From assembly GCF_030814015.1 (NCBI RefSeq), contig NZ_JAUSUL010000003.1:62001-126000 (forward strand): 64,000 bases of DNA, in the 5' to 3' direction. A model generated the notes under the pieces. It saw only the letters and a list, made by a program, of their open reading frames with translations. It was not told the DNA's origin and made no database searches. A program made the position numbers and the translations under genes. This document shows, piece by piece, positions 1-64,000 of this stretch; within the stretch, counting starts at the first letter, position 1; each line of letters begins with the position of its first letter. This stretch comes from Amorphus orientalis (lineage in GTDB: Bacteria > Pseudomonadota > Alphaproteobacteria > Rhizobiales > Amorphaceae).

Positions 1-2
1 GC

Positions 3-701
3 GGACGGATCATGTATCGCGGCACCGCCGACTGGCCGATCTATGACGGCGGACGGACATTCATCATTTCCGGCGGCAACGATGCCCGCCTGGTGCTTTT
101 CCCGATTGCGAAAGGCAAGACCGACGAGACCCTTCTGACCAACTGGGTGCTGGCCTGCCGGGTCGCGGACGACGGGGCTCCCCTCGAGACCCGTCCGAGC
201 TGGCACGACAAGGCCGTGCGCGAGGACGCGCTGAAGGCGCTGTCGCAGTTCACCTTGCCGGAACTGGACATCGTCGCCCTCGGCGAGGCCAGCGACGACA
301 TCTGGGAATCGCCGATGTGCGACCGGGACCCGCTGCCGCAGTGGCGGTTCGGCCGCGTGACACTGCTCGGCGACGCGGCCCATCCGATGTATCCCTTCGG
401 CGGCAACGGCGCGGCCCAGGCCGTGCTCGACGCCAAGGCGCTGGCCCAGGCGCTCGACGGGGCGGCGTCGGTCGAAGCCGGTCTCGACGCCTATGAGGCG
501 GCGCGGCGGGAGGCGGTCTACCAGGTCGTCCTCAACAATCGGCAGGGCGGACCGGAACGGGTCATCGACGCCGTGCAGGACAAGGTCGACGGCGTGGTCG
601 ACGACATCGACGCGGTCGTTCCATTCGCCGAGCGCGAAGCGATCGTGCGCGGCTACTCAAGGCTCGCGGGCTTCTCCAAGGAGCAGCTCACGCCGGCCTG
701 A
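3..701 (+). CDS. FAD-dependent monooxygenase, C-terminal part (gene cut by window start)
   Basis: The reading frame is open from the first bases of the window, so the N-terminal FAD-binding half lies outside it. The visible part carries the second FAD-contact motif of class A aromatic flavoprotein monooxygenases, LLGDAAHPMYPFGGNG, followed by a helical tail (QAVLDAKALAQAL). That motif sits in the typical place for salicylate hydroxylase/UbiH-like enzymes, which use NAD(P)H and O2 to hydroxylate aromatic compounds in the cytoplasm. The substrate cannot be read from this fragment. The internal ATG at position 12 is unlikely to be the real start because it lies inside the conserved domain. An alpha/beta hydrolase follows about 100 bases downstream on the same strand, which would fit an aromatic or acyl-compound catabolic pair. 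Confidence 0.85.
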   Translation, partial: GRIMYRGTADWPIYDGGRTFIISGGNDARLVLFPIAKGKTDETLLTNWVLACRVADDGAPLETRPSWHDKAVREDALKALSQFTLPELDIVALGEASDDIWESPMCDRDPLPQWRFGRVTLLGDAAHPMYPFGGNGAAQAVLDAKALAQALDGAASVEAGLDAYEAARREAVYQVVLNNRQGGPERVIDAVQDKVDGVVDDIDAVVPFAEREAIVRGYSRLAGFSKEQLTPA

Positions 702-808
702 CACGAACCGACGATGGAGGAGCCGGGAGCGGTTCCTCCGACCTTTTCGGCGGGCGGGTCCCGAGAATCCGAAAACAAATCCGTTGAGCGCTTGGGAGGC
801 GCCGGAAG

Positions 809-1684
809 TTGAGCGAGACCGTCTATCTTCATTACACCCAGGCCGAACTCGATCGCGCCTACAACCAGCGTGTCTGGGCCCAGAACGCGGACGAGCTTCT
901 GGAACGCTGGCGGCAGACGGCGGGCGAGGTCCAGGCCACGCACCCCGGCTATGAAGAGATCGCCTACGGCTCCGGTGCCAACGAGCGGCTCGACCTCTAC
1001 CGGACGTCCGCCACCCCCGCGCCGATCCACATTCACGTCCACGGCGGCGCATGGCGTTTCCAGACAAAGGACGACGGGGCGCTGGTGGCGCGCGCCATGA
1101 CCGAGGCCGGTATGCATTTCGTCGTTCCGGAATTCGACAAGCTGCCGGACGTGAGAATGCCGACGATGGTCGAGCAGCTGGTCCGGGTCGTCCAATGGGC
1201 CTACCGCAACGCGGACGCGTTCGGCGGCGACCGGGACAGGATCTTGCTGTCGGGCCATTCCTCGGGCGCGCATCTGGCGGCTGTCCTGGCGACCCTCGAC
1301 TGGACGCGCCACGACCTCCCGGCGGACGTCCTGAGCAGCCTCGTCTGCATCAGCGGCGCCTACGATCTGGAGGCGGTGATGCTGAGCGCCCGGCGCACCT
1401 ACATCGACCTGTCCGCGGACGAAGTCGACCTGCTGAGCGCGCCCCGGCACGTCTCCGGGATCCGCTGCCCCGTGTGGGTTCTCTACGGGGACGGCGAGAC
1501 GCCCGAATTCATCCGACAGGCCCATGCCTTCGCCGAAACCCTCTCGACATGCGGCAAGCTCAAGGCCCTGACCGAGGTCGCGGGCTGCAACCACTTCGAG
1601 ATCTACGAACGGATGTCGGACCCCACGGGCCCGGTCTTTCAGGCGGTCACTGAGGCGACCCGCGCCAGCGAGACGGCCGACTGA
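809..1684 (+). CDS. Alpha/beta hydrolase (kynurenine-formamidase/esterase-like)
   Basis: 291 residues. An oxyanion-hole motif HGGAW is at about 78-82 and the nucleophile elbow GHSSGAH at about 149-155, with Ser151 as nucleophile. A late GCNHFE segment near residue 252 supplies the probable catalytic His. This HGGxW plus GxSxG arrangement is that of the hormone-sensitive-lipase/kynurenine formamidase branch, which cleaves small esters or N-formyl amides in the cytosol. I chose the TTG start at 809 because a GGGAGG ribosome-binding site (about 794-799) lies at good distance and the protein then has the expected N-terminus. It follows a flavin monooxygenase on the same strand and may act on the same pathway. 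Exact substrate unknown. Confidence 0.85.
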   Translation: MSETVYLHYTQAELDRAYNQRVWAQNADELLERWRQTAGEVQATHPGYEEIAYGSGANERLDLYRTSATPAPIHIHVHGGAWRFQTKDDGALVARAMTEAGMHFVVPEFDKLPDVRMPTMVEQLVRVVQWAYRNADAFGGDRDRILLSGHSSGAHLAAVLATLDWTRHDLPADVLSSLVCISGAYDLEAVMLSARRTYIDLSADEVDLLSAPRHVSGIRCPVWVLYGDGETPEFIRQAHAFAETLSTCGKLKALTEVAGCNHFEIYERMSDPTGPVFQAVTEATRASETAD

Positions 1685-1758
1685 CCTCAGGCCTTCGATC
1701 CGGACGGCTCAAACGGTCGCGGAAACAGGCGTGGTTGCGGCAGGCTGCGCCCCGCCCC

Positions 1759-1800
1759 GGAGCCTGTCCCGTTCAAACGGACTTGATTTGAACGAGACGG
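1759..1800 (+). repeat. Dispersed intergenic repeat, copy D
   Basis: This short intergenic element reads GAGCCTGTCCCGTTCAAACG and continues into a palindrome with arms CGTTCAAA and TTTGAACG (8 bp). The CCCGTTCA core recurs at 22293, 26490 (reverse strand), 56996 (reverse strand) and, diverged, 61456, always outside genes. The rest of the 238-base gap before the next gene shows nothing else I can name. Confidence 0.5.
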
Positions 1801-1922
1801 ACTTCCTCGGGAGATTGAAGGTCGGCGACATTTCTCGGCGCCCGGGAATTTCTGTTCGAGTAAAAAGAGGCTCTAGACCGTAGCGCGTCTGCGACCCGAC
1901 GCAGAAAGACGACGACCGGCTC

Positions 1923-3134
1923 ATGGGACCGACGCCGAAACCGAACGAGCGATCCACCCCCCTCCCGGGACACGCCGGACTTTCCCTCGCCCTGGCGGGC
2001 CTGGCCCTTCCGGTCCTGGCATTGGCGGCCTGGTCCCAAGGCGGCTGGCGGCTGGCAGCAGCCCTTGCGATCGGCGCCTTCGCGGGCTTCGCCCTCTATC
2101 ATGCGGCGTTCGGGTTCGCCTCGTCGTGGCGGCTTCTGGTGCGCGAGCGGCGCGGCGAAGGCGTCCGCGCCCAGGCCCTGCTTCTCGTGGCGACCTCCGC
2201 GCTGTCCTTCCCGCTGATCGCCTATGGAGCGGGGATCGGGCTGCCGGCCTACGGCTATGTCTTCCCGTTCGGAATCGCGGCCGCGCTCGGCGCCTTCCTG
2301 TTCGGCTTCGGCATGCAGCTCGGTGCCGGCTGTGGCTCGGGGACCCTGTTTGCCGTCGGCGGCGGATCGGTCCGGATGCTGGTCACGCTCGCCGCCTTCG
2401 TCGCCGGATCCTTCCTGGCCACGGCCCACCTTCCGGCCTGGCACGCGCTGCCTGCCTTTCCAGCGACCAGCCTGATCTCCCGGCTCGGCCCCCTCACCGC
2501 CTTCGCCATCACCGCCGCCGCCTGCTGCGCAATCGCCTGGTTCGCCGGCCGACTGGAGAAGGGAAGGCCTTCCGAAGCGCCCCGACGACCGATGGGGTTC
2601 GTCTTCCGCGGTCCGTGGTCGACCACGGTGGGCGCGCTCGCGCTGGCTCTGGTCGGCATCGCCACACTGTTGGTCCTGCACCGCCCGTGGGGCATCACGT
2701 CGGGCTTCACCCTGTGGGGCGGCAAGATCGCCCACGGACTGGGTGTGCCGATCCAGACCTGGCCCTACTGGTCCGGCCAGATGGAGGCCGTCGAGCGGTC
2801 GGTGTTCGCCGACGCCACCTCGGTCATGGATTTCGGCATCATCGCCGGGGCGATGGCCGCCGCCGCACTCGCCGGCCGCTTCGCACCCCACCTGCGAATC
2901 GCCCGGCGCGACCTTCTGACCGCCGTCTTCGGTGGGCTGCTCATGGGATACGGCGCCCGCCTCGCCTTCGGCTGCAACATCGGCGGTCTCGTCGGCGGCA
3001 TCGTCTCGGGTAGCCTGCACGGCTGGGGCTGGCTGCTGTTCGGCTTCCTCGGTTCCGTGGCCGGAACGTTCGCCCGCGTCAGAATCGGCATCGACCCGGC
3101 CTTCCCTGCCACGGGACGCGCGGCTACCGACTGA
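1923..3134 (+). CDS. YeeE/YedE (TsuA-like) sulfur-compound transporter
   Basis: 403 residues, almost wholly hydrophobic, with about ten membrane segments arranged as two similar halves. Each half holds a conserved Cys in a glycine-rich turn: GAGCGSG (Cys about 137) and FGCNIGG (Cys about 351). These are the signatures of the YeeE/YedE family (DUF395), whose characterised member TsuA imports thiosulfate across the inner membrane through transient contacts with membrane cysteines. The start at 1923 is an ATG about 18 bases after a purine-rich stretch; an earlier start is not supported. A DUF302 protein and a PQQ dehydrogenase follow on the same strand. No TusA gene is adjacent; the only TusA-like protein in the window is at 26535. 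Thiosulfate is the likely cargo by family, but other sulfur species are possible. Confidence 0.85.
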   Translation: MGPTPKPNERSTPLPGHAGLSLALAGLALPVLALAAWSQGGWRLAAALAIGAFAGFALYHAAFGFASSWRLLVRERRGEGVRAQALLLVATSALSFPLIAYGAGIGLPAYGYVFPFGIAAALGAFLFGFGMQLGAGCGSGTLFAVGGGSVRMLVTLAAFVAGSFLATAHLPAWHALPAFPATSLISRLGPLTAFAITAAACCAIAWFAGRLEKGRPSEAPRRPMGFVFRGPWSTTVGALALALVGIATLLVLHRPWGITSGFTLWGGKIAHGLGVPIQTWPYWSGQMEAVERSVFADATSVMDFGIIAGAMAAAALAGRFAPHLRIARRDLLTAVFGGLLMGYGARLAFGCNIGGLVGGIVSGSLHGWGWLLFGFLGSVAGTFARVRIGIDPAFPATGRAATD

Positions 3135-3164
3135 CCGTTCCCTCTCCAGGCCGGAGTTCATGCC

Positions 3165-3671
3165 ATGCCGTCACGCACCTTCTCACTGGCGCTCGCTGCT
3201 TTCCTGCTCCTCTCTTCGGTGGCCGTCATCCCGGCAAGCGCCCAGTCGGTCGCGCCCCGCGACGGCTGGGTCGTGATCGACACGGAGATGAGCTTCCCCG
3301 ACCTGGTGGACCGCACCCGGACGGCCATCGCGGAGGCGAAGATGGGTCTCGTCACCCAGGCCAGCGCTTCGGACGGCGCCAGGGGTCAGGGCATCACGAT
3401 CCCGGGCAACCGGGTGATCGGGGTCTATCGAAACGACTATGCGCGCCGGATGCTCGATGCCTCTATCGCCGCCGGCATCGAAGCGCCGATCCGCTTCTAT
3501 CTCACGGAAAACCCGGACCAGACCGCAACGCTGTCCTACAAGACGCCGAGCTTTGTGTTCGCGCCGTACATGGATGAGGGCGGCGAGGAGCTGAAAGCCC
3601 TGGCCACGGAACTGGACGGCGTCTTCCAGGCGATCGCCGCAGACGCGACAGGCAAGTCCGCCGGCAAATAG
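3165..3671 (+). CDS. DUF302 domain protein, secreted
   Basis: 168 residues with a clear Sec signal peptide: charged MPSRTF, hydrophobic core LALAAFLLLSSVAVIP and a cleavage site after ASA or AQS near residue 26. The mature part matches the DUF302 pattern: a short alpha/beta fold with FPDLVDRTRTAIAEAKMGLV near the start, VIGVYRNDYARRMLDASIAAG in the middle and a YKTPSFVFAPY strand later. DUF302 proteins are small periplasmic or cytosolic proteins of unknown biochemistry, often found near sulfur or redox genes, which fits the YeeE/YedE gene 30 bases upstream. It is probably co-transcribed with that gene. Family assignment is firm; function is unknown. Confidence 0.8.
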   Translation: MPSRTFSLALAAFLLLSSVAVIPASAQSVAPRDGWVVIDTEMSFPDLVDRTRTAIAEAKMGLVTQASASDGARGQGITIPGNRVIGVYRNDYARRMLDASIAAGIEAPIRFYLTENPDQTATLSYKTPSFVFAPYMDEGGEELKALATELDGVFQAIAADATGKSAGK

Positions 3672-3812
3672 GCGCGTCGCCCGGGTCGCGGTTGACATCG
3701 CCCCGGCCTGACCGGAGAAAATCGAGGCGGCTGGCGACGCACCGGTCGCGATGCGGTTGAAAAGGGGAACGCCGATGACACCCACCCGAACCACCCGCGG
3801 GCGAGGCTGACG

Positions 3813-4025
3813 ATGCTCGCCCTTTGCGCCATCGGCTTTCTGATCTGGTTCCTGTTCGGGATCTCCGTCACCGTCATGACCGTCTACGGCGTGTTCGATC
3901 AGGTGGCGATGGGACCCGCCGTGATGGCATCGGTGCTTGCCACCGGCACGGCCTTCCTCGGATTTCTCACCGCGATCGCCGCCGGCCTGGCCGCACGGCG
4001 CGCCCGCCGGGAGCGCAACCGATGA
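3813..4025 (+). CDS. Small two-helix membrane protein coupled to PQQ dehydrogenase
   Basis: 70 residues with two predicted membrane helices (about 4-28 and 33-58) and a strongly basic tail AARRARRERNR, so both ends should face the cytoplasm with a short external loop. Its stop codon overlaps the ATG of the PQQ dehydrogenase (ATGA), so translation is probably coupled. I recognise no family. The context suggests a membrane partner, anchor or assembly aid for the periplasmic quinoprotein, but this is inference. A TTGACA at 3692-3697 with GAAAAT 19 bases on could be a promoter for this pair, though the spacing is poor. Confidence 0.6.
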   Translation: MLALCAIGFLIWFLFGISVTVMTVYGVFDQVAMGPAVMASVLATGTAFLGFLTAIAAGLAARRARRERNR

Positions 4026-5914
4026 ACCGCTCCACAGCCCGGATCGCGGCCGCAGCCGCCCTGCTCGGCCTTGTCGCCGGACCCGCATTCGCCCAGGACT
4101 GGCCGACCTACGGAGGCGCACCGGGCGGCGGACAGTATTCCGCGGCCGGCCAGATCACGCCGGAAAACGTCGACCGGCTCGAAGTCGCCTGGATCTACCG
4201 GACGGGCGACTTCTCCAACGGCGAGGACGGCACCCGCAAGACGACGTTCGAGGCCAATCCGATCTACGCGGACGGCAAGCTCTTCGTCTGCACGCCCTAC
4301 AACCGGGTGATCGCCGTGGAGGCGGAGACGGGCGAGCCGCAATGGTCGTTCGAACCGGACCCGCCGCTGCCGCGCGACTACGACCAGCAGCACTCGCTGA
4401 TCTGCCGCGGCGTCAGCTACTGGGAAAGCGGCGAGGACGGTCCGTGCGAACGGCGCATCATCGCGCCCGTGCTCGACGGCCGCCTCGTCGCCCTCGACGC
4501 GCGCACCGGCGACCTGTGCCCCGATTTCGGAACCGGCGGCACAATCGACCTCAACGCCGATTACCCGCGGCTGGGCACCGGCGTCGTGAACGTGACCTCG
4601 CCCGCCGTCATCTTCGAGGATCTGGCGATCGTCGGCACCGCCATCGGCGACAACCAGGCCGTCGACATGCCGGACGGCGTGGTGCGCGCCTTCGATGTGC
4701 GCACCGGCGCGGAGGAATGGGCCTGGAACCCGATCCCCGACCGCTTCCGGGCACGCTCCGGCGCCGCGAACGCCTGGGCGCCGATGTCGGTGGACACCGA
4801 CACGGCCACCCTGTTCGTGCCGACGACCTCGCCGAGCCCGGACTACTGGGGCGGCGACCGCGCGCCCAATCTGGAGGCCACCAACGCGGTCGTCGCGCTG
4901 GATGCGCGGACCGGTTCGGAACTCTGGGTCCGGCAGCTTACCCATCACGACCTGTTCGACACCGACCTTCCGGCCCAGCCCGTCGTTGCCGACCAGATCG
5001 ACAACGGCACCCGCTATCCGGCGATCGTCCAGGCGACCAAGACCGGGCAGCTGTTCGTGCTGGACAAGGATTCCGGCGCATTTCGCTTCGAGACCCGGGA
5101 ACGGCCAGTCCCGCAGAGCACGGTCGAGGGCGAACAGACGTCGCCGACCCAACCGATCCCCGTGGCCCCGAAGCCCATCGCGAAACAGGGCTTCGCTCCC
5201 CGCGACGCGTGGGGCATCACGCCGATCGACCGGCTGTGGTGCAAGCGCGAGGCGGAGCGCTACCGCGCCGACGGCCTGTTCACGCCGCCGAGCGTGGGGG
5301 GCTCCATCCAGATGCCGTTTTATGGCGGCGGCTCGAACTGGGGCGGCGTCGCCTTCGACCCCGTACGGCGGCTGATCATCGGCAACGTGATGAACCTCGT
5401 CCAGTGGGTGCGGCTCATTCCGGCAGATGACGACCCGGCCGGCGACGGCGAGCTCGGCCGCCAGAAGGGCGCGCCCTACATGATGCGCCGCGGCGTGCTG
5501 CTGTCGCCGCTGGGGGTGCCGTGCAACGCGCCGCCCTGGGGCGCGCTGACTGCCGTCGATATCGACACCGGCGAGACGCGCTGGCAGGTGCCGCTGGGCG
5601 AGGTGCCGCTGGCCTTCGGCATCACCGGGCCCGACCAGTGGGGCAGCCCGAACATCGGCGGCCCAATCGCGACCAGCACCGGCCTCGTCTTCATCGCAGC
5701 GACGATGGACGCGAAGATTCGCGCCTTCAACGTGTGGACCGGCGAGGAGGTGTGGGAGCACGACCTGCCGTTCGACGGGGCGGCCACGCCGATGACGTTC
5801 ATCTCCGAGCGGGACGGGCGTCAATATCTGGTCATCGCCGCCGGCGGGAGCGCGCTTCTCAGGCCGCGTCTCGGCGACGCGCTGGTCGCCTTCCGCCTGC
5901 CGAAGGGCCGATGA
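4022..5914 (+). CDS. Periplasmic PQQ-dependent dehydrogenase (glucose-dehydrogenase-like quinoprotein)
   Basis: 630 residues. A signal peptide (MNRSTARIAAAAALLGLVAG, cleaved after AFA near 24) leads straight into an eight-bladed propeller with DWPTYGG at the first blade and repeated tryptophan-docking segments such as VIAVEAETGEPQWSF, VVALDARTGSELWVRQL and LTAVDIDTGETRWQVPL. The HHDLFDTDLPAQP segment at about 308-320 is the metal/PQQ-site neighbourhood of membrane glucose dehydrogenase-type enzymes. The five-helix membrane domain of GcdA is absent, so this is a soluble form. It should oxidise a sugar or alcohol in the periplasm and pass electrons to a quinone or cytochrome. The ATG at 4022 overlaps the preceding small-protein stop. 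No PQQ biosynthesis genes are in the window. Substrate not determined. Confidence 0.85.
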   Translation: MNRSTARIAAAAALLGLVAGPAFAQDWPTYGGAPGGGQYSAAGQITPENVDRLEVAWIYRTGDFSNGEDGTRKTTFEANPIYADGKLFVCTPYNRVIAVEAETGEPQWSFEPDPPLPRDYDQQHSLICRGVSYWESGEDGPCERRIIAPVLDGRLVALDARTGDLCPDFGTGGTIDLNADYPRLGTGVVNVTSPAVIFEDLAIVGTAIGDNQAVDMPDGVVRAFDVRTGAEEWAWNPIPDRFRARSGAANAWAPMSVDTDTATLFVPTTSPSPDYWGGDRAPNLEATNAVVALDARTGSELWVRQLTHHDLFDTDLPAQPVVADQIDNGTRYPAIVQATKTGQLFVLDKDSGAFRFETRERPVPQSTVEGEQTSPTQPIPVAPKPIAKQGFAPRDAWGITPIDRLWCKREAERYRADGLFTPPSVGGSIQMPFYGGGSNWGGVAFDPVRRLIIGNVMNLVQWVRLIPADDDPAGDGELGRQKGAPYMMRRGVLLSPLGVPCNAPPWGALTAVDIDTGETRWQVPLGEVPLAFGITGPDQWGSPNIGGPIATSTGLVFIAATMDAKIRAFNVWTGEEVWEHDLPFDGAATPMTFISERDGRQYLVIAAGGSALLRPRLGDALVAFRLPKGR

Positions 5915-5946
5915 GCGAAAACCGGGCTTTTCGGCGCTAACCTTCC

Positions 5947-5975
5947 TTGCATTCCGCCGCCAGCGCGGCTATATC
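5947..5975 (+). promoter_or_regulatory. Candidate sigma-70-type promoter for rpmI-rplT
   Basis: TTGCAT at 5947-5952 and TATATC at 5970-5975 are separated by exactly 17 bases, the optimal spacing. It would give a leader of about 350 bases before rpmI, long enough for the usual L20 autoregulation. Prediction from pattern only. The rest of the 417-base gap (5915-6331) is GC-rich and shows no gene, and I could not identify a clear L20-type operator by eye. Confidence 0.35.
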
Positions 5976-6331
5976 GTGCGCCTTCCGAACGCACGGTCCG
6001 GCCGCGATCGGGATTCTTCGCCTGAGCGCGGCGGCGGATCGTCCCCACGACCTCTCGGGTCGCACGGGCGGCGGCGGGCTGTCGAGCGCCGGTTTGCCTC
6101 ATATCGGGGCATTGGCCCGGATCCCGAACCTTGCGGCTGTCGAGCCTTGGGTTGGGAAGAAAACGGTCCCGGATCGATGTCGGTTTTGCCTGCCCGCACG
6201 GGCCGGATGCCGTCAGCGGCGCGGGGTCGAACTTTGTTTTTCGGCAGGGCGCAGTCACGTCGAGCGGCCTTCCGCCGCCGGAACGGGCAAGCCCGGACCA
6301 GTTTTGAACCGTTGAATCAAGGGTCACGAAG

Positions 6332-6529
6332 ATGCCCAAGCTGAAGACCAAGTCGGGCGCCAAGAAGCGCTTCAAGCTCACCTCCACCGGCAAGGTGAAG
6401 GTGGCTCAGGCCGGCAAGCGCCACGGCATGATCAAGCGGACGGCTAAGTTCATCCGCAAGGCGCGGGGCACGACCGTGCTGGCCGATCAGGACGCGAAGA
6501 TCGTCAAGAAGTTCCTGCCCTACGGCTGA
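6332..6529 (+). CDS. rpmI: 50S ribosomal protein L35
   Basis: 65 residues, the standard length for L35, with the family opening [14 protein letters not shown] and the conserved [17 protein letters not shown] core. It is a very basic protein of the large ribosomal subunit. An AAGGGTCACGA sequence just before the ATG serves as ribosome-binding site. rplT follows 130 bases downstream, the usual pairing, but infC is not upstream as it is in many bacteria; the next upstream gene is the PQQ dehydrogenase. Confidence 0.98.
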
Positions 6530-6659
6530 GCGACGTCCCACGAGCGGTTTGCAGCCGGCCCCGGCCGGCAGGTGAATTGAACGGCTCGGATCGCGCTCGG
6601 GACGGCCAGGCTTGACAGCGCCCCCGAGGACCGGTCCGACAAATTTTGGAGAGTGAAAC

Positions 6660-7028
6660 ATGTCACGCGTTAAGCGGGGCGTCGTCGCCCACGCCCGGCA
6701 TAAGAAAGTGCTCAAGGCGGCCAAGGGCTATTATGGCCGGCGCAAGAACACGATCCGCACGGCGCGGGCTGCCGTCGAGAAGGCGGGGCAGTACGCCTAT
6801 CGCGACCGGAAGGTCCGCAAGCGTCAGTTCCGCTCGCTCTGGATCCAGCGCATCAACGCGGCCTCCCGCGAACACGGCATGACCTACGGGCGCCTGATCG
6901 ACGGCCTGACCAAGGCCGGCATCGAGGTCGACCGCAAGGTGCTCGCCCACCTCGCCTACAGCGAGCCGGAGGCGTTCAAGGCGATCGTGGACAAGGCCCG
7001 CGACGCCCTCCCGGCGGACGTCCGCTAA
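6660..7028 (+). CDS. rplT: 50S ribosomal protein L20
   Basis: 122 residues with the L20 opening [19 protein letters not shown], the [14 protein letters not shown] segment and the [21 protein letters not shown] core. It binds 23S rRNA early in large-subunit assembly, and in many bacteria it represses its own operon. A GGAGAG site ends five bases before the ATG. A strong terminator follows at 7081-7109, so the transcript stops before the leftward genes downstream, and pheS is not in this transcription unit. Confidence 0.98.
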
Positions 7029-7080
7029 ACCGCTTTTCGCGGCCAGCAGCGCTTCGAAGCGCGGCACGTCGATGAAGCGA

Positions 7081-7109
7081 GCCTGGCCATCCCGGTGGCC
7101 GGGCTTTTT
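7081..7109 (+). terminator. Intrinsic terminator of rpmI-rplT
   Basis: A 9-bp stem GCCTGGCCA/TGGCCGGGC (one G-U pair) with loop TCCCGG is followed at once by TTTTT at 7105-7109. It lies 52 bases after the rplT stop, the right place and shape for Rho-independent termination. Confidence 0.85.
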
Positions 7110-7174
7110 GCGTTTGCGGGAGCACGAAAGAGCCGCGCCTCACGGCGCAGCAGGGGCGCCGTCAACACTCCGGA

Positions 7175-7600
7175 TCAGAAGTTGGGCCAGAGGCCGGGAG
7201 TGGCCAGCTCGATGACGTTGTCGGCTGGGTCGTCGAAATAGAGGCTGCGGCCGCCCGCCGGCCAGGTGACACGGCTGGTAATCTGCACGCCGCGTGCCTG
7301 CAGGGCTTCGATCCACTGGTCGAAATCGGAAATGGCGACATGGAAGGCGATGTGGCCGGGCCCGTCGCAGCGGTGGCCAGGCACATGTCCGCCCGGCAGG
7401 TCCTTGTCCAGCTCCGCCGCCATCCGGTCGAACAGAAGGAGGTTCTGGGCCGTTCCGGCCTTCAGAACCTTCATCCCGTCAAAGGCGGCCATCAGCGGCA
7501 GACCCAACACGTCCTCGTAGAACGTACAGGCTTCCTCCAGATCGTCCACGTAGAGGACGGTCTCTACGATGCCCTGAATCTCCGGCCGCATGGGTGCCAC
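7175..7600 (-). CDS. VOC-superfamily (glyoxalase/dioxygenase-fold) protein
   Basis: 141 residues. It opens with the VOC pattern VETVLYVDDLEEACTFYEDVLGLPL, has a central GPGHIAFHVAISDFDQWIEAL segment and ends with SLYFDDPADNVIELATPGLW. These are the two beta-alpha-beta-beta-beta modules of the glyoxalase/bleomycin-resistance/dioxygenase superfamily, with His and Glu positions suited to binding one divalent metal. Members range from glyoxalase I and extradiol dioxygenases to antibiotic-binding proteins, so the reaction cannot be named. A serine hydrolase gene lies just upstream on the same strand (39 bases), and the two may be co-transcribed. Confidence 0.8.
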   Translation of the reverse strand: MAPMRPEIQGIVETVLYVDDLEEACTFYEDVLGLPLMAAFDGMKVLKAGTAQNLLLFDRMAAELDKDLPGGHVPGHRCDGPGHIAFHVAISDFDQWIEALQARGVQITSRVTWPAGGRSLYFDDPADNVIELATPGLWPNF

Positions 7601-7639
7601 CTCCTGGCTGTGAACGTCGACGGCACCGAAAACCGCCGA

Positions 7640-8809
7640 TCACTCAACGCCATAGGCCCGGTAGAGTTTCTCCAGCGCCTGGGCGGCGGCCAGATCGCCT
7701 CGCTGACCCGCAACATTGGTGGTGACGACGATCCCGAGATCCTGCTCCAGATCAACCAGGATCTTGGCCAGGTTCATACCGTTCGACCCGTTGTGGGTGA
7801 GCACCGGATGGTCGGCGAAATCGAACTCGACGACCCCCCAACCGAAGCCGTAGCCGCCGTCGCCGGGGGTGCCGGGCGGCGGGTTTTCCCGATGCGGGGT
7901 GCGGACGTGTTCGCGATGGAGTTCGGCGAGGGTCTCGGGCGTGATCAGTTCGGGCCCGCGCGCGCCGCCGGCAGCGTTCCAGTCGGCCCAGCGGGCGAAA
8001 TCGAGGATCGACATGTGAGCCAGGCCGGCCGGACCGAGCAGCGGCGGCATGTCGGCCGAAATGCCCCAGGCCATCGGCTGGACGGTGCCGTCTTCCTGCA
8101 GGCGGTGGCCGACCGGCGCGTCATAGCGGCCCGGGGTTGCGGTCGCACCGAGCCCCGCGGTTTCCAGCTCCAGCGGATCGAAGATCTCCGACACGATCAG
8201 CTCTTCCCACGGCCGGCCGGACACCTTCTCCAGCATGGCGCCGGCGGTCATGTAGCCGAAGTTGGCGTACTGGAACGGTGATCCCTCGGGCACCTTCGGC
8301 ACGTTGCGCTTCCAGGCATCGATCGCCCGGAGGCGCCGCTGCTGCGGCGTGAAGTCGAAGGCCTCGGTGGAGAAATAGATCTCCATCATCTCCTCGGTAT
8401 CGGTCGGGATACCGCTGGAGTGAGAGAGGAGCTGGGCGAGGGTGACGGCGGCGAACTCCGGGCTCATCCCCTCGATGTCCTCGCCGAGCACGTCGCCGAC
8501 GGTGCTGTCCCAGGAAATCAGCCCGTCCTCGACCATCTGACCGGCAATCGTGGCCGTCATCGCCTTGGTGTCGGAACCGAGATGGAAGCGGTCGTCGAGC
8601 TCGACCGGAATGTCCATTCCGTACACGCGGGTGCCGACGACCCCGGCGGCGATGATCTCGCCGTTTTTCGTGACCGCGCCCGCCAGTGCCGGCACGTCCT
8701 GGCTCTCCCTGATCGGCTCGAGGATCGACGCGACGTCGTCCATTGCCACGGCGGCCGGCGCCGTCGCGATCAGAAAGCCCAGCGCAAGTCCGTATCCTAT
8801 CCGTTTCAC
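7640..8809 (-). CDS. Serine hydrolase of the beta-lactamase/class C fold, secreted
   Basis: 389 residues from a GTG start at 8809, preceded by a GGGGGC ribosome-binding site. The same frame stays open far upstream, but that part is antisense to nothing plausible and lacks protein character. A signal peptide (MKRIGYGLALGFLIATAPAAVA) precedes a class C beta-lactamase/esterase fold with S-D-T-K at 79-82 (nucleophile Ser79, base Lys82), Y-A-N at 181-183 and a late HNGSNGMN box replacing the KTG/HTG motif. Such proteins act in the periplasm as esterases, D-aminopeptidases or penicillin-binding-like hydrolases. True beta-lactamase activity is not implied. It sits between the VOC protein and a CPBP-like membrane protein, all leftward. 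Confidence 0.85.
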   Translation of the reverse strand: MKRIGYGLALGFLIATAPAAVAMDDVASILEPIRESQDVPALAGAVTKNGEIIAAGVVGTRVYGMDIPVELDDRFHLGSDTKAMTATIAGQMVEDGLISWDSTVGDVLGEDIEGMSPEFAAVTLAQLLSHSSGIPTDTEEMMEIYFSTEAFDFTPQQRRLRAIDAWKRNVPKVPEGSPFQYANFGYMTAGAMLEKVSGRPWEELIVSEIFDPLELETAGLGATATPGRYDAPVGHRLQEDGTVQPMAWGISADMPPLLGPAGLAHMSILDFARWADWNAAGGARGPELITPETLAELHREHVRTPHRENPPPGTPGDGGYGFGWGVVEFDFADHPVLTHNGSNGMNLAKILVDLEQDLGIVVTTNVAGQRGDLAAAQALEKLYRAYGVE

Positions 8810-8883
8810 GATGATTGCCCCCTTGCATGGCCCACAGGCCTTCCGGTGAATCGGGCGCCCCCACCCGATCGATCGGACAGGGC

Positions 8884-9573
8884 TCACGCCCCGGAATAGA
8901 GGAACCTGCCGAGCCCGATCGTGAAGACGAGATTGCCATAAAGGCTGTGTTCCAGCCAGACCGGCCAGAACGACCGCGTCCGCTCGTAGCGCCAGGCGAA
9001 CAGGATGCCGCCGAGCGTGGTGAGCACGATCGCCACCCAGTTGCCGAACAGGATATGGGCCGCGCCGAACAGGACGGCATTGGCCGCGATCATGAGCCCG
9101 AGGTGACCGCGGAACAGCGCCTCGTAGCGGTGGAAGAACAGGACGCGGTAGATCAGCTCCTGGCTTGCGGCCGAGGCCAGCGGATAGAAGATCATGATGG
9201 TGAGCCAGAGTTCCGGCATGTAGCGCGGCAGCATCAGGAAGCGTCCCGGCAGGACCCACCAAACCACCAGGGCCACGAGAGCCGCCACCGGCACGAACAA
9301 CGCAAATACGCTTGCCAGCTCCCGGAGCGGGGGCGGCTTCAGGAACGTGGCGCGCCAGGGGAAGCGGCGGTCGCCGATCAGAAGCAGGATGAAGACCGGC
9401 AGCACCGCGGCCATCACCATGAACACCCGGACATTGAGCGCGTCTGCAGCGAGGAACACGGCGGGCGGCGCGACGACGAAGAGCAGGACGAGCTCGATCC
9501 AGAGACGCAGCCGCCGTCCCGGGGATACGGTGGAGGGCGTGGCATCCGGGCCGGTCGGCGACGTGGTCGTCAT
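8884..9573 (-). CDS. CPBP-family intramembrane protease homologue, altered motif
   Basis: 229 residues with about six to seven membrane helices. It shows the CPBP (Abi/CAAX protease-like) landmarks: SAASQELIYRVLFF at about 134-147 corresponds to the EExxxR motif, HILFGNW near 173 to the FxxxH motif, and LEHSLYGN near 215 to the final H/N motif. The first catalytic Glu is Gln138 here, so the motif is QExxxR. Glu139, Arg143 and His173 are kept. CPBP members cleave prenylated or small peptides within membranes. With the change, activity is uncertain. It is divergent from pheS, and the 229-base gap between them shows no recognisable leader peptide. Confidence 0.75.
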   Translation of the reverse strand: MTTTSPTGPDATPSTVSPGRRLRLWIELVLLFVVAPPAVFLAADALNVRVFMVMAAVLPVFILLLIGDRRFPWRATFLKPPPLRELASVFALFVPVAALVALVVWWVLPGRFLMLPRYMPELWLTIMIFYPLASAASQELIYRVLFFHRYEALFRGHLGLMIAANAVLFGAAHILFGNWVAIVLTTLGGILFAWRYERTRSFWPVWLEHSLYGNLVFTIGLGRFLYSGA

Positions 9574-9802
9574 GCAGGGATCCGGTTCTGCGCGGTGGGA
9601 AAGTGACGCGTGCGCCCGCCGCGATCACGGGGCGAAACGCAATGACGCGGCGGGATCAGCCTCCGGCGATTGCGGAAACCGCTCACGCTTTCTATAGCTG
9701 CCCACCACAGCGGTCCACGAGGGTGGCCGCAGACCAGACAGATCACGATATTGTGGGGCGCCTCCGCCGTTCCGCCCCATTCGGCGCCGACAAGGACCGT
9801 CT

Positions 9803-10915
9803 ATGACCGAGACAGCATCCGCCCCCACCACCAGCGATCTCGACGCGCTCGAGGCCGACCTCACCGGCCGGATCGCCTCTGCCGAAACGGAGGCCGAACT
9901 GGAGGAGGTCCGCATCCACGCGCTCGGCAAGAAGGGCGTCGTGTCGGAGCGGCTGAAGACACTCGGTTCGCTGACCCCGGACGAGCGCAAGGTCGTCGGC
10001 CCGGCGGTGAACGGGCTGAAAACGCGGATCAACAACGCGCTGGCCGCCCGCCGCAGCGAACTCGCCGACAAGGCGCTGGAAGCCCGCCTGGCCGCGGAGC
10101 GGGTGGACGTGACGCTTCCGGTCCGTCCGGCCCCGATCGACACCGGCCGAATTCACCCGGTGACCCAGGTGATCGACGAACTCACGGCGATCTTCGCCGA
10201 CCTCGGCTTCGAGATCGCCGAGGGGCCGGACATCGAGACCGACTACTACAACTTCACGGCGCTGAATTTTCCCGAGGGCCACCCCGCCCGCGACATGCAC
10301 GACACCTTCTTCTTCAATCAGAAGGAAGACGGATCGCGGCCGCTCCTGCGCACCCATACCTCGCCGGTTCAGGTCCGCACGATGGAGACGGCCAAGCCGC
10401 CGATCCGCATCATCGTGCCCGGGCGGACCTATCGCTGTGATTCCGACCAGACTCACACCCCGATGTTCCATCAGGTGGAAGGCCTCGTGATCGACGAGAC
10501 CGCCACCATCGGGAACCTCAAGTGGATCCTGGAGGAATTCTGCAAGGCGTTCTTCGAGGTGGACAACGCCCAGATGCGGTTCCGCCCGTCGTTCTTCCCC
10601 TTCACGGAGCCCTCGATGGAGGTGGACATCCGCTGCCGCCGGACCGGCAGCGAGGTCCGCTTCGGCGAAGGCGACGACTGGATGGAAATTCTCGGCTGCG
10701 GAATGGTGCACCCGAACGTGCTGCGCAATTGCGGGCTCGATCCGGACCGCTACCAGGGCTTCGCCTGGGGCATGGGGATCGACCGGCTGGCCATGCTGAA
10801 ATACGGCATGCCGGACCTGCGCGCCTTCTTCGAGGCCGACGTGCGCTGGCTGTCCCACTACGGCTTCCGTCCGCTCGACATGCCGACGCTCTTTGCTGGG
10901 ATCAGCAACCAGTAG
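9803..10915 (+). CDS. pheS: Phenylalanine-tRNA ligase alpha subunit
   Basis: 370 residues, slightly longer than the usual 330-350. It has an N-terminal coiled-coil ([20 protein letters not shown], then [20 protein letters not shown]) that grips tRNA-Phe. The class II catalytic core follows, with [12 protein letters not shown], the [12 protein letters not shown] motif 2 region, [15 protein letters not shown] and the motif 3 segment [13 protein letters not shown]. It charges tRNA-Phe as an alpha2-beta2 tetramer with PheT. pheT would normally follow immediately, but here the next gene 290 bases on is acpXL, and no pheT occurs in the window. It is also separated from rplT by three opposite-strand genes. 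Confidence 0.97.
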
Positions 10916-11205
10916 CGCGTCCGGCCGGGAGCCGCGTCGTCCGCCGGGGCCGAACAGATCGCCGGAGCGCGGTTCATATGGTGTTCCATCACCTGTTACT
11001 TGTGCTAAGGAACGCCTCCGATGCGGCAGCGCTCGCGCCGATTCACGGTCGATTCGATGCGAGCAGCGGCAAGACCCGTCCGGATCTTATGAGTTCATGC
11101 CCTGAAGTCCGCGGCTCGATCCGCCCGCACTGAGACGGCAGGCGGCACCGGGTAACGGTCCCACCGAGCGGCCGGCCACGAGAGAAGCAAGGAGTTGTGC
11201 GTTCG

Positions 11206-11484
11206 ATGGATTCGACCTTCGACAAAGTCGCGGACATCATTTCCGAAACCTGTGAGATGCCGCGCGAGCAGATCACCCCGGAGAGCCACGCGATCGACGA
11301 TCTCGGCATCGACAGTCTCGACTTCCTCGATATCGTGTTCGCGATCGACAAGCAGTTCGGCATCAAGATTCCGCTGGAATCGTGGACCGAAGAGGTCAAC
11401 AGCGGCAACGCGGCCGCCGAAGACTATTTCGTTCTGAAAAACCTCTGCGCCAGGATCGACGAGCTGGTCGCTGCAAAGGGCTGA
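11206..11484 (+). CDS. acpXL: Acyl carrier protein AcpXL for very-long-chain fatty acid
   Basis: 92 residues from the ATG at 11206. An in-frame GTG at 11197 would add three residues but sits too close to the AAGGAG site at 11189-11194. The protein matches rhizobial Acp[14 protein letters not shown] at the start, the [12 protein letters not shown] phosphopantetheine site with Ser37, and the [14 protein letters not shown] tail. AcpXL carries the growing 27-hydroxyoctacosanoate-type chain that LpxXL transfers to lipid A. It begins a six-gene same-strand locus with dehydratase, two KAS proteins, a dehydrogenase and the acyltransferase. The 290-base upstream gap probably holds the promoter, which I could not fix. 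Confidence 0.95.
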
Positions 11485-11493
11485 TCTGGGCCG

Positions 11494-11958
11494 ATGCGTC
11501 TCGAATATTTTCATATGATCGACGAGGTGGCGCTGTTCGACAGCACCGCCAACCGGGTCGAGGCGCGGTCCACCGTCCCGACGGAAAGCACGGTTTTCGA
11601 GGGACATTTCCCCGGCCATCCGCTGATGCCGGGCGTGCTGCTGATCGAAACGATGGCACAGGCGTCGGGCTATCTGATCATGGCCCACAACGGCTTCTCG
11701 CGCATGCCGTTCCTGGCCGGCGTCAAGCAGGGCAAGCTCAGAACCTTCGTGGAGCCGGGCACGAAGCTCGACATTTCCGCCGTTCTGACCCACGACGGGT
11801 CCGGCTTCTCCGTCACGGACGCCGAGATCAAGGTCGACGGCCGCCGCGTGTGCGATGCGAGCCTGACCTTCAAGACCATGGCGTTTCCGACCCCGGAATT
11901 CGAAGCCATGATGCGGCGACAGGCCGAAACGATAGGACTTGCCGGGAGCGTCGGTTGA
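11494..11958 (+). CDS. fabZXL: 3-hydroxyacyl-ACP dehydratase of the VLCFA locus (FabZ-type)
   Basis: 154 residues with a hot-dog fold. The catalytic motif GHFPGHPLMPGVLLIE holds His38 and Glu52, the dehydrating pair of FabZ enzymes, followed by TMAQASGYL. It should dehydrate the 3-hydroxyacyl chain on AcpXL during each very-long-chain elongation round in the cytosol. Its start lies nine bases after acpXL and its stop is one base before the next start, so it is part of a tight operon. The position directly after acpXL is that of fabZXL in rhizobia. Confidence 0.92.
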   Translation: MRLEYFHMIDEVALFDSTANRVEARSTVPTESTVFEGHFPGHPLMPGVLLIETMAQASGYLIMAHNGFSRMPFLAGVKQGKLRTFVEPGTKLDISAVLTHDGSGFSVTDAEIKVDGRRVCDASLTFKTMAFPTPEFEAMMRRQAETIGLAGSVG

Positions 11959-11959
11959 G

Positions 11960-13183
11960 ATGGCGGAAAAAGGTGACCGGGACGCGGTGATCACGGGCAT
12001 CGGCCTCGTCTCGCCGATCGCCGACGGGATCGATGCCCACGTCGAACGTCTGACCGGAACGGCGCAGGTGCGCCCGCCGGTCGATGCGGAGACCTACGCG
12101 CCGTTTCCGGTCCATCCGCTCACCGAGATCGATCTGTCGGTCCAGATCCCGCGCCGCGGCGATCAGCGGCAGATGGAGAACTGGCAGCGCTACGGCACCT
12201 ACGCCGCCGGCCTCGCCCTGACCGATGCCGGCATCGCCGGGCAAACCGAATATCTGGAACGCACCAGCCTGATCGTGGCGGCCGGCGGCGGTGAACGCGA
12301 TGCGACGGTCGACGGCGACATCGTCGAAGGCTGGCGCGATGCGAAGGACCCGGGCGCGTTCCTCAACGAGCGCCTCGGATCCGACCTGCGGCCGACGCTG
12401 TTCCTGGCCCAGCTCTCCAACCTGCTCGCCGGCAACATTTCCATCGTCCACCACGTCACGGGCTCGTCGCGCACCTTCATGGGCGAGGAGCTCGGCGGCG
12501 CGACCAGCCTGGAGACGGCCTGGCGCCAGATCCGGGCCGGGCAGAACGACCTGTTTCTGGTCGGCGGCGCCTACAACGCCGTGCGCTACGACATGGTCGT
12601 CTTTCTTGCCATGTCCGGACTGCTGTGGGCCGGCGCGGACGTGCCGGAGGTCTGGCACCGGACCGGACAGGACGGCGGCATGGTCATGGGCTCCGTGGGC
12701 GCCTTTCTGGTCCTGGAAAGCCGCAGCCATGCCGAAGCTCGCGGCGCACGAATCCATGCGCGGCTCGACGACGTGGTCACCGACCGGGGCGCGCGTGACG
12801 GGTCCGACCGCTACCACGCGCGCATCGACCGGCAGATCGCCCGCCTCGACGCCGCTGTCGGCGAGACGTCTTTGGGTATCTTGTCCGGGACCTCCGGCGT
12901 GCCGGATGCCCTGGCCCGCGAGCGCGAGATGCTGGAGGCCATAGCCGCCAAGCGTCCGACCTTCCTGCGCGGCACAGGCACGGTGACCGGCCACGCCATG
13001 GAAGCGCAGATGCCGGCCGGCGTGGGTCTGGCGGCGGCCGCGCTCTCCAACCGGACCTTCTATCAACCCTTCGGCGATCCGGCGATCGAGGCGGCCGCCT
13101 CCGAAGCGCCGGAGAAGATTGCCGTCACCGGATGGGGCGCCTGGCGCGGAGAGAGCCTTGCCGTCCTCAGCGCGGACAGCTGA
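11960..13183 (+). CDS. fabF2XL: KAS-like protein lacking catalytic Cys (fabF2XL position; possible chain-length factor)
   Basis: 407 residues with the thiolase-fold KAS opening AVITGIGLVSPI and the standard length. At the nucleophile position the TACATS motif reads TGSSRT (residues 167-172), so the active Cys is Ser169. The first active His segment, normally NAHGTATP, appears as LSGTSGVP, so that His is also lost. The second His is retained in TVTGHAMEA. It therefore should not condense acyl chains itself and resembles the chain-length-factor half of type II polyketide synthases. The ATG at 11960 is one base after the fabZXL stop, and the intact KAS follows 40 bases downstream, so a KAS/KAS-like heterodimer is a fair inference. 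Confidence 0.85.
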   Translation: MAEKGDRDAVITGIGLVSPIADGIDAHVERLTGTAQVRPPVDAETYAPFPVHPLTEIDLSVQIPRRGDQRQMENWQRYGTYAAGLALTDAGIAGQTEYLERTSLIVAAGGGERDATVDGDIVEGWRDAKDPGAFLNERLGSDLRPTLFLAQLSNLLAGNISIVHHVTGSSRTFMGEELGGATSLETAWRQIRAGQNDLFLVGGAYNAVRYDMVVFLAMSGLLWAGADVPEVWHRTGQDGGMVMGSVGAFLVLESRSHAEARGARIHARLDDVVTDRGARDGSDRYHARIDRQIARLDAAVGETSLGILSGTSGVPDALAREREMLEAIAAKRPTFLRGTGTVTGHAMEAQMPAGVGLAAAALSNRTFYQPFGDPAIEAAASEAPEKIAVTGWGAWRGESLAVLSADS

Positions 13184-13223
13184 TTTCTGCCGGCCGCCGC
13201 GCCGCAACGTTTGGATCTGAGCC

Positions 13224-14501
13224 ATGAGCAGCGCCACACACGATGAAAAGGGCCGTCCGCTGGTCGCCGTCACCGGCCTGGGCGTGGTCACGTCTCTCGG
13301 ACAGGGCAAGGACGACAACTGGGCAGCGCTCACCAGCGGCCGCTCGGGCCTGAAGACGATCACCCGCTTTCCGGTCGAGAACCTCCGGACCACCGTTGCC
13401 GGCGCCATCGATTTCCTGAAGATCGACGACATGTGCGCCCCGGCGCTCACCGAAAAGCTCGCCGTGCTCGCCGGCGAGGAGGCCCTGGCCCAGGCGGGCC
13501 TGCCGACCTCCGGCGCGTTTCCCGGACCGCTGTTCATCGCCGTTCCGCCGGTGGAGCTGGAATGGAAGCAGCGCCTGGCGCTCTTCGAGGCCGGACAGAG
13601 CGGCGAAGGCTGGCGCCGGATGCTCGATGGCGCCCGGCACGGCGACTGGAGCGGGATGCACCGGCAATTCTCGTTCGCCGGGATCGAGGAGCGCGTGGCC
13701 GATCATTTCGGCACGACCGGCGCCCCGATCTCGCTGACGACGGCCTGCGCGTCCGGCGCAACGTCGATCCAGCTCGGCGTGGAGGCGATCAGGCGCGGCG
13801 ACTGCGACGCGGTGCTATGCCTCGCGGCGGACGGGTCGGTGCATCCGGAAACGGTCGTGCGCTTCTCGCTCCTGTCCGCGTTGACGGCCCAGAACGACCC
13901 GCCGGAAAAGGCGTCGAAGCCGTTCTCCAAGAACCGGGACGGGTTCGTGGTCGCGGAAGGCGGCGGCGCCTTCGTTCTGGAAAGCGTGGAGCGGGCCCGG
14001 GCGCGCGGCGCTGAAGTGCTCGCGGTGGTCAAGGGCTGCGGCGAGCAGGCCGACGACTTCCACCGCACCCGCTCGAAGCCGGACGGGTCGTCCATCATCG
14101 GCGTGTTCCGCGAAGCCCTGAAGGACGCGGACCTGACCATCCACGACATCGACTACGTGAACGCCCACGGCACCGCGACGCCGGAAAACGACAAGATGGA
14201 ATATCTGGCGCTGGCAGCGGTGTTCGAGGACGCGCTGCCCTCGATCCCGGTCAGTTCCAACAAGTCGATGATCGGCCACACGATCACCGCCGCCGGCGCG
14301 GTGGAGGCGGTCTTCTCCGTCTTGTCGCTGAGGACCGGGCGCCTGCCGCCGACCATCAACTACGACGAACCGGACCCGACGATCCCGCTGGACGTGGTGC
14401 CGAACGTCGCCCGCGACGTCCCGATCCGCACCGTCATGTCGAATTCGTTCGGCTTCGGCGGGCAGAACGTGGCGCTGATCCTGGCGGCAGAGCCCTCCTG
14501 A
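13224..14501 (+). CDS. fabF1XL: Beta-ketoacyl-ACP synthase II of the VLCFA locus
   Basis: 425 residues with a complete KAS catalytic triad: Cys175 in LTTACASGATS, His315 in NAHGTATPENDK and His352 in SNKSMIGHTITAAGA. The end carries the usual SNSFGFGGQNVALIL loop. It catalyses decarboxylative condensation of malonyl-ACP with the AcpXL-bound chain, setting the extra length needed for C26-C28 acids. It lies directly after the Cys-less paralogue and before the dehydrogenase, in the order known from Rhizobium. A short gap of 40 bases precedes it, so it belongs to the same operon. Confidence 0.94.
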   Translation: MSSATHDEKGRPLVAVTGLGVVTSLGQGKDDNWAALTSGRSGLKTITRFPVENLRTTVAGAIDFLKIDDMCAPALTEKLAVLAGEEALAQAGLPTSGAFPGPLFIAVPPVELEWKQRLALFEAGQSGEGWRRMLDGARHGDWSGMHRQFSFAGIEERVADHFGTTGAPISLTTACASGATSIQLGVEAIRRGDCDAVLCLAADGSVHPETVVRFSLLSALTAQNDPPEKASKPFSKNRDGFVVAEGGGAFVLESVERARARGAEVLAVVKGCGEQADDFHRTRSKPDGSSIIGVFREALKDADLTIHDIDYVNAHGTATPENDKMEYLALAAVFEDALPSIPVSSNKSMIGHTITAAGAVEAVFSVLSLRTGRLPPTINYDEPDPTIPLDVVPNVARDVPIRTVMSNSFGFGGQNVALILAAEPS

Positions 14502-14573
14502 CCCTTCCGGCGGCGGCTCCCGGCGAGCCGGCCCTCCTCCGTGCCGCCCGACAAGACCAATGGACCTGACGCG

Positions 14574-15599
14574 ATGCGTGCCCTCCAACTCGTTTCCGAC
14601 CGAAAGCTCGAAATCGTCGACATGGCGCCTCCCCCGGCACCCGGCGAGGGCGAGGTGGAGGTGGCGATCGGTGCGGTCGCGCTGAACCACATCGACGTGT
14701 GGGGCTGGCGCGGTATGGCGTTCGCCAAGCGCAAGCTGCCGCTGGTGGTCGGCGCGGAAGCCGCCGGCACCATCGTCTCAGTGGGACCCGGCGTCACCGA
14801 TCTCGCTCCCGGCCAGAAGGTCGCACTCTACGGCGCCCAGGTCTGCGGCGAGTGCCGGGCCTGCCGCGAAGGCCGCGAGAATCTCTGCGAGAACGTGGCC
14901 GGCATCCACGGCTTCCATCTCGACGGCTTTTCGCGCGAACGCGTGGTGACCAAGGCACGGCTGTGCGTTCCGGTCCCCGACAGCGTCGCAATCACCGATG
15001 CCGCCTGCGCGCCGATCACCTTCGGCACAGTGGAGCACATGCTGTTCGACAACGCGAAGCTTGAGGACGGCGAGACCATCCTGATCCAGGCCGGCGGATC
15101 CGGCATCGGCACGGCCGCCATCCGGCTCGCCAAGGCCGTCGGCGCCACCGTCATCACCACCGTCGGCAGCGACGAGAAGGCGGAGAAGGCCGCCGCCCTC
15201 GGCGCCGATCACGTCATCAACTACCGCACCGAACGCTTCGAGGGCGTGGTCCGCAAGATCACCAGGAAGCGCGGCGTCGACGTGGTGTTCGAGCACACCG
15301 GCGTCGACACCTGGCAGGGCAGCCTGTTTTCCCTGAAGCGGGGCGGACGGCTGGTCACCTGCGGCTCGACCACCGGCATCACCGCCCAGATCAACCTGAT
15401 GCAGCTGTTTCAGCAGCAGTACCGGATCTTCGGCTCGTTCGGGTGCGCGATCCACAATCTGGCCGACGGACTGGCCAAGATGGATGCCGGCATTCTCCCC
15501 GTCATCGACACCCAGATCACCCTCGACCAGATCGAGGACGGGCTGGAGCGCCTGGAAAGCCGCAAGGTGTTCGGCAAGATCGTCATGACGCTGGGCTGA
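14574..15599 (+). CDS. adhXL: Zinc-type alcohol/enoyl dehydrogenase of the VLCFA locus
   Basis: 341 residues from the ATG at 14574, which aligns with the family opening MRALQLVSDRKLEI. A GTG at 14541 in frame would add 11 atypical residues. It is a medium-chain dehydrogenase: the catalytic domain has HIDVWGWRGM and the structural zinc cysteines CGECRACREGRENLC, and the NAD(P)-binding loop is QAGGSGIGTAAIRLAKA. In rhizobia the adhXL product belongs to the acpXL locus and probably supplies the reductive step or the omega-1 oxygen function of the chain; its exact reaction is not settled. The next gene starts three bases after its stop. Confidence 0.9.
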   Translation: MRALQLVSDRKLEIVDMAPPPAPGEGEVEVAIGAVALNHIDVWGWRGMAFAKRKLPLVVGAEAAGTIVSVGPGVTDLAPGQKVALYGAQVCGECRACREGRENLCENVAGIHGFHLDGFSRERVVTKARLCVPVPDSVAITDAACAPITFGTVEHMLFDNAKLEDGETILIQAGGSGIGTAAIRLAKAVGATVITTVGSDEKAEKAAALGADHVINYRTERFEGVVRKITRKRGVDVVFEHTGVDTWQGSLFSLKRGGRLVTCGSTTGITAQINLMQLFQQQYRIFGSFGCAIHNLADGLAKMDAGILPVIDTQITLDQIEDGLERLESRKVFGKIVMTLG

Positions 15600-15602
15600 T
15601 CC

Positions 15603-16517
15603 GTGCTGTCCCGGCGCGCCCTCAAGGCCCGCACGCTTGCGGTTGCCGACTGGCTGTTCGCGAAGATCGTCGTCGGGCTGGTCCGGGTGATCCGGCTTCT
15701 GCCGGCACGCTCTGCGATCGACTTCGGCGGATGGGCAGCACGCACGGTCGGGCCGCTGCTCCCGGTCGACAAGGTCGGCCTGGAGAACCTGGAAGCGGCC
15801 TATCCGGAGATGGCGCCGGAGGAACGGCGCCGTATCCTCAACGGCGTGTGGGACAATCTCGGCCGGACATCGGCGGAATTCCTGTTCCTCGACAAGGTCT
15901 TCGATTTCGACTTCGACAACCCGACCGCCGGCCATTTCGACGTCAACGGCATCGACCAGTTCCTCGAGATCCGGGACTCCGAGACGCCCTGCATCGTGTT
16001 CACCGCGCACATGGCGAACTGGGAACTGCTGCCGGTCTGCGCGGCGACGTTCGGGCTCGACGTCTCGGTGCTGTTCCGGCCGCTGAACAACGCCCGGCTG
16101 GCGCGGGAACTGGACGCGGTGCGCGGCGGTGCGATGGGCGGTCTGATTCCCTCCCAGCCCGGTGCCGTCGCAGCCCTCGACGGCATTCTCGCCCGCGGCG
16201 GCCACATCGGCATGCTGGTCGACCAGCGCTTCGGACGCGGCCTGACGCTTCCCTTCTTCGGTCTCCCGGCGAAGACCAACCCGCTGCTTGCCAAGCTCGC
16301 CCGGCGGCACAACTGCAACGTCTACGCGGCCCGCACGGTCCGCATGCCCGAGGGCCGCTTCTATATGGAGCTGCACGGCCCGATCGACCTGCCCCGGGAT
16401 GGCGACGGCGAAGTGGACGTCGAGGGCACAATGCGCCACGTCAACGCGATCATCGAGGGGTGGGTGCGGGAATTCCCCGACCAGTGGCTCTGGCTGCACC
16501 GCCGCTGGCGGGTCTAA
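15603..16517 (+). CDS. lpxXL: Lipid A very-long-chain acyltransferase LpxXL
   Basis: 304 residues of the LpxL/HtrB acyltransferase family. An N-terminal amphipathic/membrane segment (WLFAKIVVGLVRVIRLLP) precedes the catalytic H-x4-E box as HMANWE near residue 138, with a later RPLNN and the GMLVDQRFGRG segment typical of the family. It transfers the AcpXL-bound very-long-chain acid onto lipid A at the inner membrane. GTG start at 15603, three bases after adhXL; no better upstream start exists. As the last gene of the acpXL locus it gives the operon its product, and a large hairpin follows at 16519. Confidence 0.93.
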   Translation: MLSRRALKARTLAVADWLFAKIVVGLVRVIRLLPARSAIDFGGWAARTVGPLLPVDKVGLENLEAAYPEMAPEERRRILNGVWDNLGRTSAEFLFLDKVFDFDFDNPTAGHFDVNGIDQFLEIRDSETPCIVFTAHMANWELLPVCAATFGLDVSVLFRPLNNARLARELDAVRGGAMGGLIPSQPGAVAALDGILARGGHIGMLVDQRFGRGLTLPFFGLPAKTNPLLAKLARRHNCNVYAARTVRMPEGRFYMELHGPIDLPRDGDGEVDVEGTMRHVNAIIEGWVREFPDQWLWLHRRWRV

Positions 16518-16518
16518 G

Positions 16519-16560
16519 CAACGCCAGGAAAAGTGGGAACCGGTTTTCCGTCCGGCGTTG
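16519..16560 (+). repeat. Hairpin element after lpxXL (possible terminator)
   Basis: A near-palindrome starts with CAACGCC and ends with GGCGTTG; inside, GGAAAA pairs with TTTTCC. The central AAAGTGGGAACCGGTTTTCC text is, to my recollection, a common intergenic repeat in Rhizobiales chromosomes. A T-run follows about 15 bases later (16577-16582). It lies between the rightward lpxXL and the leftward EEP gene, so it may end one or both transcripts. Confidence 0.55.
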
Positions 16561-16626
16561 TGGGGGGAGAGAAAGTTTTTTCGCTCACGCCGGGTTCGCT
16601 GCACTCACCGCTCCGCGGGGGCGGCT

Positions 16627-17487
16627 CTATCGGACTCCCACGTCCACTGTGAGCGGCAGATGGTTCGAGCCGATCTGCGGGCCGGTCGCAACGAAGCGCG
16701 TCGAGAGACCCGGCGTCGTCAGGACATGGTCGATGCGGATCCCGATCTGCGGCAGCCGGCTCGGCCACGTGGCGGCGAACCAGAGCCCCGGCTCGCGGGG
16801 AAGGCTCAAGCCCGTCTCGCCCAGATAGCGCCGAAAAGCCGGGGACAGCGGCGAGGCGTTGTGGTCGCCGGCGACGATCGCGAGCAGGCCCGCTTCGGCG
16901 ATCAGGGCGCGATAACGGATGAAGGTGGCCGTCCGCTCCGCGCCTTCGAGCGGTCGGGTCGGCCGCGGCGCGTGGACCGCGAGGACCAGCGTCGGCCGCC
17001 CATCGATCTCAACACAGCCGGCGGCGACACGGTCCGGCACGGAACTGCGGAACGTCGGAGTTGCACAGATTGGTACGGCCGTCTTGCCATAGAGCGCGGT
17101 CGTTCCGGACGCGCTTTCGGACACGAGCCGATAGTCGTCGGCGAGCAAGTCGCCGAGCGCGCCCACCCAGAACCGATCGCGCTCCTGAACCGCGACGAGA
17201 TCGGGCTTCAGGCTGCGCAGCGCGGCCGCCACCGCCGCCGTATCCCGGTTGGAAAAGAGGAGGTTGGCGGTCATCACCCGCACCCCGCCCCCCTCGCCGC
17301 CCGGCGCGGACACGAGGTCCCGCTTGGTCAGGACGAGACCGGTGGTCAGCGCCACGACCAGTGCCGCCGCGATCACGAGTGCCCACGCGCGCCGCGCCAG
17401 GATCGCGACCAGCGCGAACAGGCCGGCGAGGCCCGCAACGATCTGCGGCAGGAAGTTGAAGCCGTTGTCGATCAGCCAGCCGGCCAT
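16627..17487 (-). CDS. Endonuclease/exonuclease/phosphatase-family protein with N-terminal membrane helices
   Basis: 286 residues. Two to three hydrophobic segments in the first 60 residues (FLPQIVAGLAGLFALVAIL, then ALVIAAALVVALTTGLVL) anchor the protein, and the catalytic domain lies outside or at the membrane face. EEP landmarks are MTANLLFSN, LVAVQERD (metal-binding Glu), GDHNASP (in place of GDFN), IDHVL and the final GSNHLPLTVDV, which holds the active His. The family is metal-dependent phosphoesterases acting on DNA, phospholipids or other phosphodiesters. This membrane-anchored type is common in alphaproteobacteria, with substrate unknown. It is convergent with lpxXL and upstream, in the leftward sense, of nothing related. 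Confidence 0.85.
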   Translation of the reverse strand: MAGWLIDNGFNFLPQIVAGLAGLFALVAILARRAWALVIAAALVVALTTGLVLTKRDLVSAPGGEGGGVRVMTANLLFSNRDTAAVAAALRSLKPDLVAVQERDRFWVGALGDLLADDYRLVSESASGTTALYGKTAVPICATPTFRSSVPDRVAAGCVEIDGRPTLVLAVHAPRPTRPLEGAERTATFIRYRALIAEAGLLAIVAGDHNASPLSPAFRRYLGETGLSLPREPGLWFAATWPSRLPQIGIRIDHVLTTPGLSTRFVATGPQIGSNHLPLTVDVGVR

Positions 17488-17605
17488 CGGGGGAATTTCC
17501 GCTTGAAGAGCTGTCGAACCGGTTGGCGGCTGCCTGCCCGGTCACGGAGGAGGCGTTCGGAACGGGCCGTTGCGGGCGATGGATAGCGTGTTGACCCGAC
17601 CGGCG

Positions 17606-19063
17606 CTACAGGCCGGTCGATTGCTGGAATTCCACCCTCACCGGCTCCCCGACCGCGCTCGGCGGCAACGGCGAGGCCGGCTCGATCCAGGCGACCATCG
17701 TGTTCGGCGACGCGGCAAGCCCGACCGGCAGACCGACAAACGCCTCCGGCAGCGTTTCGCTGACCCGCATGATCCGGCCCTCCGCCCTCTGGCCGGAATA
17801 GCTGAGCCGGATGGTGACCCGCCTCCCCGGCGTCCAGGCCGACGCCTCGTCGCGCGCGAACAGGGCCTGCACGACGGGAACGGTGCCGGCCTCCACCAGC
17901 TGCGCCACCGGTTCGCCGGTCCGGATCGTCTGCCCGGTGCCCGCGAAATAGCCGACCACCACGCACCGGCACGGGCTCAGAAGCGGTTCTCTCTCGCCGC
18001 CGAGGGGCGTCAGAAAGGCGAGCGTGTCGCCGACCCCGACGGGCTCGCCGGCGGGAACGTCGATCGTGTCGAGGGTGACCGTCGCCTCCGCCGCAACCAC
18101 GATCCGCTCGCCCGCGACGGCGCCGGACATGGAGTGGAACGTCGGCTCGATCGGCGAGAAGAAGACGGCAAGGCCGATGCCGACAACCACCAGGGCGAGC
18201 AGGGCGTTGAAGGAGCCGGACGCGAGCGTCACCAGCGGTTTCGATTGATCCCGGCCGTCGCCGGATCCGCCGCGCCCTCGACCCCGGGGGGCCTTGGCGG
18301 CGCCCACCGGAAACCCGGTCGGGGCGCTTCCCGACAGAAGGGCTGCCGACAGCGAGCGCAACATCCGGATCTGGGACTGGCTGAGGTCTTCGAACCGGAA
18401 GCCCAGCCGCCTGCTGTCGGTGTGCACCACCTCGGCCGTAACGGTGGTCGAGACCACGAACTGGTCGAGAAAGACGGTGAACGTGCCCCGAACCTCCTCA
18501 TTCCGAGCGAAGGAGGCCTTCCGCGCCGACAGCGCGAACCCGCCGATCGACCAGTCGAGGGTATCGTAGCTCCGGCCGCCGGTATCGAAGCGGGCCGGGG
18601 TATCGAGACGAAAGGCGATGCGGCGGCTCTCGCCGTCGGAGGCGGACGTGGACGCCAGCGCACGCGGCCGTCTGTTCGATGCCGGTTCGGCATTTGGGTG
18701 CGGCTGACGGGACGCCAGGGCGGCGGACACCGTTGCGGCTGTTGCAGTCGGATCGGTGGCTCCGCCGGTCCGCTCGCGATCGTCGGTCGGCCGGTCCGGC
18801 GCCGACGCGTCGTCTTCCGTCTTCGTACCCCGCCCGCCGCGAAGGCTGCGGACCAGTGTCTGCAGAAGACCGGACCCGCCCTGGCCGGCTGTCCCGTCCG
18901 GATCCGCGTCAGAGCCGGAAGCCGGGCGCTCCTGTGAGGTGGAAGGCGCAGCAGCCTCCAGCGAAGTGCTTCCCCGGTCCGGCGTTTCTTCCCGGTTCTC
19001 CGTCTCCGCCGGATGAGAGGCCGGCCCCTCGGACGGCCGGACCGGCGTCCCGGGCGACATCAT
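17606..19063 (-). CDS. PilZ-domain membrane protein with HlyD-like periplasmic part (Alg44-like)
   Basis: 485 residues. Residues 1-140 are low-complexity and charged. A PilZ domain follows, with both cyclic-di-GMP motifs: RRIAFR at about 147-152 and DWSIGG at about 170-175. One membrane helix sits at about 285-302. The C-terminal part is a periplasmic lipoyl/barrel-sandwich domain, with ATVTLDTIDVPAGEPVGVGD and RVTIRLSYSGQ segments as in membrane-fusion proteins. This is the architecture of Alg44, which activates alginate polymerisation when cyclic-di-GMP binds. The ATG at 19063 overlaps the stop of the export lipoprotein gene (TGATG), so the two are coupled. It probably gates export or synthesis of the local polysaccharide. 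The partner polymerase is not in the window. Confidence 0.88.
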   Translation of the reverse strand: MMSPGTPVRPSEGPASHPAETENREETPDRGSTSLEAAAPSTSQERPASGSDADPDGTAGQGGSGLLQTLVRSLRGGRGTKTEDDASAPDRPTDDRERTGGATDPTATAATVSAALASRQPHPNAEPASNRRPRALASTSASDGESRRIAFRLDTPARFDTGGRSYDTLDWSIGGFALSARKASFARNEEVRGTFTVFLDQFVVSTTVTAEVVHTDSRRLGFRFEDLSQSQIRMLRSLSAALLSGSAPTGFPVGAAKAPRGRGRGGSGDGRDQSKPLVTLASGSFNALLALVVVGIGLAVFFSPIEPTFHSMSGAVAGERIVVAAEATVTLDTIDVPAGEPVGVGDTLAFLTPLGGEREPLLSPCRCVVVGYFAGTGQTIRTGEPVAQLVEAGTVPVVQALFARDEASAWTPGRRVTIRLSYSGQRAEGRIMRVSETLPEAFVGLPVGLAASPNTMVAWIEPASPLPPSAVGEPVRVEFQQSTGL

Positions 19064-19905
19064 CAGAACAGGTCCTTCTGGATGGTGAAGGAGAAGTTCC
19101 GGTTGAACGGCACCGTCTTGTTGATGAACTGGTCGACCCAGAGGTTGACCTCGGCGATCCGCGAGCGCGGCACGAACACAACGTCGTAGGGCTGCAGGAT
19201 CAGGTTCTGCTCGGCGGTGGCCATGCTGGTGAACTCGTCGAGATCGACGATGCGCATCATCGGATAGCCTTCCGGCCCCCGGCGAATCAGGGCGACCTTG
19301 CGGGTTCCGGCCGTCTCCTTGAGACCGCCGGCCATGATCACCGCTTCCATCACGCCCATCGGTCCGGGCATGTTCAGCGCGCCGGGCCGGTTGACTTCGC
19401 CGCCGACGAACACCTGCCGGTTTCCGTAGCTCTTCGGCACCACGCCGACGGTCGGAAACCGCAGATATTTCTCGTAGCGGCTCTCCAGATCGGCCTCCAG
19501 CTCGCCCGGGGTGCGCCCCTCGGCCGGCACGGGTCCGATCAGGCTCAGATAGATGTTCCCGTCCGGGGCCACCGTCGTGGTGGTCGTCTCTTCCTCGTAG
19601 AAGGGCAGATTGATCGCCAGCTCGTCGCCGATCACGAAGCGGAACTCGTATTCCACCGCATCGGTCCAGGGGCGGAAGCCGGGAATGGAGGCGGGCGCGT
19701 AGGCGGTCGCACCGGCAATCGGGGTCGGCGCACCGGCGAGCGCCGCCTTGTCCATCGGAGAACAGCCGGCGACGCGCGTATAAGTCTGCGTCTGCGCACA
19801 GTCCGCCGTCCGGCTGCCGCCGCCGAAATGGCCGCATCCGCCGAGTGTGAGAACGGCCAGCAATGCGAGGACGGACTGCCTCACGATACGCACCACGCAA
19901 CTCAT
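19063..19905 (-). CDS. Outer-membrane polysaccharide export lipoprotein (Wza-type)
   Basis: 280 residues from the ATG at 19905. A TTG at 19923 would extend it by six residues without a better ribosome site. The start is a lipoprotein signal: RIVRQSVLALLAVLTLGGC, lipobox LGGC with Cys near 24. The mature part has the poly-export domain (EYEFRFVIGDELAINLPFYEE, then VAPDGNIYLSLIGPVPAEGRTPGELEADL) and SLBB-type segments (QVFVGGEVNRPGALNMPG). It should form the outer-membrane channel for an exopolysaccharide. It is preceded by the Wzz-type ATPase gene and overlaps the PilZ gene, so all three form one leftward export operon. Confidence 0.9.
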   Translation of the reverse strand: MSCVVRIVRQSVLALLAVLTLGGCGHFGGGSRTADCAQTQTYTRVAGCSPMDKAALAGAPTPIAGATAYAPASIPGFRPWTDAVEYEFRFVIGDELAINLPFYEEETTTTTVAPDGNIYLSLIGPVPAEGRTPGELEADLESRYEKYLRFPTVGVVPKSYGNRQVFVGGEVNRPGALNMPGPMGVMEAVIMAGGLKETAGTRKVALIRRGPEGYPMMRIVDLDEFTSMATAEQNLILQPYDVVFVPRSRIAEVNLWVDQFINKTVPFNRNFSFTIQKDLF

Positions 19906-19984
19906 GAACCTACGCGGCGACAATCGCGCGTTAAGGCTACCGTCAGGTTAACGACGGATCGCAGAGTGCGTGGGGTTTCCTCTC

Positions 19985-22114
19985 TTATCGCTCGCTGACG
20001 TCGTTGAGGACGATCGCGGTCTCGGCGACGCCGCCGGGCACCTGGCATTGCTGCACGCTCTCGCGCAGCGCCTCCCGGGCCGTCCGGTTCGCCCGGGCGA
20101 CGACCAGGGTGGCGTCGACCACCCCGGCCAGGAACCGCGCATCCGGAACCCGCGCCAGCGACGGAGCGTCGAGGATGATCAGATCCAGGTGCTCGCTGAG
20201 GAGGTCGATCATGTCGGCCCAGGCGACGGAGCGGTAGAAGCTCGACGCGCTCGCCCCCGCGCTGCCGCAGGACATGTAGAGAGCCGGTGTCGACCGGTCG
20301 ATCTGGATGGCCCGTTCGCTGTCGGTCCGGTCGAGAAGGACGTTGGAGATGCCGATCATGTCCTGACCGCCGAACAGCTCGTGGACGGTCGGCTGCTCGA
20401 AGTCGCAGTCGATCAGCAGCACCCGGTCGCCGGACAGGGCGGCGGCCCGGGCGAGGGACGCGGCCACCGTGGTCTTGCCTTCCCCATCCTCGCCCGAAGC
20501 GACCAGCACGCCCATGGCGCGCGGAGAGGACCGCCCGATCAGAAGCGACACCCTGAGGGCCCGCAGCGCTTCCGCGAAGGCCCCGTCGGGGGAATCGACG
20601 ATCTCGGCGACCGGTGCGAACTCGCCTCTGCGGCCGCCGGCATGGGGAAGCTCCGCCAGAGGCGGGACGCCGAGAAGCTCCTGAACGTCGGAGGCAGCTC
20701 CGACCGACCGCCGGAACTGGGCGAGCACAATGGCGAGCGCCACGGCGAGAAATGCGGAGAAGACCATCCCGGCCATCACCACCAGCGGCCGGTTCGGGGA
20801 ACTCGGCGTCAACGGCGGCGAGGCCTCCGCCACCACGCGCGCATCGGGCCGTTCCAGCCCGACCCGGCTCTGCACCTCGCTCTGGCGGGCCAGGAAGGTC
20901 TCGTAGACGCCCCGCGCCGCTTCGGCCTCCTGCTCCAGCGCCCGCAGCCGGATCTCCGCCTCGCGCTGATCGGCCAGTTCGCTTCTGAGCTCGTCCACGT
21001 CCCGGGCCAGGCTCGCCACCCGGTCGGTCTGGATCTCTTCGCTGCGGCCCAGGCTGTCGGTGATCTTGTCGGTTTCGGTCTCGATCGCGTTGCGCACGGA
21101 CTGGAGCGAGGCCTTCGCCGCGATCAGCTTGGGATGGGACGGCTGATAGAGGGCTTCCAGCCGGGCGACCTCGCGCTCCTCCTCCGCTTCCTGCTCCACC
21201 AGGTTCTGGATCAGCTGGGAATCGATCACCTTCGGATCGCTGGACCTGCGCGCGTTCGACTGTCCGCGTGTCTGGTTCGTCGCCCGCGCCTCGGCGAGAG
21301 CCGCCTGGGCCCGGCTGAGTTCGATGCTGAGCTGGGTGATCCGTTCGCGCAGGACAGTGGACGAGACCCCTTCGGATATGCCGCTTTCCCGGCGCCAGTC
21401 CTCGACCGCCTGCTCGCGCTCGTCGACGTCCTGGCGCAGGTTGGCCAGCCGCTCCCGGAGAAGGCCGAGGCTGGTCTGGGCAAAGCTGCGCGACGCGGCG
21501 ACCTCGGATTCCAGATAGACGTCGACCACGCCGTTGGCGACCTGCGCCGCGAGCTCCGGCGACGTGGCCCGATAGCTCACCCGAACCGCATTGGACTGGC
21601 CGATCCGGGTGACGCTGAGATTCTCCCTGAGTTCGCGCACCATCCGGTTGCGGGCGCGCTCGGGATCGGCGGTCGCCTCGGGATCCGGTTCCGGCAGCAG
21701 GCGGGACAGAAGGCCGGTCTCCGGATTGAGGGCCGGGTTGAAGGCGGGGTTGTATTCCAGATCCAGCGTTTCGATGACGGTCCACAGATTGGCTTCCGCC
21801 CCGATCACCTGGACCTGGGTCTCGGTGATGTTGTCGACGGGCTGCCAGCCGCTTGTCTGCCGGGCGCCGTCGAGGACCTGTTCCGGATCGAGCTGGATTT
21901 CGACGAGGGCGGAGGCCCGGTAGACATCCGGGAGCGACAGCGCGAACAGAACGCTCAGCGCCGTGCCGACGATCACGATCAGGGCGATCATCAGCCGCCG
22001 CTGCCAGACGACGCGCACCAGCCACACGAGCGGGTTCGCGAGCCACCCCTGGGCCGGCGACCACTGGTCTTCGCTCGGTGCACTGTCCCGGGCGTGGCCG
22101 GTCTCTTCACTCAT
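19985..22114 (-). CDS. Wzz-type polysaccharide co-polymerase fused to a BY-kinase-like ATPase
   Basis: 709 residues. A Wzz domain has its first helix at about 41-60 and a second at about 465-485; between them lies a long periplasmic coiled-coil (IERELRENLSV to the ALEQEAEAARGVYETFLARQ region). The cytoplasmic C-terminal half is a P-loop ATPase: Walker A GEDGEGKTT near 541-549, Walker A' LLIDCDFEQP near 567 and Walker B LIILDAPS near 647. This resembles bacterial tyrosine kinases that control chain length of exopolysaccharide. The protein ends at LNDVSER with no C-terminal tyrosine cluster, so autophosphorylation of the usual kind is not expected. The ATG at 22114 is the first start that keeps the short hydrophilic N-terminus. 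Confidence 0.9.
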   Translation of the reverse strand: MSEETGHARDSAPSEDQWSPAQGWLANPLVWLVRVVWQRRLMIALIVIVGTALSVLFALSLPDVYRASALVEIQLDPEQVLDGARQTSGWQPVDNITETQVQVIGAEANLWTVIETLDLEYNPAFNPALNPETGLLSRLLPEPDPEATADPERARNRMVRELRENLSVTRIGQSNAVRVSYRATSPELAAQVANGVVDVYLESEVAASRSFAQTSLGLLRERLANLRQDVDEREQAVEDWRRESGISEGVSSTVLRERITQLSIELSRAQAALAEARATNQTRGQSNARRSSDPKVIDSQLIQNLVEQEAEEEREVARLEALYQPSHPKLIAAKASLQSVRNAIETETDKITDSLGRSEEIQTDRVASLARDVDELRSELADQREAEIRLRALEQEAEAARGVYETFLARQSEVQSRVGLERPDARVVAEASPPLTPSSPNRPLVVMAGMVFSAFLAVALAIVLAQFRRSVGAASDVQELLGVPPLAELPHAGGRRGEFAPVAEIVDSPDGAFAEALRALRVSLLIGRSSPRAMGVLVASGEDGEGKTTVAASLARAAALSGDRVLLIDCDFEQPTVHELFGGQDMIGISNVLLDRTDSERAIQIDRSTPALYMSCGSAGASASSFYRSVAWADMIDLLSEHLDLIILDAPSLARVPDARFLAGVVDATLVVARANRTAREALRESVQQCQVPGGVAETAIVLNDVSER

Positions 22115-22292
22115 TGTCGATCCGAGGACCTCTTCGACGACGAGATCGCAGGGCGCTCGGCGGCGAACGATCTTTCTGCAGGGCCGCTTTCGGCGCACCC
22201 CGGTGAATCGCCGGGGTTTCTCCGAGTGCTATACCTGTCAGCTATATGTTAACCATATCTTGAAAAGCCGAGGGGCCGCCGGCCTGCAGCGG

Positions 22293-22333
22293 CTAAAGCA
22301 TCTCCCGTTCAGACTGACTCCGTCCAAGCGGAA
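22293..22333 (+). repeat. Dispersed intergenic repeat, copy A
   Basis: It reads CTAAAGCATCTCCCGTTCAG and ends in GTCCAAGCGG. It is nearly identical over about 38 bases to the reverse complement at 56996-57036, and shares its GCAT(C/G)TCCCGTTCAGACTGA core with 26490-26513 (reverse strand). It lies in the 250-base divergent gap between the Wzz ATPase and the WecG-like gene; no clear promoter was picked out there. Confidence 0.6.
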
Positions 22334-22364
22334 AGGCTCTTGTCCGGCCCGCCAGGCTTTTCCC

Positions 22365-23147
22365 ATGACCGCGCGCAATCAAGTCCGCCTGTTCGGCATC
22401 GATCTCGACGTCCTCGATCTCCGGGGTGCGGTCGAGCGGATCATGGACTTCGCCGGAAAGCGCCCGGCGCGAATCGTCGTGACCCCCAATCTGGATCACC
22501 TCCTGAAACTGCAGAGCGACGCCGCGTTCCATGCCGCCTATCTCGAGACCGATCTGGTACTGGCCGACGGCATGCCGCTGGTCTGGCTCTCGCGTCTGGA
22601 AGCCACGCCGCTTCCCGAACGGGTCGCAGGTTCGGAACTGATCGTCCCGGTCTGCCGGGAAGCGGCGGCGCGGGGACGGTCCGTCTTTTTCCTGGGGACG
22701 ACCGACGCGGTTCTCGCCGAGGCCGAAGCCCGATTGAGGCAGGAGATCCCGGAAATCAAAGTGGCCGGCCGCCACGCTCCCGGTTTCGGGTTTCGCGAGG
22801 ACGATGCCGCCCAGAAGCAGGCGGCGGAGATCGTGGCTGCGAGCGGCGCCGATATTCTGTTCCTGGCCCTCGGCGCGCCGACCCAGGAGGTGTTCGCGGT
22901 CAGATATCGCGACACGATCGGGTGCGGCGTCGTGCTGTGCATCGGTGCCGGCCTCGACTTCCTGGCCGGACGGACGTCGGCAGCCCCGGTCTGGATGCGG
23001 CGCAGCGGCGGCGAGTGGATCTGGCGGGTTCTTCAGGAGCCGGCCCGGCTGGCGCCGCGCTACGGCCGGATCCTGTGGCGGCTGCCCGGCCTCCTGGGCG
23101 CCCATTTCTCCGAGCGGCGCGCCCGCAGGACGGGCGACCCGGGCTGA
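22365..23147 (+). CDS. WecG/TagA/CpsF-family glycosyltransferase
   Basis: 260 residues. Family motifs are all present: TPNLDHLLKLQSD near 41, LADGMPLVWLSR near 67, FFLGTTDAVLAEAE, ALGAPTQEVF near 170, CIGAGLDFLAGRTSAAPVWM and RRSGGEWIWRVLQEPARLAPRY near the end. The family (GT26) transfers N-acetylmannosamine, glucose or related sugars onto lipid-linked precursors on the cytoplasmic side of the inner membrane. ATG at 22365 aligns with the family start; no strong ribosome site is visible. It is divergent from the Wzz ATPase operon and very likely adds a sugar to the same exopolysaccharide. Sugar identity cannot be inferred. Confidence 0.92.
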   Translation: MTARNQVRLFGIDLDVLDLRGAVERIMDFAGKRPARIVVTPNLDHLLKLQSDAAFHAAYLETDLVLADGMPLVWLSRLEATPLPERVAGSELIVPVCREAAARGRSVFFLGTTDAVLAEAEARLRQEIPEIKVAGRHAPGFGFREDDAAQKQAAEIVAASGADILFLALGAPTQEVFAVRYRDTIGCGVVLCIGAGLDFLAGRTSAAPVWMRRSGGEWIWRVLQEPARLAPRYGRILWRLPGLLGAHFSERRARRTGDPG

Positions 23148-23195
23148 GGCGCGTTGCCGCCCGGCAATGCAATTGGGACGCTCCCAGCGCCGGTC

Positions 23196-23471
23196 CTATT
23201 GCGCCTCCTCCGGCGCGGTCGTCTTGAGGGCCAGGGCGTGAACCCGTTCCTCCAGTTCGGCCTGGAGCAGCTTGTTGACGAGACGATGCCGGTCGATGCG
23301 GCTCATTCCGGAGAAAGCCGGCGAGACGATCTTGACCCGGAAATGGGTCTCTCCGCCTTCGCGCGATCCTGAATGCCCGGCGTGGAGGTGCGACTCGTCG
23401 ATGATTTCCATCGCCTGCGGATCCAGCGCCTCGGTCAGCTTGGTGCGAATCCTCTCCGCCATGTCCGGCAT
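23196..23471 (-). CDS. BolA-family protein
   Basis: 91 residues from the ATG at 23471, which follows a strong AAAGGAGG site. The core matches BolA: ERIRTKLTEALDPQAMEIIDES, then HLHAGHSG with the conserved His, HFRVKIVSPAFSGMSRIDRHRLVNKLL and ELEERVHALALKT. BolA proteins partner with monothiol glutaredoxins to bind a 2Fe-2S cluster, acting in iron sensing or cluster trafficking. The expected helix-loop helix RHRLVNKLL is intact. It is convergent with the glycosyltransferase gene (48 bases apart) and divergent from the D,D-carboxypeptidase. Confidence 0.92.
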   Translation of the reverse strand: MPDMAERIRTKLTEALDPQAMEIIDESHLHAGHSGSREGGETHFRVKIVSPAFSGMSRIDRHRLVNKLLQAELEERVHALALKTTAPEEAQ

Positions 23472-23670
23472 CAATGCCCTCCTTTCGCCATCAGGCGCGA
23501 CTATGGGCACAGGAGAGGTGGACGGCAAGACGGCACCGCCCCAGGTTCGGGCGGGTGGCCGTTAACGGTTTTTTTGCGTCTGGCGCCAGGTTCGGATATG
23601 AGTCCGGATGGCCACCAGAAATTTTCGTGCCACTCCGAAAAACGCGTCCAGAGCGAGGAGTCGTGAGTTG

Positions 23671-25182
23671 GTGAACCGCGTTGCCGTCTTCCGCCGCATG
23701 CGTGATGCCGCCCAGAAAATCCTGCTAGCCGGTCTGGTCGTCGCCACTGTCGCCGGAACCGCGCGCGCGGAGATCGGGTCCTACATCGTCTTCGACCTGA
23801 ATACCGGCGTGATCCTGGACGAGCACAATCCGACCAAGCCCTGGTATCCTGCCTCGCTGACCAAGCTGATGACGGCCTATGTGGTGTTCCGCGCCCTCGA
23901 CGAGGGTCGGATCACGCTCAAGTCCCCCGTGGTCATGAGCGAAAACGCCCGGCGGGAGCCGCCCAGCAAGATGGGCTTTCCGGTCGGCAGCGTGATCACC
24001 ATCGACACCGCGCTGAAGATCATTCTGGTCAAGTCCGCCAACGATGTTTCGGTCGCGCTGGGCGAGGCCGTTTCCGGGTCGGAATCGGAGTTCCTGCGGG
24101 CGATGAACCGCGAGAGCCGCCGCCTGGGGATGACCCAGTCGAACTGGACGAACCCGCACGGCCTGCCCGACAAGAACCATGTCTCGTCGGCGCGGGACAT
24201 GGCGATGCTGGTCCAGCAGATCCGCAAGGAATTTCCTGAGTACGACCATCTCTTCAAGATCACCGGTTTCAAGCTCGGACCGAAGACCTACAAGAACCAC
24301 AACTATCTGGTTGGCCATTTCCCCGGCACCACGGGCATGAAGACCGGGTTCATCTGCTCGTCCGGGTTCAATCTGGCGGCCACGGCCAAGCGCGGCGGCC
24401 GCGAGCTCGGCGCCATCGTGCTCGGCGGCTACACCTCGCGCGAGCGCAACGAGGAGACGGCGAAGCTTCTCGAGATCGGGTTTCGCGCCCGCACCGGCTT
24501 GTTCTCCGGCAAGCGCCGCACGATCGACGATCTCCGCCACCTCTCGGTGACGGCCGGCCGACCGGTGGACCTTCGGCCGATCGTGTGCGGCAGCTCGCGT
24601 CCCAAGACGGCCTACTCCGACCGCAGCAACGTGGTCCCGTTCGACGAGGTCGACGAGCAGCAGATGGCGAACGCCTATGCCGCGAACGGGCGCGACGCCT
24701 TCAACACCCTGTTCACCGGCGGCCGTGACGAGGTCACCCTCAGCGAGACCGGAACCCAGGTGATTTCCTATCTCCGCAAGAGCGTGCCCGTGGACCCGCC
24801 GATCGTGCTGTCGATGGGCGGTGCCGAAGGTCCGCCCGTGGGCGTCGATCCCGAGACCGGCGAACCGGCTTCGGTGGCCGCCGGCATGATTCCGGTGCCC
24901 CGACCGCGTCCGCTGCTCGCGCTGGTGACGGACACGAACCGGATCGATCCGGCCGAGGTGGTGGCGCTTGCCGACAGCGTCCGCCGCTCGGCCAAGGCCG
25001 CGGCCGATCCCGGTGCAAGCCAGTCCATCGCCGGCGAGATCGTATCGGGCGAGACGGTCTCGGGCGAAGACGGGGCGATCGCGCTTGCCGAGGACGGCGC
25101 GGCAATGACCGGTGCGAACGAGACCGATCCGGCCGCTTCGACCAGCATTCCCTGGTTCCCGAAGCCGAAACCCGGCGAGTAA
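23671..25182 (+). CDS. D-alanyl-D-alanine carboxypeptidase (penicillin-binding protein 5/6 type)
   Basis: 503 residues from the GTG at 23671, ten bases after GAGGAG; the frame is open to an ATG at 23608 but that would put a poor N-terminus before the signal. A signal peptide ends at ARA near 33. The peptidase motifs are SLTK at 62-65, SAN near 136 and KTG near 229. It trims the terminal D-Ala of peptidoglycan stem peptides in the periplasm. Beyond the peptidase domain, a long Pro/Ala/Gly-rich tail (about 180 residues) has no recognised domain and lacks the amphipathic anchor usual in PBP5. A CobW-type GTPase follows 23 bases later. Confidence 0.92.
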   Translation: MNRVAVFRRMRDAAQKILLAGLVVATVAGTARAEIGSYIVFDLNTGVILDEHNPTKPWYPASLTKLMTAYVVFRALDEGRITLKSPVVMSENARREPPSKMGFPVGSVITIDTALKIILVKSANDVSVALGEAVSGSESEFLRAMNRESRRLGMTQSNWTNPHGLPDKNHVSSARDMAMLVQQIRKEFPEYDHLFKITGFKLGPKTYKNHNYLVGHFPGTTGMKTGFICSSGFNLAATAKRGGRELGAIVLGGYTSRERNEETAKLLEIGFRARTGLFSGKRRTIDDLRHLSVTAGRPVDLRPIVCGSSRPKTAYSDRSNVVPFDEVDEQQMANAYAANGRDAFNTLFTGGRDEVTLSETGTQVISYLRKSVPVDPPIVLSMGGAEGPPVGVDPETGEPASVAAGMIPVPRPRPLLALVTDTNRIDPAEVVALADSVRRSAKAAADPGASQSIAGEIVSGETVSGEDGAIALAEDGAAMTGANETDPAASTSIPWFPKPKPGE

Positions 25183-25205
25183 ATTTCCAGCAGGACACGA
25201 CCCGA

Positions 25206-26396
25206 ATGACCGAGCCGACAGCGCCGGATGCCGACAAGGCCCGGCGACGCGAACCGATTCCGCTGACCGTCATCACCGGCTTTCTCGGCGCCGGCAAGAC
25301 GACGCTGCTCAACCGGCTGCTGAAAGCTCCGGAGATGGCCAACGCGGCGGTGATCGTGAACGAGTTCGGCGACATTCCGCTCGACCATCTGATGGTGGAG
25401 AATGTCGGCGACGACGTGGTCGAGCTGTCGTCGGGCTGCCTGTGCTGCACAGTGCGCGGCGAGCTGGTCTCCACGCTCGAAGGGTTCCTGCGCAACCTCG
25501 ACAACAAGCGGATCGAACGGCTGAGCCGGGTCGTGATCGAGACGACCGGCCTTGCCCATCCCGGCCCGATCCTGCAGGCCGTGATGCTGCATCCCTATCT
25601 GGTCCAGCGCTTTCGCCTCGACGGCGTCATCACCCTCGTGGACGCGGTGAACGGCATGGCCACCCTGGATGGCCACGAGGAAGCCATGGCCCAGGTCGGG
25701 ATCGCCGACCGGATCGTGCTGACGAAGACGGACCTTCTCCCCGACGCGGACCGGGACGCCAAAGCGCTCGTCGCGCGGCTGTCGGCCATCAACCCGATGG
25801 CGCGGATTCTGGACAACGCCCGCGGAGAGGCAACCGTCACGGCCCTCACCGGCACCGGCCTTTACGATCCCGAGACCAAGCGGGCGAACGTCGCCGCGTG
25901 GCTCGGAGAGGACTGGGAACGGGAAACGCGGCACGCGCCCGGCCACGAGCATGCGTCCGGGCATGATCACGGCCACGCCCATGCTCACGGGCACGACCAC
26001 GACCATCCGGTCAATCTCCACTCCGACAGCGTGCGCGCTTTCACTCTGGAAACCGATCGGCCGATCGAGGTCGGCGCGCTCGACATGTTCCTGGACCTGC
26101 TGGCGGCCAGCCACGGCCCGAAGCTGTTGCGGGTCAAAGGCATCGTGAAGCTGGCCGACGACGAGACGAAGCCGCTGGTTCTGCATGCCGTCCAGCACGT
26201 GTTCCATCCGCCTGTCCGGCTGGAGTCCTGGCCCGAGGGCGCGCGAACCTCTCGACTGGTGTTCATCGTCGACGATCTCCCGGAAGGCTTCGTCCGGCGC
26301 CTGTTCGACGCCTTCACCGGCAAGCCGTCCGTCGATACGCCGGACGCCGCCGCTCTCACCGACAATCCGCTGGCAATATCGGGATTCCGGCCATAA
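25206..26396 (+). CDS. CobW/ZNG1-family GTP-binding metallochaperone
   Basis: 396 residues. The G1 loop GFLGAGKTT is at 25-33 and the metal-binding CxCC motif as GCLCC at about 77-81. A base-recognition TKTD segment lies in the middle, and a histidine-rich linker (HEHASGHDHGHAHAHGHDHDH) spans about 239-260. The C-terminal CobW domain follows (SDSVRAFTLETDRPIEV to KLLRVKGIVKLADD). These GTPases load zinc or other metals into client proteins when the metal is scarce. The His-rich linker suggests zinc buffering. No Zur box could be confirmed nearby. The D,D-carboxypeptidase gene just upstream could be a client, since several periplasmic hydrolases use zinc, but this one is a serine enzyme. Confidence 0.9.
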   Translation: MTEPTAPDADKARRREPIPLTVITGFLGAGKTTLLNRLLKAPEMANAAVIVNEFGDIPLDHLMVENVGDDVVELSSGCLCCTVRGELVSTLEGFLRNLDNKRIERLSRVVIETTGLAHPGPILQAVMLHPYLVQRFRLDGVITLVDAVNGMATLDGHEEAMAQVGIADRIVLTKTDLLPDADRDAKALVARLSAINPMARILDNARGEATVTALTGTGLYDPETKRANVAAWLGEDWERETRHAPGHEHASGHDHGHAHAHGHDHDHPVNLHSDSVRAFTLETDRPIEVGALDMFLDLLAASHGPKLLRVKGIVKLADDETKPLVLHAVQHVFHPPVRLESWPEGARTSRLVFIVDDLPEGFVRRLFDAFTGKPSVDTPDAAALTDNPLAISGFRP

Positions 26397-26489
26397 GGCC
26401 GTTCTCCTTCCGAACGGAAACTCCGGGTGACTGGAATGGCGCCCGCATCCACGAGGACGCGAGCAGGCCCCTCCCCCTTAGGCCTGCCT

Positions 26490-26513
26490 CAGTCTGAACG
26501 GGACATGCTCTCG
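26490..26513 (-). repeat. Dispersed intergenic repeat, copy C (partial)
   Basis: Read on the reverse strand it gives CGAGAGCATGTCCCGTTCAG followed by ACTG, matching the left half of copies A and B. It lies just upstream of the TusA-like gene, and the palindromic right half is not kept. Confidence 0.45.
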
Positions 26514-26534
26514 ACGCGCGACGAGGACGACAAG

Positions 26535-26807
26535 ATGTCTGCCGGCTCACCCAACGGCGAAGAAACCCATCTGGATCTCAAGGGCCTGAAGTGCCCGATG
26601 CCGGTGCTGCGGCTGGCCAAGGCGATCCGAAGCGCCGACGAAGGTGCGCGCTTCCGGGTGGAGGCGACCGATCCCATGGCGAAGCTCGACGTCGCCCACT
26701 TCTGCAACACCAAGGGTCACCGTCTTCTGGAAAGCGCGGAAGGCGAGGACGGCGTCCTCTCCTTTCTCGTCGAGGCGGGAGGCCCGACCGCCGAAGCGAC
26801 CGACTGA
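26535..26807 (+). CDS. TusA-family sulfurtransferase
   Basis: 90 residues from the ATG at 26535, which has a GAGGA site seven bases upstream. The frame is open earlier but that part overlaps a dispersed repeat. The TusA fold is clear: LDLKGLKCPMPVLRLAKAI with the sulfur-accepting Cys20 in CPMP, then FRVEATDPMAKLDVAHFCNTKGH and a closing beta segment VLSFLVEA. TusA-like proteins relay persulfide sulfur for tRNA thiolation, molybdenum cofactor or sulfur oxidation. A YeeE/YedE transporter, often a functional partner, lies far away at 1923, so direct coupling is not shown. It is convergent with the DUF3422 gene. Confidence 0.9.
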   Translation: MSAGSPNGEETHLDLKGLKCPMPVLRLAKAIRSADEGARFRVEATDPMAKLDVAHFCNTKGHRLLESAEGEDGVLSFLVEAGGPTAEATD

Positions 26808-26830
26808 ACCGGGACACTCCTTCCCGGAGG

Positions 26831-26861
26831 AGACGTTTGCGCGCGCTGAGCGGTAACGTCT
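26831..26861. terminator. Possible bidirectional stem between TusA and DUF3422 genes
   Basis: Inverted repeat AGACGTT (26831-26837) and AACGTCT (26855-26861) with a 17-base loop lies in the 82-base convergent gap. There is no T-run on either side, so terminator function is only a possibility. Confidence 0.3.
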
Positions 26862-26889
26862 TCTGCAAGCGGGCCGGCCGGAAACGGCC

Positions 26890-28194
26890 TCAGTCGTCCT
26901 CGTCCCCGCCGGGGTCGCTGTGGCGCCGCGCCACCCGGCGAACCAACAGGGCGACGACGGCAACAACGACCACCACCGACACCGCCTTGGCGATCGCCGG
27001 ATCGAACGGCAGCCCGGCTTCGCTGGCACCGTCCGCGAGATAGCCGATCAGCCCGAGCACGTAGTAGCTGATCGCCGCGACCGACAGCCCCTCGACCGTC
27101 TGCTGCAGGCGCAGCTGCATCTTGGCGCGCCGGTTCATGGAAGTCAGGAGCGCGCGGTTGATCTGCTCCAGTTCCAGATCCACCCGGGTCCTCAGCGACT
27201 GGGTCGCCCGGGTGAGCTTCGTGGAAACCTTCTCCTGGCGCTCCTCGACCGACGTGCAGGTCCGGAGCGCCGGCGCCAGCCGGCGGCTGAGAAAGCCGGC
27301 CCAGGTGGAGTAGGCCTCGACGGTCTCTTCGCGCAGCGAGGCCAGACGGTCGTGGACGATGTCGTGATAGGCATGGCTCGCGCCGAACCGGAATGCGCTC
27401 GCCGCCGCATCGGCCTCCAGCCGGGCAGCCAGACCCGAAAGCTGATCGAGAAGACGGCTGTTGCCGGACAGTCCGCTGGAGCTGCGCATGGCTTCCGTCA
27501 CTTCCGCCAGACCGTGCTCCACCTCGCTGACGGCGGGGGTGAGCCGGCGCGCCTCCGGCAGCCCGAGAAGGGCGAGGGTGCGGTAGGTCTCGATCTCCAG
27601 CAGGCGCTGCACCAGCGCGCCCATCTGGGCGCCTTTCAACTCGTGGTCGACAATCCGGATCCGGGTGAGGCCGTCGGCATCCTGACGGAAGTCGGTGACG
27701 ATGGTCGCCGCACCGCCCATGGCCCGGGACACGCACAGGCTGGTCGGATCGAAGCCATCCAGCGGCGGCGGATCGGTCCGCGATCCCAAGCGCAGGTCCA
27801 CCCGGCAGGCGGAAATCAGCGGACCGGGTGCCGCGACCTCGCGGCCGAACGGAAGGCCGTTCTCCTCGGCGAAGGCCGCCGACGGCGCATCGAACGTGTA
27901 GGTGGTGAACTCGGCGTGCTGCTCCCAGCGCAGCCGGCCGCCCAGATAATCGAGGACGAAGTGCCGGGCCGCCGGCCCCGGGCCGGACACGCCCTGGGCG
28001 AGGCAGAGCCGGGACATGCGGTCCCTATCGCGCTGAGCCGCCGCCGCGGAGGTCAGGAACGCCAGGTGGACGACCGTGCGCGGGGCTTCGAACAGCAGAA
28101 ACGGGCGGGCATGGATCTCGCCAATCACCTCGGCGCGCCGGGGATCCACCTCGAACCCGAACGGACCGCTCAGATCATCCGCCTCATCATTCAT
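26890..28194 (-). CDS. DUF3422 family membrane protein
   Basis: 434 residues from the ATG at 28194. It opens with the family text EVIGEIHARPFLLFEAPRTVVHLAFLT, carries HFVLDYLGGRLRWEQHAEFTTYTF, and ends with two membrane helices (about 378-398 and 408-428) before a charged tail. A long helical middle region (ALLTSMNRRAKMQLRLQQTVEGLSVAAISYYV at the junction) is typical. The family is conserved in proteobacteria with no assigned function; the layout resembles RmuC/CorA-like membrane-anchored cytosolic proteins but I infer no activity. It is alone on its strand, with the TRAP dctM gene finishing 168 bases further left to right. Confidence 0.85.
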   Translation of the reverse strand: MNDEADDLSGPFGFEVDPRRAEVIGEIHARPFLLFEAPRTVVHLAFLTSAAAAQRDRDRMSRLCLAQGVSGPGPAARHFVLDYLGGRLRWEQHAEFTTYTFDAPSAAFAEENGLPFGREVAAPGPLISACRVDLRLGSRTDPPPLDGFDPTSLCVSRAMGGAATIVTDFRQDADGLTRIRIVDHELKGAQMGALVQRLLEIETYRTLALLGLPEARRLTPAVSEVEHGLAEVTEAMRSSSGLSGNSRLLDQLSGLAARLEADAAASAFRFGASHAYHDIVHDRLASLREETVEAYSTWAGFLSRRLAPALRTCTSVEERQEKVSTKLTRATQSLRTRVDLELEQINRALLTSMNRRAKMQLRLQQTVEGLSVAAISYYVLGLIGYLADGASEAGLPFDPAIAKAVSVVVVVAVVALLVRRVARRHSDPGGDEDD

Positions 28195-28362
28195 CGCCAG
28201 TATCCGTGGCCTGTGCCGCCGCCGCATTCCCCGCCTCAGGCGCGCCCGAGACAGGACAACCGGTCGGCCGCATGCTTGAGCCTTCACCGATCGGGTGACG
28301 ATACCCGATCGAACCGTAAATGACTCCTGCTCCGAAACCGGCGCCTGGCACGCGGTGCCCGA

Positions 28363-29718
28363 TCAGTAGGCCTGCGCCGGAAGCCACAGGACGATCTGCG
28401 GGTAGGTGAAGACCAGCGCCAGCGCGATCAGCTGCAGGATCACGAATGGAATGACCCCCTTGTAGACGTCGATCGTCGTCACCTCCGGCGGCGCCGACCC
28501 TTTCAGATAGAACAGCGAGAACCCGACCGGCGGCGTCAGGAACGAGGTCTGCAGGGCGACCGCGAACATGACGGTGAACCAGACCGGATCGAAGCCGAGC
28601 GTGACGATCACCGGCGCCATCAGCGGCAGGAAGATCAGGGTGATCTCCAGCCAGTCGAGGAAGAAGCCCATCATGAACGCCAGGAACAGGACGAAGATGA
28701 CGATGCCGCTCGGGCCGAAGGGCAGCGAGGACAGGATGTGCTCGATGAAGCTGTCGCCGCCGAGCGACCGCATCACCAGGGCGAAAGCCGTTGCGCCGAC
28801 GAAGATGCCGAAGATGAAGGCGGTCGTGTAGGTGGTCTCGTAGCTGACCTCCTTGAGGACGTGGAAGCTCAGCCGACCGTTGAACAGCGCCAGCAGGAGC
28901 GCGCCGAACGCGCCGATGCCGGCGGCTTCGGTGGGTGTCGCGACGCCCAGGAAGATGGTGCCGAGAACGGCGAAGATCAGGATCAGCGGCGGCATCACCG
29001 AGATCAGCGTGCGCAGGATGACCTTAAAGGTCAGCGGTTCCAGATGGGTGGGGGCCGGCGCCGACTTCGGGCTGACCAGCGCGACGATCAGGACATAGGC
29101 GATATAGAGAAAGCCCAGGATCACGCCCGGCATCACGGCGCCGAGAAAGAGGTCGCCGACCGACAGCGACAGCTGGTCGGCCATGATGACCAGCATGATC
29201 GAGGGCGGAATGAGAATGCCCAGCGTGCCGGAAGACGCCAGGACGCCGGCCGCAAGGCTCTTGTCGTAGCCCTGGGCCAGCATGATCGGCATGGCCAGCA
29301 CCGTGAGCAGCACGACCGAGGCGCCGACGATGCCGGTGGAGGCGGCGAACAGAATGCCGATCAGGATCGCGGCGATGGCGAGGCCGCCCCGGAACCGGCC
29401 GAACACCTGGACGAAGTTCTTCATCAGGGATTCCGCCAGGCCGGAGCGTTCCAGCATCAGCCCCATGAAGATGAACATGGGCAGGGCCGTGAGGACCCAG
29501 TTCTCCATCAGGTTCCAGATCCGGTTCACGACGATCGCGAAGTCGGACCAGGAATCCAGGAAGTAGGTGTCAATGCCGAAATATTCCGGCCCCGCGATCC
29601 CGATCAGAGTGAAGATCAGCGACAGTCCCGCGAGGATCCACGCGATGGGATACCCCGTCATGAGCAGGACGATGAAGGAGCCCAGAAGGGCGACGACGAG
29701 GATCTCGTAGGTTTCCAT
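28363..29718 (-). CDS. TRAP transporter large permease (DctM)
   Basis: 451 residues, about 12 membrane helices, with the DctM signatures: VGASVVLLTVLAMPIMLAQGYDKSLAAGVLASSGTLG early, IPPSIMLVIMADQ, ATPTEAAGIGAFGALLLA in the middle, and PLMAPVIVTLGFDPVWFTVMFAVALQTSFLTPPVGFSLFYLKG near the end. It forms the sodium-driven transport channel of a tripartite TRAP system, fed by the periplasmic binding protein encoded upstream (30525-31628). The small permease gene ends 33 bases before this start. It is the last gene of the leftward P-Q-M operon. Confidence 0.95.
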   Translation of the reverse strand: METYEILVVALLGSFIVLLMTGYPIAWILAGLSLIFTLIGIAGPEYFGIDTYFLDSWSDFAIVVNRIWNLMENWVLTALPMFIFMGLMLERSGLAESLMKNFVQVFGRFRGGLAIAAILIGILFAASTGIVGASVVLLTVLAMPIMLAQGYDKSLAAGVLASSGTLGILIPPSIMLVIMADQLSLSVGDLFLGAVMPGVILGFLYIAYVLIVALVSPKSAPAPTHLEPLTFKVILRTLISVMPPLILIFAVLGTIFLGVATPTEAAGIGAFGALLLALFNGRLSFHVLKEVSYETTYTTAFIFGIFVGATAFALVMRSLGGDSFIEHILSSLPFGPSGIVIFVLFLAFMMGFFLDWLEITLIFLPLMAPVIVTLGFDPVWFTVMFAVALQTSFLTPPVGFSLFYLKGSAPPEVTTIDVYKGVIPFVILQLIALALVFTYPQIVLWLPAQAY

Positions 29719-29751
29719 GGCGCCTATCGAGCGTTGCGGGCGAGCCGGGGC

Positions 29752-30351
29752 TCAGCCTTCGCGCGGAGGGAGCGGACGGGGAAAGCGGAACAGGAGAGAT
29801 GTGACCCGCGACAGGCGGGCAAGGGCGGCGAGCGCAATGAGCACGAAGGCGACCACGATGACGGCCTTGAGCGCCCAGCGATGGCCGAGGCCGCCGGGCG
29901 CGATGGACACCTCGCCCATGTCCCAGGCGCGCTGAACGAACGGCACCGCCTCGATCGCCACCAGGATCGAGAAGGGCAACAGGAACAGGAAGAGGCCGAA
30001 CAGCTCGATCCAGGCGCGGCCGCGCGTGCTGAGATGTTCCGCGGCCACGTCGATGCGCACGTGCCGGTCGGCCACCACGGCGAACGAGAGCCCGATCATG
30101 AAGCCGATGGCATAGACGTGCCATTGCAGCTCCTCGAACAGGATCAGGCCTTCGTTGAAGACGTAGCGCAGCACGACGTTGGTGATGATGATCCCGATCA
30201 GGACCACCCAGAGCCACGAGACCGCCTGGCCGAAGAAGTTCACCACCGCATCCAGCACCCGGGACAGCCGGGTTTCGGGAAGCGGAATCGCGGTCTTGCC
30301 GTGCTCGGCGGCCTCCACGGCTTCGATGATGCGATCGTGCGCGTCGCTCAC
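29752..30351 (-). CDS. TRAP transporter small permease (DctQ)
   Basis: 199 residues from a GTG at 30351 that follows AAAGGACGG at good spacing; the open frame upstream to 30444 lacks such a site. Four membrane helices are evident, including FFGQAVSWLWVVLIGIIITNVVLRYVF, with the family segment EELQWHVYAIGFMIGLSFAVVADRHVRIDV. DctQ pairs with DctM to form the membrane part of TRAP transporters. It lies between dctP and dctM on the same strand. Confidence 0.93.
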   Translation of the reverse strand: MSDAHDRIIEAVEAAEHGKTAIPLPETRLSRVLDAVVNFFGQAVSWLWVVLIGIIITNVVLRYVFNEGLILFEELQWHVYAIGFMIGLSFAVVADRHVRIDVAAEHLSTRGRAWIELFGLFLFLLPFSILVAIEAVPFVQRAWDMGEVSIAPGGLGHRWALKAVIVVAFVLIALAALARLSRVTSLLFRFPRPLPPREG

Positions 30352-30470
30352 GGCTGTCCGTCCTTTGGGCTGGGACCGGCCCGTCCGGGCAAAGACGCCC
30401 GATCGGCGGCGAAGGGCTCGAGCTGGGGTCGGCTGCGGACACATCCGGCGGCCGGCCGGCAGAGGAGTGC

Positions 30471-30496
30471 GGCCGCGCGGGTCAGTCCGCGCAGCC
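30471..30496 (-). other. Hairpin between dctP and dctQ
   Basis: A perfect 6-bp stem GCGCGG/CCGCGC with a six-base loop, extended by GGC/GCC after a mismatch, starts 28 bases after the dctP stop. Such intercistronic stems often protect the upstream message, giving more binding protein than permease; that role is inferred here. Confidence 0.45.
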
Positions 30497-30524
30497 GCCG
30501 TTCACGGTGAGAAGGATCGTCCGC

Positions 30525-31628
30525 CTACTGCGTGGAAGCTTCGACCGGCCAGTCGCGCGGCAGGTAGCCGAGTTCGTGCCAGCCCTTGTTTTCCTTCTGG
30601 AAGGCGAGCTGGGACTCGTAGACCTTCTTGAACATCTCGTCGTTGGCCGATTCCTCGGCGAAGACCTCCGCCGACGCCGCCTGGAGGGCCTGCAGGACCT
30701 CGTCCGGCAGCCGTACCGCAGTCACGCCGTGCTCTTCCTGGAAGCGGTTGAGGACGGCGCCCTGGAGCGCCTCCGCCTTGGCGATGGCATGGGCGACACC
30801 GGCATAGCAGGCGGTGTTGATGATCGCCTGCTGCTGTTCGTCCAGCGAGTTCCAGGCGTCCATGTTCACGTAAAGGAACTGGCTCGTGGACGGCTGATGC
30901 CAGCCGGGCAGATGGTAGTACTTGGCCACCTTGTAGAAGCCGAGCTGCTCGTCGACGGTCGGAAGCGAGAATTCCGTGCCGTCAAGAACGCCCTTCTCCA
31001 GCGCCTGGTAGAGTTCGCCGCCCGGCAGCACCGTCACCGAGGCGCCGACCTTCTCCATCACCTTGCCGCCCAGACCGGCGGCGCGGAACTTCAGCCCCTT
31101 CACCTGGTCAAGGTTCTCGATCTCGAAGGTGAACCAGCCGGCCGCTTCCGGCGCGATGGTGCCGCAGAAGATCGGATAGACGTTGTAGGGGGCGTAGACC
31201 TCCTTCAGGAGTTCATCGCCACCGCCGAAATACATCCAGGCGGCGTACTGGTCCGGCTCGAGGCCGAAGGGCCGGGCGCCGAACAGCGCCGAAGCCGGAA
31301 CCTTGCCCTGCTCGTATCCCATCCAGGCGTAGCCGGACTCGACCTTGCCTTCCGACACGGCGTCGAAGATTTCGAGCGGCGGTACCAGCTTGCCCGGCTC
31401 GAACACCTCCAGCCGGATCGTCCCGCCACTCATCTTGTCGACCTGCTCCGCGACCCACGGCGCAGTGTCGCCCAGCGCCGTCAGCGTCGAGGAAAACGAC
31501 ATCGGCATCGGCCAGCGGACGCGGTCCTGTGCGTCGGCGTCCGTCGCCAGCGATACGGCGCCCGTCAGCGCCACGAGAGCACCGAGCGCGCCGGCGCTCG
31601 CCACCCGAAGACCTTGTGCGAAATGCAT
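30525..31628 (-). CDS. TRAP transporter periplasmic binding protein (DctP, TakP-like)
   Basis: 367 residues. A long signal peptide ends at DADA near 33. The mature protein starts with RWPMPMSFSSTLTALGDTAPWVAEQVDKMSGG and contains GYAWMGYEQGKVPASALFG, the conserved KFRAAGLGGKVMEKVGASVTVLPGGELYQALEKGVLDGTEF box and the FYKVAKYYHLPGWHQPSTSQFLYVN segment typical of the TakP-like branch, whose members bind 2-oxo acids or lactate. It delivers its ligand to DctQM. It is divergent from a lactate-type regulator and lut operon, so L-lactate, pyruvate or a related acid is the probable ligand. Confidence 0.92.
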   Translation of the reverse strand: MHFAQGLRVASAGALGALVALTGAVSLATDADAQDRVRWPMPMSFSSTLTALGDTAPWVAEQVDKMSGGTIRLEVFEPGKLVPPLEIFDAVSEGKVESGYAWMGYEQGKVPASALFGARPFGLEPDQYAAWMYFGGGDELLKEVYAPYNVYPIFCGTIAPEAAGWFTFEIENLDQVKGLKFRAAGLGGKVMEKVGASVTVLPGGELYQALEKGVLDGTEFSLPTVDEQLGFYKVAKYYHLPGWHQPSTSQFLYVNMDAWNSLDEQQQAIINTACYAGVAHAIAKAEALQGAVLNRFQEEHGVTAVRLPDEVLQALQAASAEVFAEESANDEMFKKVYESQLAFQKENKGWHELGYLPRDWPVEASTQ

Positions 31629-31986
31629 GCTGTTCTCTCCCTAGGAAATCGTCCTGCCCGTCTTTGCGGACTGCAGACTCTTCTCCGACGGGCGGTTCAA
31701 GCCGCCTCGTTCTGTTGAGAGCAGATCAACGACAGGCTGCGCCGGCCGGTGTATGCCCCCTGTGGGAATGGTTTGCCGCACCGACCACCGAAGTCAAGCG
31801 CTGTCTGTCGGCCCGCCCGGTGGATCCCTCGCCGCCTCATCGTGCGCACACGCACCGACATCGCCGCGATCGCCCGTGCATGTCGGGCCAGATCGCCCGG
31901 CACGCTCCGCCTCTAGCGTTTCTGCGAGGAATACGCCGGCTGGTGCACTCGGGAGCATCGCGGAGAAGGCCGCAAGACCCGCGCGA

Positions 31987-31998
31987 CAGACTTGTCTG
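31987..31998. promoter_or_regulatory. Candidate GntR/FadR-type operator between TRAP and lut operons
   Basis: CAGACTTGTCTG is a palindrome with 5-bp arms in the 510-base divergent gap 31629-32138. The overlapping text TTGTCTGCC resembles the T-N-G-T core reported for LldR-type operators. A TTGACC at 32036-32041 could be a rightward -35 element, but its -10 partner is poor. Otherwise the gap shows no gene; open frames across it look non-coding. Confidence 0.3.
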
Positions 31999-32138
31999 CC
32001 ATGCACGGCACGGGTGCCGGCAGTGGGCAATATCGTTGACCTCTCCCCCCAGACCTTCATACTGGCTTGCTTGAGGAAATGCCCGAACGGCCCGCCCTTA
32101 CCGAAGGCCGGCGGCGAGAAGAATCTGGCGAAACTGCC

Positions 32139-33002
32139 ATGGTGTTCGATCGTATCATTCACAATCGCACGGCCGACGCGATCGTCGATCAGATCGAGGA
32201 GCTGATCCTGCAGGGCGTCCTCAGGACCGGCGATCGCCTGCCCTCGGAACGCGATCTCGCGAAGCAGCTGGACGTCTCGCGTCCGATCCTGCGGGAAGCC
32301 CTCAAGACGCTCGAGACGCGCGGCCTGATCGTCGCCCGCCACGGCGGCGGCACCTTCGTGGCCGACGTCATCGGAACCGTGTTCTCAGAGCCCATCGTGA
32401 AGCTGTTCGCCCGCCAGCCGGCGGCCGTGTTCGACTATCTGGAGTTCCGCCGCGAGATCGAGCAGATCACCTCCGCCTTCGCCGCGGAGCGCGCGACCGC
32501 GGCCGACCGGGAGATCCTGACGCGGCTGATCGAAGGCATGAAGGAAGCCCACGAGCGCGGCGCCTTCGACGACGAGGCCGAACTCGACGTGGAATTCCAC
32601 CACGCCATCGGCGAAAGCGCCCACAATATCCTGCTGCTGCACACGTTGCGCAGCTGCTACAGGCTGCTCGCCGACGGGGTCTTCTACAGCCGCGTGCGCC
32701 TGTATCAGAGCCCGGAAGCCCGCGACCGGCTCCTGGAGCAGCACGTGGCGATCCACGAAGCCATTATGAGCGGCGATCCGGAGGCCGCAAGGCGTGCGGC
32801 CGCGAGCCACGTCGGCTATGTGGCCGACTCGCTCCGGCAGATCGAGCGCGTCGGCGCATGGGAAGAGGTCTCCGAACGCCGGTTGTCGCGGTTTTCTCCC
32901 GGCGCCGGGGGCACGCGTAAGCGCGCCGCGCCGTCCCAGCAGACCTATCCCGAAACGCAGGATCCCCTTCCGGCCGATCCCGCCGATGGACACACCCGAT
33001 GA
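32139..33002 (+). CDS. GntR-family (FadR/LldR subfamily) transcriptional regulator
   Basis: 287 residues from the ATG at 32139; in-frame starts at 32067 and 32079 would add residues with no family similarity. The N-terminal winged helix is clear: ADAIVDQIEELILQGVLRTGDRLPSERDLAKQLDVSRPILREALKTLETRGLIVARHGGGTFV. The rest is an all-helical FCD domain with DVEFHHAIGESAHN and HVAIHEAIMSGDPEAARRAAASHV, whose His and Asp residues usually hold a metal near the ligand. Members respond to lactate, pyruvate or similar acids. The gene overlaps lutA by ATGA, which makes a lactate-responsive local regulator the best reading. The C-terminal 35 residues are disordered. Confidence 0.88.
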   Translation: MVFDRIIHNRTADAIVDQIEELILQGVLRTGDRLPSERDLAKQLDVSRPILREALKTLETRGLIVARHGGGTFVADVIGTVFSEPIVKLFARQPAAVFDYLEFRREIEQITSAFAAERATAADREILTRLIEGMKEAHERGAFDDEAELDVEFHHAIGESAHNILLLHTLRSCYRLLADGVFYSRVRLYQSPEARDRLLEQHVAIHEAIMSGDPEAARRAAASHVGYVADSLRQIERVGAWEEVSERRLSRFSPGAGGTRKRAAPSQQTYPETQDPLPADPADGHTR

Positions 33003-33805
33003 GCGACATTCGACCGGACGGCGAAGGTCCCTTGCGCGTCGCCCTGTTCGTTACCTGCCTTGTCGACCTGTTCCGGCCGGTCGTGGGTTTCGCGGCGATC
33101 AAGCTGCTGGAGGACGCGGGTGTCGCCGTCGAGGTCCCGGACACCCAGACCTGCTGCGGCCAGCCGGCCTTCAATTCCGGCGATCAGCCCGGCAGCCGCG
33201 CCATCGCCCGCCAGGTGATCGCCGCGTTCGAGGATTATGACTATGTCGTCGTGCCGTCCGGCTCCTGCGGAGCGATGATCGCACGGCACTATCCGGACCT
33301 CTTCAAGCACGAACCCGACTGGCACGGCCGCGCGGAAGCGCTTGCCGCCAGGACCCACGAACTGGTCTCCTTTCTGGTCGACGTCCTCGGCGTCACCGGA
33401 GTCGCGGCGCACTTCGACGGCACGGTGACCTATCACGACTCGTGTTCGGGCCTCAGGGAGCTGTCCATCAAGGCCCAGCCGCGTGATCTGCTGTCGTCCG
33501 TTTCGGGGCTCCGCCTCACCGAACTGGAGGACGCCGAGGTCTGCTGCGGGTTCGGCGGAACCTTCTGCGTCAAATATCCCGACATCTCCAACGCGATGGT
33601 CGGCCGCAAGGCGGAGGCGATCGAGAAGAGCGGCGCGGGAACGGTGCTTGCCGGCGATATCGGCTGCCTGATGAACATGGCCGGAAAGCTGACCCGGCTG
33701 AACAAGCCGGTTGCCGCGCGCCATGTGGCCGAGGTCCTCGCCGAGATGGCCGACGAACCGCCGATCGCCGGCGATGCCGGGTCCGGCCGACCAGGGGGCA
33801 GCTAG
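32999..33805 (+). CDS. lutA: L-lactate oxidation protein LutA (cysteine-rich CCG protein)
   Basis: 268 residues with two cysteine-rich CCG units: TCCGQPAFNSG near 51 and VCCGFGGTFCVKYP near 181, with SGSC and HDSCSG segments between. This is the glycolate-oxidase-like Fe-S fold of LutA/LldE, which with LutB and LutC oxidises L-lactate to pyruvate in the cytoplasm. The ATG overlaps the regulator stop (ATGA). The N-terminal opening VALFVTCLVDLFRP is typical. The DUF6653 gene starts three bases after its stop, placing an unexpected gene between lutA and lutB. Confidence 0.93.
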   Translation: MSDIRPDGEGPLRVALFVTCLVDLFRPVVGFAAIKLLEDAGVAVEVPDTQTCCGQPAFNSGDQPGSRAIARQVIAAFEDYDYVVVPSGSCGAMIARHYPDLFKHEPDWHGRAEALAARTHELVSFLVDVLGVTGVAAHFDGTVTYHDSCSGLRELSIKAQPRDLLSSVSGLRLTELEDAEVCCGFGGTFCVKYPDISNAMVGRKAEAIEKSGAGTVLAGDIGCLMNMAGKLTRLNKPVAARHVAEVLAEMADEPPIAGDAGSGRPGGS

Positions 33806-33808
33806 CGC

Positions 33809-34354
33809 ATGACGGGGCTATCCTTCCTGGCCCGAACCATGGGGATGTCCGACTCGGTCTGGGAGCGACATGCCAACCCATGGAGCGGCTGGACGCGGCT
33901 TGCGACCTTCCCGCTCCTGTTCCTGGCAATCTGGAGTCATGTCTGGATCGGCTGGTGGGCGCTGGTGCCGGTGGGCATTCTGGCGGTCTGGCACTGGCTG
34001 AACCCGCGTGTGTTTCCGGTTCCGACGGGGAGCGGCAACTGGATGACCCGGGGCGTCTACGGCGAACGCCTCTGGCTCAACCGGTTGCACCGTCCTGTCC
34101 CGGAGCGTCACCGGGTGGTGCCGCACCTGCTGGCGGCGGCGTCCGGGGTCGGCATCGTGATCGCCGTGATCGGGTTCGTGCTCGGCGCCTTCTGGATCGC
34201 CCTTCTCGGCTGGGTGATCGCGGGCGTTGCGAAGCTCTGGTTCGTCGACCGCATGGTCTGGCTCTACAATGACATGGCAGGTCCGGTTCCTGCAGCGGCC
34301 CCCGCCCGCGCGGATCGGCCGGTCTTCAACCCGGATGCGACCGGAGCCCCCTGA
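33809..34354 (+). CDS. DUF6653-like membrane protein inside the lut operon
   Basis: 181 residues. The start MSDSVWERHANPWSGWTRLATFPLLFLAIWSHVWIGWW and the two helical pairs (about 30-64 and 108-137) match small membrane proteins annotated as DUF6653; I am moderately sure of that family name. Conserved features are the WxRHANPWSGWTR box and a KLWFVDRMVWLYNDM close. Its ATG is three bases after the lutA stop and its own stop overlaps the lutB ATG (TGATG), so it is translated with the lactate genes. A role as membrane tether or electron acceptor link for LutABC is possible, but unproved. Confidence 0.75.
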   Translation: MTGLSFLARTMGMSDSVWERHANPWSGWTRLATFPLLFLAIWSHVWIGWWALVPVGILAVWHWLNPRVFPVPTGSGNWMTRGVYGERLWLNRLHRPVPERHRVVPHLLAAASGVGIVIAVIGFVLGAFWIALLGWVIAGVAKLWFVDRMVWLYNDMAGPVPAAAPARADRPVFNPDATGAP

Positions 34355-35772
34355 TGGACGTCACGTCCCCCGCCTTCAAGGACAAGGCCGCTCACGCGCT
34401 TACCGACGCGCAGCTCCAGCGCGCGCTCGGCAACATCGGGCACGGCTTCGTTCATAAGCGGCGCCAGGCGGCGGACGCGCTGCCGGAATTCGAGCGGCTG
34501 CGCGACGAAGCCCGGGAGATCAAGACCCACACGCTGGCGCATCTCGACCTCTACATCGAGGCCTTCGCCGACAAGGTCGCCGCCGCCGGCGGCCAGGTCC
34601 ATTTCGCCGAGACCGCCTACGACGCGCGCCGCGCCGTGGTCGACATCTGCCGGATGCACGAGGCCCGGACGGTCACCAAAGCGAAGTCGATGGTCAGCGA
34701 GGAGATCGAGCTCAACCGCTATCTCAAGAAGAAGGGCATTGCCCCGATCGAGACGGATCTCGGCGAGTACATTCTGCAGATCCGCAACGAGGCGCCGAGC
34801 CACATCATCGCGCCGGCGATCCATCTGACCCGCGATCAGATCGAGGCGGATTTCCGCCGTGTGCACAGGCATCTGTCCGAGGCACGTGCACTGGACGAAC
34901 CGGCCTCGCTGCTCGCCGAGGCGCGCGCGATCCTGCGCGAAAAGTTCCTGAGCTCGGACGTGGGCATCACCGGGGCGAACTTTCTGGTCGCGGAAACCGG
35001 CTCGGCGGTGATCGTCACCAACGAAGGCAACGCCGACCTCACCCAGTCGCTGCCGAAGGTGCACATCGTCGTCACCTCCATCGAAAAGCTGGTGCCGACG
35101 ATGGAGGACGCCTCGACGCTTCTGCGCGTGCTGGCCCGCTCGGCAACCGGCCAGGACATGTCCGTCTACACCACGGTGACCACGGGTCCGCGGCGTCCCG
35201 ACGACCCGGACGGGCCGGAAGAATTCCACGTGGTGCTGGTCGACAACGGCCGCTCCGGCATGCTCGGGACCGACTTTCAGGAGATGCTGCGCTGCATCCG
35301 CTGCGGCGCCTGCATGAACCACTGCCCCGTCTATCAGGCAGTCGGCGGACACAGCTACGGCTGGGTCTATCCCGGTCCGATGGGCGCCGTTCTCACCCCC
35401 TCCCTCGTCGGGGTCGAGCAGACCGGCCATTTGCCCAACGCATCCACCTTCTGCGGCCGCTGCGAGAGCGTCTGCCCGGTGCGCATTCCACTGCCAAAGC
35501 TGATGCGCCACTGGCGCGAGGACGAGTTCGCGCGGCACCTGCAGCCCCGGGCGGCAAGGTACGGTCTCGGCGTCTGGGCCTTCGTCGCGCGGCGGCCCAG
35601 GCTCTACCGGCTGGCGACAGGCCTGGCAGCGGCGACACTGTCCCGCCTGGCCGGATCGCGCGGACGCTTGGCGCGGCTGCCGCTTGCCGGCGGATGGACG
35701 CGTCACCGGGACTTGCCTGCGCCGGCGCCGCGCACCTTCATGGCCGAATGGAAGGCGAGGAAGCGGGCATGA
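34354..35772 (+). CDS. lutB: L-lactate oxidation iron-sulfur protein LutB
   Basis: 472 residues. The N-terminal LUD domain contains VTKAKSMVSEEIELNRYLKKKGI and TGANFLVAETGSAVIVTNEGN. Two 4Fe-4S clusters follow: CIRCGACMNHCPVY near 316-327 and CGRCESVCPVRIPLP near 368-380. A helical tail ends the protein. LutB/LldF carries electrons in lactate oxidation together with LutA and LutC. Its ATG overlaps the DUF6653 stop, and its own stop overlaps the lutC ATG, so translation is coupled through the operon. Confidence 0.95.
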   Translation: MDVTSPAFKDKAAHALTDAQLQRALGNIGHGFVHKRRQAADALPEFERLRDEAREIKTHTLAHLDLYIEAFADKVAAAGGQVHFAETAYDARRAVVDICRMHEARTVTKAKSMVSEEIELNRYLKKKGIAPIETDLGEYILQIRNEAPSHIIAPAIHLTRDQIEADFRRVHRHLSEARALDEPASLLAEARAILREKFLSSDVGITGANFLVAETGSAVIVTNEGNADLTQSLPKVHIVVTSIEKLVPTMEDASTLLRVLARSATGQDMSVYTTVTTGPRRPDDPDGPEEFHVVLVDNGRSGMLGTDFQEMLRCIRCGACMNHCPVYQAVGGHSYGWVYPGPMGAVLTPSLVGVEQTGHLPNASTFCGRCESVCPVRIPLPKLMRHWREDEFARHLQPRAARYGLGVWAFVARRPRLYRLATGLAAATLSRLAGSRGRLARLPLAGGWTRHRDLPAPAPRTFMAEWKARKRA

Positions 35773-36437
35773 AGGCGAAGGACGCGATCCTGGGGCGCAT
35801 CCGCAGCGGCCTCGGCGTCGACCCCGCCCACGATGAGGCGCGTCGCCTGTGGGTTCAGGACCGCCTCGCCCGGCATCCCCGCAACACCGTCCCCTCCAGG
35901 GGCGGCCTGCCACTTGACGAGCAGGTGGCGCTCTTCCGCGCACAGGTCGAAGCCGTATCCGCAACCACCGACCGGGTCTCCGACCGGGCCGGCGTGGCTG
36001 CGGCGATCGCGGCTTATGTGAACGGCCGCAACGATCTCTCGCCGTTGCGCCGGGGCGACGATCCCCGCTTCGCCGAGATCGACTGGAGACAGGTCCCCGG
36101 CGAGGTGCTGACCGGCGCGGCCGAGGACGGAGACCGGATCGGATTGTCCTACGCCCTGGCGGGGATCGCTGAAACCGGGACCTCGGTGCTCGCGTCAGGC
36201 CCCGACAATCCGACCACCCTCGCCTTTCTGCCCGACATTTCCATCATCCTGGTCGATGTCGATACGCTGTGCGGCGACATGGAAAGCGCGTTCGACCGGG
36301 TCCGCACCCGCTATGACGGCGCGGTGCCGCGCACGCTGAACCTGATTACCGGCCCCTCCCGGTCGGCCGACATCGAGCAGACGCTGCTTCTCGGGGCGCA
36401 CGGGCCGCGCGCCCTGCACGTCATTCTGGTCGGCTGA
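35769..36437 (+). CDS. lutC: L-lactate oxidation protein LutC (LUD domain)
   Basis: 222 residues. The LUD fold is visible in GLSYALAGIAETGTSVLASGPDNPTTLAFLPDISIILVD and RTLNLITGPSRSADIEQTLLLGAHGPRALHVILV. It is the third subunit of the LutABC lactate oxidation complex. ATG at 35769 overlaps the lutB stop by four bases. The operon ends here: an intrinsic terminator lies about 50 bases downstream. Confidence 0.94.
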   Translation: MKAKDAILGRIRSGLGVDPAHDEARRLWVQDRLARHPRNTVPSRGGLPLDEQVALFRAQVEAVSATTDRVSDRAGVAAAIAAYVNGRNDLSPLRRGDDPRFAEIDWRQVPGEVLTGAAEDGDRIGLSYALAGIAETGTSVLASGPDNPTTLAFLPDISIILVDVDTLCGDMESAFDRVRTRYDGAVPRTLNLITGPSRSADIEQTLLLGAHGPRALHVILVG

Positions 36438-36459
36438 GCCACCCTCACGCCCCCAATAA

Positions 36460-36476
36460 GCGCACCAGGTGCACAC
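36460..36476. promoter_or_regulatory. Palindromic site, copy 1
   Basis: GCGCACCAGGTGCACAC matches the site at 36561-36577 in 15 of 17 bases. Its core GTGC/GCAC arms form an imperfect palindrome with CACC-N-GGTG. It lies 23 bases after the lutC stop and just before the terminator hairpin. Confidence 0.45.
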
Positions 36477-36487
36477 ATGGATGTGAA

Positions 36488-36507
36488 CGCACGGCGTGCG
36501 CTTTTTT
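36488..36507 (+). terminator. Intrinsic terminator of the lut operon
   Basis: The stem CGCAC/GTGCG with loop GGC is followed by C and then TTTTTT (36502-36507). An alternative longer stem AAGCGCAC (36458-36465) with GTGCGCTT (36496-36503) would use the upstream palindrome, so the site could also be a switchable terminator. Confidence 0.7.
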
Positions 36508-36560
36508 CTGTCCGCCTTCCCCGAATCATGCTGTCCTGACTGTCATCAGTTCGTCATATT

Positions 36561-36577
36561 GCGCACCTGGTGCGCAC
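36561..36577. promoter_or_regulatory. Palindromic site, copy 2, upstream of DUF1194 gene
   Basis: GCGCACCTGGTGCGC is a perfect 15-base palindrome around a central T and repeats the site at 36460. It ends 23 bases before the DUF1194 ATG, a normal position for an operator over a promoter or early leader. Confidence 0.5.
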
Positions 36578-36599
36578 GACGTGATGCGGAGGCAGGTCG

Positions 36600-37421
36600 A
36601 TGGGCAAGACGGGTCGGAGCGGGCGGACGGCTGCACTCCTGGCAGGGGCGATCATGCTGACCGCCGGCGCGGCCACGTCCGCAGCGGCGCTGGAAGAAGT
36701 CGACGTGGAGCTGGTGCTTGCGGTCGACATCTCGCGCTCGATGGCGATGGCCGAACAGGTCGTCCAGCGCAACGGCTATGTCGAGGCGATCGCGTCGCCC
36801 GAGGTCGTCGCAGCCATCGAATCCGGGCTCCTCGGCAAGATCGCGGTCACCTATGTCGAATGGGGCAAGGCCGGCGCCGAACGCGTCGTGATCGACTGGC
36901 AGGTGATCGACGGCGAGGCGTCCGCCCGCGCCTTTGCAGAAAAACTGGCCGCAGAACCGCTGCACGAGGTGTCGCGGACGTCCATCTCCGAAGCGCTCGT
37001 TTTCGCCGCCGACCAGATCGACACCAATGGATATGAGGGGCTCAGGCGGGTCATCGACGTCTCGGGCGACGGACCGAACGATCACGGGCGCCCGGTCGTG
37101 CAGGCCCGGGATCTGGCGGTGTCGCGCAATATCACCGTCAACGGCCTGCCCCTGATCCTGGAAGACGGGGCGCCGCGCTGGTCGGTGGTGGAGGACCTGG
37201 AAACCTACTACGGCCAGTGCGTGATCGGCGGAGTGGGGGCGTTCCAGATCCCGATCCGGCGCCACAAGGATTTCGCCGCCGCCATCCGTCGGAAGCTGGT
37301 GCTGGAGATCGTCGGCGTGCAGCCGCAGACCCGCAACCGGGTCGTGCCGGCCGCCGCGTTCGCCGCCCGGGACGGCCGCGATCTGTGCACCATCGGCGAG
37401 CGGGCCACAGCCCAGCGGTGA
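36600..37421 (+). CDS. DUF1194 (von Willebrand A-like) secreted protein
   Basis: 273 residues with a signal peptide ending near AAA at 30. Immediately after comes VDVELVLAVDISRSMAMAEQ, a MIDAS-like D-x-S-x-S at 43-47, which is the metal site of von Willebrand A folds. Later segments YEGLRRVIDVSGDGPNDHG and VNGLPLILEDG fit the DUF1194 family. These periplasmic proteins are widespread in alphaproteobacteria and have no assigned role; metal-dependent protein binding is a fair guess from the fold. It is preceded by a palindromic site and followed by an L,D-transpeptidase gene 117 bases on. Confidence 0.87.
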   Translation: MGKTGRSGRTAALLAGAIMLTAGAATSAAALEEVDVELVLAVDISRSMAMAEQVVQRNGYVEAIASPEVVAAIESGLLGKIAVTYVEWGKAGAERVVIDWQVIDGEASARAFAEKLAAEPLHEVSRTSISEALVFAADQIDTNGYEGLRRVIDVSGDGPNDHGRPVVQARDLAVSRNITVNGLPLILEDGAPRWSVVEDLETYYGQCVIGGVGAFQIPIRRHKDFAAAIRRKLVLEIVGVQPQTRNRVVPAAAFAARDGRDLCTIGERATAQR

Positions 37422-37538
37422 GGACCCGGCCGCCGCGCCGCGGGCGCGGCTCCGATTTCAGCAAACGGTGATCGCATCGAACCAATTTCGCCGCTACACA
37501 TTCCCCTGCGGATGTTTCGGAGCGTAGGAGATTGACGG

Positions 37539-38192
37539 ATGATCACGCGGCGCGCCTTTGCTTTCGGCGGTCTGGCCATGGGACTGGCCGTTTCGGGCTG
37601 CATGTCGTCCACGGGCGTCCAGCCGCTCGGCTACCAACCCGTCCAGGCGCTGACGCCGTCGAGCCCGGAGCCGTACAACGTCGCTCCGCCCGACATCAAC
37701 GCCATTCCGATCGAGTATCGTCGCCAGCGCGTGCGGGCGCCTGCCGGCTATGATGTCGGCACCATCGTGGTCGACACCAACAAGCGCTTTCTCTACCTGA
37801 TCCAGGACGACGGGAGCGCCATCCGCTACGGGATCGGCGTCGGCCGCGAAGGCATGTCCTGGTCCGGAACCGCCACCATCAAGCGCAAGGCGAAGTGGCC
37901 GACCTGGACGCCGCCCCAGTCGATGATCGAGCGCGAGCCGGAGCTGGTGAAATATGCCGGGGGGATGCCCGGCGGCCCGAACAACCCGCTCGGCGCCCGC
38001 GCGCTCTATCTCTACGAGGGCGGCCGCGACACGCTCTACCGCATCCACGGCACGCGCGAGGCCCGCTCCATCGGCCACGCCGTCTCCTCCGGCTGCATCC
38101 GGCTCCTCAACACCGACGTGATCGACCTCTATCAGCGGGTGCCCATCGGCACCAAGGTCGTGGTCCTGCAGCATGTCGGCGCGGCCGCCTGA
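37539..38192 (+). CDS. L,D-transpeptidase (YkuD domain)
   Basis: 217 residues. The N-terminus MITRRAFAFGGLAMGLAVSGC combines a twin-arginine-like start and a lipobox ending in Cys21, so it is probably a lipid-anchored envelope protein. The YkuD domain spans about 72-212: TIVVDTNKRFLYLIQDDG at its start and the catalytic HGTREARSIGHAVSSGCIRL at about 170-189, with Cys near 186. It makes 3-3 peptide cross-links in peptidoglycan or attaches proteins to it. It is one of two peptidoglycan enzymes in the window, the other being the D,D-carboxypeptidase at 23671. Confidence 0.92.
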   Translation: MITRRAFAFGGLAMGLAVSGCMSSTGVQPLGYQPVQALTPSSPEPYNVAPPDINAIPIEYRRQRVRAPAGYDVGTIVVDTNKRFLYLIQDDGSAIRYGIGVGREGMSWSGTATIKRKAKWPTWTPPQSMIEREPELVKYAGGMPGGPNNPLGARALYLYEGGRDTLYRIHGTREARSIGHAVSSGCIRLLNTDVIDLYQRVPIGTKVVVLQHVGAAA

Positions 38193-38267
38193 GGCAGCCT
38201 CCCCCTGACCGGTCCGGTCCGGGAATCCTAACGCTTCATTAACCGCAAATGGTGCATTCTGTGCGCC

Positions 38268-38936
38268 ATGAGACATGCCGCCATGCCCCTGCAGAACCGG
38301 GTCACCCCCTTCGGCGAGATCGTCGCCCTGTCGGCCCGGGGTCTCCTGATGGGCAATCGCGGCGGACGGCTCCACGATCCGGAAACCAGGCTGCTCACCG
38401 GGCGCCGCTGGCGGTCGAAGGCCTGGATCATCTGCAGCCTGCACCACAAGGGCCGGCACCGGGAGGTGATGGGCACGGGCTACACCGAGCTGTTCTTCCT
38501 GGATGAGGTGACGGCGCTCGCGGCCGGCCATCGGCCCTGCTTCCAGTGCCGGCGGGAGCGCGCCCGCGCCTTCACCGCCGCGTGGAGCACCGCCCATCCG
38601 CAGGACCTGGTTGCGAATGCGGCCGCCATGGACGCCACCCTGCACCGGGAGCGGACGCCGCTCGGCATGCGCCAGCACTTTCTGGAGCCCCTTCCGGACC
38701 TGCCGGACGGAGCTATGATCGCGCTGCCGAACGCGGAGAGCGACGCCGACGATCCGTCCGCGATCTGGCAGGCCTGGGCCGTGAGAGGCGACCGGCTCCT
38801 GCGCTGGGACGGAGGCGGCTACCCCGAAACCCGGCCGCGCCCCGACACCGGTCTCGCCTACGCGCTGACGCCCCCGTCCATCATCGCGGTTCTCGCCGCC
38901 GGCTACCGCCCGATGTGGCATCCGAGCGCCGAGTGA
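38268..38936 (+). CDS. Conserved hypothetical protein with CxxC motif
   Basis: 222 residues, no signal peptide or membrane helix. I do not recognise a named family. The middle of the protein is the most constrained-looking part: AWIICSLHHKGRHREVMGTGYTELFFLDEVTALAAGHRPCFQCRRERARAF. The GHRPCFQCRRE box resembles the zinc-binding GYRPCKRC segment of the Ada N-terminal domain, with Cys in IICS and His in HHKGRH as other possible ligands. The rest is Pro- and Gly-rich with a C-terminal PDTGLAYALTPPSIIAVLAAGYRPMWHPS. A metal-binding or nucleic-acid-binding role can only be suspected. Confidence 0.7.
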   Translation: MRHAAMPLQNRVTPFGEIVALSARGLLMGNRGGRLHDPETRLLTGRRWRSKAWIICSLHHKGRHREVMGTGYTELFFLDEVTALAAGHRPCFQCRRERARAFTAAWSTAHPQDLVANAAAMDATLHRERTPLGMRQHFLEPLPDLPDGAMIALPNAESDADDPSAIWQAWAVRGDRLLRWDGGGYPETRPRPDTGLAYALTPPSIIAVLAAGYRPMWHPSAE

Positions 38937-39079
38937 ATGCCCGCATTGCCCGCCGACAGGCCATAAGCAGCCGCTTACGGCACGCCGCTTAAGCCTTTGA
39001 TCAATCGATACAGGCCCCGATCCGCTTCTTAGTCGCCGGACACGCGCGGACATCCGCCCGCGCCAACCAGGAGACTTCG

Positions 39080-39745
39080 ATGGCAGACCCCTCCCCGACA
39101 GCAACCGCGCAAGAGCAACGGATCTGGGATCCGATCGTTCGCATCACCCATTGGCTGATCGCGCTCGCGATCCTGATCAACGGCCTCATCACGGAAGGCG
39201 GGTCGCTGGTCCACATCTGGGTCGGCTATGTCGCGCTCGCGATGCTCGTCCTTCGACTGCTTTGGGGCTTCGTCGGCACCGAGGAAGCCCGATTCCGCGC
39301 CTTTCCGCCGTCGGTCTCCGGCGCCCGCCGCCACGTCGGGGATCTCCTCGCCGGCCAGCACCGGCCTCATCGATCCCACAATCCGCTCGGCACCTGGATG
39401 GTCTACGCGCTCTGGGCGACGCTGTCCGTGATCGTGGTTACGGGCCTCTTGCAGGAAGGCACCCTGTTTCCGCCGACGTCGGTCGAGGTGAGCGTGGCGC
39501 AGGAGCCCACTGCCACCCGTTCGGCCTACGAGGACGATGACGGTGAGGAGCGGGAGGACTACGATGGGGAAGAGCATGATGACGAGGAGGGCGTCGTGGC
39601 CGAGATCCACGAGATCGCCGCGAACCTGATCCTGATCCTGGCCGCGCTGCATGTCGGCGGCGTGATCATGGAATCGCGCCTGTCGGGCACGAACCTCGCG
39701 GCCCAGATGGTCACCGGCCGGCGGCGCACCGGGGAGCGGGCGTGA
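39080..39745 (+). CDS. Cytochrome b561-type membrane protein with acidic loop
   Basis: 221 residues with four membrane helices. The first includes RIWDPIVRITHWLIALAILIN, with the heme-ligand His in THW, the second IWVGYVALAMLVLRLLWGFVGTEEARFRAF, and the last IHEIAANLILILAALHVGGVI has two more His residues. These are the b-type cytochrome (Ni/Fe-hydrogenase b/b561) features. Between helices three and four lies an unusual acidic stretch, YEDDDGEEREDYDGEEHDDEEG. It should shuttle electrons between quinone and a periplasmic partner, unknown here. The regulator gene downstream overlaps its stop by GTGA, so both are co-expressed. Confidence 0.87.
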   Translation: MADPSPTATAQEQRIWDPIVRITHWLIALAILINGLITEGGSLVHIWVGYVALAMLVLRLLWGFVGTEEARFRAFPPSVSGARRHVGDLLAGQHRPHRSHNPLGTWMVYALWATLSVIVVTGLLQEGTLFPPTSVEVSVAQEPTATRSAYEDDDGEEREDYDGEEHDDEEGVVAEIHEIAANLILILAALHVGGVIMESRLSGTNLAAQMVTGRRRTGERA

Positions 39746-40263
39746 CCTCCGAGAGGATCGACCTCGGACGCGGCGGGCGGCTCACCACGCTCGCCGCGAT
39801 CGTCGTCCTTCAGGCGCTCTGCGCGGTCTTCTTCATCGCGGATGTGGCGGACGACCTCGGCACCGCGGGTCCCGACGCGCATACCGTGTTCGAGGCCGCG
39901 GTGTCGCTGGCCCTCACGATCGGGGTCGCCTTCGGCGCGCTGGAAATGCGGCGAACGCTGGAAAAGACGCGCCGGGCGGAGATGGCCGTCTCGGCTGCCT
40001 CCGGCGCATTCGCGGAGCTGCTTCGATCCTATTTCGATCAGTGGGAGCTGACGCCCGCCGAAGCCGACGTGGCGCTGCTGGCCGTGAAGGGCCTCGACGT
40101 CACGGCGATCGCGGCATTGCGGGGTGCGGCGCCGGGCACGGTCCGCGCCCAGCTCACCCGCGTCTATGCCAAGGCCGGCGTGTCGAGCCGGAGCCAGCTT
40201 CTGAGCGTGTTCATCGAAGATCTGCTGGCCGGGCCTGTCGGCGAGGCCCGGTCCCAGGACTGA
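39742..40263 (+). CDS. Membrane-tethered LuxR-type transcriptional regulator
   Basis: 173 residues from a GTG overlapping the cytochrome stop. Two membrane helices (about 13-35 and 47-68) are followed by a short linker and a C-terminal LuxR/GerE helix-turn-helix: LTPAEADVALLAVKGLDVTAIAALRGAAPGTVRAQLTRVYAKAGVSSRSQLLSVFIEDLL. The sequence VRAQLTRVYAKAGVSSRSQL is the DNA-reading helix. It lacks a sensor domain other than the membrane part. Co-translation with a cytochrome b561 suggests it could sense membrane redox state and act on nearby genes, an inference. Confidence 0.85.
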   Translation: MTSERIDLGRGGRLTTLAAIVVLQALCAVFFIADVADDLGTAGPDAHTVFEAAVSLALTIGVAFGALEMRRTLEKTRRAEMAVSAASGAFAELLRSYFDQWELTPAEADVALLAVKGLDVTAIAALRGAAPGTVRAQLTRVYAKAGVSSRSQLLSVFIEDLLAGPVGEARSQD

Positions 40264-40312
40264 GCCGGTTCCTCCCCGGAAAATGGCGGCTTGCTATCAG
40301 GTGAACCGGCTC
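40262..40312. terminator. Convergent inverted repeat (candidate bidirectional terminator)
   Basis: GAGCCGGTTC at 40262-40271 and GAACCGGCTC at 40303-40312 form a perfect 10-bp inverted repeat with a 31-base loop, exactly in the convergent gap between the LuxR-type and first LysR genes. No long T-run follows. Confidence 0.5.
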
Positions 40313-41184
40313 TAGGCCGCTACGGCGGCGGCCTCCAGCTCGTCGAAGCTGGCCACCACGTGGTCGTAGAAGGCATCGACGATCGGGTTGTCCTGGTCGC
40401 TGCGCATCACGCCGATGTCGAACGACGAAAGCACCGGCAGGCCGGACCCGCAGCCAAGCTGCCGGAAGCCGTTCTGGGCCATCCGCATCGGCATGGCCGC
40501 AACCGCCAGCCCCTGTCGCACGGCCATGGCAAGCGCCATCGCGTTGGTGCCCGAATAGGCGATCCGGTAGGGAATGCCCGCCGTGTCGAGGGCCTGCATG
40601 GTCAGGGTTCGCCAGATGCAACCCGGCTGCCAGACGGCGAGCGGCAGGGGCGATTGCGTCTCCGCCTCGCAGCAGTCGCCGGCGACCCACTGCAACTGCT
40701 CCCGGTGCACCACCCGGGCCCGATTGGTCGGCCCGGTCATGGTGATGATGGCAAGATCGAGCTCTCCCGCATCCATGAGCTGGGTGAGACGTTCGCTCGA
40801 CTGACACTCGAGCGACACCTCCACCGTCGGATGGGTCCGCGCGAACCGGCCGAAGATCTCCGGAAGATAGGCCTCCGCATAGTCGTCCGGCGTGCCGATG
40901 CGGATGCGCCCGGAAATCGCCGGGCGCCGGAAGCGCCCGACCGCCTCGTCGTTCAGCCGGACGATGCGCACCGCATAGTCCAGCAGTTCCTTGCCCGCGC
41001 TGGTGAGCACGTTCTTGCGGCCCTGCTTGGCGAACAGCTCCACGCCCAGGATCTCCTCCAGGCGCCGCATCTGCACGCTCACGGTGGACTGGGTCTTGTT
41101 CAGACGGTTGCCGGCGTCGGCGAAACTCGGCGCTTCGGCCACGACCATGAAGGTTCTCAGGACATCCGGATCCAGGCTGCGCAT
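40312..41184 (-). CDS. LysR-family transcriptional regulator (first paralogue)
   Basis: 290 residues from the ATG at 41184, with AGAGAGGG just upstream; the open frame to 41217 is not needed. The winged helix is LDPDVLRTFMVVAEAPSFADAGNRLNKTQSTVSVQMRRLEEILGVELF, then a linker helix and a periplasmic-binding-like effector domain with RIGTPDDYAEAYLPEIFGRFARTHPTVEV. It is closely related along its whole length to the LysR protein at 41581 (for instance the shared RIRLGTPDDYA-x-LPEI box). It is divergent from a DUF1127 gene and likely controls it. Effector unknown. Confidence 0.92.
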   Translation of the reverse strand: MRSLDPDVLRTFMVVAEAPSFADAGNRLNKTQSTVSVQMRRLEEILGVELFAKQGRKNVLTSAGKELLDYAVRIVRLNDEAVGRFRRPAISGRIRIGTPDDYAEAYLPEIFGRFARTHPTVEVSLECQSSERLTQLMDAGELDLAIITMTGPTNRARVVHREQLQWVAGDCCEAETQSPLPLAVWQPGCIWRTLTMQALDTAGIPYRIAYSGTNAMALAMAVRQGLAVAAMPMRMAQNGFRQLGCGSGLPVLSSFDIGVMRSDQDNPIVDAFYDHVVASFDELEAAAVAA

Positions 41185-41231
41185 CGACCCTCTCTCTGAA
41201 TGATCATGTTTCATCATGGATAACTCTAAAA

Positions 41232-41258
41232 ATATTCGTTTGTCCGATCAATAGGAAA
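41232..41258. promoter_or_regulatory. Shared operator-like element, copy 1
   Basis: ATATTCGTTTGTCCGATCAA then TAGGAAA lies in the divergent gap between the first LysR gene and its DUF1127 gene, about 50 bases from each start. It is repeated with few changes at 42508-42534 in the same gap of the second module, making it the best candidate for the LysR binding site. Confidence 0.55.
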
Positions 41259-41308
41259 TCTCACATCATCGCAATCAATGGAATTGCCCGAACACATGGA
41301 GAGATCCG

Positions 41309-41845
41309 ATGCGATTGATGATCGACATGAGCGTTGAGGAGAGCGCCGAGCGCGTCGCTGCCTGGCGGTCGGGGCTCGCCGGACTGTGGACGTTCGTGGC
41401 CCGACTCGGCCCGGACCGCAGCCGCCGGGCGACGCGCGAGCTGGACCGGCTGCCGGTTTACGTGCTGGACGATCTGGGCGTGTCCTGGAGCGACCTGATG
41501 ACCATGCGCGGACGCCCGCGCCGTCCCGCCGACTTCACGTCGGTGCAGGCCATAGAGGGACGGGACACGGCGGTGGCCGGCTACACCATCGCCCCGTCGC
41601 GCACCGCCAGGTTGTCCAGGGACGAGACGATGTGGTCGGCGAGAGCGTCGATCAGGGGCGCCCGGTCCGACCAGGACTTGGCGAGCGCGATCTCGCAGTT
41701 GGGCAGGCGCGGAAAGCCTTCGGCTTCCGAGAGAACCCGCATTCCGGGACGGATCGCCGATTCCGGCAGGACCGACACTGCGAGCCCGGCCAGAACGGCG
41801 GCGCCGACGGCGGTCGAGTTCCAGCTCGCGAAGAGCACCTTGTGA
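41309..41845 (+). CDS. DUF1127 protein with extended C-terminus overlapping LysR gene
   Basis: 178 residues in frame. Residues 35-66 carry the DUF1127 core: RSRRATRELDRLPVYVLDDLGVSWSDLMTM. Typical proteins of this family end soon after, at about 50-100 residues. Here the frame continues past residue 90 into the antisense of the convergent LysR gene (from 41581) until 41845. The extension looks like a read-through of a lost stop: it is Ser/Arg-rich and has no family similarity. DUF1127 proteins in alphaproteobacteria are small Arg-rich, RNA-binding-like proteins that affect carbon and phosphate physiology. The start is firm, the true end uncertain. Confidence 0.65.
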   Translation: MRLMIDMSVEESAERVAAWRSGLAGLWTFVARLGPDRSRRATRELDRLPVYVLDDLGVSWSDLMTMRGRPRRPADFTSVQAIEGRDTAVAGYTIAPSRTARLSRDETMWSARASIRGARSDQDLASAISQLGRRGKPSASERTRIPGRIADSGRTDTASPARTAAPTAVEFQLAKSTL

Positions 41846-42480
41846 GCGCGCCCGACCGACTCCAGCGCCGCGATGGCCGCACCGCGCCAGTCGCAGGTCG
41901 GGCGGCCGAGCGCAAGCGGGAGCGGATCCTCCTCATGCACCCCGTGACGGGTCGAGGTGACCCAAAGCAGGGGTTCGCGCCGGACCACGTCGCCGAGGGT
42001 CGGCCGCCGCTGGGGCACGTGGGTGACGATGGCCACGTCCAGCTCCTGCAGGCGCAACGCGTCCACAAGCAGCGGCGTCGGAGCGCACACCACTGTCACT
42101 TCCGTGCGCGGATAGGCCCTAGAAAACCGGGCCAGGATCTCCGGGAGGAACCGGTCGGCATAGTCGTCCGGGGTGCCCAGGCGAACGCGGCCGACCAACT
42201 CGGCCTCGTCGAAGGCGGACAGGGTCTCGTCGTTCAGACGGATCAGACGCCGGGCGTAATGAAGCAGACGGTCGCCTTCCTCGGTGAGGCGGGACTGGCG
42301 GCCGTCCCGAACGAAAATGGGTTTGCCGACGCGCTCCTCGAGCCGGCGCATCTGCATGGACACAGCCGACTGGGTCTTGTGCACGCTTTCCGCGGCCCGC
42401 GTGAAGCTGCCGGTCTCGGCAATGGCGATGAACGTGCGGAGCTGGTCGAGGTCGAGAAGGGCGGCCAAGGTGAACACCAT
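41581..42480 (-). CDS. LysR-family transcriptional regulator (second paralogue)
   Basis: 299 residues. The winged helix is LLDLDQLRTFIAIAETGSFTRAAESVHKTQSAVSMQMRRLEERVGKPIF, followed by the GRVRLGTPDDYADRFLPEILARFSRAYPRTEV effector-domain start. It is a full-length paralogue of the LysR at 40312, so the region arose by duplication of a LysR/DUF1127 divergent pair. Its 3' third lies opposite the extended part of the first DUF1127 frame. The second DUF1127 gene is divergent from it. Effector unknown. Confidence 0.92.
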   Translation of the reverse strand: MVFTLAALLDLDQLRTFIAIAETGSFTRAAESVHKTQSAVSMQMRRLEERVGKPIFVRDGRQSRLTEEGDRLLHYARRLIRLNDETLSAFDEAELVGRVRLGTPDDYADRFLPEILARFSRAYPRTEVTVVCAPTPLLVDALRLQELDVAIVTHVPQRRPTLGDVVRREPLLWVTSTRHGVHEEDPLPLALGRPTCDWRGAAIAALESVGRAHKVLFASWNSTAVGAAVLAGLAVSVLPESAIRPGMRVLSEAEGFPRLPNCEIALAKSWSDRAPLIDALADHIVSSLDNLAVRDGAMV

Positions 42481-42507
42481 CAGCGATGTTGATCATTCAC
42501 ATAAATC

Positions 42508-42534
42508 ATATTCGCTGGACTGATGAATTGAAAG
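42508..42534. promoter_or_regulatory. Shared operator-like element, copy 2
   Basis: ATATTCGCTGGACTGATGAA then TTGAAAG matches copy 1 at 41232 base for base in ATATTCG, in G-C-GAT-AAT positions and in the closing G-AA, without gaps. It starts 28 bases upstream of the second LysR start. Confidence 0.55.
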
Positions 42535-42619
42535 GCCGCATTCACGACCGTGCCGAAGGTGTCGCTGCAGAATTCGATGTCAGGGCCCGCTTCGGCGCTG
42601 CCGGATCAAGAGGACGAAG

Positions 42620-42952
42620 ATGATGTTGATCCATTCCGAGAGTTCCACCGCCCCCTCCACCCGGACCTGGTCCGGCCGCGTGGCCGGCTGGCTCGTGGCC
42701 GCCCACAAGGCTTACAAGGGGCGCCGCGCCCTGACCCGCCTGATGGAAGCGGACGACCGGATGCTGCACGATATCGGCGTGACGCGGGATGACGTTCAGC
42801 AGGCTCTGCGTACTCCGGTGACGGATGACCCGTCGGCACGGCTTCGGGTGCGGGCGGTCGCGCGCCGCGCCACCCTGCGCTCGGAACTCGCCGACAGCCG
42901 GGCCGCCACCCAAACCAGAACGGCCCAGGCGACCGAGTGCGCCGACTGCTGA
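42620..42952 (+). CDS. DUF1127 small arginine-rich protein
   Basis: 110 residues from the ATG at 42620; ATG codons 42620 and 42623 are adjacent and AGAGGACGA supplies the ribosome site. The DUF1127 core is AHKAYKGRRALTRLMEADDRMLHDIGVTRDDVQQALRTP at about 29-66, followed by an Arg/Ala-rich tail ending in CADC. It is the counterpart of the protein at 41309 and shows where that frame would normally stop. Probably RNA- or protein-binding, from work on other DUF1127 members; no specific target is evident. Confidence 0.8.
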   Translation: MMLIHSESSTAPSTRTWSGRVAGWLVAAHKAYKGRRALTRLMEADDRMLHDIGVTRDDVQQALRTPVTDDPSARLRVRAVARRATLRSELADSRAATQTRTAQATECADC

Positions 42953-43118
42953 GCGGTAGGATCAGCCGTCAGGGACAGGATCGCCACCCGGCGGCTCCAC
43001 CCCCGACACGCCTCCGGTGGAAGATGGATATCCACTTCGACCGGAGGCATCGTGTGCCCGTCCGGCCATTTCCATGCCGGACCGACTGTCACCCGAACGG
43101 TCGCGGCTCCGGCCTCGG

Positions 43119-43763
43119 TCAGCCCTTGCGGTCCATCCCGGACTTGAGCGGCGGTGGCATGAACTGGTCGAAGAGTTGCTGGTAGGTTGCCATGTCGGGC
43201 GTCGTGAACGGCGCAAAAGGCGCGGTCCGGGCAGCCGGGTCGTCCGGCGTCTGGCCGCGCATGAAGCCTTCGGTAAAGGCGGACATGGCATCCAGCCACG
43301 GATTGAACGTGACCGGCCCCGGGGTCCCCGACCGGCCGCGGGCGTATCCGCGCAGGAACGCCACCATCAGGTCGCCGGCGGTCCCGAGCTGGCTCTGCCG
43401 CGACAGCGACGTTGCGAGATCGGCGGCCATGGCCGGAAACAGCGTGTGGACCACCTCCGCCCCGAGCCCGCTGGTGCGCGCCGCCTGATCGATCACGGCA
43501 CGCGCCAGATCGTCCCGGCCGAAGAAGACCCTGGTCAGGCGCTCACGGTCGTCATCCATGTCGCCCGCAGGCATCGCGCTCGACAACGCCGCCTTGAACC
43601 GCTCCGGGTCGGCGGCAGCGCGCTGATAGGCAATCGAAAAGGCCGGAAGCAGCGCCACGATCGCGCGGCTGGTCTCGGCGGTCGACAGGTCGAGCTTGTC
43701 GGCCATTTCGGCGATTGCCGAGCCGGCCCTGGCGAGAGTGGAAAAGTCGAAACCAGCATCCAT
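43119..43763 (-). CDS. Hypothetical protein, DUF937-like repeats
   Basis: 214 residues, helical, no signal or membrane segment. The first part, LDLSTAETSRAIVALLPAFSIAYQRAAADPERFKAALSSA, resembles one DUF937/YidB-type helical repeat (the ALLPAFxxAxxxxAADPxRFxAAL pattern), and a second region, GLGAEVVHTLFPAMAADLATSLSRQSQLGTAGDLMVAFLRGYARG, looks like another. The C-terminal 60 residues are Pro-rich. Family assignment is tentative. It stands alone between the DUF1127 module and the cold-shock gene, and is divergent from the latter. Confidence 0.6.
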   Translation of the reverse strand: MDAGFDFSTLARAGSAIAEMADKLDLSTAETSRAIVALLPAFSIAYQRAAADPERFKAALSSAMPAGDMDDDRERLTRVFFGRDDLARAVIDQAARTSGLGAEVVHTLFPAMAADLATSLSRQSQLGTAGDLMVAFLRGYARGRSGTPGPVTFNPWLDAMSAFTEGFMRGQTPDDPAARTAPFAPFTTPDMATYQQLFDQFMPPPLKSGMDRKG

Positions 43764-43893
43764 CGGCCGTTCCGGAACTCACTGAACTGCGGCCACCATC
43801 CCGCAGCCGGACCGATCCGTCAAATTCTGTGGCAGCAAGACCACCATTGCCCTTTCGCGTTCATCACCTTTGCGCGCATGGAATGAATTGCCA

Positions 43894-43922
43894 TTGACCG
43901 CGACAAACAATCGGCCCATATC
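43894..43922 (+). promoter_or_regulatory. Candidate promoter of the cold-shock gene
   Basis: TTGACC at 43894-43899 and CATATC at 43917-43922 have a 17-base spacer. Transcription from here would give a 5' leader of about 135 bases, the length expected for cspA-type messages. The 301-base gap 43764-44064 holds this promoter and the leader described in the next entry. Confidence 0.45.
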
Positions 43923-43970
43923 GTTGGCGTTCCTGGTTTCATGCTGCCTTGCTGTGTTGGCTCAATTGAA

Positions 43971-44064
43971 TGGCCTCTCCCAAGACTAAGCTGAACTCGG
44001 ACTGAGGTCTCTTGCGATGGTTGCGAGGGACTCGCGCTTAGACGCGAATGAACTGGAGGCCAAC
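43971..44064 (+). ncRNA. Structured cold-shock mRNA leader (candidate RNA thermosensor)
   Basis: TGGCCTC at 43971-43977 is complementary to GAGGCCA at 44056-44062, which covers the GGAGG ribosome-binding site. Two hairpins that share bases lie between: GCGAG/CTCGC (44023-44035, loop GGA) and TCGCG/CGCGA (44032-44047, loop CTTAGA). Only one can form at a time, which is how the cspA leader of Escherichia coli works. Structure drawn by eye; not folded computationally. Confidence 0.4.
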
Positions 44065-44274
44065 ATGGCTATTGGTACCGTTAAGTTTTTCAACCACACG
44101 CGCGGTTTCGGTTTCATCACCCCGGCTGAAGGCGGCCCGGACGTGTTCGTGCACGCCACGGCCGTCGAGCGCGCCGGCATGCCGCCGCTCGAGGAAGGCC
44201 AGAAGGTCAGCTACGACGTCGAGCCGGACCGTCGGTCGGGCAAGAACGCGGCGACGAACCTCGCCAACGCCTGA
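44065..44274 (+). CDS. Cold-shock domain protein (CspA family)
   Basis: 69 residues from the ATG at 44065, preceded by GGAGG at 44055-44059; the frame is open to 44017 but that part belongs to the leader. The single cold-shock domain has RNP1 as [11 protein letters not shown] and RNP2 as DVFVHATAV, with the aromatic residues that stack on RNA. It binds single-stranded RNA or DNA and melts structures. Compared with standard Csp proteins, RNP1 reads [11 protein letters not shown] instead of FFNxxKGFGFI. A strong intrinsic terminator follows. Confidence 0.95.
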
Positions 44275-44302
44275 TCTTCCGCTCCTCGGAGCTTGAATAA
44301 GA

Positions 44303-44328
44303 AAAGCCCGGCTTCGGCCGGGCTTTTT
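44303..44328 (+). terminator. Intrinsic terminator of the cold-shock gene
   Basis: A perfect 10-bp stem AAAGCCCGGC/GCCGGGCTTT with the stable TTCG loop, finishing in TTTTT (44324-44328). The A-run at its left flank lets it also work for the leftward GGDEF gene, whose stop lies 49 bases to the right. Confidence 0.92.
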
Positions 44329-44376
44329 GCTGTCCGGAGGCGCTCTTTCCGCCACCGGCCCGGAGCGGATCCAGAC

Positions 44377-45822
44377 TCACGAGATTTCCGTCCGGTTCCG
44401 CCCGGCGTCCTTGGCGCGGTAGAGAGCCTGGTCTGCGACGTAGAGCAGACCCTCGAGACTGCTGGCCGCAGGATCCTCCACCGCCAGGCCAATGCTGACC
44501 GTAGCGTGGATGACGGCACCGGAGCTGGTGTGGACCGCAGTTCCGGCAACCTTGCCGCGGATCCGTTCGGCGATGGCCTCAGCCCTTCGCCGGTCGCAAT
44601 CGGGAAGCAGGAGCGAGAACTCCTCTCCACCCATGCGGGCGACGCTGTCGCCGTCGCGGACTTCCTCGCGCACCATCCGGGCGAATGCCACCAACACCTC
44701 ATCACCGCCGGTGTGCCCAAAGGAATCGTTGATCTCCTTGAACCGGTCGAGATCGATCATCGCGAGCGCGACCGGACGCCCGCGGCGATCAAGATCGGCG
44801 AGGCACGCCTTCGCCTCGTCCGTGAATGCCTTCCGGTTGAGGAGATCTGTCAGCGGGTCCCGGGTGGCCAGATGGCGGAGCTTGTCCAGCAATTCCTGGC
44901 GGGCGTAAATGGCGCTGGCGACGGTTATCGGGGCAAGCGCCATCATCATCACACCGAGACGGATCGAGATCAGGGCATCGGGATCGGCGGCGATAGCCGG
45001 CACGAACATGATGCCGGCGAGCACCGATATCAGGATCCACATGGTCAGGAGAAAGGTGAGGCAGGCGGTCGCGAACAGACTGTAGGTCAGGGCACACCAC
45101 AGAAGCGCCGGGATCGGATAGCTCGGCGCGCCCGGCCCGCCGATCATAAGCGCGGCGACAAAGGACAGGCCCAACGCCACCGCCGGAGCGAGCCGCGCCG
45201 GATCGAATACGCTCTCGCTCAATCCGCGGAGGTTCATACGGCGCAAACTGGACAGAGCCGGAACGGTCAGCACCATCGGAAGGATGGCCACGTAGTTCAC
45301 GAGCTCCGTCAGAAACCAGGACAGCCACCCCTCAATGTAGCTGTGGTCGAAGAAGATGTGGGCGGCCAGACCGCCGACAACGCCGGACACCGCCGCGGCG
45401 AACGCCGCAATCAGGGCAAGGAGCAGGATCGCCCGAGGGCGCCGGAGGAAGAGGTCGTCGGGGTCGAGGCGCAGGAGAAACATCGCTCCGACCATAACGC
45501 CCGACATGTTGCCGGCCGTGAGCAGCCCGGCCGCGTACACTCCTCCGCCCGTCAAAAGATCGGCCGCCAGATAGCCGATCAGGGCCCCCATCCACCCGGC
45601 GGGAGAAGCCGCGCCCGGAATCCGGACGATCATTCCCAAAAGCACAGCGTTGGCCGGCCAGAACGCCGACCAGTCTCCCTCGGGACGGGCGTAAATGCCC
45701 AGCAGAGAGAGACAGAGCACGCAGCCACTGCATATCGCGAAGATCAGGACAGGATGAAGATGTCCACCGGCCGCACGAGACACGTCGTCGTTCTCGGCGG
45801 CTGGCTTCATCGTGGCGACCAA
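44377..45822 (-). CDS. Diguanylate cyclase with MASE1-like membrane sensor
   Basis: 481 residues from the ATG at 45822 (a second ATG at 45810 is possible). Eight or so membrane helices occupy about 24-310, with FWPANAVLLGMIVRIPGAAS typical of MASE1 sensor domains. The GGDEF domain follows: DPLTDLLNRKAFTDEA, AMIDLDRFKEINDSFGHTGGDEVL and the active loop RMGGEEF, a permitted GGEEF variant. It should make cyclic-di-GMP from GTP at the membrane in response to an unknown signal. It could feed the PilZ protein at 17606. No inhibitory-site RxxD is obvious. Confidence 0.9.
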   Translation of the reverse strand: MVATMKPAAENDDVSRAAGGHLHPVLIFAICSGCVLCLSLLGIYARPEGDWSAFWPANAVLLGMIVRIPGAASPAGWMGALIGYLAADLLTGGGVYAAGLLTAGNMSGVMVGAMFLLRLDPDDLFLRRPRAILLLALIAAFAAAVSGVVGGLAAHIFFDHSYIEGWLSWFLTELVNYVAILPMVLTVPALSSLRRMNLRGLSESVFDPARLAPAVALGLSFVAALMIGGPGAPSYPIPALLWCALTYSLFATACLTFLLTMWILISVLAGIMFVPAIAADPDALISIRLGVMMMALAPITVASAIYARQELLDKLRHLATRDPLTDLLNRKAFTDEAKACLADLDRRGRPVALAMIDLDRFKEINDSFGHTGGDEVLVAFARMVREEVRDGDSVARMGGEEFSLLLPDCDRRRAEAIAERIRGKVAGTAVHTSSGAVIHATVSIGLAVEDPAASSLEGLLYVADQALYRAKDAGRNRTEIS

Positions 45823-45885
45823 CCTTGCATCGAAAGGGAAAGGAGACGGACCAGCGGCCGGCGCCGATGATTCGTCACCCTACTC

Positions 45886-47256
45886 TCAAAACGCGTAGTC
45901 GGTGAAGATCTGATCGAGCTTGCCCTGCCAGGGACCCTCATAGAGATCCAGCATGCGCTCGGCCATGGTCCGGCCCAGGGCCACCACTTCTTCCAGCGGC
46001 GCGAGATACTGGGTCTCGTCGCTGCTGGAGCTGTTCATGCGCGCCCGCCGCTTGAGCCCCTCGCGGGACAGATCCAGGACATCGCGCGCCACATCGAGCA
46101 TCGGCCGGCCCGCGATCTCGGCCTTGAGGCCGAGGCGGGGCACGCTGTCCCGCGCCGCCTGCCGCTCCTCCGCGGTCCAGTCCTTCACCATTTCCCAGGC
46201 CTGATCGAGCACGCCCTCGTCGTAGAGAAGCCCGACCCACAGCGCGGGGACTGCACAGATCCGGCGCCACGGCCCGCCGTCGGCACCGCGCATCTCCAGG
46301 AAGCGCTTCAGCCGCACCTCGGGAAAGATCGTCGAGAGGTGATTGGTCCAGTCGCCGATTGTCGGCAGCTCGCCCGGAAGGTGCGGCAGCCGGCCTTCCA
46401 TGAACTCGCGGAAGGTGTGGCCGGTCACGTCGATATAGGACCCGCCCCGCTTCACGAAATACATCGGCACGTCGAGGCACCAGTCGACATAGGCCTCGTA
46501 GCCGAACCCCTCGTCGAAGGCGAACGGCATCATGCCGGTGCGATCCGGATCGGTGTCGCGCCAGATCTCCGAGCGGTAGGACAGGAACCCGTTCGGCTTG
46601 CCGTCCAGGAACGGCGAATCCGCGAACAGGGCGGTCGCCACCGGCTGCAGCGCCAAGCCGACCCTGAGCTTCTTCACCATGTCGGCTTCGCTGGCATAGT
46701 CCAGGTTCACCTGGATGGTGGCCGTCCTGTACATCATGTCGAGGCCGCGGGATCCGACCTTCGGCATGTAGTTGGTCATGATCTCGTAGCGCTGCTTGGG
46801 CATGCGCGGCATGTCGGAATAGGACCAGGTCGGCGCGACGCCGATGCCGAGAAAGCCGAGCCCGAGCGGTTCGGCGATCTGGCGCACCTGGGCCAGATGC
46901 GCGTTCGCTTCGCGGCAGGTCTGGTGGAGGTTTTCCAGCGGCGCGCCGGACAGTTCGAACTGGCCGCCGGGCTCCAGGCTGATCGCCCCGCCGCCCACCG
47001 GGTCCACCAACCCGATGATGGCTTCCCCGTCCAGGATCGGCTCCCAGCCCAAAAGGACTTCCATACCGCGCAGGAGCGGCGCGATGCCCGAGGGCCCGTC
47101 ATAGGGAGCGGGCATCAGGGTATCGCGGAGAAAGCCGAACTTCTCGTGCTCGGTGCCGATCCGGAAGGCCTCCGGCGGTTTCTCGCCTTCAGCCACCCAG
47201 GCCGCCAGGGCGGCCGTGTCCTCGATCGGTGTGTCGTCGGTCGTGTCGCGCGCCAT
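45886..47256 (-). CDS. gshA: Glutamate-cysteine ligase (plant/alphaproteobacterial type)
   Basis: 456 residues, the usual length of this GCL class. Conserved boxes include EAFRIGTEHEKFGF near 29, AISLEPGGQFELSGAPLENLHQTCREANAHL near 92, GIGVAPTWSYSDMPRMPKQRYEIMTNYMPKVGSRGLDMMYRTATIQVNLDY in the middle and LKRFLEMRGADGGPWRRICAVPALWVGLLYD. It joins glutamate and cysteine, the first step of glutathione synthesis, in the cytosol. It is leftward; rsmE lies upstream in the same direction with 138 bases between, and an inverted repeat there may be a control site. Confidence 0.95.
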   Translation of the reverse strand: MARDTTDDTPIEDTAALAAWVAEGEKPPEAFRIGTEHEKFGFLRDTLMPAPYDGPSGIAPLLRGMEVLLGWEPILDGEAIIGLVDPVGGGAISLEPGGQFELSGAPLENLHQTCREANAHLAQVRQIAEPLGLGFLGIGVAPTWSYSDMPRMPKQRYEIMTNYMPKVGSRGLDMMYRTATIQVNLDYASEADMVKKLRVGLALQPVATALFADSPFLDGKPNGFLSYRSEIWRDTDPDRTGMMPFAFDEGFGYEAYVDWCLDVPMYFVKRGGSYIDVTGHTFREFMEGRLPHLPGELPTIGDWTNHLSTIFPEVRLKRFLEMRGADGGPWRRICAVPALWVGLLYDEGVLDQAWEMVKDWTAEERQAARDSVPRLGLKAEIAGRPMLDVARDVLDLSREGLKRRARMNSSSSDETQYLAPLEEVVALGRTMAERMLDLYEGPWQGKLDQIFTDYAF

Positions 47257-47324
47257 TCAGCGAATCCGGGAAATTGCAGGTTTGGCGCGGGACATTAGCC
47301 CCGCCCCAAGCTGGAAACAAACGA

Positions 47325-47348
47325 GTTCTCATGCACGAAATAGAGAAC
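47325..47348. promoter_or_regulatory. Inverted repeat upstream of gshA
   Basis: GTTCTC (47325-47330) and GAGAAC (47343-47348), perfect arms with a 12-base spacer, lie 69 bases upstream of the gshA start. Position and shape would suit a dimeric regulator; in rhizobia a LysR-type redox regulator (LsrB) is reported to act on gshA, but the identity here is unknown. Confidence 0.35.
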
Positions 47349-47394
47349 GTCCGCGATGGATGCGACTTCGGCCGCGCCGCAGACCGTATCGGCC

Positions 47395-48144
47395 TTACCG
47401 CCAGTCTCCGCAAGCCGCTTGAACCACCGCGAGCGCGGCGACCGCGGCCGTGTCGGCGCGCAGGATGCGCGGCCCGAGCGACACCGGCACGACCGCCTCA
47501 TGGCCGAGCAGCATCTCGCGTTCCTCCCGGGAGAACCCGCCTTCGGGACCGATCAGGAGGCCGAGCGGCCCCGGCGTCAGGGCCAACAGGGTCTCGATCG
47601 GGCTGCCCACCGGCGCGCTTTCGTCGCAGACGATCAGCCGGCGGCCGGGTTCGTCCGCGCTCCACCCGTCGATCACCCGCTCCAGCTTGGCCGGCTCGCA
47701 GACCTCCGGCACCGCGATGACGCCGCACTGCTCGGCGGCTTCCACCACGTTGGCCCGCATCCGCTCCAGGTTGATGCGGGTCGCCTGGGTGTGCTGGGTG
47801 AAGACCGGCGCGAGGCGCCCCGCCCCCATCTCAACGGCCTTCTGGACCATGTAGTCGAGGCGCGCATGCTTCAGCGGCGCGAACAGGTAGACGAGGTCCG
47901 GCAGCTTCTCCTGCTCCCGCGTGCGCTCCACGCAGGTGAGCTCGGACGCCTTCTTCGCGACCTTCGCGATCCGGGCGCGCCATTCGCCGTCGCTTCCGTT
48001 GAAGAGCAGCACCTCGGCGCCTTCCGCCAGACGCAGCACGTTCCTGAGATAGTTCGTGCGGCCGGCATCGAGCGCGACGGAGCCGCCCTCGGCAAGCGGG
48101 GCGTCGACATGAAGACGCGGCGTGGTGAAGTCGTAGCGAGCCAT
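47395..48144 (-). CDS. rsmE: 16S rRNA (uridine-1498-N3) methyltransferase
   Basis: 249 residues. An N-terminal PUA-like domain (ARYDFTTPRLHVDAPLAEGGSVALDAGRTNYLRNVLRLAEGAEVLLFNGSDGEW) precedes a SPOUT knotted domain with KHARLDYMVQKAVEMGAGRLAPVFTQHTQ, the knot loop PLGLLIGPEGGFSREE and the closing VSLGPRILRADTAAVAAL. It methylates U1498 of 16S rRNA with S-adenosylmethionine. rsmE next to gshA is a common alphaproteobacterial arrangement. Confidence 0.95.
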   Translation of the reverse strand: MARYDFTTPRLHVDAPLAEGGSVALDAGRTNYLRNVLRLAEGAEVLLFNGSDGEWRARIAKVAKKASELTCVERTREQEKLPDLVYLFAPLKHARLDYMVQKAVEMGAGRLAPVFTQHTQATRINLERMRANVVEAAEQCGVIAVPEVCEPAKLERVIDGWSADEPGRRLIVCDESAPVGSPIETLLALTPGPLGLLIGPEGGFSREEREMLLGHEAVVPVSLGPRILRADTAAVAALAVVQAACGDWR

Positions 48145-48291
48145 GCGGAACCCGGGCTTTCGAAACTGGTCGGCACGCCCCCGTCATAGGGATGGCGACG
48201 GATTTGCGAAAGATCGGTGTGTTCGGCCGGCGGCCGAGACGCTAGTTTGCGGGTCGCCGGAAACACCGAATCCCTTCACCCGGACAGGCTG

Positions 48292-49863
48292 ATGACCGAC
48301 ACAGAGCGCACCGCCTCCAACGCCGGCGAATTCACCGTTTCGGAGATTTCCGGCGCGCTCAAGCGCACGGTCGAGGATGCCTACGGCTATGTCCGGGTGC
48401 GCGGCGAGGTGTCCGGCTATCGCGGCCCGCACTCCTCCGGCCACTGCTATTTTTCGCTCAAGGACGAGAAGGCCCGGCTGGAGGCCGTGGTCTGGCGCGG
48501 CGTGTTCGGCAAGCTGAAGGTGAAGCCGGAAGAGGGCATGGAGATGATCGCCACCGGGCGGATCTCCACCTTCCCGGGCGCCTCCAAGTACCAGATCATC
48601 ATCGACGCGATCGAACCGGCCGGCGCGGGGGCGCTGATGGCGCTCCTGGAAGCCCGGCGCAAGGCGCTGGCCGCCGAAGGGCTGTTCGACGCCGACCGCA
48701 AGGTGCGGCCGCCGTTTCTGCCCCGGGTGATCGGCGTGGTGACCTCGCCGACCGGCGCCGTGATCCGCGACATCCTGCATCGGCTCACCGACCGGTTCCC
48801 GGTCCACGTTCTGGTCTGGCCGGTGCGGGTCCAGGGGGAAGAGTCCGCTGCCGAGGTCGCAGCCGCCGTCGCCGGGTTCAACCGGCTTCAGGCCGGCGGC
48901 GCCATTCCCCGGCCCGACACGCTGATCGTGGCACGCGGCGGCGGCAGCCTGGAGGACCTCTGGGGTTTCAACGACGAGGCGGTGGTGCGCGCCGTCGCCG
49001 CCTCGACGATCCCGGTGATCTCCGCCGTCGGCCACGAGACCGACACCACCCTGATCGATTTCGTCGCCGACATCCGGGCTCCGACCCCGACGGCGGCGGC
49101 CGAGATCGCCGTGCCGGTGCGCTCGGAACTGGTGGCCGTCGTGGACGACCGCGCCCGCCGGCTCTACCAGGCTGAGCGCCGCCATCTGGACACCCGGCGC
49201 TCGGAGCTCAGGGCGCTCGCACGGGCAATGCCGGCGCCGCTGGATCTCGTCGCCTCCCAGCGCCAGCGCTTCGATCATGCCGGATCGCGGCTTTCCAGCG
49301 CCCTGTCGGCGGCGGCGTCGGCCCATCGGCTGGCACTGCAGCAATCGGCTGCCCGGCTGCGGCCCGGCCTGCTCAGGCAGTCGGTCCGGCTCGGCCGGCG
49401 CACCATGGACAATCTGTCGGAGCGATCCGCCCAGCAGTTCATCGGCACCGCGCGCCGCGCCCGCCGACAATTCGACCAGTGCGGCGAACGGCTGGCGCCG
49501 GGGATCCTGTCCCGGGCGCTCGCCGCCAACCGCAAGCAGTTCGACGACATCGGCCGCCGGCTCGACCCCTGTTACAGCCGCACCGTTTCCGCCCGGCGCG
49601 AGCGGCTCGACAATCTCTGGAAACTGGTCCAGGCGCTGTCGCATCAGGGGGTGCTGGACCGCGGCTTCGTGCTGGTGCGCGACAGCGAGGGCAAGGCGCT
49701 GACCCGGGCCGGGATGGTCGGCCCTGGCGAGGCCCTGCGTCTCACCTTCGCCGATGGCGACGTGGCCGCGGTTGCCGCCGGTTCCGCGCCGCCCCGTCCG
49801 TCTTCCAGAACCAAGCGCACGCCGTCGCCGAAGGATCCCCGCGATCAGGGAACCTTGCTGTAG
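48292..49863 (+). CDS. xseA: Exodeoxyribonuclease VII large subunit
   Basis: 523 residues from the ATG at 48292; the earlier frame to 48217 has no family match. The OB-fold at the start (FTVSEISGALKRTVEDAYGYVRVRGEVSGYRGPHSSGHCYFSLKD) binds single-stranded DNA. The catalytic core contains GVVTSPTGAVIRDILHRL, ARGGGSLEDLWGFNDE and SAVGHETDTTLIDFVADIRAPTPTAAAE, followed by a long coiled-coil region and a C-terminal barrel with GFVLVRDSEGKALT. It degrades single-stranded DNA with XseB, which is not in the window. It is divergent from rsmE. Confidence 0.95.
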   Translation: MTDTERTASNAGEFTVSEISGALKRTVEDAYGYVRVRGEVSGYRGPHSSGHCYFSLKDEKARLEAVVWRGVFGKLKVKPEEGMEMIATGRISTFPGASKYQIIIDAIEPAGAGALMALLEARRKALAAEGLFDADRKVRPPFLPRVIGVVTSPTGAVIRDILHRLTDRFPVHVLVWPVRVQGEESAAEVAAAVAGFNRLQAGGAIPRPDTLIVARGGGSLEDLWGFNDEAVVRAVAASTIPVISAVGHETDTTLIDFVADIRAPTPTAAAEIAVPVRSELVAVVDDRARRLYQAERRHLDTRRSELRALARAMPAPLDLVASQRQRFDHAGSRLSSALSAAASAHRLALQQSAARLRPGLLRQSVRLGRRTMDNLSERSAQQFIGTARRARRQFDQCGERLAPGILSRALAANRKQFDDIGRRLDPCYSRTVSARRERLDNLWKLVQALSHQGVLDRGFVLVRDSEGKALTRAGMVGPGEALRLTFADGDVAAVAAGSAPPRPSSRTKRTPSPKDPRDQGTLL

Positions 49864-49914
49864 GCTGTGTCGGCCATGGCGGACGGGTGGCGGCCCGCCA
49901 CAGCGGACCAGTCG

Positions 49915-50508
49915 TCAGGCCGGCTGCTCGGGATGGACCAGCGCGCGCGAGCGCAGCACCGACAGGCGCCGCCAGGAAATCACGCCGTCGAGCCCGCCGG
50001 ATCGGCCACGCTTCTTTCCGGCGAGGGCGGCAGTCAGCGCCTGGCGGTTGGCCAGCAGGCCCTGCTCGGGCACCGGAAGGCCCAGAAAATGGCCCCGGAG
50101 GGCGACATAGGCCTGTGACAGGCGCCGGGGACGGACGAACTCGTCGAAGGCGAACCGGAACACCGCGGTCTGCTCGCCGGCGCGGCCGGCCCGCTCCGTC
50201 CGTTCGATGAAGGCGCCGACTTCGTTCTGCCAGCCCGGCTCCAGCGAGACCGTGGGCTCCAGGACCAGCACCCAGCTTCCGCGCTCGATGGCGGCGATGC
50301 CGGCCTCGATCCGCGCTTCGCGCGGCTGATCCATGGCGATCAGCCGGCATCCGGCCGCGTCCGCGACCTTGGCGGTACCGTCCGTCGAGGCCCGATCGGC
50401 CACGATCACTTCCGAGACGACGCCGTCGATCGCGCCGGGCACGAGCGCCGCAAGGCACCGTGCGAGCGCGAATTCACTGTTGTGTGTCGGAATAATGACG
50501 CTCAGCAT
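49915..50508 (-). CDS. Glycosyltransferase family 2-like protein
   Basis: 197 residues from the ATG at 50508. It opens with LSVIIPTHNSEFALARCLAAL and has SEVIVADRASTDGTAKVADAAGCRLI in place of the usual DxSxDxT nucleotide-sugar box, with VLVLEPTVSLEPGWQNEV where the DxD motif normally lies; the DxD is not kept. The C-terminal 70 residues are shorter than in full-size members. The fold is GT-A, but the loss of DxD makes the activity uncertain. Short proteins of this kind are common next to cofactor genes in rhizobia. It is convergent with xseA and divergent from the radical SAM gene. Confidence 0.75.
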   Translation of the reverse strand: MLSVIIPTHNSEFALARCLAALVPGAIDGVVSEVIVADRASTDGTAKVADAAGCRLIAMDQPREARIEAGIAAIERGSWVLVLEPTVSLEPGWQNEVGAFIERTERAGRAGEQTAVFRFAFDEFVRPRRLSQAYVALRGHFLGLPVPEQGLLANRQALTAALAGKKRGRSGGLDGVISWRRLSVLRSRALVHPEQPA

Positions 50509-50736
50509 GGATCGTCTCATATCATGTTGCATCGCACAAAGCGAGCCCGGAGCGATCAACATTCACGCAGGCCGGCGCCGAAGACGGCATTTTACGTCGA
50601 CATCCGGCGCATTCCGGCCTTTGGCGGTCAGACTTCCCCCCTCTCCGGACGATGACTTTTCAGGCAGCGGCCGGCGGCACCGGACTGGTCTCGCTGCATG
50701 GCCTCCTAGGAATATTCTCTCTTGCGGAACCTGTTT

Positions 50737-50751
50737 GTTCCTGTATTGTTC
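50737..50751 (+). promoter_or_regulatory. LexA/SOS box of alphaproteobacterial type
   Basis: GTTCCTGTATTGTTC is an exact GTTC-N7-GTTC direct repeat, the established LexA recognition pattern in alphaproteobacteria. It lies 119 bases upstream of the radical SAM start, in the 362-base divergent gap 50509-50870, which otherwise shows no gene. A GGAAC/GTTCC inverted repeat overlaps its left side (50726-50741). Confidence 0.65.
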
Positions 50752-50870
50752 TCTTCACGCCGACGTTGAGTCCGGCGGCGAAGCGCCGCTGGTGGCGCCG
50801 CCCGGCCCGTCGCGCAGTCAGCCCCGTTGGTGTCCCGAACATCCGGGACCCGGGAACAGGAGAGGTGGCC

Positions 50871-52094
50871 ATGAACGCCCCTTTGCGCCAACCGATCGAA
50901 CCCGATGCCGCCGCAGGCGCCCTGATCGCCGATCAGGCGGCTCCTCTTGCGAAGAAGGCCCGACGCGCTCGCCCTGCCCGGCACGCGCCGGTCGAGACGC
51001 CGGCCGGTGACGCCCCGTTCGGGGGCCGGCTCGACAGCGACCGCCGGCGCTGCCGGGGCGCGGCCGTCAATCCGTCCGGACGCTTCGAGCCGACCGCGCT
51101 GGAGGCATTCGACGACGGCTGGGAAAGTCTTGGCGACCTGCCCGCCCTGAAGACGGACGTGCGGCTCGAAACGCCCCGGTCCGTGATCACGCGCAATGAG
51201 TCCCCCGATATCGGCTTCGATCGCTCGATCAACCCCTATCGCGGTTGCGAGCACGGCTGTGTCTACTGTTTCGCGCGGCCGAGCCACGCCTATCTGGGCC
51301 TCTCGCCCGGCCTCGATTTCGAGACCCGGCTGACGGCCAAGCCGGACGCTGCCGCCGTTCTCGAACGGGAACTCGCCAGTCCCCGCTATCAGCCGAAGAC
51401 CATCGCGCTCGGCACCAACACCGATCCCTATCAGCCCATCGAGAAGGAGCACCGGATCACGCGGTCGATCCTGGAGGTGCTGGAGCGGACCAACCACCCG
51501 GTGGGCATCGTCACCAAGTCGGCGATGGTGGTGCGCGACATCGACATCCTGCAGCGCATGGCGGAGAAGGGGCTCGCCAGGGTGGCGATCTCCATCACCA
51601 CCCTGGACCGCAAGCTCGCCCGCGCGATGGAGCCGCGCGCTGCCACGCCGGAGCGGCGGATCGCCGCCGTCGAGGCGCTGTCGGCCGCCGGCATCCCCAC
51701 CAGCGTCATGGTCGCGCCGATCATCCCGGCCCTCAACGACGGAGAGATCGAGACCATCCTGGAGCGGGCCGCCGCCGCCGGTGCCCGGGAGGCCGGGTAC
51801 GTGCTCCTCCGGTTGCCGCTGGAAGTCTCGGACGTCTTCAAGGACTGGCTGCTCCGGCACTATCCGGACCGGTACCGCCGGGTGCTGTCGATCATCCGGG
51901 AAATGCGGGGCGGCAAGGACTACGATTCGACCTTCGGCACCCGGATGAAGGGCGAAGGGCCGTATGCCTGGACCCTCGGACGCCGCTTCGAGCTGGCGGC
52001 CAAGCGCAACAAAATCAATGTCGAGCGCCAGCGGCTGCGGACCGATCTGTTCGTCAAACCCCTGGGAGACGGGCGCCAGCTGAGCCTGTTCTGA
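50871..52094 (+). CDS. SplB-like (PA0069 family) radical SAM protein
   Basis: 407 residues from the ATG at 50871, preceded by AGGAGAGG. About 85 residues of low-complexity sequence lead to a radical SAM core whose cluster motif is CEHGCVYCFARPSH, C-x3-C-x2-C, near 126-139, in the frame NPYRGCEHGC. Later boxes are IALGTNTDPYQPIEKEH, IVTKSAMVVRDIDIL and RVAISITTLDRKLARAMEPRAATPERR. The family belongs to the COG1533 group related to spore photoproduct lyase, which repairs thymine dimers. An SOS box upstream supports a role in DNA repair, though no substrate is proven for this subgroup. Confidence 0.9.
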   Translation: MNAPLRQPIEPDAAAGALIADQAAPLAKKARRARPARHAPVETPAGDAPFGGRLDSDRRRCRGAAVNPSGRFEPTALEAFDDGWESLGDLPALKTDVRLETPRSVITRNESPDIGFDRSINPYRGCEHGCVYCFARPSHAYLGLSPGLDFETRLTAKPDAAAVLERELASPRYQPKTIALGTNTDPYQPIEKEHRITRSILEVLERTNHPVGIVTKSAMVVRDIDILQRMAEKGLARVAISITTLDRKLARAMEPRAATPERRIAAVEALSAAGIPTSVMVAPIIPALNDGEIETILERAAAAGAREAGYVLLRLPLEVSDVFKDWLLRHYPDRYRRVLSIIREMRGGKDYDSTFGTRMKGEGPYAWTLGRRFELAAKRNKINVERQRLRTDLFVKPLGDGRQLSLF

Positions 52095-52155
52095 GACGGG
52101 ACGTCGCGGGAAAACCCGGCCGACCGGGTTCACCCACGCGCGCGGAACAGGCACG

Positions 52156-52905
52156 ATGGCGGTTCGATTCGCCGCCATCGTCCGGTCCGTGATGCCCGCA
52201 ATCACCCTGCCCTCGCCGAGCCTTTTTCCCGATCCTGCCTTCGACCGGTCCGTGCGCCGGCGCTGCGACGGGCCGGTGTGCGGCGTCGACGAGGCCGGCC
52301 GGGGGCCTTGGGCGGGTCCGGTGGTCGCAGCCGCCGTGACCCTGCCGCGCAACACCCGGATCAAGGGCATTGCCGATTCCAAGGTGCTCAGCGCCGAGGC
52401 GCGGACGGAGCTCTACGCGAAAATCATCGCCCGCGCCGACGTCTCCATCACGATCGCTTCGTCCCGGCGCATCGATGCCATGAACATCCGGGCCGCCTGT
52501 CTCTGGGCCATGGCCCGGGCCGTCGCAGGACTGGCCGAGCGCCCGCGCCTCGCCCTGGTCGACGGCCGCGACCTGCCGCCGGGCCTGTGCTGTGACGGCG
52601 AGGCCGTCATCGACGGCGATGCCCAGTCCACCGTGATCGCCGCTGCGTCGATCGTGGCCAAGGTGACCCGGGACCGGCTCATGCAGCAGCTGGCACTCTC
52701 CTTTCCCGACTACGGCTTCGAGCGGCACAAGGGCTACGGCACCAAGGCGCACCAGGCCGCGCTTGCCGCCCATGGCCCGACCATCCACCACCGCCGCTCA
52801 TTCCGCCCGGTCCGCGACCTCATCGAGGCGGCCGCAGCGCCTGCGTCTGGTGCCGCGTCCATCGAGATGACCGCAATTGAACCGGCCGTTTTCACCGGGT
52901 GTTAA
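52156..52905 (+). CDS. rnhB: Ribonuclease HII
   Basis: 249 residues. The first catalytic box GVDEAGRGPWAGPVVAAAV near 43 gives the Asp-Glu pair, KGIADSKVLS follows, LVDGRDLP supplies the third Asp and SIVAKVTRDRLM the fourth. The YGFERHKGYGTKAH segment is typical. It removes RNA primers and misincorporated ribonucleotides from DNA. The N-terminus is extended by about 12 residues relative to an ATG at 52192, which may be the true start. The 303 bases after it (52906-53208) contain no recognisable gene or site. Confidence 0.95.
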   Translation: MAVRFAAIVRSVMPAITLPSPSLFPDPAFDRSVRRRCDGPVCGVDEAGRGPWAGPVVAAAVTLPRNTRIKGIADSKVLSAEARTELYAKIIARADVSITIASSRRIDAMNIRAACLWAMARAVAGLAERPRLALVDGRDLPPGLCCDGEAVIDGDAQSTVIAAASIVAKVTRDRLMQQLALSFPDYGFERHKGYGTKAHQAALAAHGPTIHHRRSFRPVRDLIEAAAAPASGAASIEMTAIEPAVFTGC

Positions 52906-53208
52906 CCATACCGACCCGACAGTCTCGCGAGGCCACCGGTCCCGTTTCGGACCCGTTGCGTGTGCCGCCCGCATGTCCGTCGGAGTTCGTGTCAGATGCC
53001 TGCCTTGGGCCGAAAGTTTGGGAGCCCCCGTTTCAGGTCGCCGGAGCGCGCGCGGAACGGAGCGGACGATCCACAGGATATTCGCGACAAAAGCGCATCC
53101 GGTGCGCGCGAACGCGGTGACGGCTTGACCGGCGGCGGAAGGCGCGAGAAGGATTTCCGCGCTCACAACGTGCGCAAATGGCTCGCTGCGGGATCCCTTC
53201 AGGGGGAG

Positions 53209-55089
53209 ATGGCCAACATCGCAGCGACCGTCGACCGTCTCGTTTCGGCCCTCGACACGCGTGATTCCATGACTGCTTCGAATTCGCCATCTGACGCAGG
53301 CCGCCGGACCCCGGATGCAGGCAACGAGGCGCCGGTCGAGGACAATCTGGCGTTCGGGGACGATGCCGATTTCGGCGAGATCGCCCGGCGCATCGCCGAC
53401 TTCAGGCGCGCGCGCCCCGACCCTGTCGAGAGCCGCCACGAGGGTACCGCCCCCCCGCGCCGCGATCCTGGCGAGGCCGCCGCCGAGCGCACAAAGTCTG
53501 CGGGCGACCGCGCCCCGGGCTGGAACCTCAACTGGCGCAGCTATCTGGAAGACCGACAGAGCGCCGCAACGCCCGGGCGGGCGGCAGCCGACGACCGGCC
53601 GGCACCCGCGTCCGAGACGCGGCCATCCGAACCGGGTGCCCAGCCTGGCCAGTCCGCCGATACGCTTCTGCAGAACCGCCTCGCCGCCCTGAGGGCGCGC
53701 GCGTCCGGCACCGCCCGGACCGACGCACCGTCCGACGCAGCGCCCGAGGCGAACGCCCCAGCCTCCGGCACGGTCGCCGCCGCAGCCGCCCCGGCCGCCG
53801 AACCCACCGCCTCGGCGGAAGATCTGGCTCCGGCCGTCGCCTTCGCGAAGGCGCTTCTCAGCGAGACCGGACTGTCCGGCTGGCAGAGCGCGCCGGCCGC
53901 GCCGCCCGCGGGGCCCGAAACCCACGATCGGGTCCGATCCGAACCCGCCGCGCCGCAGCCGACGGAACCGGCTGCTTCCCATCCGGCCGCCGGATCTGCG
54001 ACCGCCGGTCCGGCGGACGCCAAAACCCCGGCACAGGACACGGCAGGCGCGCCCGGCCACGACTATGCCGCCTGGGCCGCCCTCGCCGTCCTGCAGAAGG
54101 AGCAGGAGAGCGCGCGGGAGGAACGATCCGCAAGTGCGGAACGGGCGGAGCGCGCCGAACAGCTCGCAGCCGAGACCGCCTCCCGGATCCAGGAGCTCGC
54201 GTCCCGGCTCGGCCGGATCGGCGAGATCGACCTGGCCGCCCGGTTCGATACGCTGGAGGCCCAGCTGGTCGAGCACGCCGCGGCGCAGGAACCGCTGGAC
54301 TTCGCTCCTCTCGCCGGCCACCTGGAGACCCTCGAACGCCGCTTCGACCGGATCGAGGATCGGCTCGAAGAGCAGCAGGACCTGTTGCCGCCCCCGGTGG
54401 ACCTGGCGCCCATGGCCGAACGGCTTCAGGGCCTCGACGAGCGGTTCGACCGGCTGGAGGACCAGATCGACCGGCAGGAGCCGGCGCCGCCCGTGGACCT
54501 GTCACCCGTTCTCGACCAGCTTCACGCCGTCGAACACCGCATCGCCGAGGTCGAACGCGCCGCCTCCGAACGCCACGACGCCGTCTGCGAGCTTCTCTCC
54601 ACGCTCTTGGACCGGATGAACGCGATGACCGATCCGACCGGCCGGCTGGACGAGCTGGCGGCGGATGTGGACGCCCTGGTCCGCCACGCCAACGCCCACG
54701 AGACCAACCTGCAGTCGCTCTCCATCCTCGCCGATGCGTTCGACCGGCTCGAAAGCCGCCTCTCCGACCGCCAGGAACCCGCCTCTTCCGCCACGTTGCC
54801 AGCAACGCCTGAACCGGCCTCGGGCCGGACCGGTGCCCGCAGGATCGCGCCGCAGGCCGACCCGGCCGATCCGGAAGAGTTCCTGCGCACCGTCAGCACC
54901 GCCCCGGCCCATCGGCAGCCCGCTCCGCGGGTGGAGTCCAGCGACGTTGGCCAGCGCTGGGTGCGCACAGGCCTGCAGTCGCTGAGCGCCGGTCAGGGCG
55001 CCACCCAGGGTCGGGCAATGTCGGACCGGGAAGCGATCCTCGCCCGGTACCGGCGGCAGGCAAAGGCTTTCGGCGACGCCGGCGAATAG
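53209..55089 (+). CDS. Hypothetical coiled-coil protein with internal repeats
   Basis: 626 residues if it starts at the ATG 53209; the frame is open to 52960, and another ATG is at 53269. The first 270 residues are Ala/Pro/Asp-rich and look disordered. From about 360 a coiled-coil (ERSASAERAERAEQLAAETASRIQELASRLGRI) precedes three repeats of about 40 residues, each of the form (D/P)xAP(L/M)xxxLxxLExRFDRIEDRLE. The tail contains REAILARYRRQAKAFG. There is no signal peptide or membrane helix. A cytosolic scaffold or polarity-type protein is conceivable. I recognise no family. Confidence 0.7.
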   Translation: MANIAATVDRLVSALDTRDSMTASNSPSDAGRRTPDAGNEAPVEDNLAFGDDADFGEIARRIADFRRARPDPVESRHEGTAPPRRDPGEAAAERTKSAGDRAPGWNLNWRSYLEDRQSAATPGRAAADDRPAPASETRPSEPGAQPGQSADTLLQNRLAALRARASGTARTDAPSDAAPEANAPASGTVAAAAAPAAEPTASAEDLAPAVAFAKALLSETGLSGWQSAPAAPPAGPETHDRVRSEPAAPQPTEPAASHPAAGSATAGPADAKTPAQDTAGAPGHDYAAWAALAVLQKEQESAREERSASAERAERAEQLAAETASRIQELASRLGRIGEIDLAARFDTLEAQLVEHAAAQEPLDFAPLAGHLETLERRFDRIEDRLEEQQDLLPPPVDLAPMAERLQGLDERFDRLEDQIDRQEPAPPVDLSPVLDQLHAVEHRIAEVERAASERHDAVCELLSTLLDRMNAMTDPTGRLDELAADVDALVRHANAHETNLQSLSILADAFDRLESRLSDRQEPASSATLPATPEPASGRTGARRIAPQADPADPEEFLRTVSTAPAHRQPAPRVESSDVGQRWVRTGLQSLSAGQGATQGRAMSDREAILARYRRQAKAFGDAGE

Positions 55090-55231
55090 CCGCGCGCGCC
55101 GGCCCAAGGTTCGCTGGCCCGGGAGGGCGCGGCATTGACAAGGTGCGCCGCACCATCGCTTAACTGCTGAGCGGCGCGCCGAACTCGGCGTGTCCGGACC
55201 TGTCCCCGGCACCCCCAGCCCTGCGAAGTCC

Positions 55232-56173
55232 ATGGAGATCTACCTCCCCATCGCAGAACTACCGGTGAACGTGTTCACCGTGTTCGGCATGGGCGCTGCG
55301 GTCGGCTTCATTTCGGGCCTGTTCGGCGTCGGCGGCGGGTTCCTGCTGACGCCGCTGCTCATCTTCTCCGGTATTCCGCATCCCGTCGCGGTCGCCACCG
55401 TCACCCCCCAGATCGTCGCGTCCTCCGCCTCCGGCGCCCTGTCCTACTGGCGAAGACGGCTGATCGACGTGAAGCTGGCGGCCTTTCTTTTCATGGCCGG
55501 CGCGGTCGGGGCCACGATCGGCGCCTGGCTGTTCGCCTTCCTGGAACGGCTGGGTCAGCTCGATCTCGTGATCAGCCTGTCCTACACGGTGTTCCTCGGC
55601 TCCATCGGCACCTTGATGCTCACGGAGGCCGTCGGTGCCATCCTGCGCGATCGCAAGGCCCGGAAATCGGGACGCAAACCGCCGGCCGCACGCCGGTCGG
55701 GCCAGCACAACTGGATCCACCGGCTGCCGTTCAAAGTCCGGTTCCGCCAGTCGCGGCTCTACATCAGCGTCATCCCCGTATTCGTGATCGGCGGACTGAT
55801 CGGGTTTCTGGGAACCCTCCTGGGCATCGGCGGCGGGTTCATCATGGTTCCGGCGCTTATCTATCTCCTCCGCGTGCCGACCAACGTGGTGATCGGCACC
55901 TCGCTCCTTCAGATCCTCGGCACGATGGCGATCGCCACGCTGCTGCATTCGGTCAACACCAAGACCGTCGACGTGGTGCTGGCGCTGATCCTCATGGTGG
56001 GCGGCGTCATCGGCGCCCAGTTCGGCGCCTCGTTCGGGCTCAAGCTCAGGGGCGAGCACCTGAGGGCCCTTCTCGGTCTGCTGGTCCTGGGCGTGGGCGT
56101 GCGCTTCCTGGTGAACCTGATGGTGGAGCCGGATCATCTGTTCACGCTCACGATCCTGGCAGGAGGAGGCTGA
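55232..56173 (+). CDS. TauE/SafE-family sulfite/anion exporter
   Basis: 313 residues from the ATG at 55232. Eight or nine membrane helices are built as two halves, each with a glycine-rich family motif: GFISGLFGVGGGFLLTPLLIFSGI near 24 and GFLGTLLGIGGGFIMVPALIYLL near 191. The loop between (RDRKARKSGRKPPAARRSGQHNWIHRLPFKVRF) is basic. The family exports sulfite, sulfoacetate or related anions. The next gene, TIGR02186, starts five bases after its stop, a conserved pairing in Rhizobiales. Confidence 0.9.
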   Translation: MEIYLPIAELPVNVFTVFGMGAAVGFISGLFGVGGGFLLTPLLIFSGIPHPVAVATVTPQIVASSASGALSYWRRRLIDVKLAAFLFMAGAVGATIGAWLFAFLERLGQLDLVISLSYTVFLGSIGTLMLTEAVGAILRDRKARKSGRKPPAARRSGQHNWIHRLPFKVRFRQSRLYISVIPVFVIGGLIGFLGTLLGIGGGFIMVPALIYLLRVPTNVVIGTSLLQILGTMAIATLLHSVNTKTVDVVLALILMVGGVIGAQFGASFGLKLRGEHLRALLGLLVLGVGVRFLVNLMVEPDHLFTLTILAGGG

Positions 56174-56177
56174 CGCG

Positions 56178-56987
56178 ATGTCTCCCGCCGGCCTCAGCCA
56201 GCGCGACACGGAGCTGCCCCGTCGCCTCGTTTTCCTCGTCCTCGTCGCGGCGATGGTTCTGGCCGGCGTCCGCACCGCGGCGGCCGAACGGGTGGTCGCC
56301 AGCCTGTCGGCGCCACGCGTGGAAATCACGTCGAATTTCGGCGGCGCGGAGATCAGCCTCTTCGGCGTGGTCGAACGGGACGGGCAGACCATCGCCCGGC
56401 GCGGCGGCTATCAGGTCATCGTGACCATCGCCGGCCCGGCGGAAGACATCATGATCCGGGAAACGGAACGCTTTGCCGGCATCTGGATTTCCGGCGACGC
56501 CCAGCGTTTCCCGGACGTGCCGTCCTTCTACGCCGTACAGTCGACAGGACCGATCGACGAGATCGTGCCCAGCCTGATCGCCCGCCGCCTGAAACTCGGC
56601 CTGCTCTATGTGGGCCACACCGGCCAGCCGCGCGGCAGCCTGGGCGCGCGCGAGCCGTTCCGCGAGGCGCTGGTCAACCTGAAGCGCGAGCAAGGCCTCT
56701 ATCTCGAACAGGAAGGGGCGGTCCAGTTCATGACCGACAGCTTCTTCCGCAGCACCGTCGACTTTCCCGCAGGCGTACCGGACGGGCTCTATACGGTGGA
56801 GGTGCACCTGTTCGCAGACGAGGCCCATCTCGGCACCACGAAGCTCGAGCTTCTGGTCGCCAAGATCGGCTTTGAGCAGCGCATGTTCGAGTTCGCCCAG
56901 GACGATCCGTGGCTCTACGGCCTTTTCGTTGTCGCGCTGGCGATCTTCACCGGCTGGCTCGGTGGCGTCGTGTTCAGACGCGACTGA
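56178..56987 (+). CDS. TIGR02186 family membrane-anchored protein
   Basis: 269 residues. A signal segment (LVFLVLVAAMVLAGVRTAAA) is followed by an extracytoplasmic domain with VEITSNFGGAEISLFGVVERD, VIVTIAGPAEDIMIRETERFAGIWIS and FRSTVDFPAGVPDGLYTVEVHLFAD, then one C-terminal helix (LYGLFVVALAIFTGWLGGVVF). This layout is that of the TIGR02186 family, found almost only in Rhizobiales-type bacteria beside TauE/SafE transporters. The biochemical role is unknown; a periplasmic partner of the transporter is likely. It starts five bases after the transporter stop. Confidence 0.88.
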   Translation: MSPAGLSQRDTELPRRLVFLVLVAAMVLAGVRTAAAERVVASLSAPRVEITSNFGGAEISLFGVVERDGQTIARRGGYQVIVTIAGPAEDIMIRETERFAGIWISGDAQRFPDVPSFYAVQSTGPIDEIVPSLIARRLKLGLLYVGHTGQPRGSLGAREPFREALVNLKREQGLYLEQEGAVQFMTDSFFRSTVDFPAGVPDGLYTVEVHLFADEAHLGTTKLELLVAKIGFEQRMFEFAQDDPWLYGLFVVALAIFTGWLGGVVFRRD

Positions 56988-56995
56988 GCAATGCC

Positions 56996-57036
56996 GCTCG
57001 TTCGGACGGATTCTGTTTGAACGGGAGATGCTCTAG
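56996..57036 (-). repeat. Dispersed intergenic repeat, copy B
   Basis: On the reverse strand it reads CTAGAGCATCTCCCGTTCAA and ends GTCCGAACG, giving CGTTC/GAACG arms. It agrees with copy A at 22293 in about 30 of 38 bases. It lies just after the TIGR02186 stop and before the DUF3429 gene. Confidence 0.6.
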
Positions 57037-57094
57037 GGTGCCCTCGGCAGGACCCGCCCCGGGGCTGCAACCCACCATTCGAGGGAGAGCGCAC

Positions 57095-57559
57095 ATGGCA
57101 ACCGCTTCCGGACCGTCGACGCGGGGAGTTCCACATCTGGCCCGCACGATTTCACTTGTCGGCGCGATTCCGTTCGCCGCAGGCGCCGCGCTTCTGTGGA
57201 TCGGCGCGATCGGCGGCCTGACCGGCGAGTTCGTGTCCGTCGCCCTGAAGGGGTATTCCGCCGTCATACTGTCGTTTCTGGGCGGCGTTCACTGGGGGCT
57301 CGCGCTGTCCGCCGCCGATCCGGGAGCACGCAACCGGGAGCTGCTCTTCTCCATCGTGCCCGCGCTGGTGGGGTGGGTCGCGATCCTGTTCGTGCCCAAG
57401 GTAGCCCTGATGGTGCTCGCGATCGCCTTCCTGCTGCAGGGGCTTTTCGACACCTGGATCGCGCTGAAGGATCACGCGCCGGGCTGGTATGCCCGCCTGC
57501 GGGCGGAGCTGACCGCCATCGTCTGCGTGCTGCTGCTGATCGCCTGGGCGGCAATCTGA
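57095..57559 (+). CDS. DUF3429 family membrane protein
   Basis: 154 residues from the ATG at 57095, with GAGGGAGAG eight bases upstream. Five membrane helices are seen. The family box is YSAVILSFLGGVHWGLALS near 52-70, and KDHAPGWYARLRAELTAIVCVLLLIAW closes the protein. DUF3429 proteins are small inner-membrane proteins of unknown role; some relate to the human TMEM69. It is rightward, and the leftward candidate sRNA ends 32 bases after its stop. Confidence 0.85.
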   Translation: MATASGPSTRGVPHLARTISLVGAIPFAAGAALLWIGAIGGLTGEFVSVALKGYSAVILSFLGGVHWGLALSAADPGARNRELLFSIVPALVGWVAILFVPKVALMVLAIAFLLQGLFDTWIALKDHAPGWYARLRAELTAIVCVLLLIAWAAI

Positions 57560-57590
57560 CGCTTTTGCGAGCCGGCGGAGGGACGGAAGG

Positions 57591-57742
57591 CAAAAAAAGA
57601 GGCGGCGCTCCCGAAGGAGCAGCCGCCTATTAAGTTAGACAATCTCGGAAAGACCAGCTCTCCGGATCGTCCACCTTCCAGAGGGGAACAGCTGCCTTCA
57701 TCAACGAAACGCAGGGAGGAAACGCGCTTCGTGTCATCCATC
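57591..57742 (-). ncRNA. Candidate trans-acting sRNA with anti-Shine-Dalgarno loop
   Basis: Three hairpins can be drawn on the minus strand. The first has arms ACGAAGCGC (57732-57724) and GCGTTTCGT (57712-57704), and its 11-base loop displays TTTCCTCCCT (57722-57713), complementary to ribosome-binding sites. The second joins CAGCT...CTCTGG with CCGGAG...AGCTG (57694-57655). The third is a Rho-independent terminator: stem GGCGGC(T)GCTCC/GGAGCGCCGCC, then TC and seven T (57598-57592). TTTCCTCCCT is, as I recall, the invariant motif of the alphaproteobacterial MmgR/alpha-r8 sRNA family that controls storage-granule proteins. The start of the transcript is not fixed. The remaining part of the gap 57560-58008 shows nothing else. 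Confidence 0.65.
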
Positions 57743-58008
57743 AGCTGAGTGGAATTTGGACTTTTCGCGCTGCACAAACAAGGAGCACCAGTGCATGCCT
57801 GTCATGCAATCCATGCATCGGCATTGATCATGCCGGGGGCCGATACCGCTTTCGTTCACCTCTCATCGATCGATCGTCCCGGCTGGGGGCAGCACCGGGA
57901 GCCGTATCTTGCCCGCATGGACGGAAGCCGGGCAGTCACACCACCCAGGCTTCAATCCCTTGAGCAGGTTCCTTCGTCCGGCTCCGTCGGCCGCGTCAGG
58001 AACACGCG

Positions 58009-59307
58009 CTAGCGTGGCAGCGGGCGGTCCTTCGATTCCCGCATGGTAAGCAGCGTGGCGAAGGCAATCACGGCCGCGGCCATGGCATAGAAGGCGGGCG
58101 CCATGTGGGTGCCGCTGAGGCTGATCAGATAGGTGACCACCATCGGCGCGGTTCCGCCGAAGAGCGCGAGCGGAATGTTGAAGGCGACCGAATAGGCCGT
58201 CACGCGCACGTGCCGCGGGAACTGCTCGGTCATGGTCGTCGGCAGCGGGCCGGTGAAGCAGCCCATGAGCACGGCGAAGCCGAGCTGGCCGAGCAGGATC
58301 AGACCGAACGACTTCGACGCCAGAAGCACGAACAGCGGATAGGAAAACAGGATCATTCCCGCAGCACCCGCCAGCATCACCGGCTTGCGGCCGAACCGGT
58401 CCGACAGGGCGCCGAAGAACGGCACCAGCACGATCAGGAACGCGATCACGATGGTGTTGATGTCGAGGGCGGTGCCCTCCTTCACATCGTCGAAATCCAC
58501 GATGAACGTGGTGAGATAGACGAAGGCGATATAGAAGCCGACCCCATTGAGGACGTTCACCCCCACCACGTGAAGCATGCTGCGCCAGTGATGGCGCACG
58601 GCGTCCACGATCGGGAATTCCGGTTCGCCCTTTTCGTCGAGTTCGGCGCCCTCGTGGGGATCGGACCATTCGACCTCGGCTTCTTCCAGGTGGCTGCGGA
58701 AGTAGATGCCGGCCACGCCCAGCACCAGTCCGAACAGGAACGGCACCCGCCACCCCCAGCTCCCCACGTCCGTATCCGGGACGACCGCCGTGACGATCGC
58801 GCCGGCAGCCGAGCCCAGGAGAATGCCCGCATTCGCGCCCACCAGGCCGAACGAGCCGGAGAGGCCGCGCCGGTCCTGGGGACCGTTCTCCACGAGATAG
58901 GTCACGGAGCCGGTGTACTCGCCGCCGACCGACAGCCCCTGGACCAGGCGCAGGAACGTCAGCAGCAGCGGCGCGGCCAGGCCGATCTGCTCGTAGGTCG
59001 GCAGGAAGGCGATCAGCGTGGTCGGGATCGCCATCATCGCGACCGACAGGGTGAGCGCCAGCTTGCGCCCCAGCTTGTCGGCGATGTGACCGATCACCAG
59101 CCCGCCGAAGGGACGCATGAGGAAGCCTGCCGCGAAAACCCCGAACGTCGCGATCAGCGCCGCCGTGGGATCGCCGGAGGGAAAGAACTGCTTCGCGATG
59201 ATCGTGGCGAAGTAGCCGTAGATCGCGTAGTCGTACCACTCCAGCGTGTTGCCGATGGCACCCGCGACCGTCTTCCGCGACCAGTGTGCGAACAGCGATG
59301 ATGACAT
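58009..59307 (-). CDS. MFS transporter, metabolite:H+ symporter (MHS/ProP-like) family
   Basis: 432 residues from the ATG at 59307, with AAGGGGGG as ribosome site; the longer frame to 59433 is not needed. Twelve membrane helices. The MHS signatures are present: GAIGNTLEWYDYAIYGYFATIIAKQFFPSGDP at the start, FLMRPFGGLVIGHIADKLGRKLAL for loop 2-3, RLVQGLSVGGEYTGSVTYLVE in helix 4 to 5 and GALSDRFGRKPVML for loop 8-9. The family takes up proline, betaine, citrate, 2-oxoglutarate or aromatic acids with protons. The large central loop is acidic (EEAEVEWSDPHEGAELDEKGEPEF). Substrate unknown. Confidence 0.92.
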   Translation of the reverse strand: MSSSLFAHWSRKTVAGAIGNTLEWYDYAIYGYFATIIAKQFFPSGDPTAALIATFGVFAAGFLMRPFGGLVIGHIADKLGRKLALTLSVAMMAIPTTLIAFLPTYEQIGLAAPLLLTFLRLVQGLSVGGEYTGSVTYLVENGPQDRRGLSGSFGLVGANAGILLGSAAGAIVTAVVPDTDVGSWGWRVPFLFGLVLGVAGIYFRSHLEEAEVEWSDPHEGAELDEKGEPEFPIVDAVRHHWRSMLHVVGVNVLNGVGFYIAFVYLTTFIVDFDDVKEGTALDINTIVIAFLIVLVPFFGALSDRFGRKPVMLAGAAGMILFSYPLFVLLASKSFGLILLGQLGFAVLMGCFTGPLPTTMTEQFPRHVRVTAYSVAFNIPLALFGGTAPMVVTYLISLSGTHMAPAFYAMAAAVIAFATLLTMRESKDRPLPR

Positions 59308-59612
59308 GCCCGCCCCCCTTTCGTTCGTGGAAGGGGTCAGGCTAAGGACCGGATGGCCATGGGGCAACCGAAGCCCCCGGGATTCCCGGGGCGCGGATTT
59401 CTCTGCGGCCCGGACCTGCGAAGCCTGTTGCACTTCCCGGCCGATTTAAGTAAGGCATTGACAGCCGACAGATAACCTGTCGCGCATTGGGTGAAGTGAC
59501 TCGGGAATACCGCCGTGCCCGTCGAGCAGACGATTCAGCTCCGGAATGCACAGTCCACGGACGCCGCCGGCGCCCGCACCCTTCTTCTCGGCCGTCTCCT
59601 CCTCCTTATCTG

Positions 59613-59653
59613 CCCCTGAGCGCTGGCGGCCCGTCCGGGCAGGCTCTCAGGGG
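59613..59653 (+). promoter_or_regulatory. Stem-loop in the leuA upstream region
   Basis: CCCCTGAG (59613-59620) pairs perfectly with CTCAGGGG (59646-59653); the interior GCCCG/CGGGC forms a second small hairpin. It lies 93 bases before leuA with no T-run and no Leu-rich leader frame, so an attenuator is not shown. A TTGACA at 59458-59463 is the only promoter-like hexamer seen in the 438-base gap 59308-59745; it has no -10 at normal distance. Confidence 0.35.
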
Positions 59654-59745
59654 ACGACTGACGACGAGGCGAACCCACGCGACCCTCGGCAAAGCTGCAT
59701 ATGCGATAGAAATGCGCGGGCCGAGCTTGAGAAGGACGAGACCAG

Positions 59746-61311
59746 ATGACCAACGAGACCCCGACGGTCGACGCACCGGCTGAAATCAAGATCTTCGACA
59801 CTACCCTGCGCGACGGCGAACAGTCGCCCGGCGCCTCGATGACGCTCGAAGAGAAACTGCAGGTGGCCGAGGTGCTGGACGCCATGGGCGTCGACATCAT
59901 CGAGGCCGGCTTCCCGATCGCCTCGAACGGCGATTTCGAAGCGGTGAACACCATCGCCAAGCGCGCGGAAAACTCCGTCATCGCCGGCCTCGCCCGCGCC
60001 GTGATGGCAGACATCGACCGGGCCGGCGAAGCCGTCCGCGATGCGCGCCGCGGCCGCATCCACACCTTCGTGTCGACGTCCCCGATCCATCTCCAGCACC
60101 AGATGATGAAGAACCAGGACGAGGTTCTGGACATCATCACCGCCACGGTCGGCCGGGCCCGCAACCTGATCGACGACGTGGAATGGTCGGCGATGGACGC
60201 GACCCGGACGCCGCTCGACTATCTGTGCCGCTGCGTGGAGACGGCGATCAAGGCCGGCGCCACCACCATCAACCTGCCGGACACCGTCGGCTACGCGACA
60301 CCGGACGAGTACCGCGCCATGTTCGCGACGATCATGGAGAAGGTGCCGGGCGCCGACGACATCACCTTCTCGGTGCATTGCCACAACGATCTTGGCCTGG
60401 CCGTCGCGAATTCGCTGGCCGGCGTGGCCGGTGGCGCCCGCCAGATCGAATGCACGATCAACGGTCTGGGCGAGCGCGCGGGCAACGCGTCACTGGAAGA
60501 GATCGTGATGGCGATCCGCACCCGCGGCGACGTGCTGCCCTATCACACCAACGTCGACCCCAGCTATCTGATGCGCGCCTCCAAGCTGGTATCGACGGTG
60601 GCCGGCTTCCCGGTCCAGTACAACAAGGCGATCGTCGGCAAGAACGCGTTCGCCCATGAGTCCGGCATCCATCAGGACGGCGTCCTGAAGCACGCCGAGA
60701 CCTACGAGATCATGAAGCCGGAAGACGTCGGCGTGAAATCCACGTCGCTGGTCATGGGCAAGCATTCCGGCCGCCACGCCTTCCGCGAGAAGATGAAGGA
60801 GCTGGGTCTCGAGCTGGGCCAGAACGCCTTCGAGGACGCCTTCCGCCGCTTCAAGGACCTCGCCGACCGCAAGAAGCACGTCTACGACGAGGACATCGAG
60901 GCGCTGGTCGAGGACCAGATGGCGATCGCCGGGGAGGCGGTGAAGGTGATCTCGCTGACCGTCATTGCCGGCACGAGCGCGCCCCAGAAGGCCATCGTCA
61001 CCATGGAGGTGGACGGCCGCCACGTGACCGAGGAGGCCCAGGGCTCCGGCCCGGTGGACGCGACCTTCAACGCGGTCAAGCAGATCATGCCCCATGAGGC
61101 GCGCCTGTCGCTCTATCAGGTCCATGCGGTCACCGAGGGCACCGACGCCCAGGCCGAGGTTTCCGTCCGTCTTGAGGACGGCGGCCGCATCGCGTCGGGC
61201 CGCGGCGCCGACGTGGACACGCTGGTGGCCTCGGCCAAGGCCTATGTCGCCGCTCTCAACAAGCTGGCGATCAAGCGCATTCACGCCCAGGGCGTGCGCG
61301 AAGCGTCCTGA
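59746..61311 (+). CDS. leuA: 2-isopropylmalate synthase
   Basis: 521 residues. The TIM barrel begins with IKIFDTTLRDGEQSPGASMTLEEKLQVAEVLDAMGVDIIEAGFPIAS, holds SVHCHNDLGLAVANSLAGVAGGARQIECTINGLGERAGNASLEE (metal His residues and the NGxGERxG loop) and is followed by NAFAHESGIHQDGVLKHAETYEIM. The C-terminal third is the LeuA allosteric domain for leucine feedback (HVTEEAQGSGPVDATFNAVKQIMP). It condenses acetyl-CoA with 2-oxoisovalerate, the first committed step of leucine synthesis. It ends at a 9-bp stem. GAGAAGGACGAG precedes the ATG. Confidence 0.97.
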   Translation: MTNETPTVDAPAEIKIFDTTLRDGEQSPGASMTLEEKLQVAEVLDAMGVDIIEAGFPIASNGDFEAVNTIAKRAENSVIAGLARAVMADIDRAGEAVRDARRGRIHTFVSTSPIHLQHQMMKNQDEVLDIITATVGRARNLIDDVEWSAMDATRTPLDYLCRCVETAIKAGATTINLPDTVGYATPDEYRAMFATIMEKVPGADDITFSVHCHNDLGLAVANSLAGVAGGARQIECTINGLGERAGNASLEEIVMAIRTRGDVLPYHTNVDPSYLMRASKLVSTVAGFPVQYNKAIVGKNAFAHESGIHQDGVLKHAETYEIMKPEDVGVKSTSLVMGKHSGRHAFREKMKELGLELGQNAFEDAFRRFKDLADRKKHVYDEDIEALVEDQMAIAGEAVKVISLTVIAGTSAPQKAIVTMEVDGRHVTEEAQGSGPVDATFNAVKQIMPHEARLSLYQVHAVTEGTDAQAEVSVRLEDGGRIASGRGADVDTLVASAKAYVAALNKLAIKRIHAQGVREAS

Positions 61312-61351
61312 TCGCGACAGCGCTCCGGCCATTCGGCCGGCCCGAGCGAAC

Positions 61352-61385
61352 GGAGGCGGCGGACAATCGCGCCCAAGCCGCCTCC
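61352..61385 (+). terminator. Stem-loop after leuA (possible terminator)
   Basis: GGAGGCGGC (61352-61360) and GCCGCCTCC (61377-61385) form a perfect 9-bp stem with a 16-base loop, 40 bases after the leuA stop. No T-run follows, so it may terminate with Rho or stabilise the message. Confidence 0.4.
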
Positions 61386-61455
61386 GCGACTATCCCGTTG
61401 TCGGTAGCTGACACATTTCCCGGCAATTGGCCTTGCCCTGTGGCCGAACTTGTCG

Positions 61456-61503
61456 CTAGAGCAATTCCTCTTCCTTCAGACCAGTGCGGCCCGAACGAAG
61501 AGG
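61456..61503 (+). repeat. Dispersed intergenic repeat, copy E (diverged)
   Basis: It begins CTAGAGCAATTCCTCTTCCT and ends CGAACGAAGAGG, so its ends CCTCTTC and GAAGAGG pair. It shares the CTAGAGCA-TTC opening and palindromic plan with copies A and B. Confidence 0.4.
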
Positions 61504-61542
61504 ACGCCCTCCACTGATTGAATCTGGCGCTATTTCTTAATG

Positions 61543-61562
61543 CTCAGATGTTTCCATCTGAG
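61543..61562. promoter_or_regulatory. Short perfect hairpin upstream of the GGDEF gene
   Basis: CTCAGATG and CATCTGAG (8 bp) with a TTTC loop lie about 68 bases before the cyclase start. It could be an operator or leader stem. The 319-base gap 61312-61630 holds this, copy E of the repeat and the leuA stem, and nothing more that I can identify. Confidence 0.4.
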
Positions 61563-61630
61563 TGGAAGAGACTCCAGGTCGCGTGCCTGAGCGTCACGTA
61601 TGCGACTCGGCGGCAGGGGGCGCCGGCGGC

Positions 61631-62803
61631 ATGTTTCTGGAACACAGTACGATCTTGCTGATGACGGGAGTGTGCTGCGGTGCGCTCTTCATCGTCACGC
61701 TGGTCGCCTGGCTCACGGAGCGGAAACAGCCCTTTCTCCTGACCTGGTCGCTGTCGGTCAGCGTGCTCCTCGCCTCGTCGGTCGCCTTCAGCCTGTTCGC
61801 CACCCAGCCGACGGTCTTTATCGGCTGGCTGGCGTCCTGGACCTCCGCCGCCGGCGCGGTCGGCCTCTGGCTCGCAGCCGTCCAGTTCGCCCAGGGTTCG
61901 ACGCCTTTGTTCGGCGCGGGGCTCAGGTTCCTGGCAGCGATCCTCGGCCTCAGCCTCTTCGCCGCAATCGGCATGCCGGGTTCGATGCTCGTGGTGATGA
62001 ACGCCACCATGGCCATCGTCCTGTTCCAGACGGCCGCCGTCTACTTCCAGGTTCGTCGATCCAGCATCTATTATCTGGTCGCCCTGTCCGGCCTCTATGC
62101 GGCAACCGCCGCCACCTTCCTGGTCTGCGGCCTGTCGCTTCTGTTCCAGTTCCCGGCCGACTTCCTCGGCATTCCGCGGACCATCTACGAGACGATCAAC
62201 GGCCTGGTAGCGATCGTGACTCTGACCGGAAGCGGCGCCCTGTCGGTTGCCCTGGTCCACGAGCGCACCGCCAAGCGCCATCAGGCGGATGCGATGACGG
62301 ATCCTCTAACCGGTCTCCTGAACAGGCGGGCGCTCCTGAATATCGGCCAGGCCGCCGGCCTGAGCGACGGGGCGGCGGCAATCGTCTTCGATCTCGACAA
62401 TTTCAAGAGCGTGAACGACGCCTACGGCCACGACGTCGGCGATCTCGTGATCCGGCGCTTCACGGTCCTGTGCCGGCAGTCGCTCAGGGCGACCGATCTC
62501 GCGGCGCGCACCGGAGGGGAGGAATTCGTGGTCATCCTTCAGGGCGCCGATGCCGAGACAGCGATGGCCGTGGCGGAGCGCATCCGGGCACGCTTCGAGG
62601 CCGCCGAAATACGCAGCCCCAAGGGCCTGATCACCGGATGCACGGTAAGCGCCGGCGTCTTGGCGGCGCCGCCGGGAAGCGGGCTGGAGATCCAGGACCT
62701 CATCGCCAGGGCGGACGAGGCCCTCTACGACGCCAAACGGGCCGGTCGCAACCGGGTCCGTCTCATCGAGAGCGAAACGCCGGCGCAAGATCTCAGACTT
62801 TGA
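61631..62803 (+). CDS. Membrane diguanylate cyclase (GGDEF)
   Basis: 390 residues from the ATG at 61631; a longer frame from 61562 overlaps the upstream hairpin and is unlikely. Seven or so membrane helices occupy about 6-225. The GGDEF domain starts at DAMTDPLTGLLNRRALL, then IVFDLDNFKSVNDAYGHDVGDLV and the active loop RTGGEEFVVIL, again a GGEEF variant. It should synthesise cyclic-di-GMP. The sensor part has no recognised name. Its 3' end overlaps the convergent PhzF gene by 11 bases. Confidence 0.9.
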   Translation: MFLEHSTILLMTGVCCGALFIVTLVAWLTERKQPFLLTWSLSVSVLLASSVAFSLFATQPTVFIGWLASWTSAAGAVGLWLAAVQFAQGSTPLFGAGLRFLAAILGLSLFAAIGMPGSMLVVMNATMAIVLFQTAAVYFQVRRSSIYYLVALSGLYAATAATFLVCGLSLLFQFPADFLGIPRTIYETINGLVAIVTLTGSGALSVALVHERTAKRHQADAMTDPLTGLLNRRALLNIGQAAGLSDGAAAIVFDLDNFKSVNDAYGHDVGDLVIRRFTVLCRQSLRATDLAARTGGEEFVVILQGADAETAMAVAERIRARFEAAEIRSPKGLITGCTVSAGVLAAPPGSGLEIQDLIARADEALYDAKRAGRNRVRLIESETPAQDLRL

Positions 62804-63713
62804 GCACGCCTTCGGCCACCACCACGGCGTGGCCGCCGATCCGCGCCGAATGAAGCGCGCCGGTTTCCGCGATGTCCAGCTCGAGCGAAATCAGCGAAGG
62901 GCGGCCCATCTCGAAGCCCTGCTCGATGAGGTAGCTGTGGCTTCCCGCGGTGAGTTGCCCGAAGCGATGCAGCACGCCTGAGAAAGCCGCCGCGGCCGAC
63001 CCGGTGGCCGGATCCTCCGGGATGCCGTCCAGCGGCGCGAACATGCGGGTGTGGAACGATGCATCGGGCCGCTCCACCTCCGCACTGAAGATGTAGACGA
63101 GCCCGTTGGTCAGACCCGGCTCCGGGAAGAGATCGTCCCAGTGTTCCAGCCGCGGCTTGGCCCGGCGGACCGCATCGATCCCGTTCACCGGGACAATCAG
63201 GAACGACATGCCGGCGTCGGAGACCGCAACCGGAAAGTGCGAGAACCCGATTTCGTGGGTGGCGAGGCCGAGCGCCTGGGCCACGGTTTCCGTGCTCGGC
63301 GCGAGATCGGCCACGGTCGGAAGCTTCGGGAGATCGAATTCGGCATAGTGTGCCCCGTCCGGCTTCAGCGCGACCCCGCAGCGCACGGGCCCGACGCCTT
63401 CTTCCAGAACCACCACTGCGTCGAGATCCTCCGCCACCCCGTCGAACCGCTCGCTGGCCACATGGATCGCGGTTCCGACCGTGGGATGGCCGGCGAAAGG
63501 GATTTCGCGCGCCGGCGTGAAGATGCGCGCCCGGGCTGAATGAGCGGGGTTGTCCGCCGGCAGCAGAAAGACCGTCTCGGAGAGATTGAACTCCTTGGCG
63601 ATCGCCTGCATGCCCACCGTATCCAGGTCCTCCGCATCGCGAACCACGGCAAGCGGATTGCCGGCGAGGGCGGTGTCGGTGAAGACGTCGAGGATGGTGT
63701 AGCGTCGGTTCAT
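62793..63713 (-). CDS. PhzF-family isomerase/epimerase
   Basis: 306 residues. The N-terminal half has YTILDVFTDTALAGNPLAVV and the catalytic EFNLSETVFLLP with Glu46; the second half has PLDGIPEDPATGSAAAAFSGVL, the family phosphate-loop-like segment, and ISLELDIAETG near the end. These define the PhzF fold, two similar diaminopimelate-epimerase-like barrels. Most chromosomal members are of unknown substrate; phenazine synthesis is not implied since no other phz gene is present. Convergent with the cyclase gene, overlapping it by 11 bases. Confidence 0.9.
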   Translation of the reverse strand: MNRRYTILDVFTDTALAGNPLAVVRDAEDLDTVGMQAIAKEFNLSETVFLLPADNPAHSARARIFTPAREIPFAGHPTVGTAIHVASERFDGVAEDLDAVVVLEEGVGPVRCGVALKPDGAHYAEFDLPKLPTVADLAPSTETVAQALGLATHEIGFSHFPVAVSDAGMSFLIVPVNGIDAVRRAKPRLEHWDDLFPEPGLTNGLVYIFSAEVERPDASFHTRMFAPLDGIPEDPATGSAAAAFSGVLHRFGQLTAGSHSYLIEQGFEMGRPSLISLELDIAETGALHSARIGGHAVVVAEGVLKV

Positions 63714-63746
63714 CGGAGCCTCTCGGGGGTGACGGCGGCGCAGCCT

Positions 63747-64000
63747 TCAGGCCGGAAAGAGATGGTGGACGATGGCGCGGGTGTAGCGGGGCAAGCCTAC
63801 CACACCCGGATCGGATCGCGCGCGGATCGCGACGATCCCGGCCAGTTCCGGATCGGGATCGGCCGCAAGATGCGCCTCGATCGCGGCGACGAGATCGGCT
63901 GTGGTCTGCGCAAAACGCAGCACCTGGATGACGGCTGCATAAGGCGGATCGAGGAAAAGAAGGAGTTCGTCGCACCGCTCCGCATCGACCGCGCGGAGCC
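63747..64000 (-). CDS. Unidentified protein, C-terminal 83 residues (gene cut by window end)
   Basis: An open frame enters from the right edge and stops with TGA at 63749-63747. It reads ...RCDELLLFLDPPYAAVIQVL, then a helical segment with TTADLVAAIEAHLAAD, and closes PRYTRAIVHHLFPA. The codon pattern is that of a real gene in this GC-rich genome. I do not recognise a family from this fragment. Its stop lies 33 bases upstream of the PhzF start on the same strand, so the two are likely in one operon. Confidence 0.55.
   Translation of the reverse strand, partial: LRAVDAERCDELLLFLDPPYAAVIQVLRFAQTTADLVAAIEAHLAADPDPELAGIVAIRARSDPGVVGLPRYTRAIVHHLFPA

Follow-up and report, generated by a model that had tools for sequence, protein, structure and literature searches.

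Does the unit of about 158 nt on the minus strand at 57749-57592 of the window (the whole 64,000-nucleotide stretch of Amorphus orientalis DNA analysed here) represent an independent small RNA gene, and if so, to which family does it belong and what does it regulate? An earlier note, made from the letters alone, had described a 9-bp hairpin with an exposed loop motif, a second hairpin and a seven-T terminator, all of which we found in the sequence and by folding: the unit has three hairpins, of which the first exposes UUUCCUCCCU in its loop and the last is a terminator ending in U7 (Table 1). The unit is slightly larger than the about 150 bases suggested there, with the 5' end near 57749 and not at 57742; this end is deduced from conservation and promoter spacing, and the 3' end is taken as the U-run.

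The inner stem of the first stem-loop (SL1) has 9 bp (ACGAAGCGC/GCGTTTCGT, one G-U pair) and carries an 11-nt loop, GTTTCCTCCCT (57723-57713), within which TTTCCTCCCT exhibits a mean unpaired probability of 0.93; an outer CAGCUG...CAGCUG stem closes SL1. The loop carries UUUCCUCCCU as the first anti-Shine-Dalgarno motif (anti-SD1), and the linker to the second stem-loop (SL2) carries GUUCCCCUC and the second motif (anti-SD2, UUCCCCUC), whose mean unpaired probability in the fold is 0.68. The extended 18-nt anti-SD2 block is unpaired at 0.44 on average, so according to the model it may be partly self-paired. Before the terminator, where an A/U-rich single-stranded stretch was looked for, lies CUAACUUAAUA (mean unpaired probability only 0.43). 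The terminator itself consists of a hairpin at 57628-57600 and seven T at 57598-57592; it was not listed by a simple terminator scan, and a hairpin with a T-run, judged by a loose script criterion, is present in 36/36 distinct relatives (described below). Folding of 57590-57742 yielded -60.3 kcal/mol (z = -2.75), with 2 of 200 shuffled sequences equally stable. A conserved small protein was also considered and rejected: the single frame open through the unit (frame 2) is interrupted by a stop in A. coralli and is thus not a conserved coding frame.

Table 1. Features of the putative AbcR locus (coordinates of the window) and, in the last two lines, suhB/MmgR matches elsewhere in the same genome
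Feature	Position	Strand	Evidence or remark
AbcR-type sRNA	57592..57749	-	folding; kept in A. coralli; model R1 90.1 bits (training sequence itself)
Outer SL1 stem, 5' arm CAGCUG	57742..57747	-	four-sequence and A6 alignments
Inner SL1 stem, 5' arm	57724..57732	-	double-sided changes at 8/8 modelled inner pairs, 36 distinct sequences
Anti-SD1 UUUCCUCCCU, SL1 loop	57713..57722	-	mean unpaired probability 0.93; equivalent of aSD1 (PMC8844928, available passages)
Inner SL1 stem, 3' arm	57704..57712	-	covariation, same 8/8 inner pairs
Outer SL1 stem, 3' arm CAGCUG	57689..57694	-	four-sequence and A6 alignments
Anti-SD2 UUCCCCUC inside conserved CAGCUGUUCCCCUCUGGAAGG	57681..57688	-	same as S. meliloti aSD2 (PMC8844928, available passages)
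SL2 hairpin, sequence variable among relatives	57632..57676 (about)	-	folding
Rho-independent terminator hairpin and U7 tail	57592..57628	-	sequence and folding
-10-like element CCAAAT (weak match)	57754..57759	-	identical hexamers and spacing in A. coralli
-35-like element CTTGTT	57777..57782	-	17-nt spacing to -10-like element, as in published PabcR1
Perfect palindrome TGCAT-N7-ATGCA	57792..57808	-	opposite strand reads GCAT-N3-TG-N3-T, the published LsrB/VtlR consensus
RF00519 (suhB/MmgR) match L087	G000:C4:132192-132267	+	75.5 bits
RF00519 (suhB/MmgR) match L088	G000:C1:1418186-1418265	+	53.3 bits

The layout, with anti-SD1 in the loop of SL1, the block CAGCUGUUCCCCUCUGGAAGG with anti-SD2, a second hairpin and a terminator, corresponds to that of the AbcR (alpha-r15) family. 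According to the available passages of PMC8844928, AbcR1 and AbcR2 of S. meliloti present anti-SD1 in the loop of the 5' hairpin and anti-SD2, UUCCCCUC, between SL1 and SL2; the motif M2 of Brucella, GUUCCC (PMC5461406, in the part available), is contained in UUCCCCUC with its preceding G. With the AbcR1/AbcR2 RNAs (RF02345) of Sinorhizobium, Agrobacterium and Brucella the Amorphus RNA shares three hairpins, of which the last is in our case a Rho-independent terminator, anti-SD1 in the SL1 loop, an identical anti-SD2 in a conserved block, a U-rich terminator, an LsrB/VtlR-type box at about -60 to -43 and transporter-rich candidate targets. It differs from them in length (~158 nt vs 114-121, with longer SL1 and SL2), in the sequence at the M1 position (CUCCCU vs CUCCCA) and in having one significant copy, which lies away from lsrB and scores under the RF02345 cut-off. 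The anti-SD2 block and closing stem are of the AbcR kind, as are the LsrB-type box and the lsrB-type neighbour in relatives, and we assign the window RNA, with a probability of about 0.86, to an AbcR (alpha-r15 type) sRNA gene, apparently single-copy, putatively regulated by LsrB/VtlR and acting on the ribosome-binding sites of uptake genes. No report of AbcR in Amorphus, nor one joining Amorphus with a small RNA, was found among the literature listings and passages available.

The Rfam model RF02345 (ar15) assigns only 18.9 bits to the window RNA, i.e. the gathering cut-off of 40 is not reached, so membership rests on intermediates, motifs, the three-hairpin fold and the box. The same model finds three clear AbcR copies in genome G031 (112–127 bits) with the same core, and sub-threshold matches (29.9–34 bits) on relatives in G019, G027 and G032. 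Our own covariance model R1, built from four sequences (the window, A. coralli G001, G019 and G022), recovers the three G031 copies, and the sub-threshold RF02345 matches fall on R1 loci, which links the window RNA to accepted AbcR members via intermediates. The best ar15 score in the window genome (22.9 bits) lies elsewhere, at C4:44692; this locus (L113, G000:C4:44692-44800, plus strand) is an RNA-like unit with a terminator, scores 27.7 bits with suhB and is preceded by TTAACCATGCGTTAA, which we take to resemble a CtrA site.

A 241-base query against 41 genomes returned one strong match besides itself, in A. coralli (E = 2.4e-29), the only same-genus genome in the set, and short matches in five order-level genomes (E from 1.6e-4 to 9.9e-4). 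Two of the latter (L003 and L005) contain the same core and adjoin a LysR-type gene, which we take to be of the LsrB/VtlR type from the start of its sequence, a label that draws also on gene order and on similarity between relatives. R1 matches across the order, in 119 of 397 genomes and 45 of 141 genera at E<=0.001, the four training genomes included. The compensatory stem changes on which that note had made its proposal depend are present in SL1. In the alignment A6 (39 R1 matches from 38 chosen sources, 36 distinct rows after removal of three duplicate modules) 93.9% of cells are paired, 10 of 14 pairs changed on both sides, including all 8 pairs of the inner stem in some sequences, and the covariation score of 0.407 exceeds that of shuffles (0.149 +- 0.012; 0/500 as high), figures that lean toward the SL1 structure to which A6 was fitted. 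A four-sequence MAFFT alignment (A4), made without structure fitting, exhibits double changes at 6/14 pairs. SL1 is thus supported by covariation, and the remaining fold is predicted.

The window genome (G000) contains one significant R1 match, the next (E = 0.09) being the leader of a candidate target; alpha-r15 RNAs are always multicopy in Rhizobiaceae and Brucellaceae according to the available passages of PMC3712013. In the genus g70, eight genomes hold a second, lower-scoring R1 match, and two of these second copies (L208 and L227) have no LsrB-type gene nearby; perhaps they correspond to the AbcR sibling known from related bacteria. The sister genus g2 (G002–G009) has no R1 match at E<=0.001 in 8/8 genomes, and it retains the LsrB-type gene in 7/8. 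Among its weak R1 matches (E<=1), the four of eight loci inspected (L057, L058, L060 and L061) do not look like AbcR, and the two anti-SD motifs never occur together in six g2 lsrB regions. Loss or strong divergence of AbcR in this genus is possible.

The palindrome upstream of the unit begins 59 bases before the sRNA module and has zero mismatches in the window genome; it is perfect in both Amorphus species, which differ in its spacer. The LsrB/VtlR consensus, GCAT-N3-TG-N3-T (PMC7486931 and PMC8844928, in the passages available), is read in the window genome on the strand opposite to the sRNA. For PabcR1 the available part of PMC8844928 gives CTTGAC-N17-CTATAT and an LsrB box at -61 to -49. 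A generic scan for sigma-70-type promoters found none for the sRNA unit. Among the 36 distinct relatives the palindrome, defined after it had been seen, is present with <=2 mismatches at -62 to -58 in 32, vs 0.84% of 3801 background windows; the exceptions are L034 and L035 (3 mismatches there), L018 (none) and L025 (2-mismatch forms only, at other places). The published consensus, fixed beforehand and sought on either strand, occurs in 22/36 relatives vs 0.18% of background windows, counting L031 and L032, where it sits about 20 bases further out.

In the available passages of PMC7486931, vtlR has trxB on one side and the abcR genes on the other. The LsrB-type homologue of the window genome (G000:C1:622634) possesses LysR domains, shares 72% identity with the G019 homologue and adjoins a thioredoxin reductase gene (TIGR01292 above cut-off), and among the best 25 NCBIfam models none above cut-off names it LsrB/VtlR. 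The sRNA, at C3:119674, is on a separate contig, flanked by an MFS transporter gene upstream on the same strand and by TauE, Alph_Pro_TM and DUF3429 genes on the plus strand, and the 10-kb stretches around lsrB in both Amorphus genomes contain no AbcR core. An LsrB-type gene lies within 1.5 kb of 28 of the 30 listed R1 loci, many of the 28 coming from few genera; the two exceptions are the Amorphus genomes. An overlapping set of named-genome loci has it in 13/14 (one truncated at the edge), all but that of A. coralli, and of ten other loci it is missing from L002 (A. coralli again), L009 (a draft contig), L010 (in G027, where lsrB lies 25 kb away) and L013 (an extra copy). To represent other genera, 40 more loci were taken, and three second copies were excluded from them, leaving 37 first-copy loci; 25 of these have an LsrB-type gene within ~4 kb on either side; two of the remaining 12 (L218 and L220) end on short contigs, where linkage cannot be judged. 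The split is therefore not unique to Amorphus, as abcR and lsrB are separated also in g20, g57, g46/g71/g84 and g130 (for L207 in g130 the sRNA motif was not detected by the script). Location beside lsrB is common among relatives, but not universal.

The earlier note had suggested a possible relative of MmgR (alpha-r8), perhaps forming a new subfamily; such an RNA might target messages for phasins or storage functions. The string GUUUCCUCCCU in the loop is indeed common to both RNAs, as is a Rho-independent terminator, RF00519 places the 3' half of the window RNA at 19.1 bits, and a partial homology of AbcR to SuhB has been described (PMC7143759, in the part available). However, 19.1 bits is far under the cut-off of 41, this weak match leaves out the anti-SD1 loop, and the genome has two separate RF00519 members, both with the MmgR-like CUUGGGCGUUUCCUCCCU, on which grounds we discard this identity. 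MmgR is a 77-nt RNA whose model lacks the anti-SD2 block and the CAGCUG closing stem; that block agrees with AbcR, as do the LsrB-type box and the location of relatives beside an lsrB-type gene, and the greater length, which had suggested the new subfamily, comes from extended SL1 and SL2 stems in what is still the AbcR layout. We regard an MmgR relationship as highly improbable. NfeR1 (alpha-r14, RF02344), which shares an anti-SD loop and three hairpins and matches weakly across the whole unit, is very unlikely to be the right family: 15.8 bits compare with a gathering cut-off of 58.8, and, while anti-SD motifs are present in all loops of NfeR1 (PMC7143759, in the part available), the predicted SL2 and terminator loops of the window RNA lack the CCUCC motif and its conserved core is that of AbcR. 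The conserved linker with anti-SD2 and the lsrB-type gene next to relatives likewise speak against NfeR1. The unit might also be no gene of its own but the processed 3' end or read-through terminator of the MFS gene, which is on the same strand and has its stop codon (58009) 260 bases upstream of the sRNA, i.e. ~380 bases from the terminator hairpin, just as the earlier note had measured. In A. coralli that side is occupied by a TrmJ/SpoU-type methyltransferase gene on the opposite strand, with the sRNA and the promoter box kept, by which origin from the MFS 3' UTR is rejected as very improbable.

Another alternative accepts the descent from AbcR, but supposes that in Amorphus the control by LsrB has been lost and the box is a relic. 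The Amorphus gene is not beside lsrB, and in g20, where lsrB is not nearby either, the palindrome has 3-4 mismatches in 5/5 newly fetched loci and 2 in G027. A perfect palindrome in both Amorphus species despite the differing spacer argues against it, as do the loci of g57 (L192), g71 (L193) and g84 (L212), which keep perfect palindromes with no lsrB within ~4 kb; that of g46 (L213), also without lsrB nearby, has 2 mismatches. We consider a relic box improbable, though with a real if small chance, and favour an AbcR gene still under the control of LsrB/VtlR.

Candidate targets were sought as complements of the two motifs in front of start codons. The complement of anti-SD2, GAGGGGAA-N2-10-ATG, occurs at 10 sites in the window genome (reversed pattern: 3), 8 of them with frames of >=60 aa; 4/8 are parts of uptake transporters (DctP, NMT1_3, a branched-chain ABC ATPase and BPD_transp_2), and the other four comprise a DUF3137 and a MerR protein, an RND efflux pump and a frame of 75 aa not assigned to any family. 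The 9-mer complement of anti-SD1, AGGGAGGAA-N2-10-ATG, occurs at 12 sites (reversed: 1), half of which precede solute-binding proteins (two DctP, two NMT1_3, OpuAC and Peripla_BP_6), and the remaining six precede enzymes or a pyrophosphatase pump. The Shine-Dalgarno control AAGGAGAC yielded 24 sites (reversed: 4), of which 20 have frames of >=60 aa and one encodes an ABC protein. Uptake transporters thus make up 10/20 of the sites for both motifs vs 1/20 of the control (Fisher P = 0.0017), a comparison with a small control, chosen only after the anti-SD2 sites had been read. A. coralli has 14 anti-SD2 sites, nine with frames of >=60 aa and three of these transporters (Fisher P 0.076 vs the window-genome control). 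In G019, 20 of the 38 pattern sites are one and the same string, GAGGGGAAGGATG, which includes four facing pairs ~146–199 bases apart and so suggests a repeated element; the sites of this genome were therefore set aside as evidence on targets in either direction.

An ABC solute-binding protein gene (NMT1/THI5-like, G000:C3:60.4 kb) carries in CCACCTTCCAGAGGGGA a 17-nt perfect complement of the anti-SD2 block over its Shine-Dalgarno sequence; about 0.09 such matches per genome are expected by chance for the whole sRNA, assuming uniform bases. This leader was first noticed as a weak R1 match (L068, E = 0.09), after which similar sites were sought. An 18-mer search of the window genome found 9 places with <=3 mismatches (reversed: 3), namely the sRNA gene, the NMT1/THI5-like gene (1 mismatch) and seven with 3; at a limit of 2 mismatches, the first two alone remain. 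The duplex energy of the whole sRNA with this leader (-87.4) ignores self-folding and was set aside. The proposal of the earlier note that this is a small RNA gene aimed at ribosome-binding sites agrees with the conservation, the covariation, the conserved promoter box and the transporter-enriched candidate sites; judging from these sites, the sRNA probably silences genes for nutrient uptake by masking the ribosome-binding sites of their messages.

We infer transcription, LsrB binding and target repression as parts of the following mechanism. The LsrB/VtlR-type LysR regulator, encoded on another contig, would activate the sRNA's own promoter once bound to the palindrome that begins 59 bases before the module. 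The RNA is predicted to form SL1, whose loop presents anti-SD1, then a linker in which anti-SD2 is partly open, SL2 and the terminator, and, as in the AbcR literature, it would probably work with Hfq. Both motifs could then pair with messages for ABC- and TRAP-type uptake systems, solute-binding proteins and other components alike, at their ribosome-binding sites, which, on the model of published AbcR mechanisms and the sites found, would block translation and might be followed by mRNA decay. In the Amorphus lineage the gene is found away from its usual place beside lsrB, with the site of the regulator kept.

This analysis would add a marine lineage, in which the Rfam ar15 model misses its cut-off, to the rhizobia, Agrobacterium and Brucella from which the AbcR riboregulator is known, and offers concrete candidate targets, one of them perfectly complementary over 17 nt at its ribosome-binding site. 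A broader scenario, to which we give somewhat less than an even chance, is that AbcR genes left lsrB several times in the order, with the box kept by selection, and that the single relocated AbcR of Amorphus shifted its regulon toward TRAP-type systems (DctP and NMT1_3, the latter presumably TAXI-like) besides ABC systems, forming a marine version of the network known from plant- and animal-associated relatives. The lineage would then provide a natural test of whether a regulator and its target gene stay coupled via a kept binding site once they are no longer neighbours.
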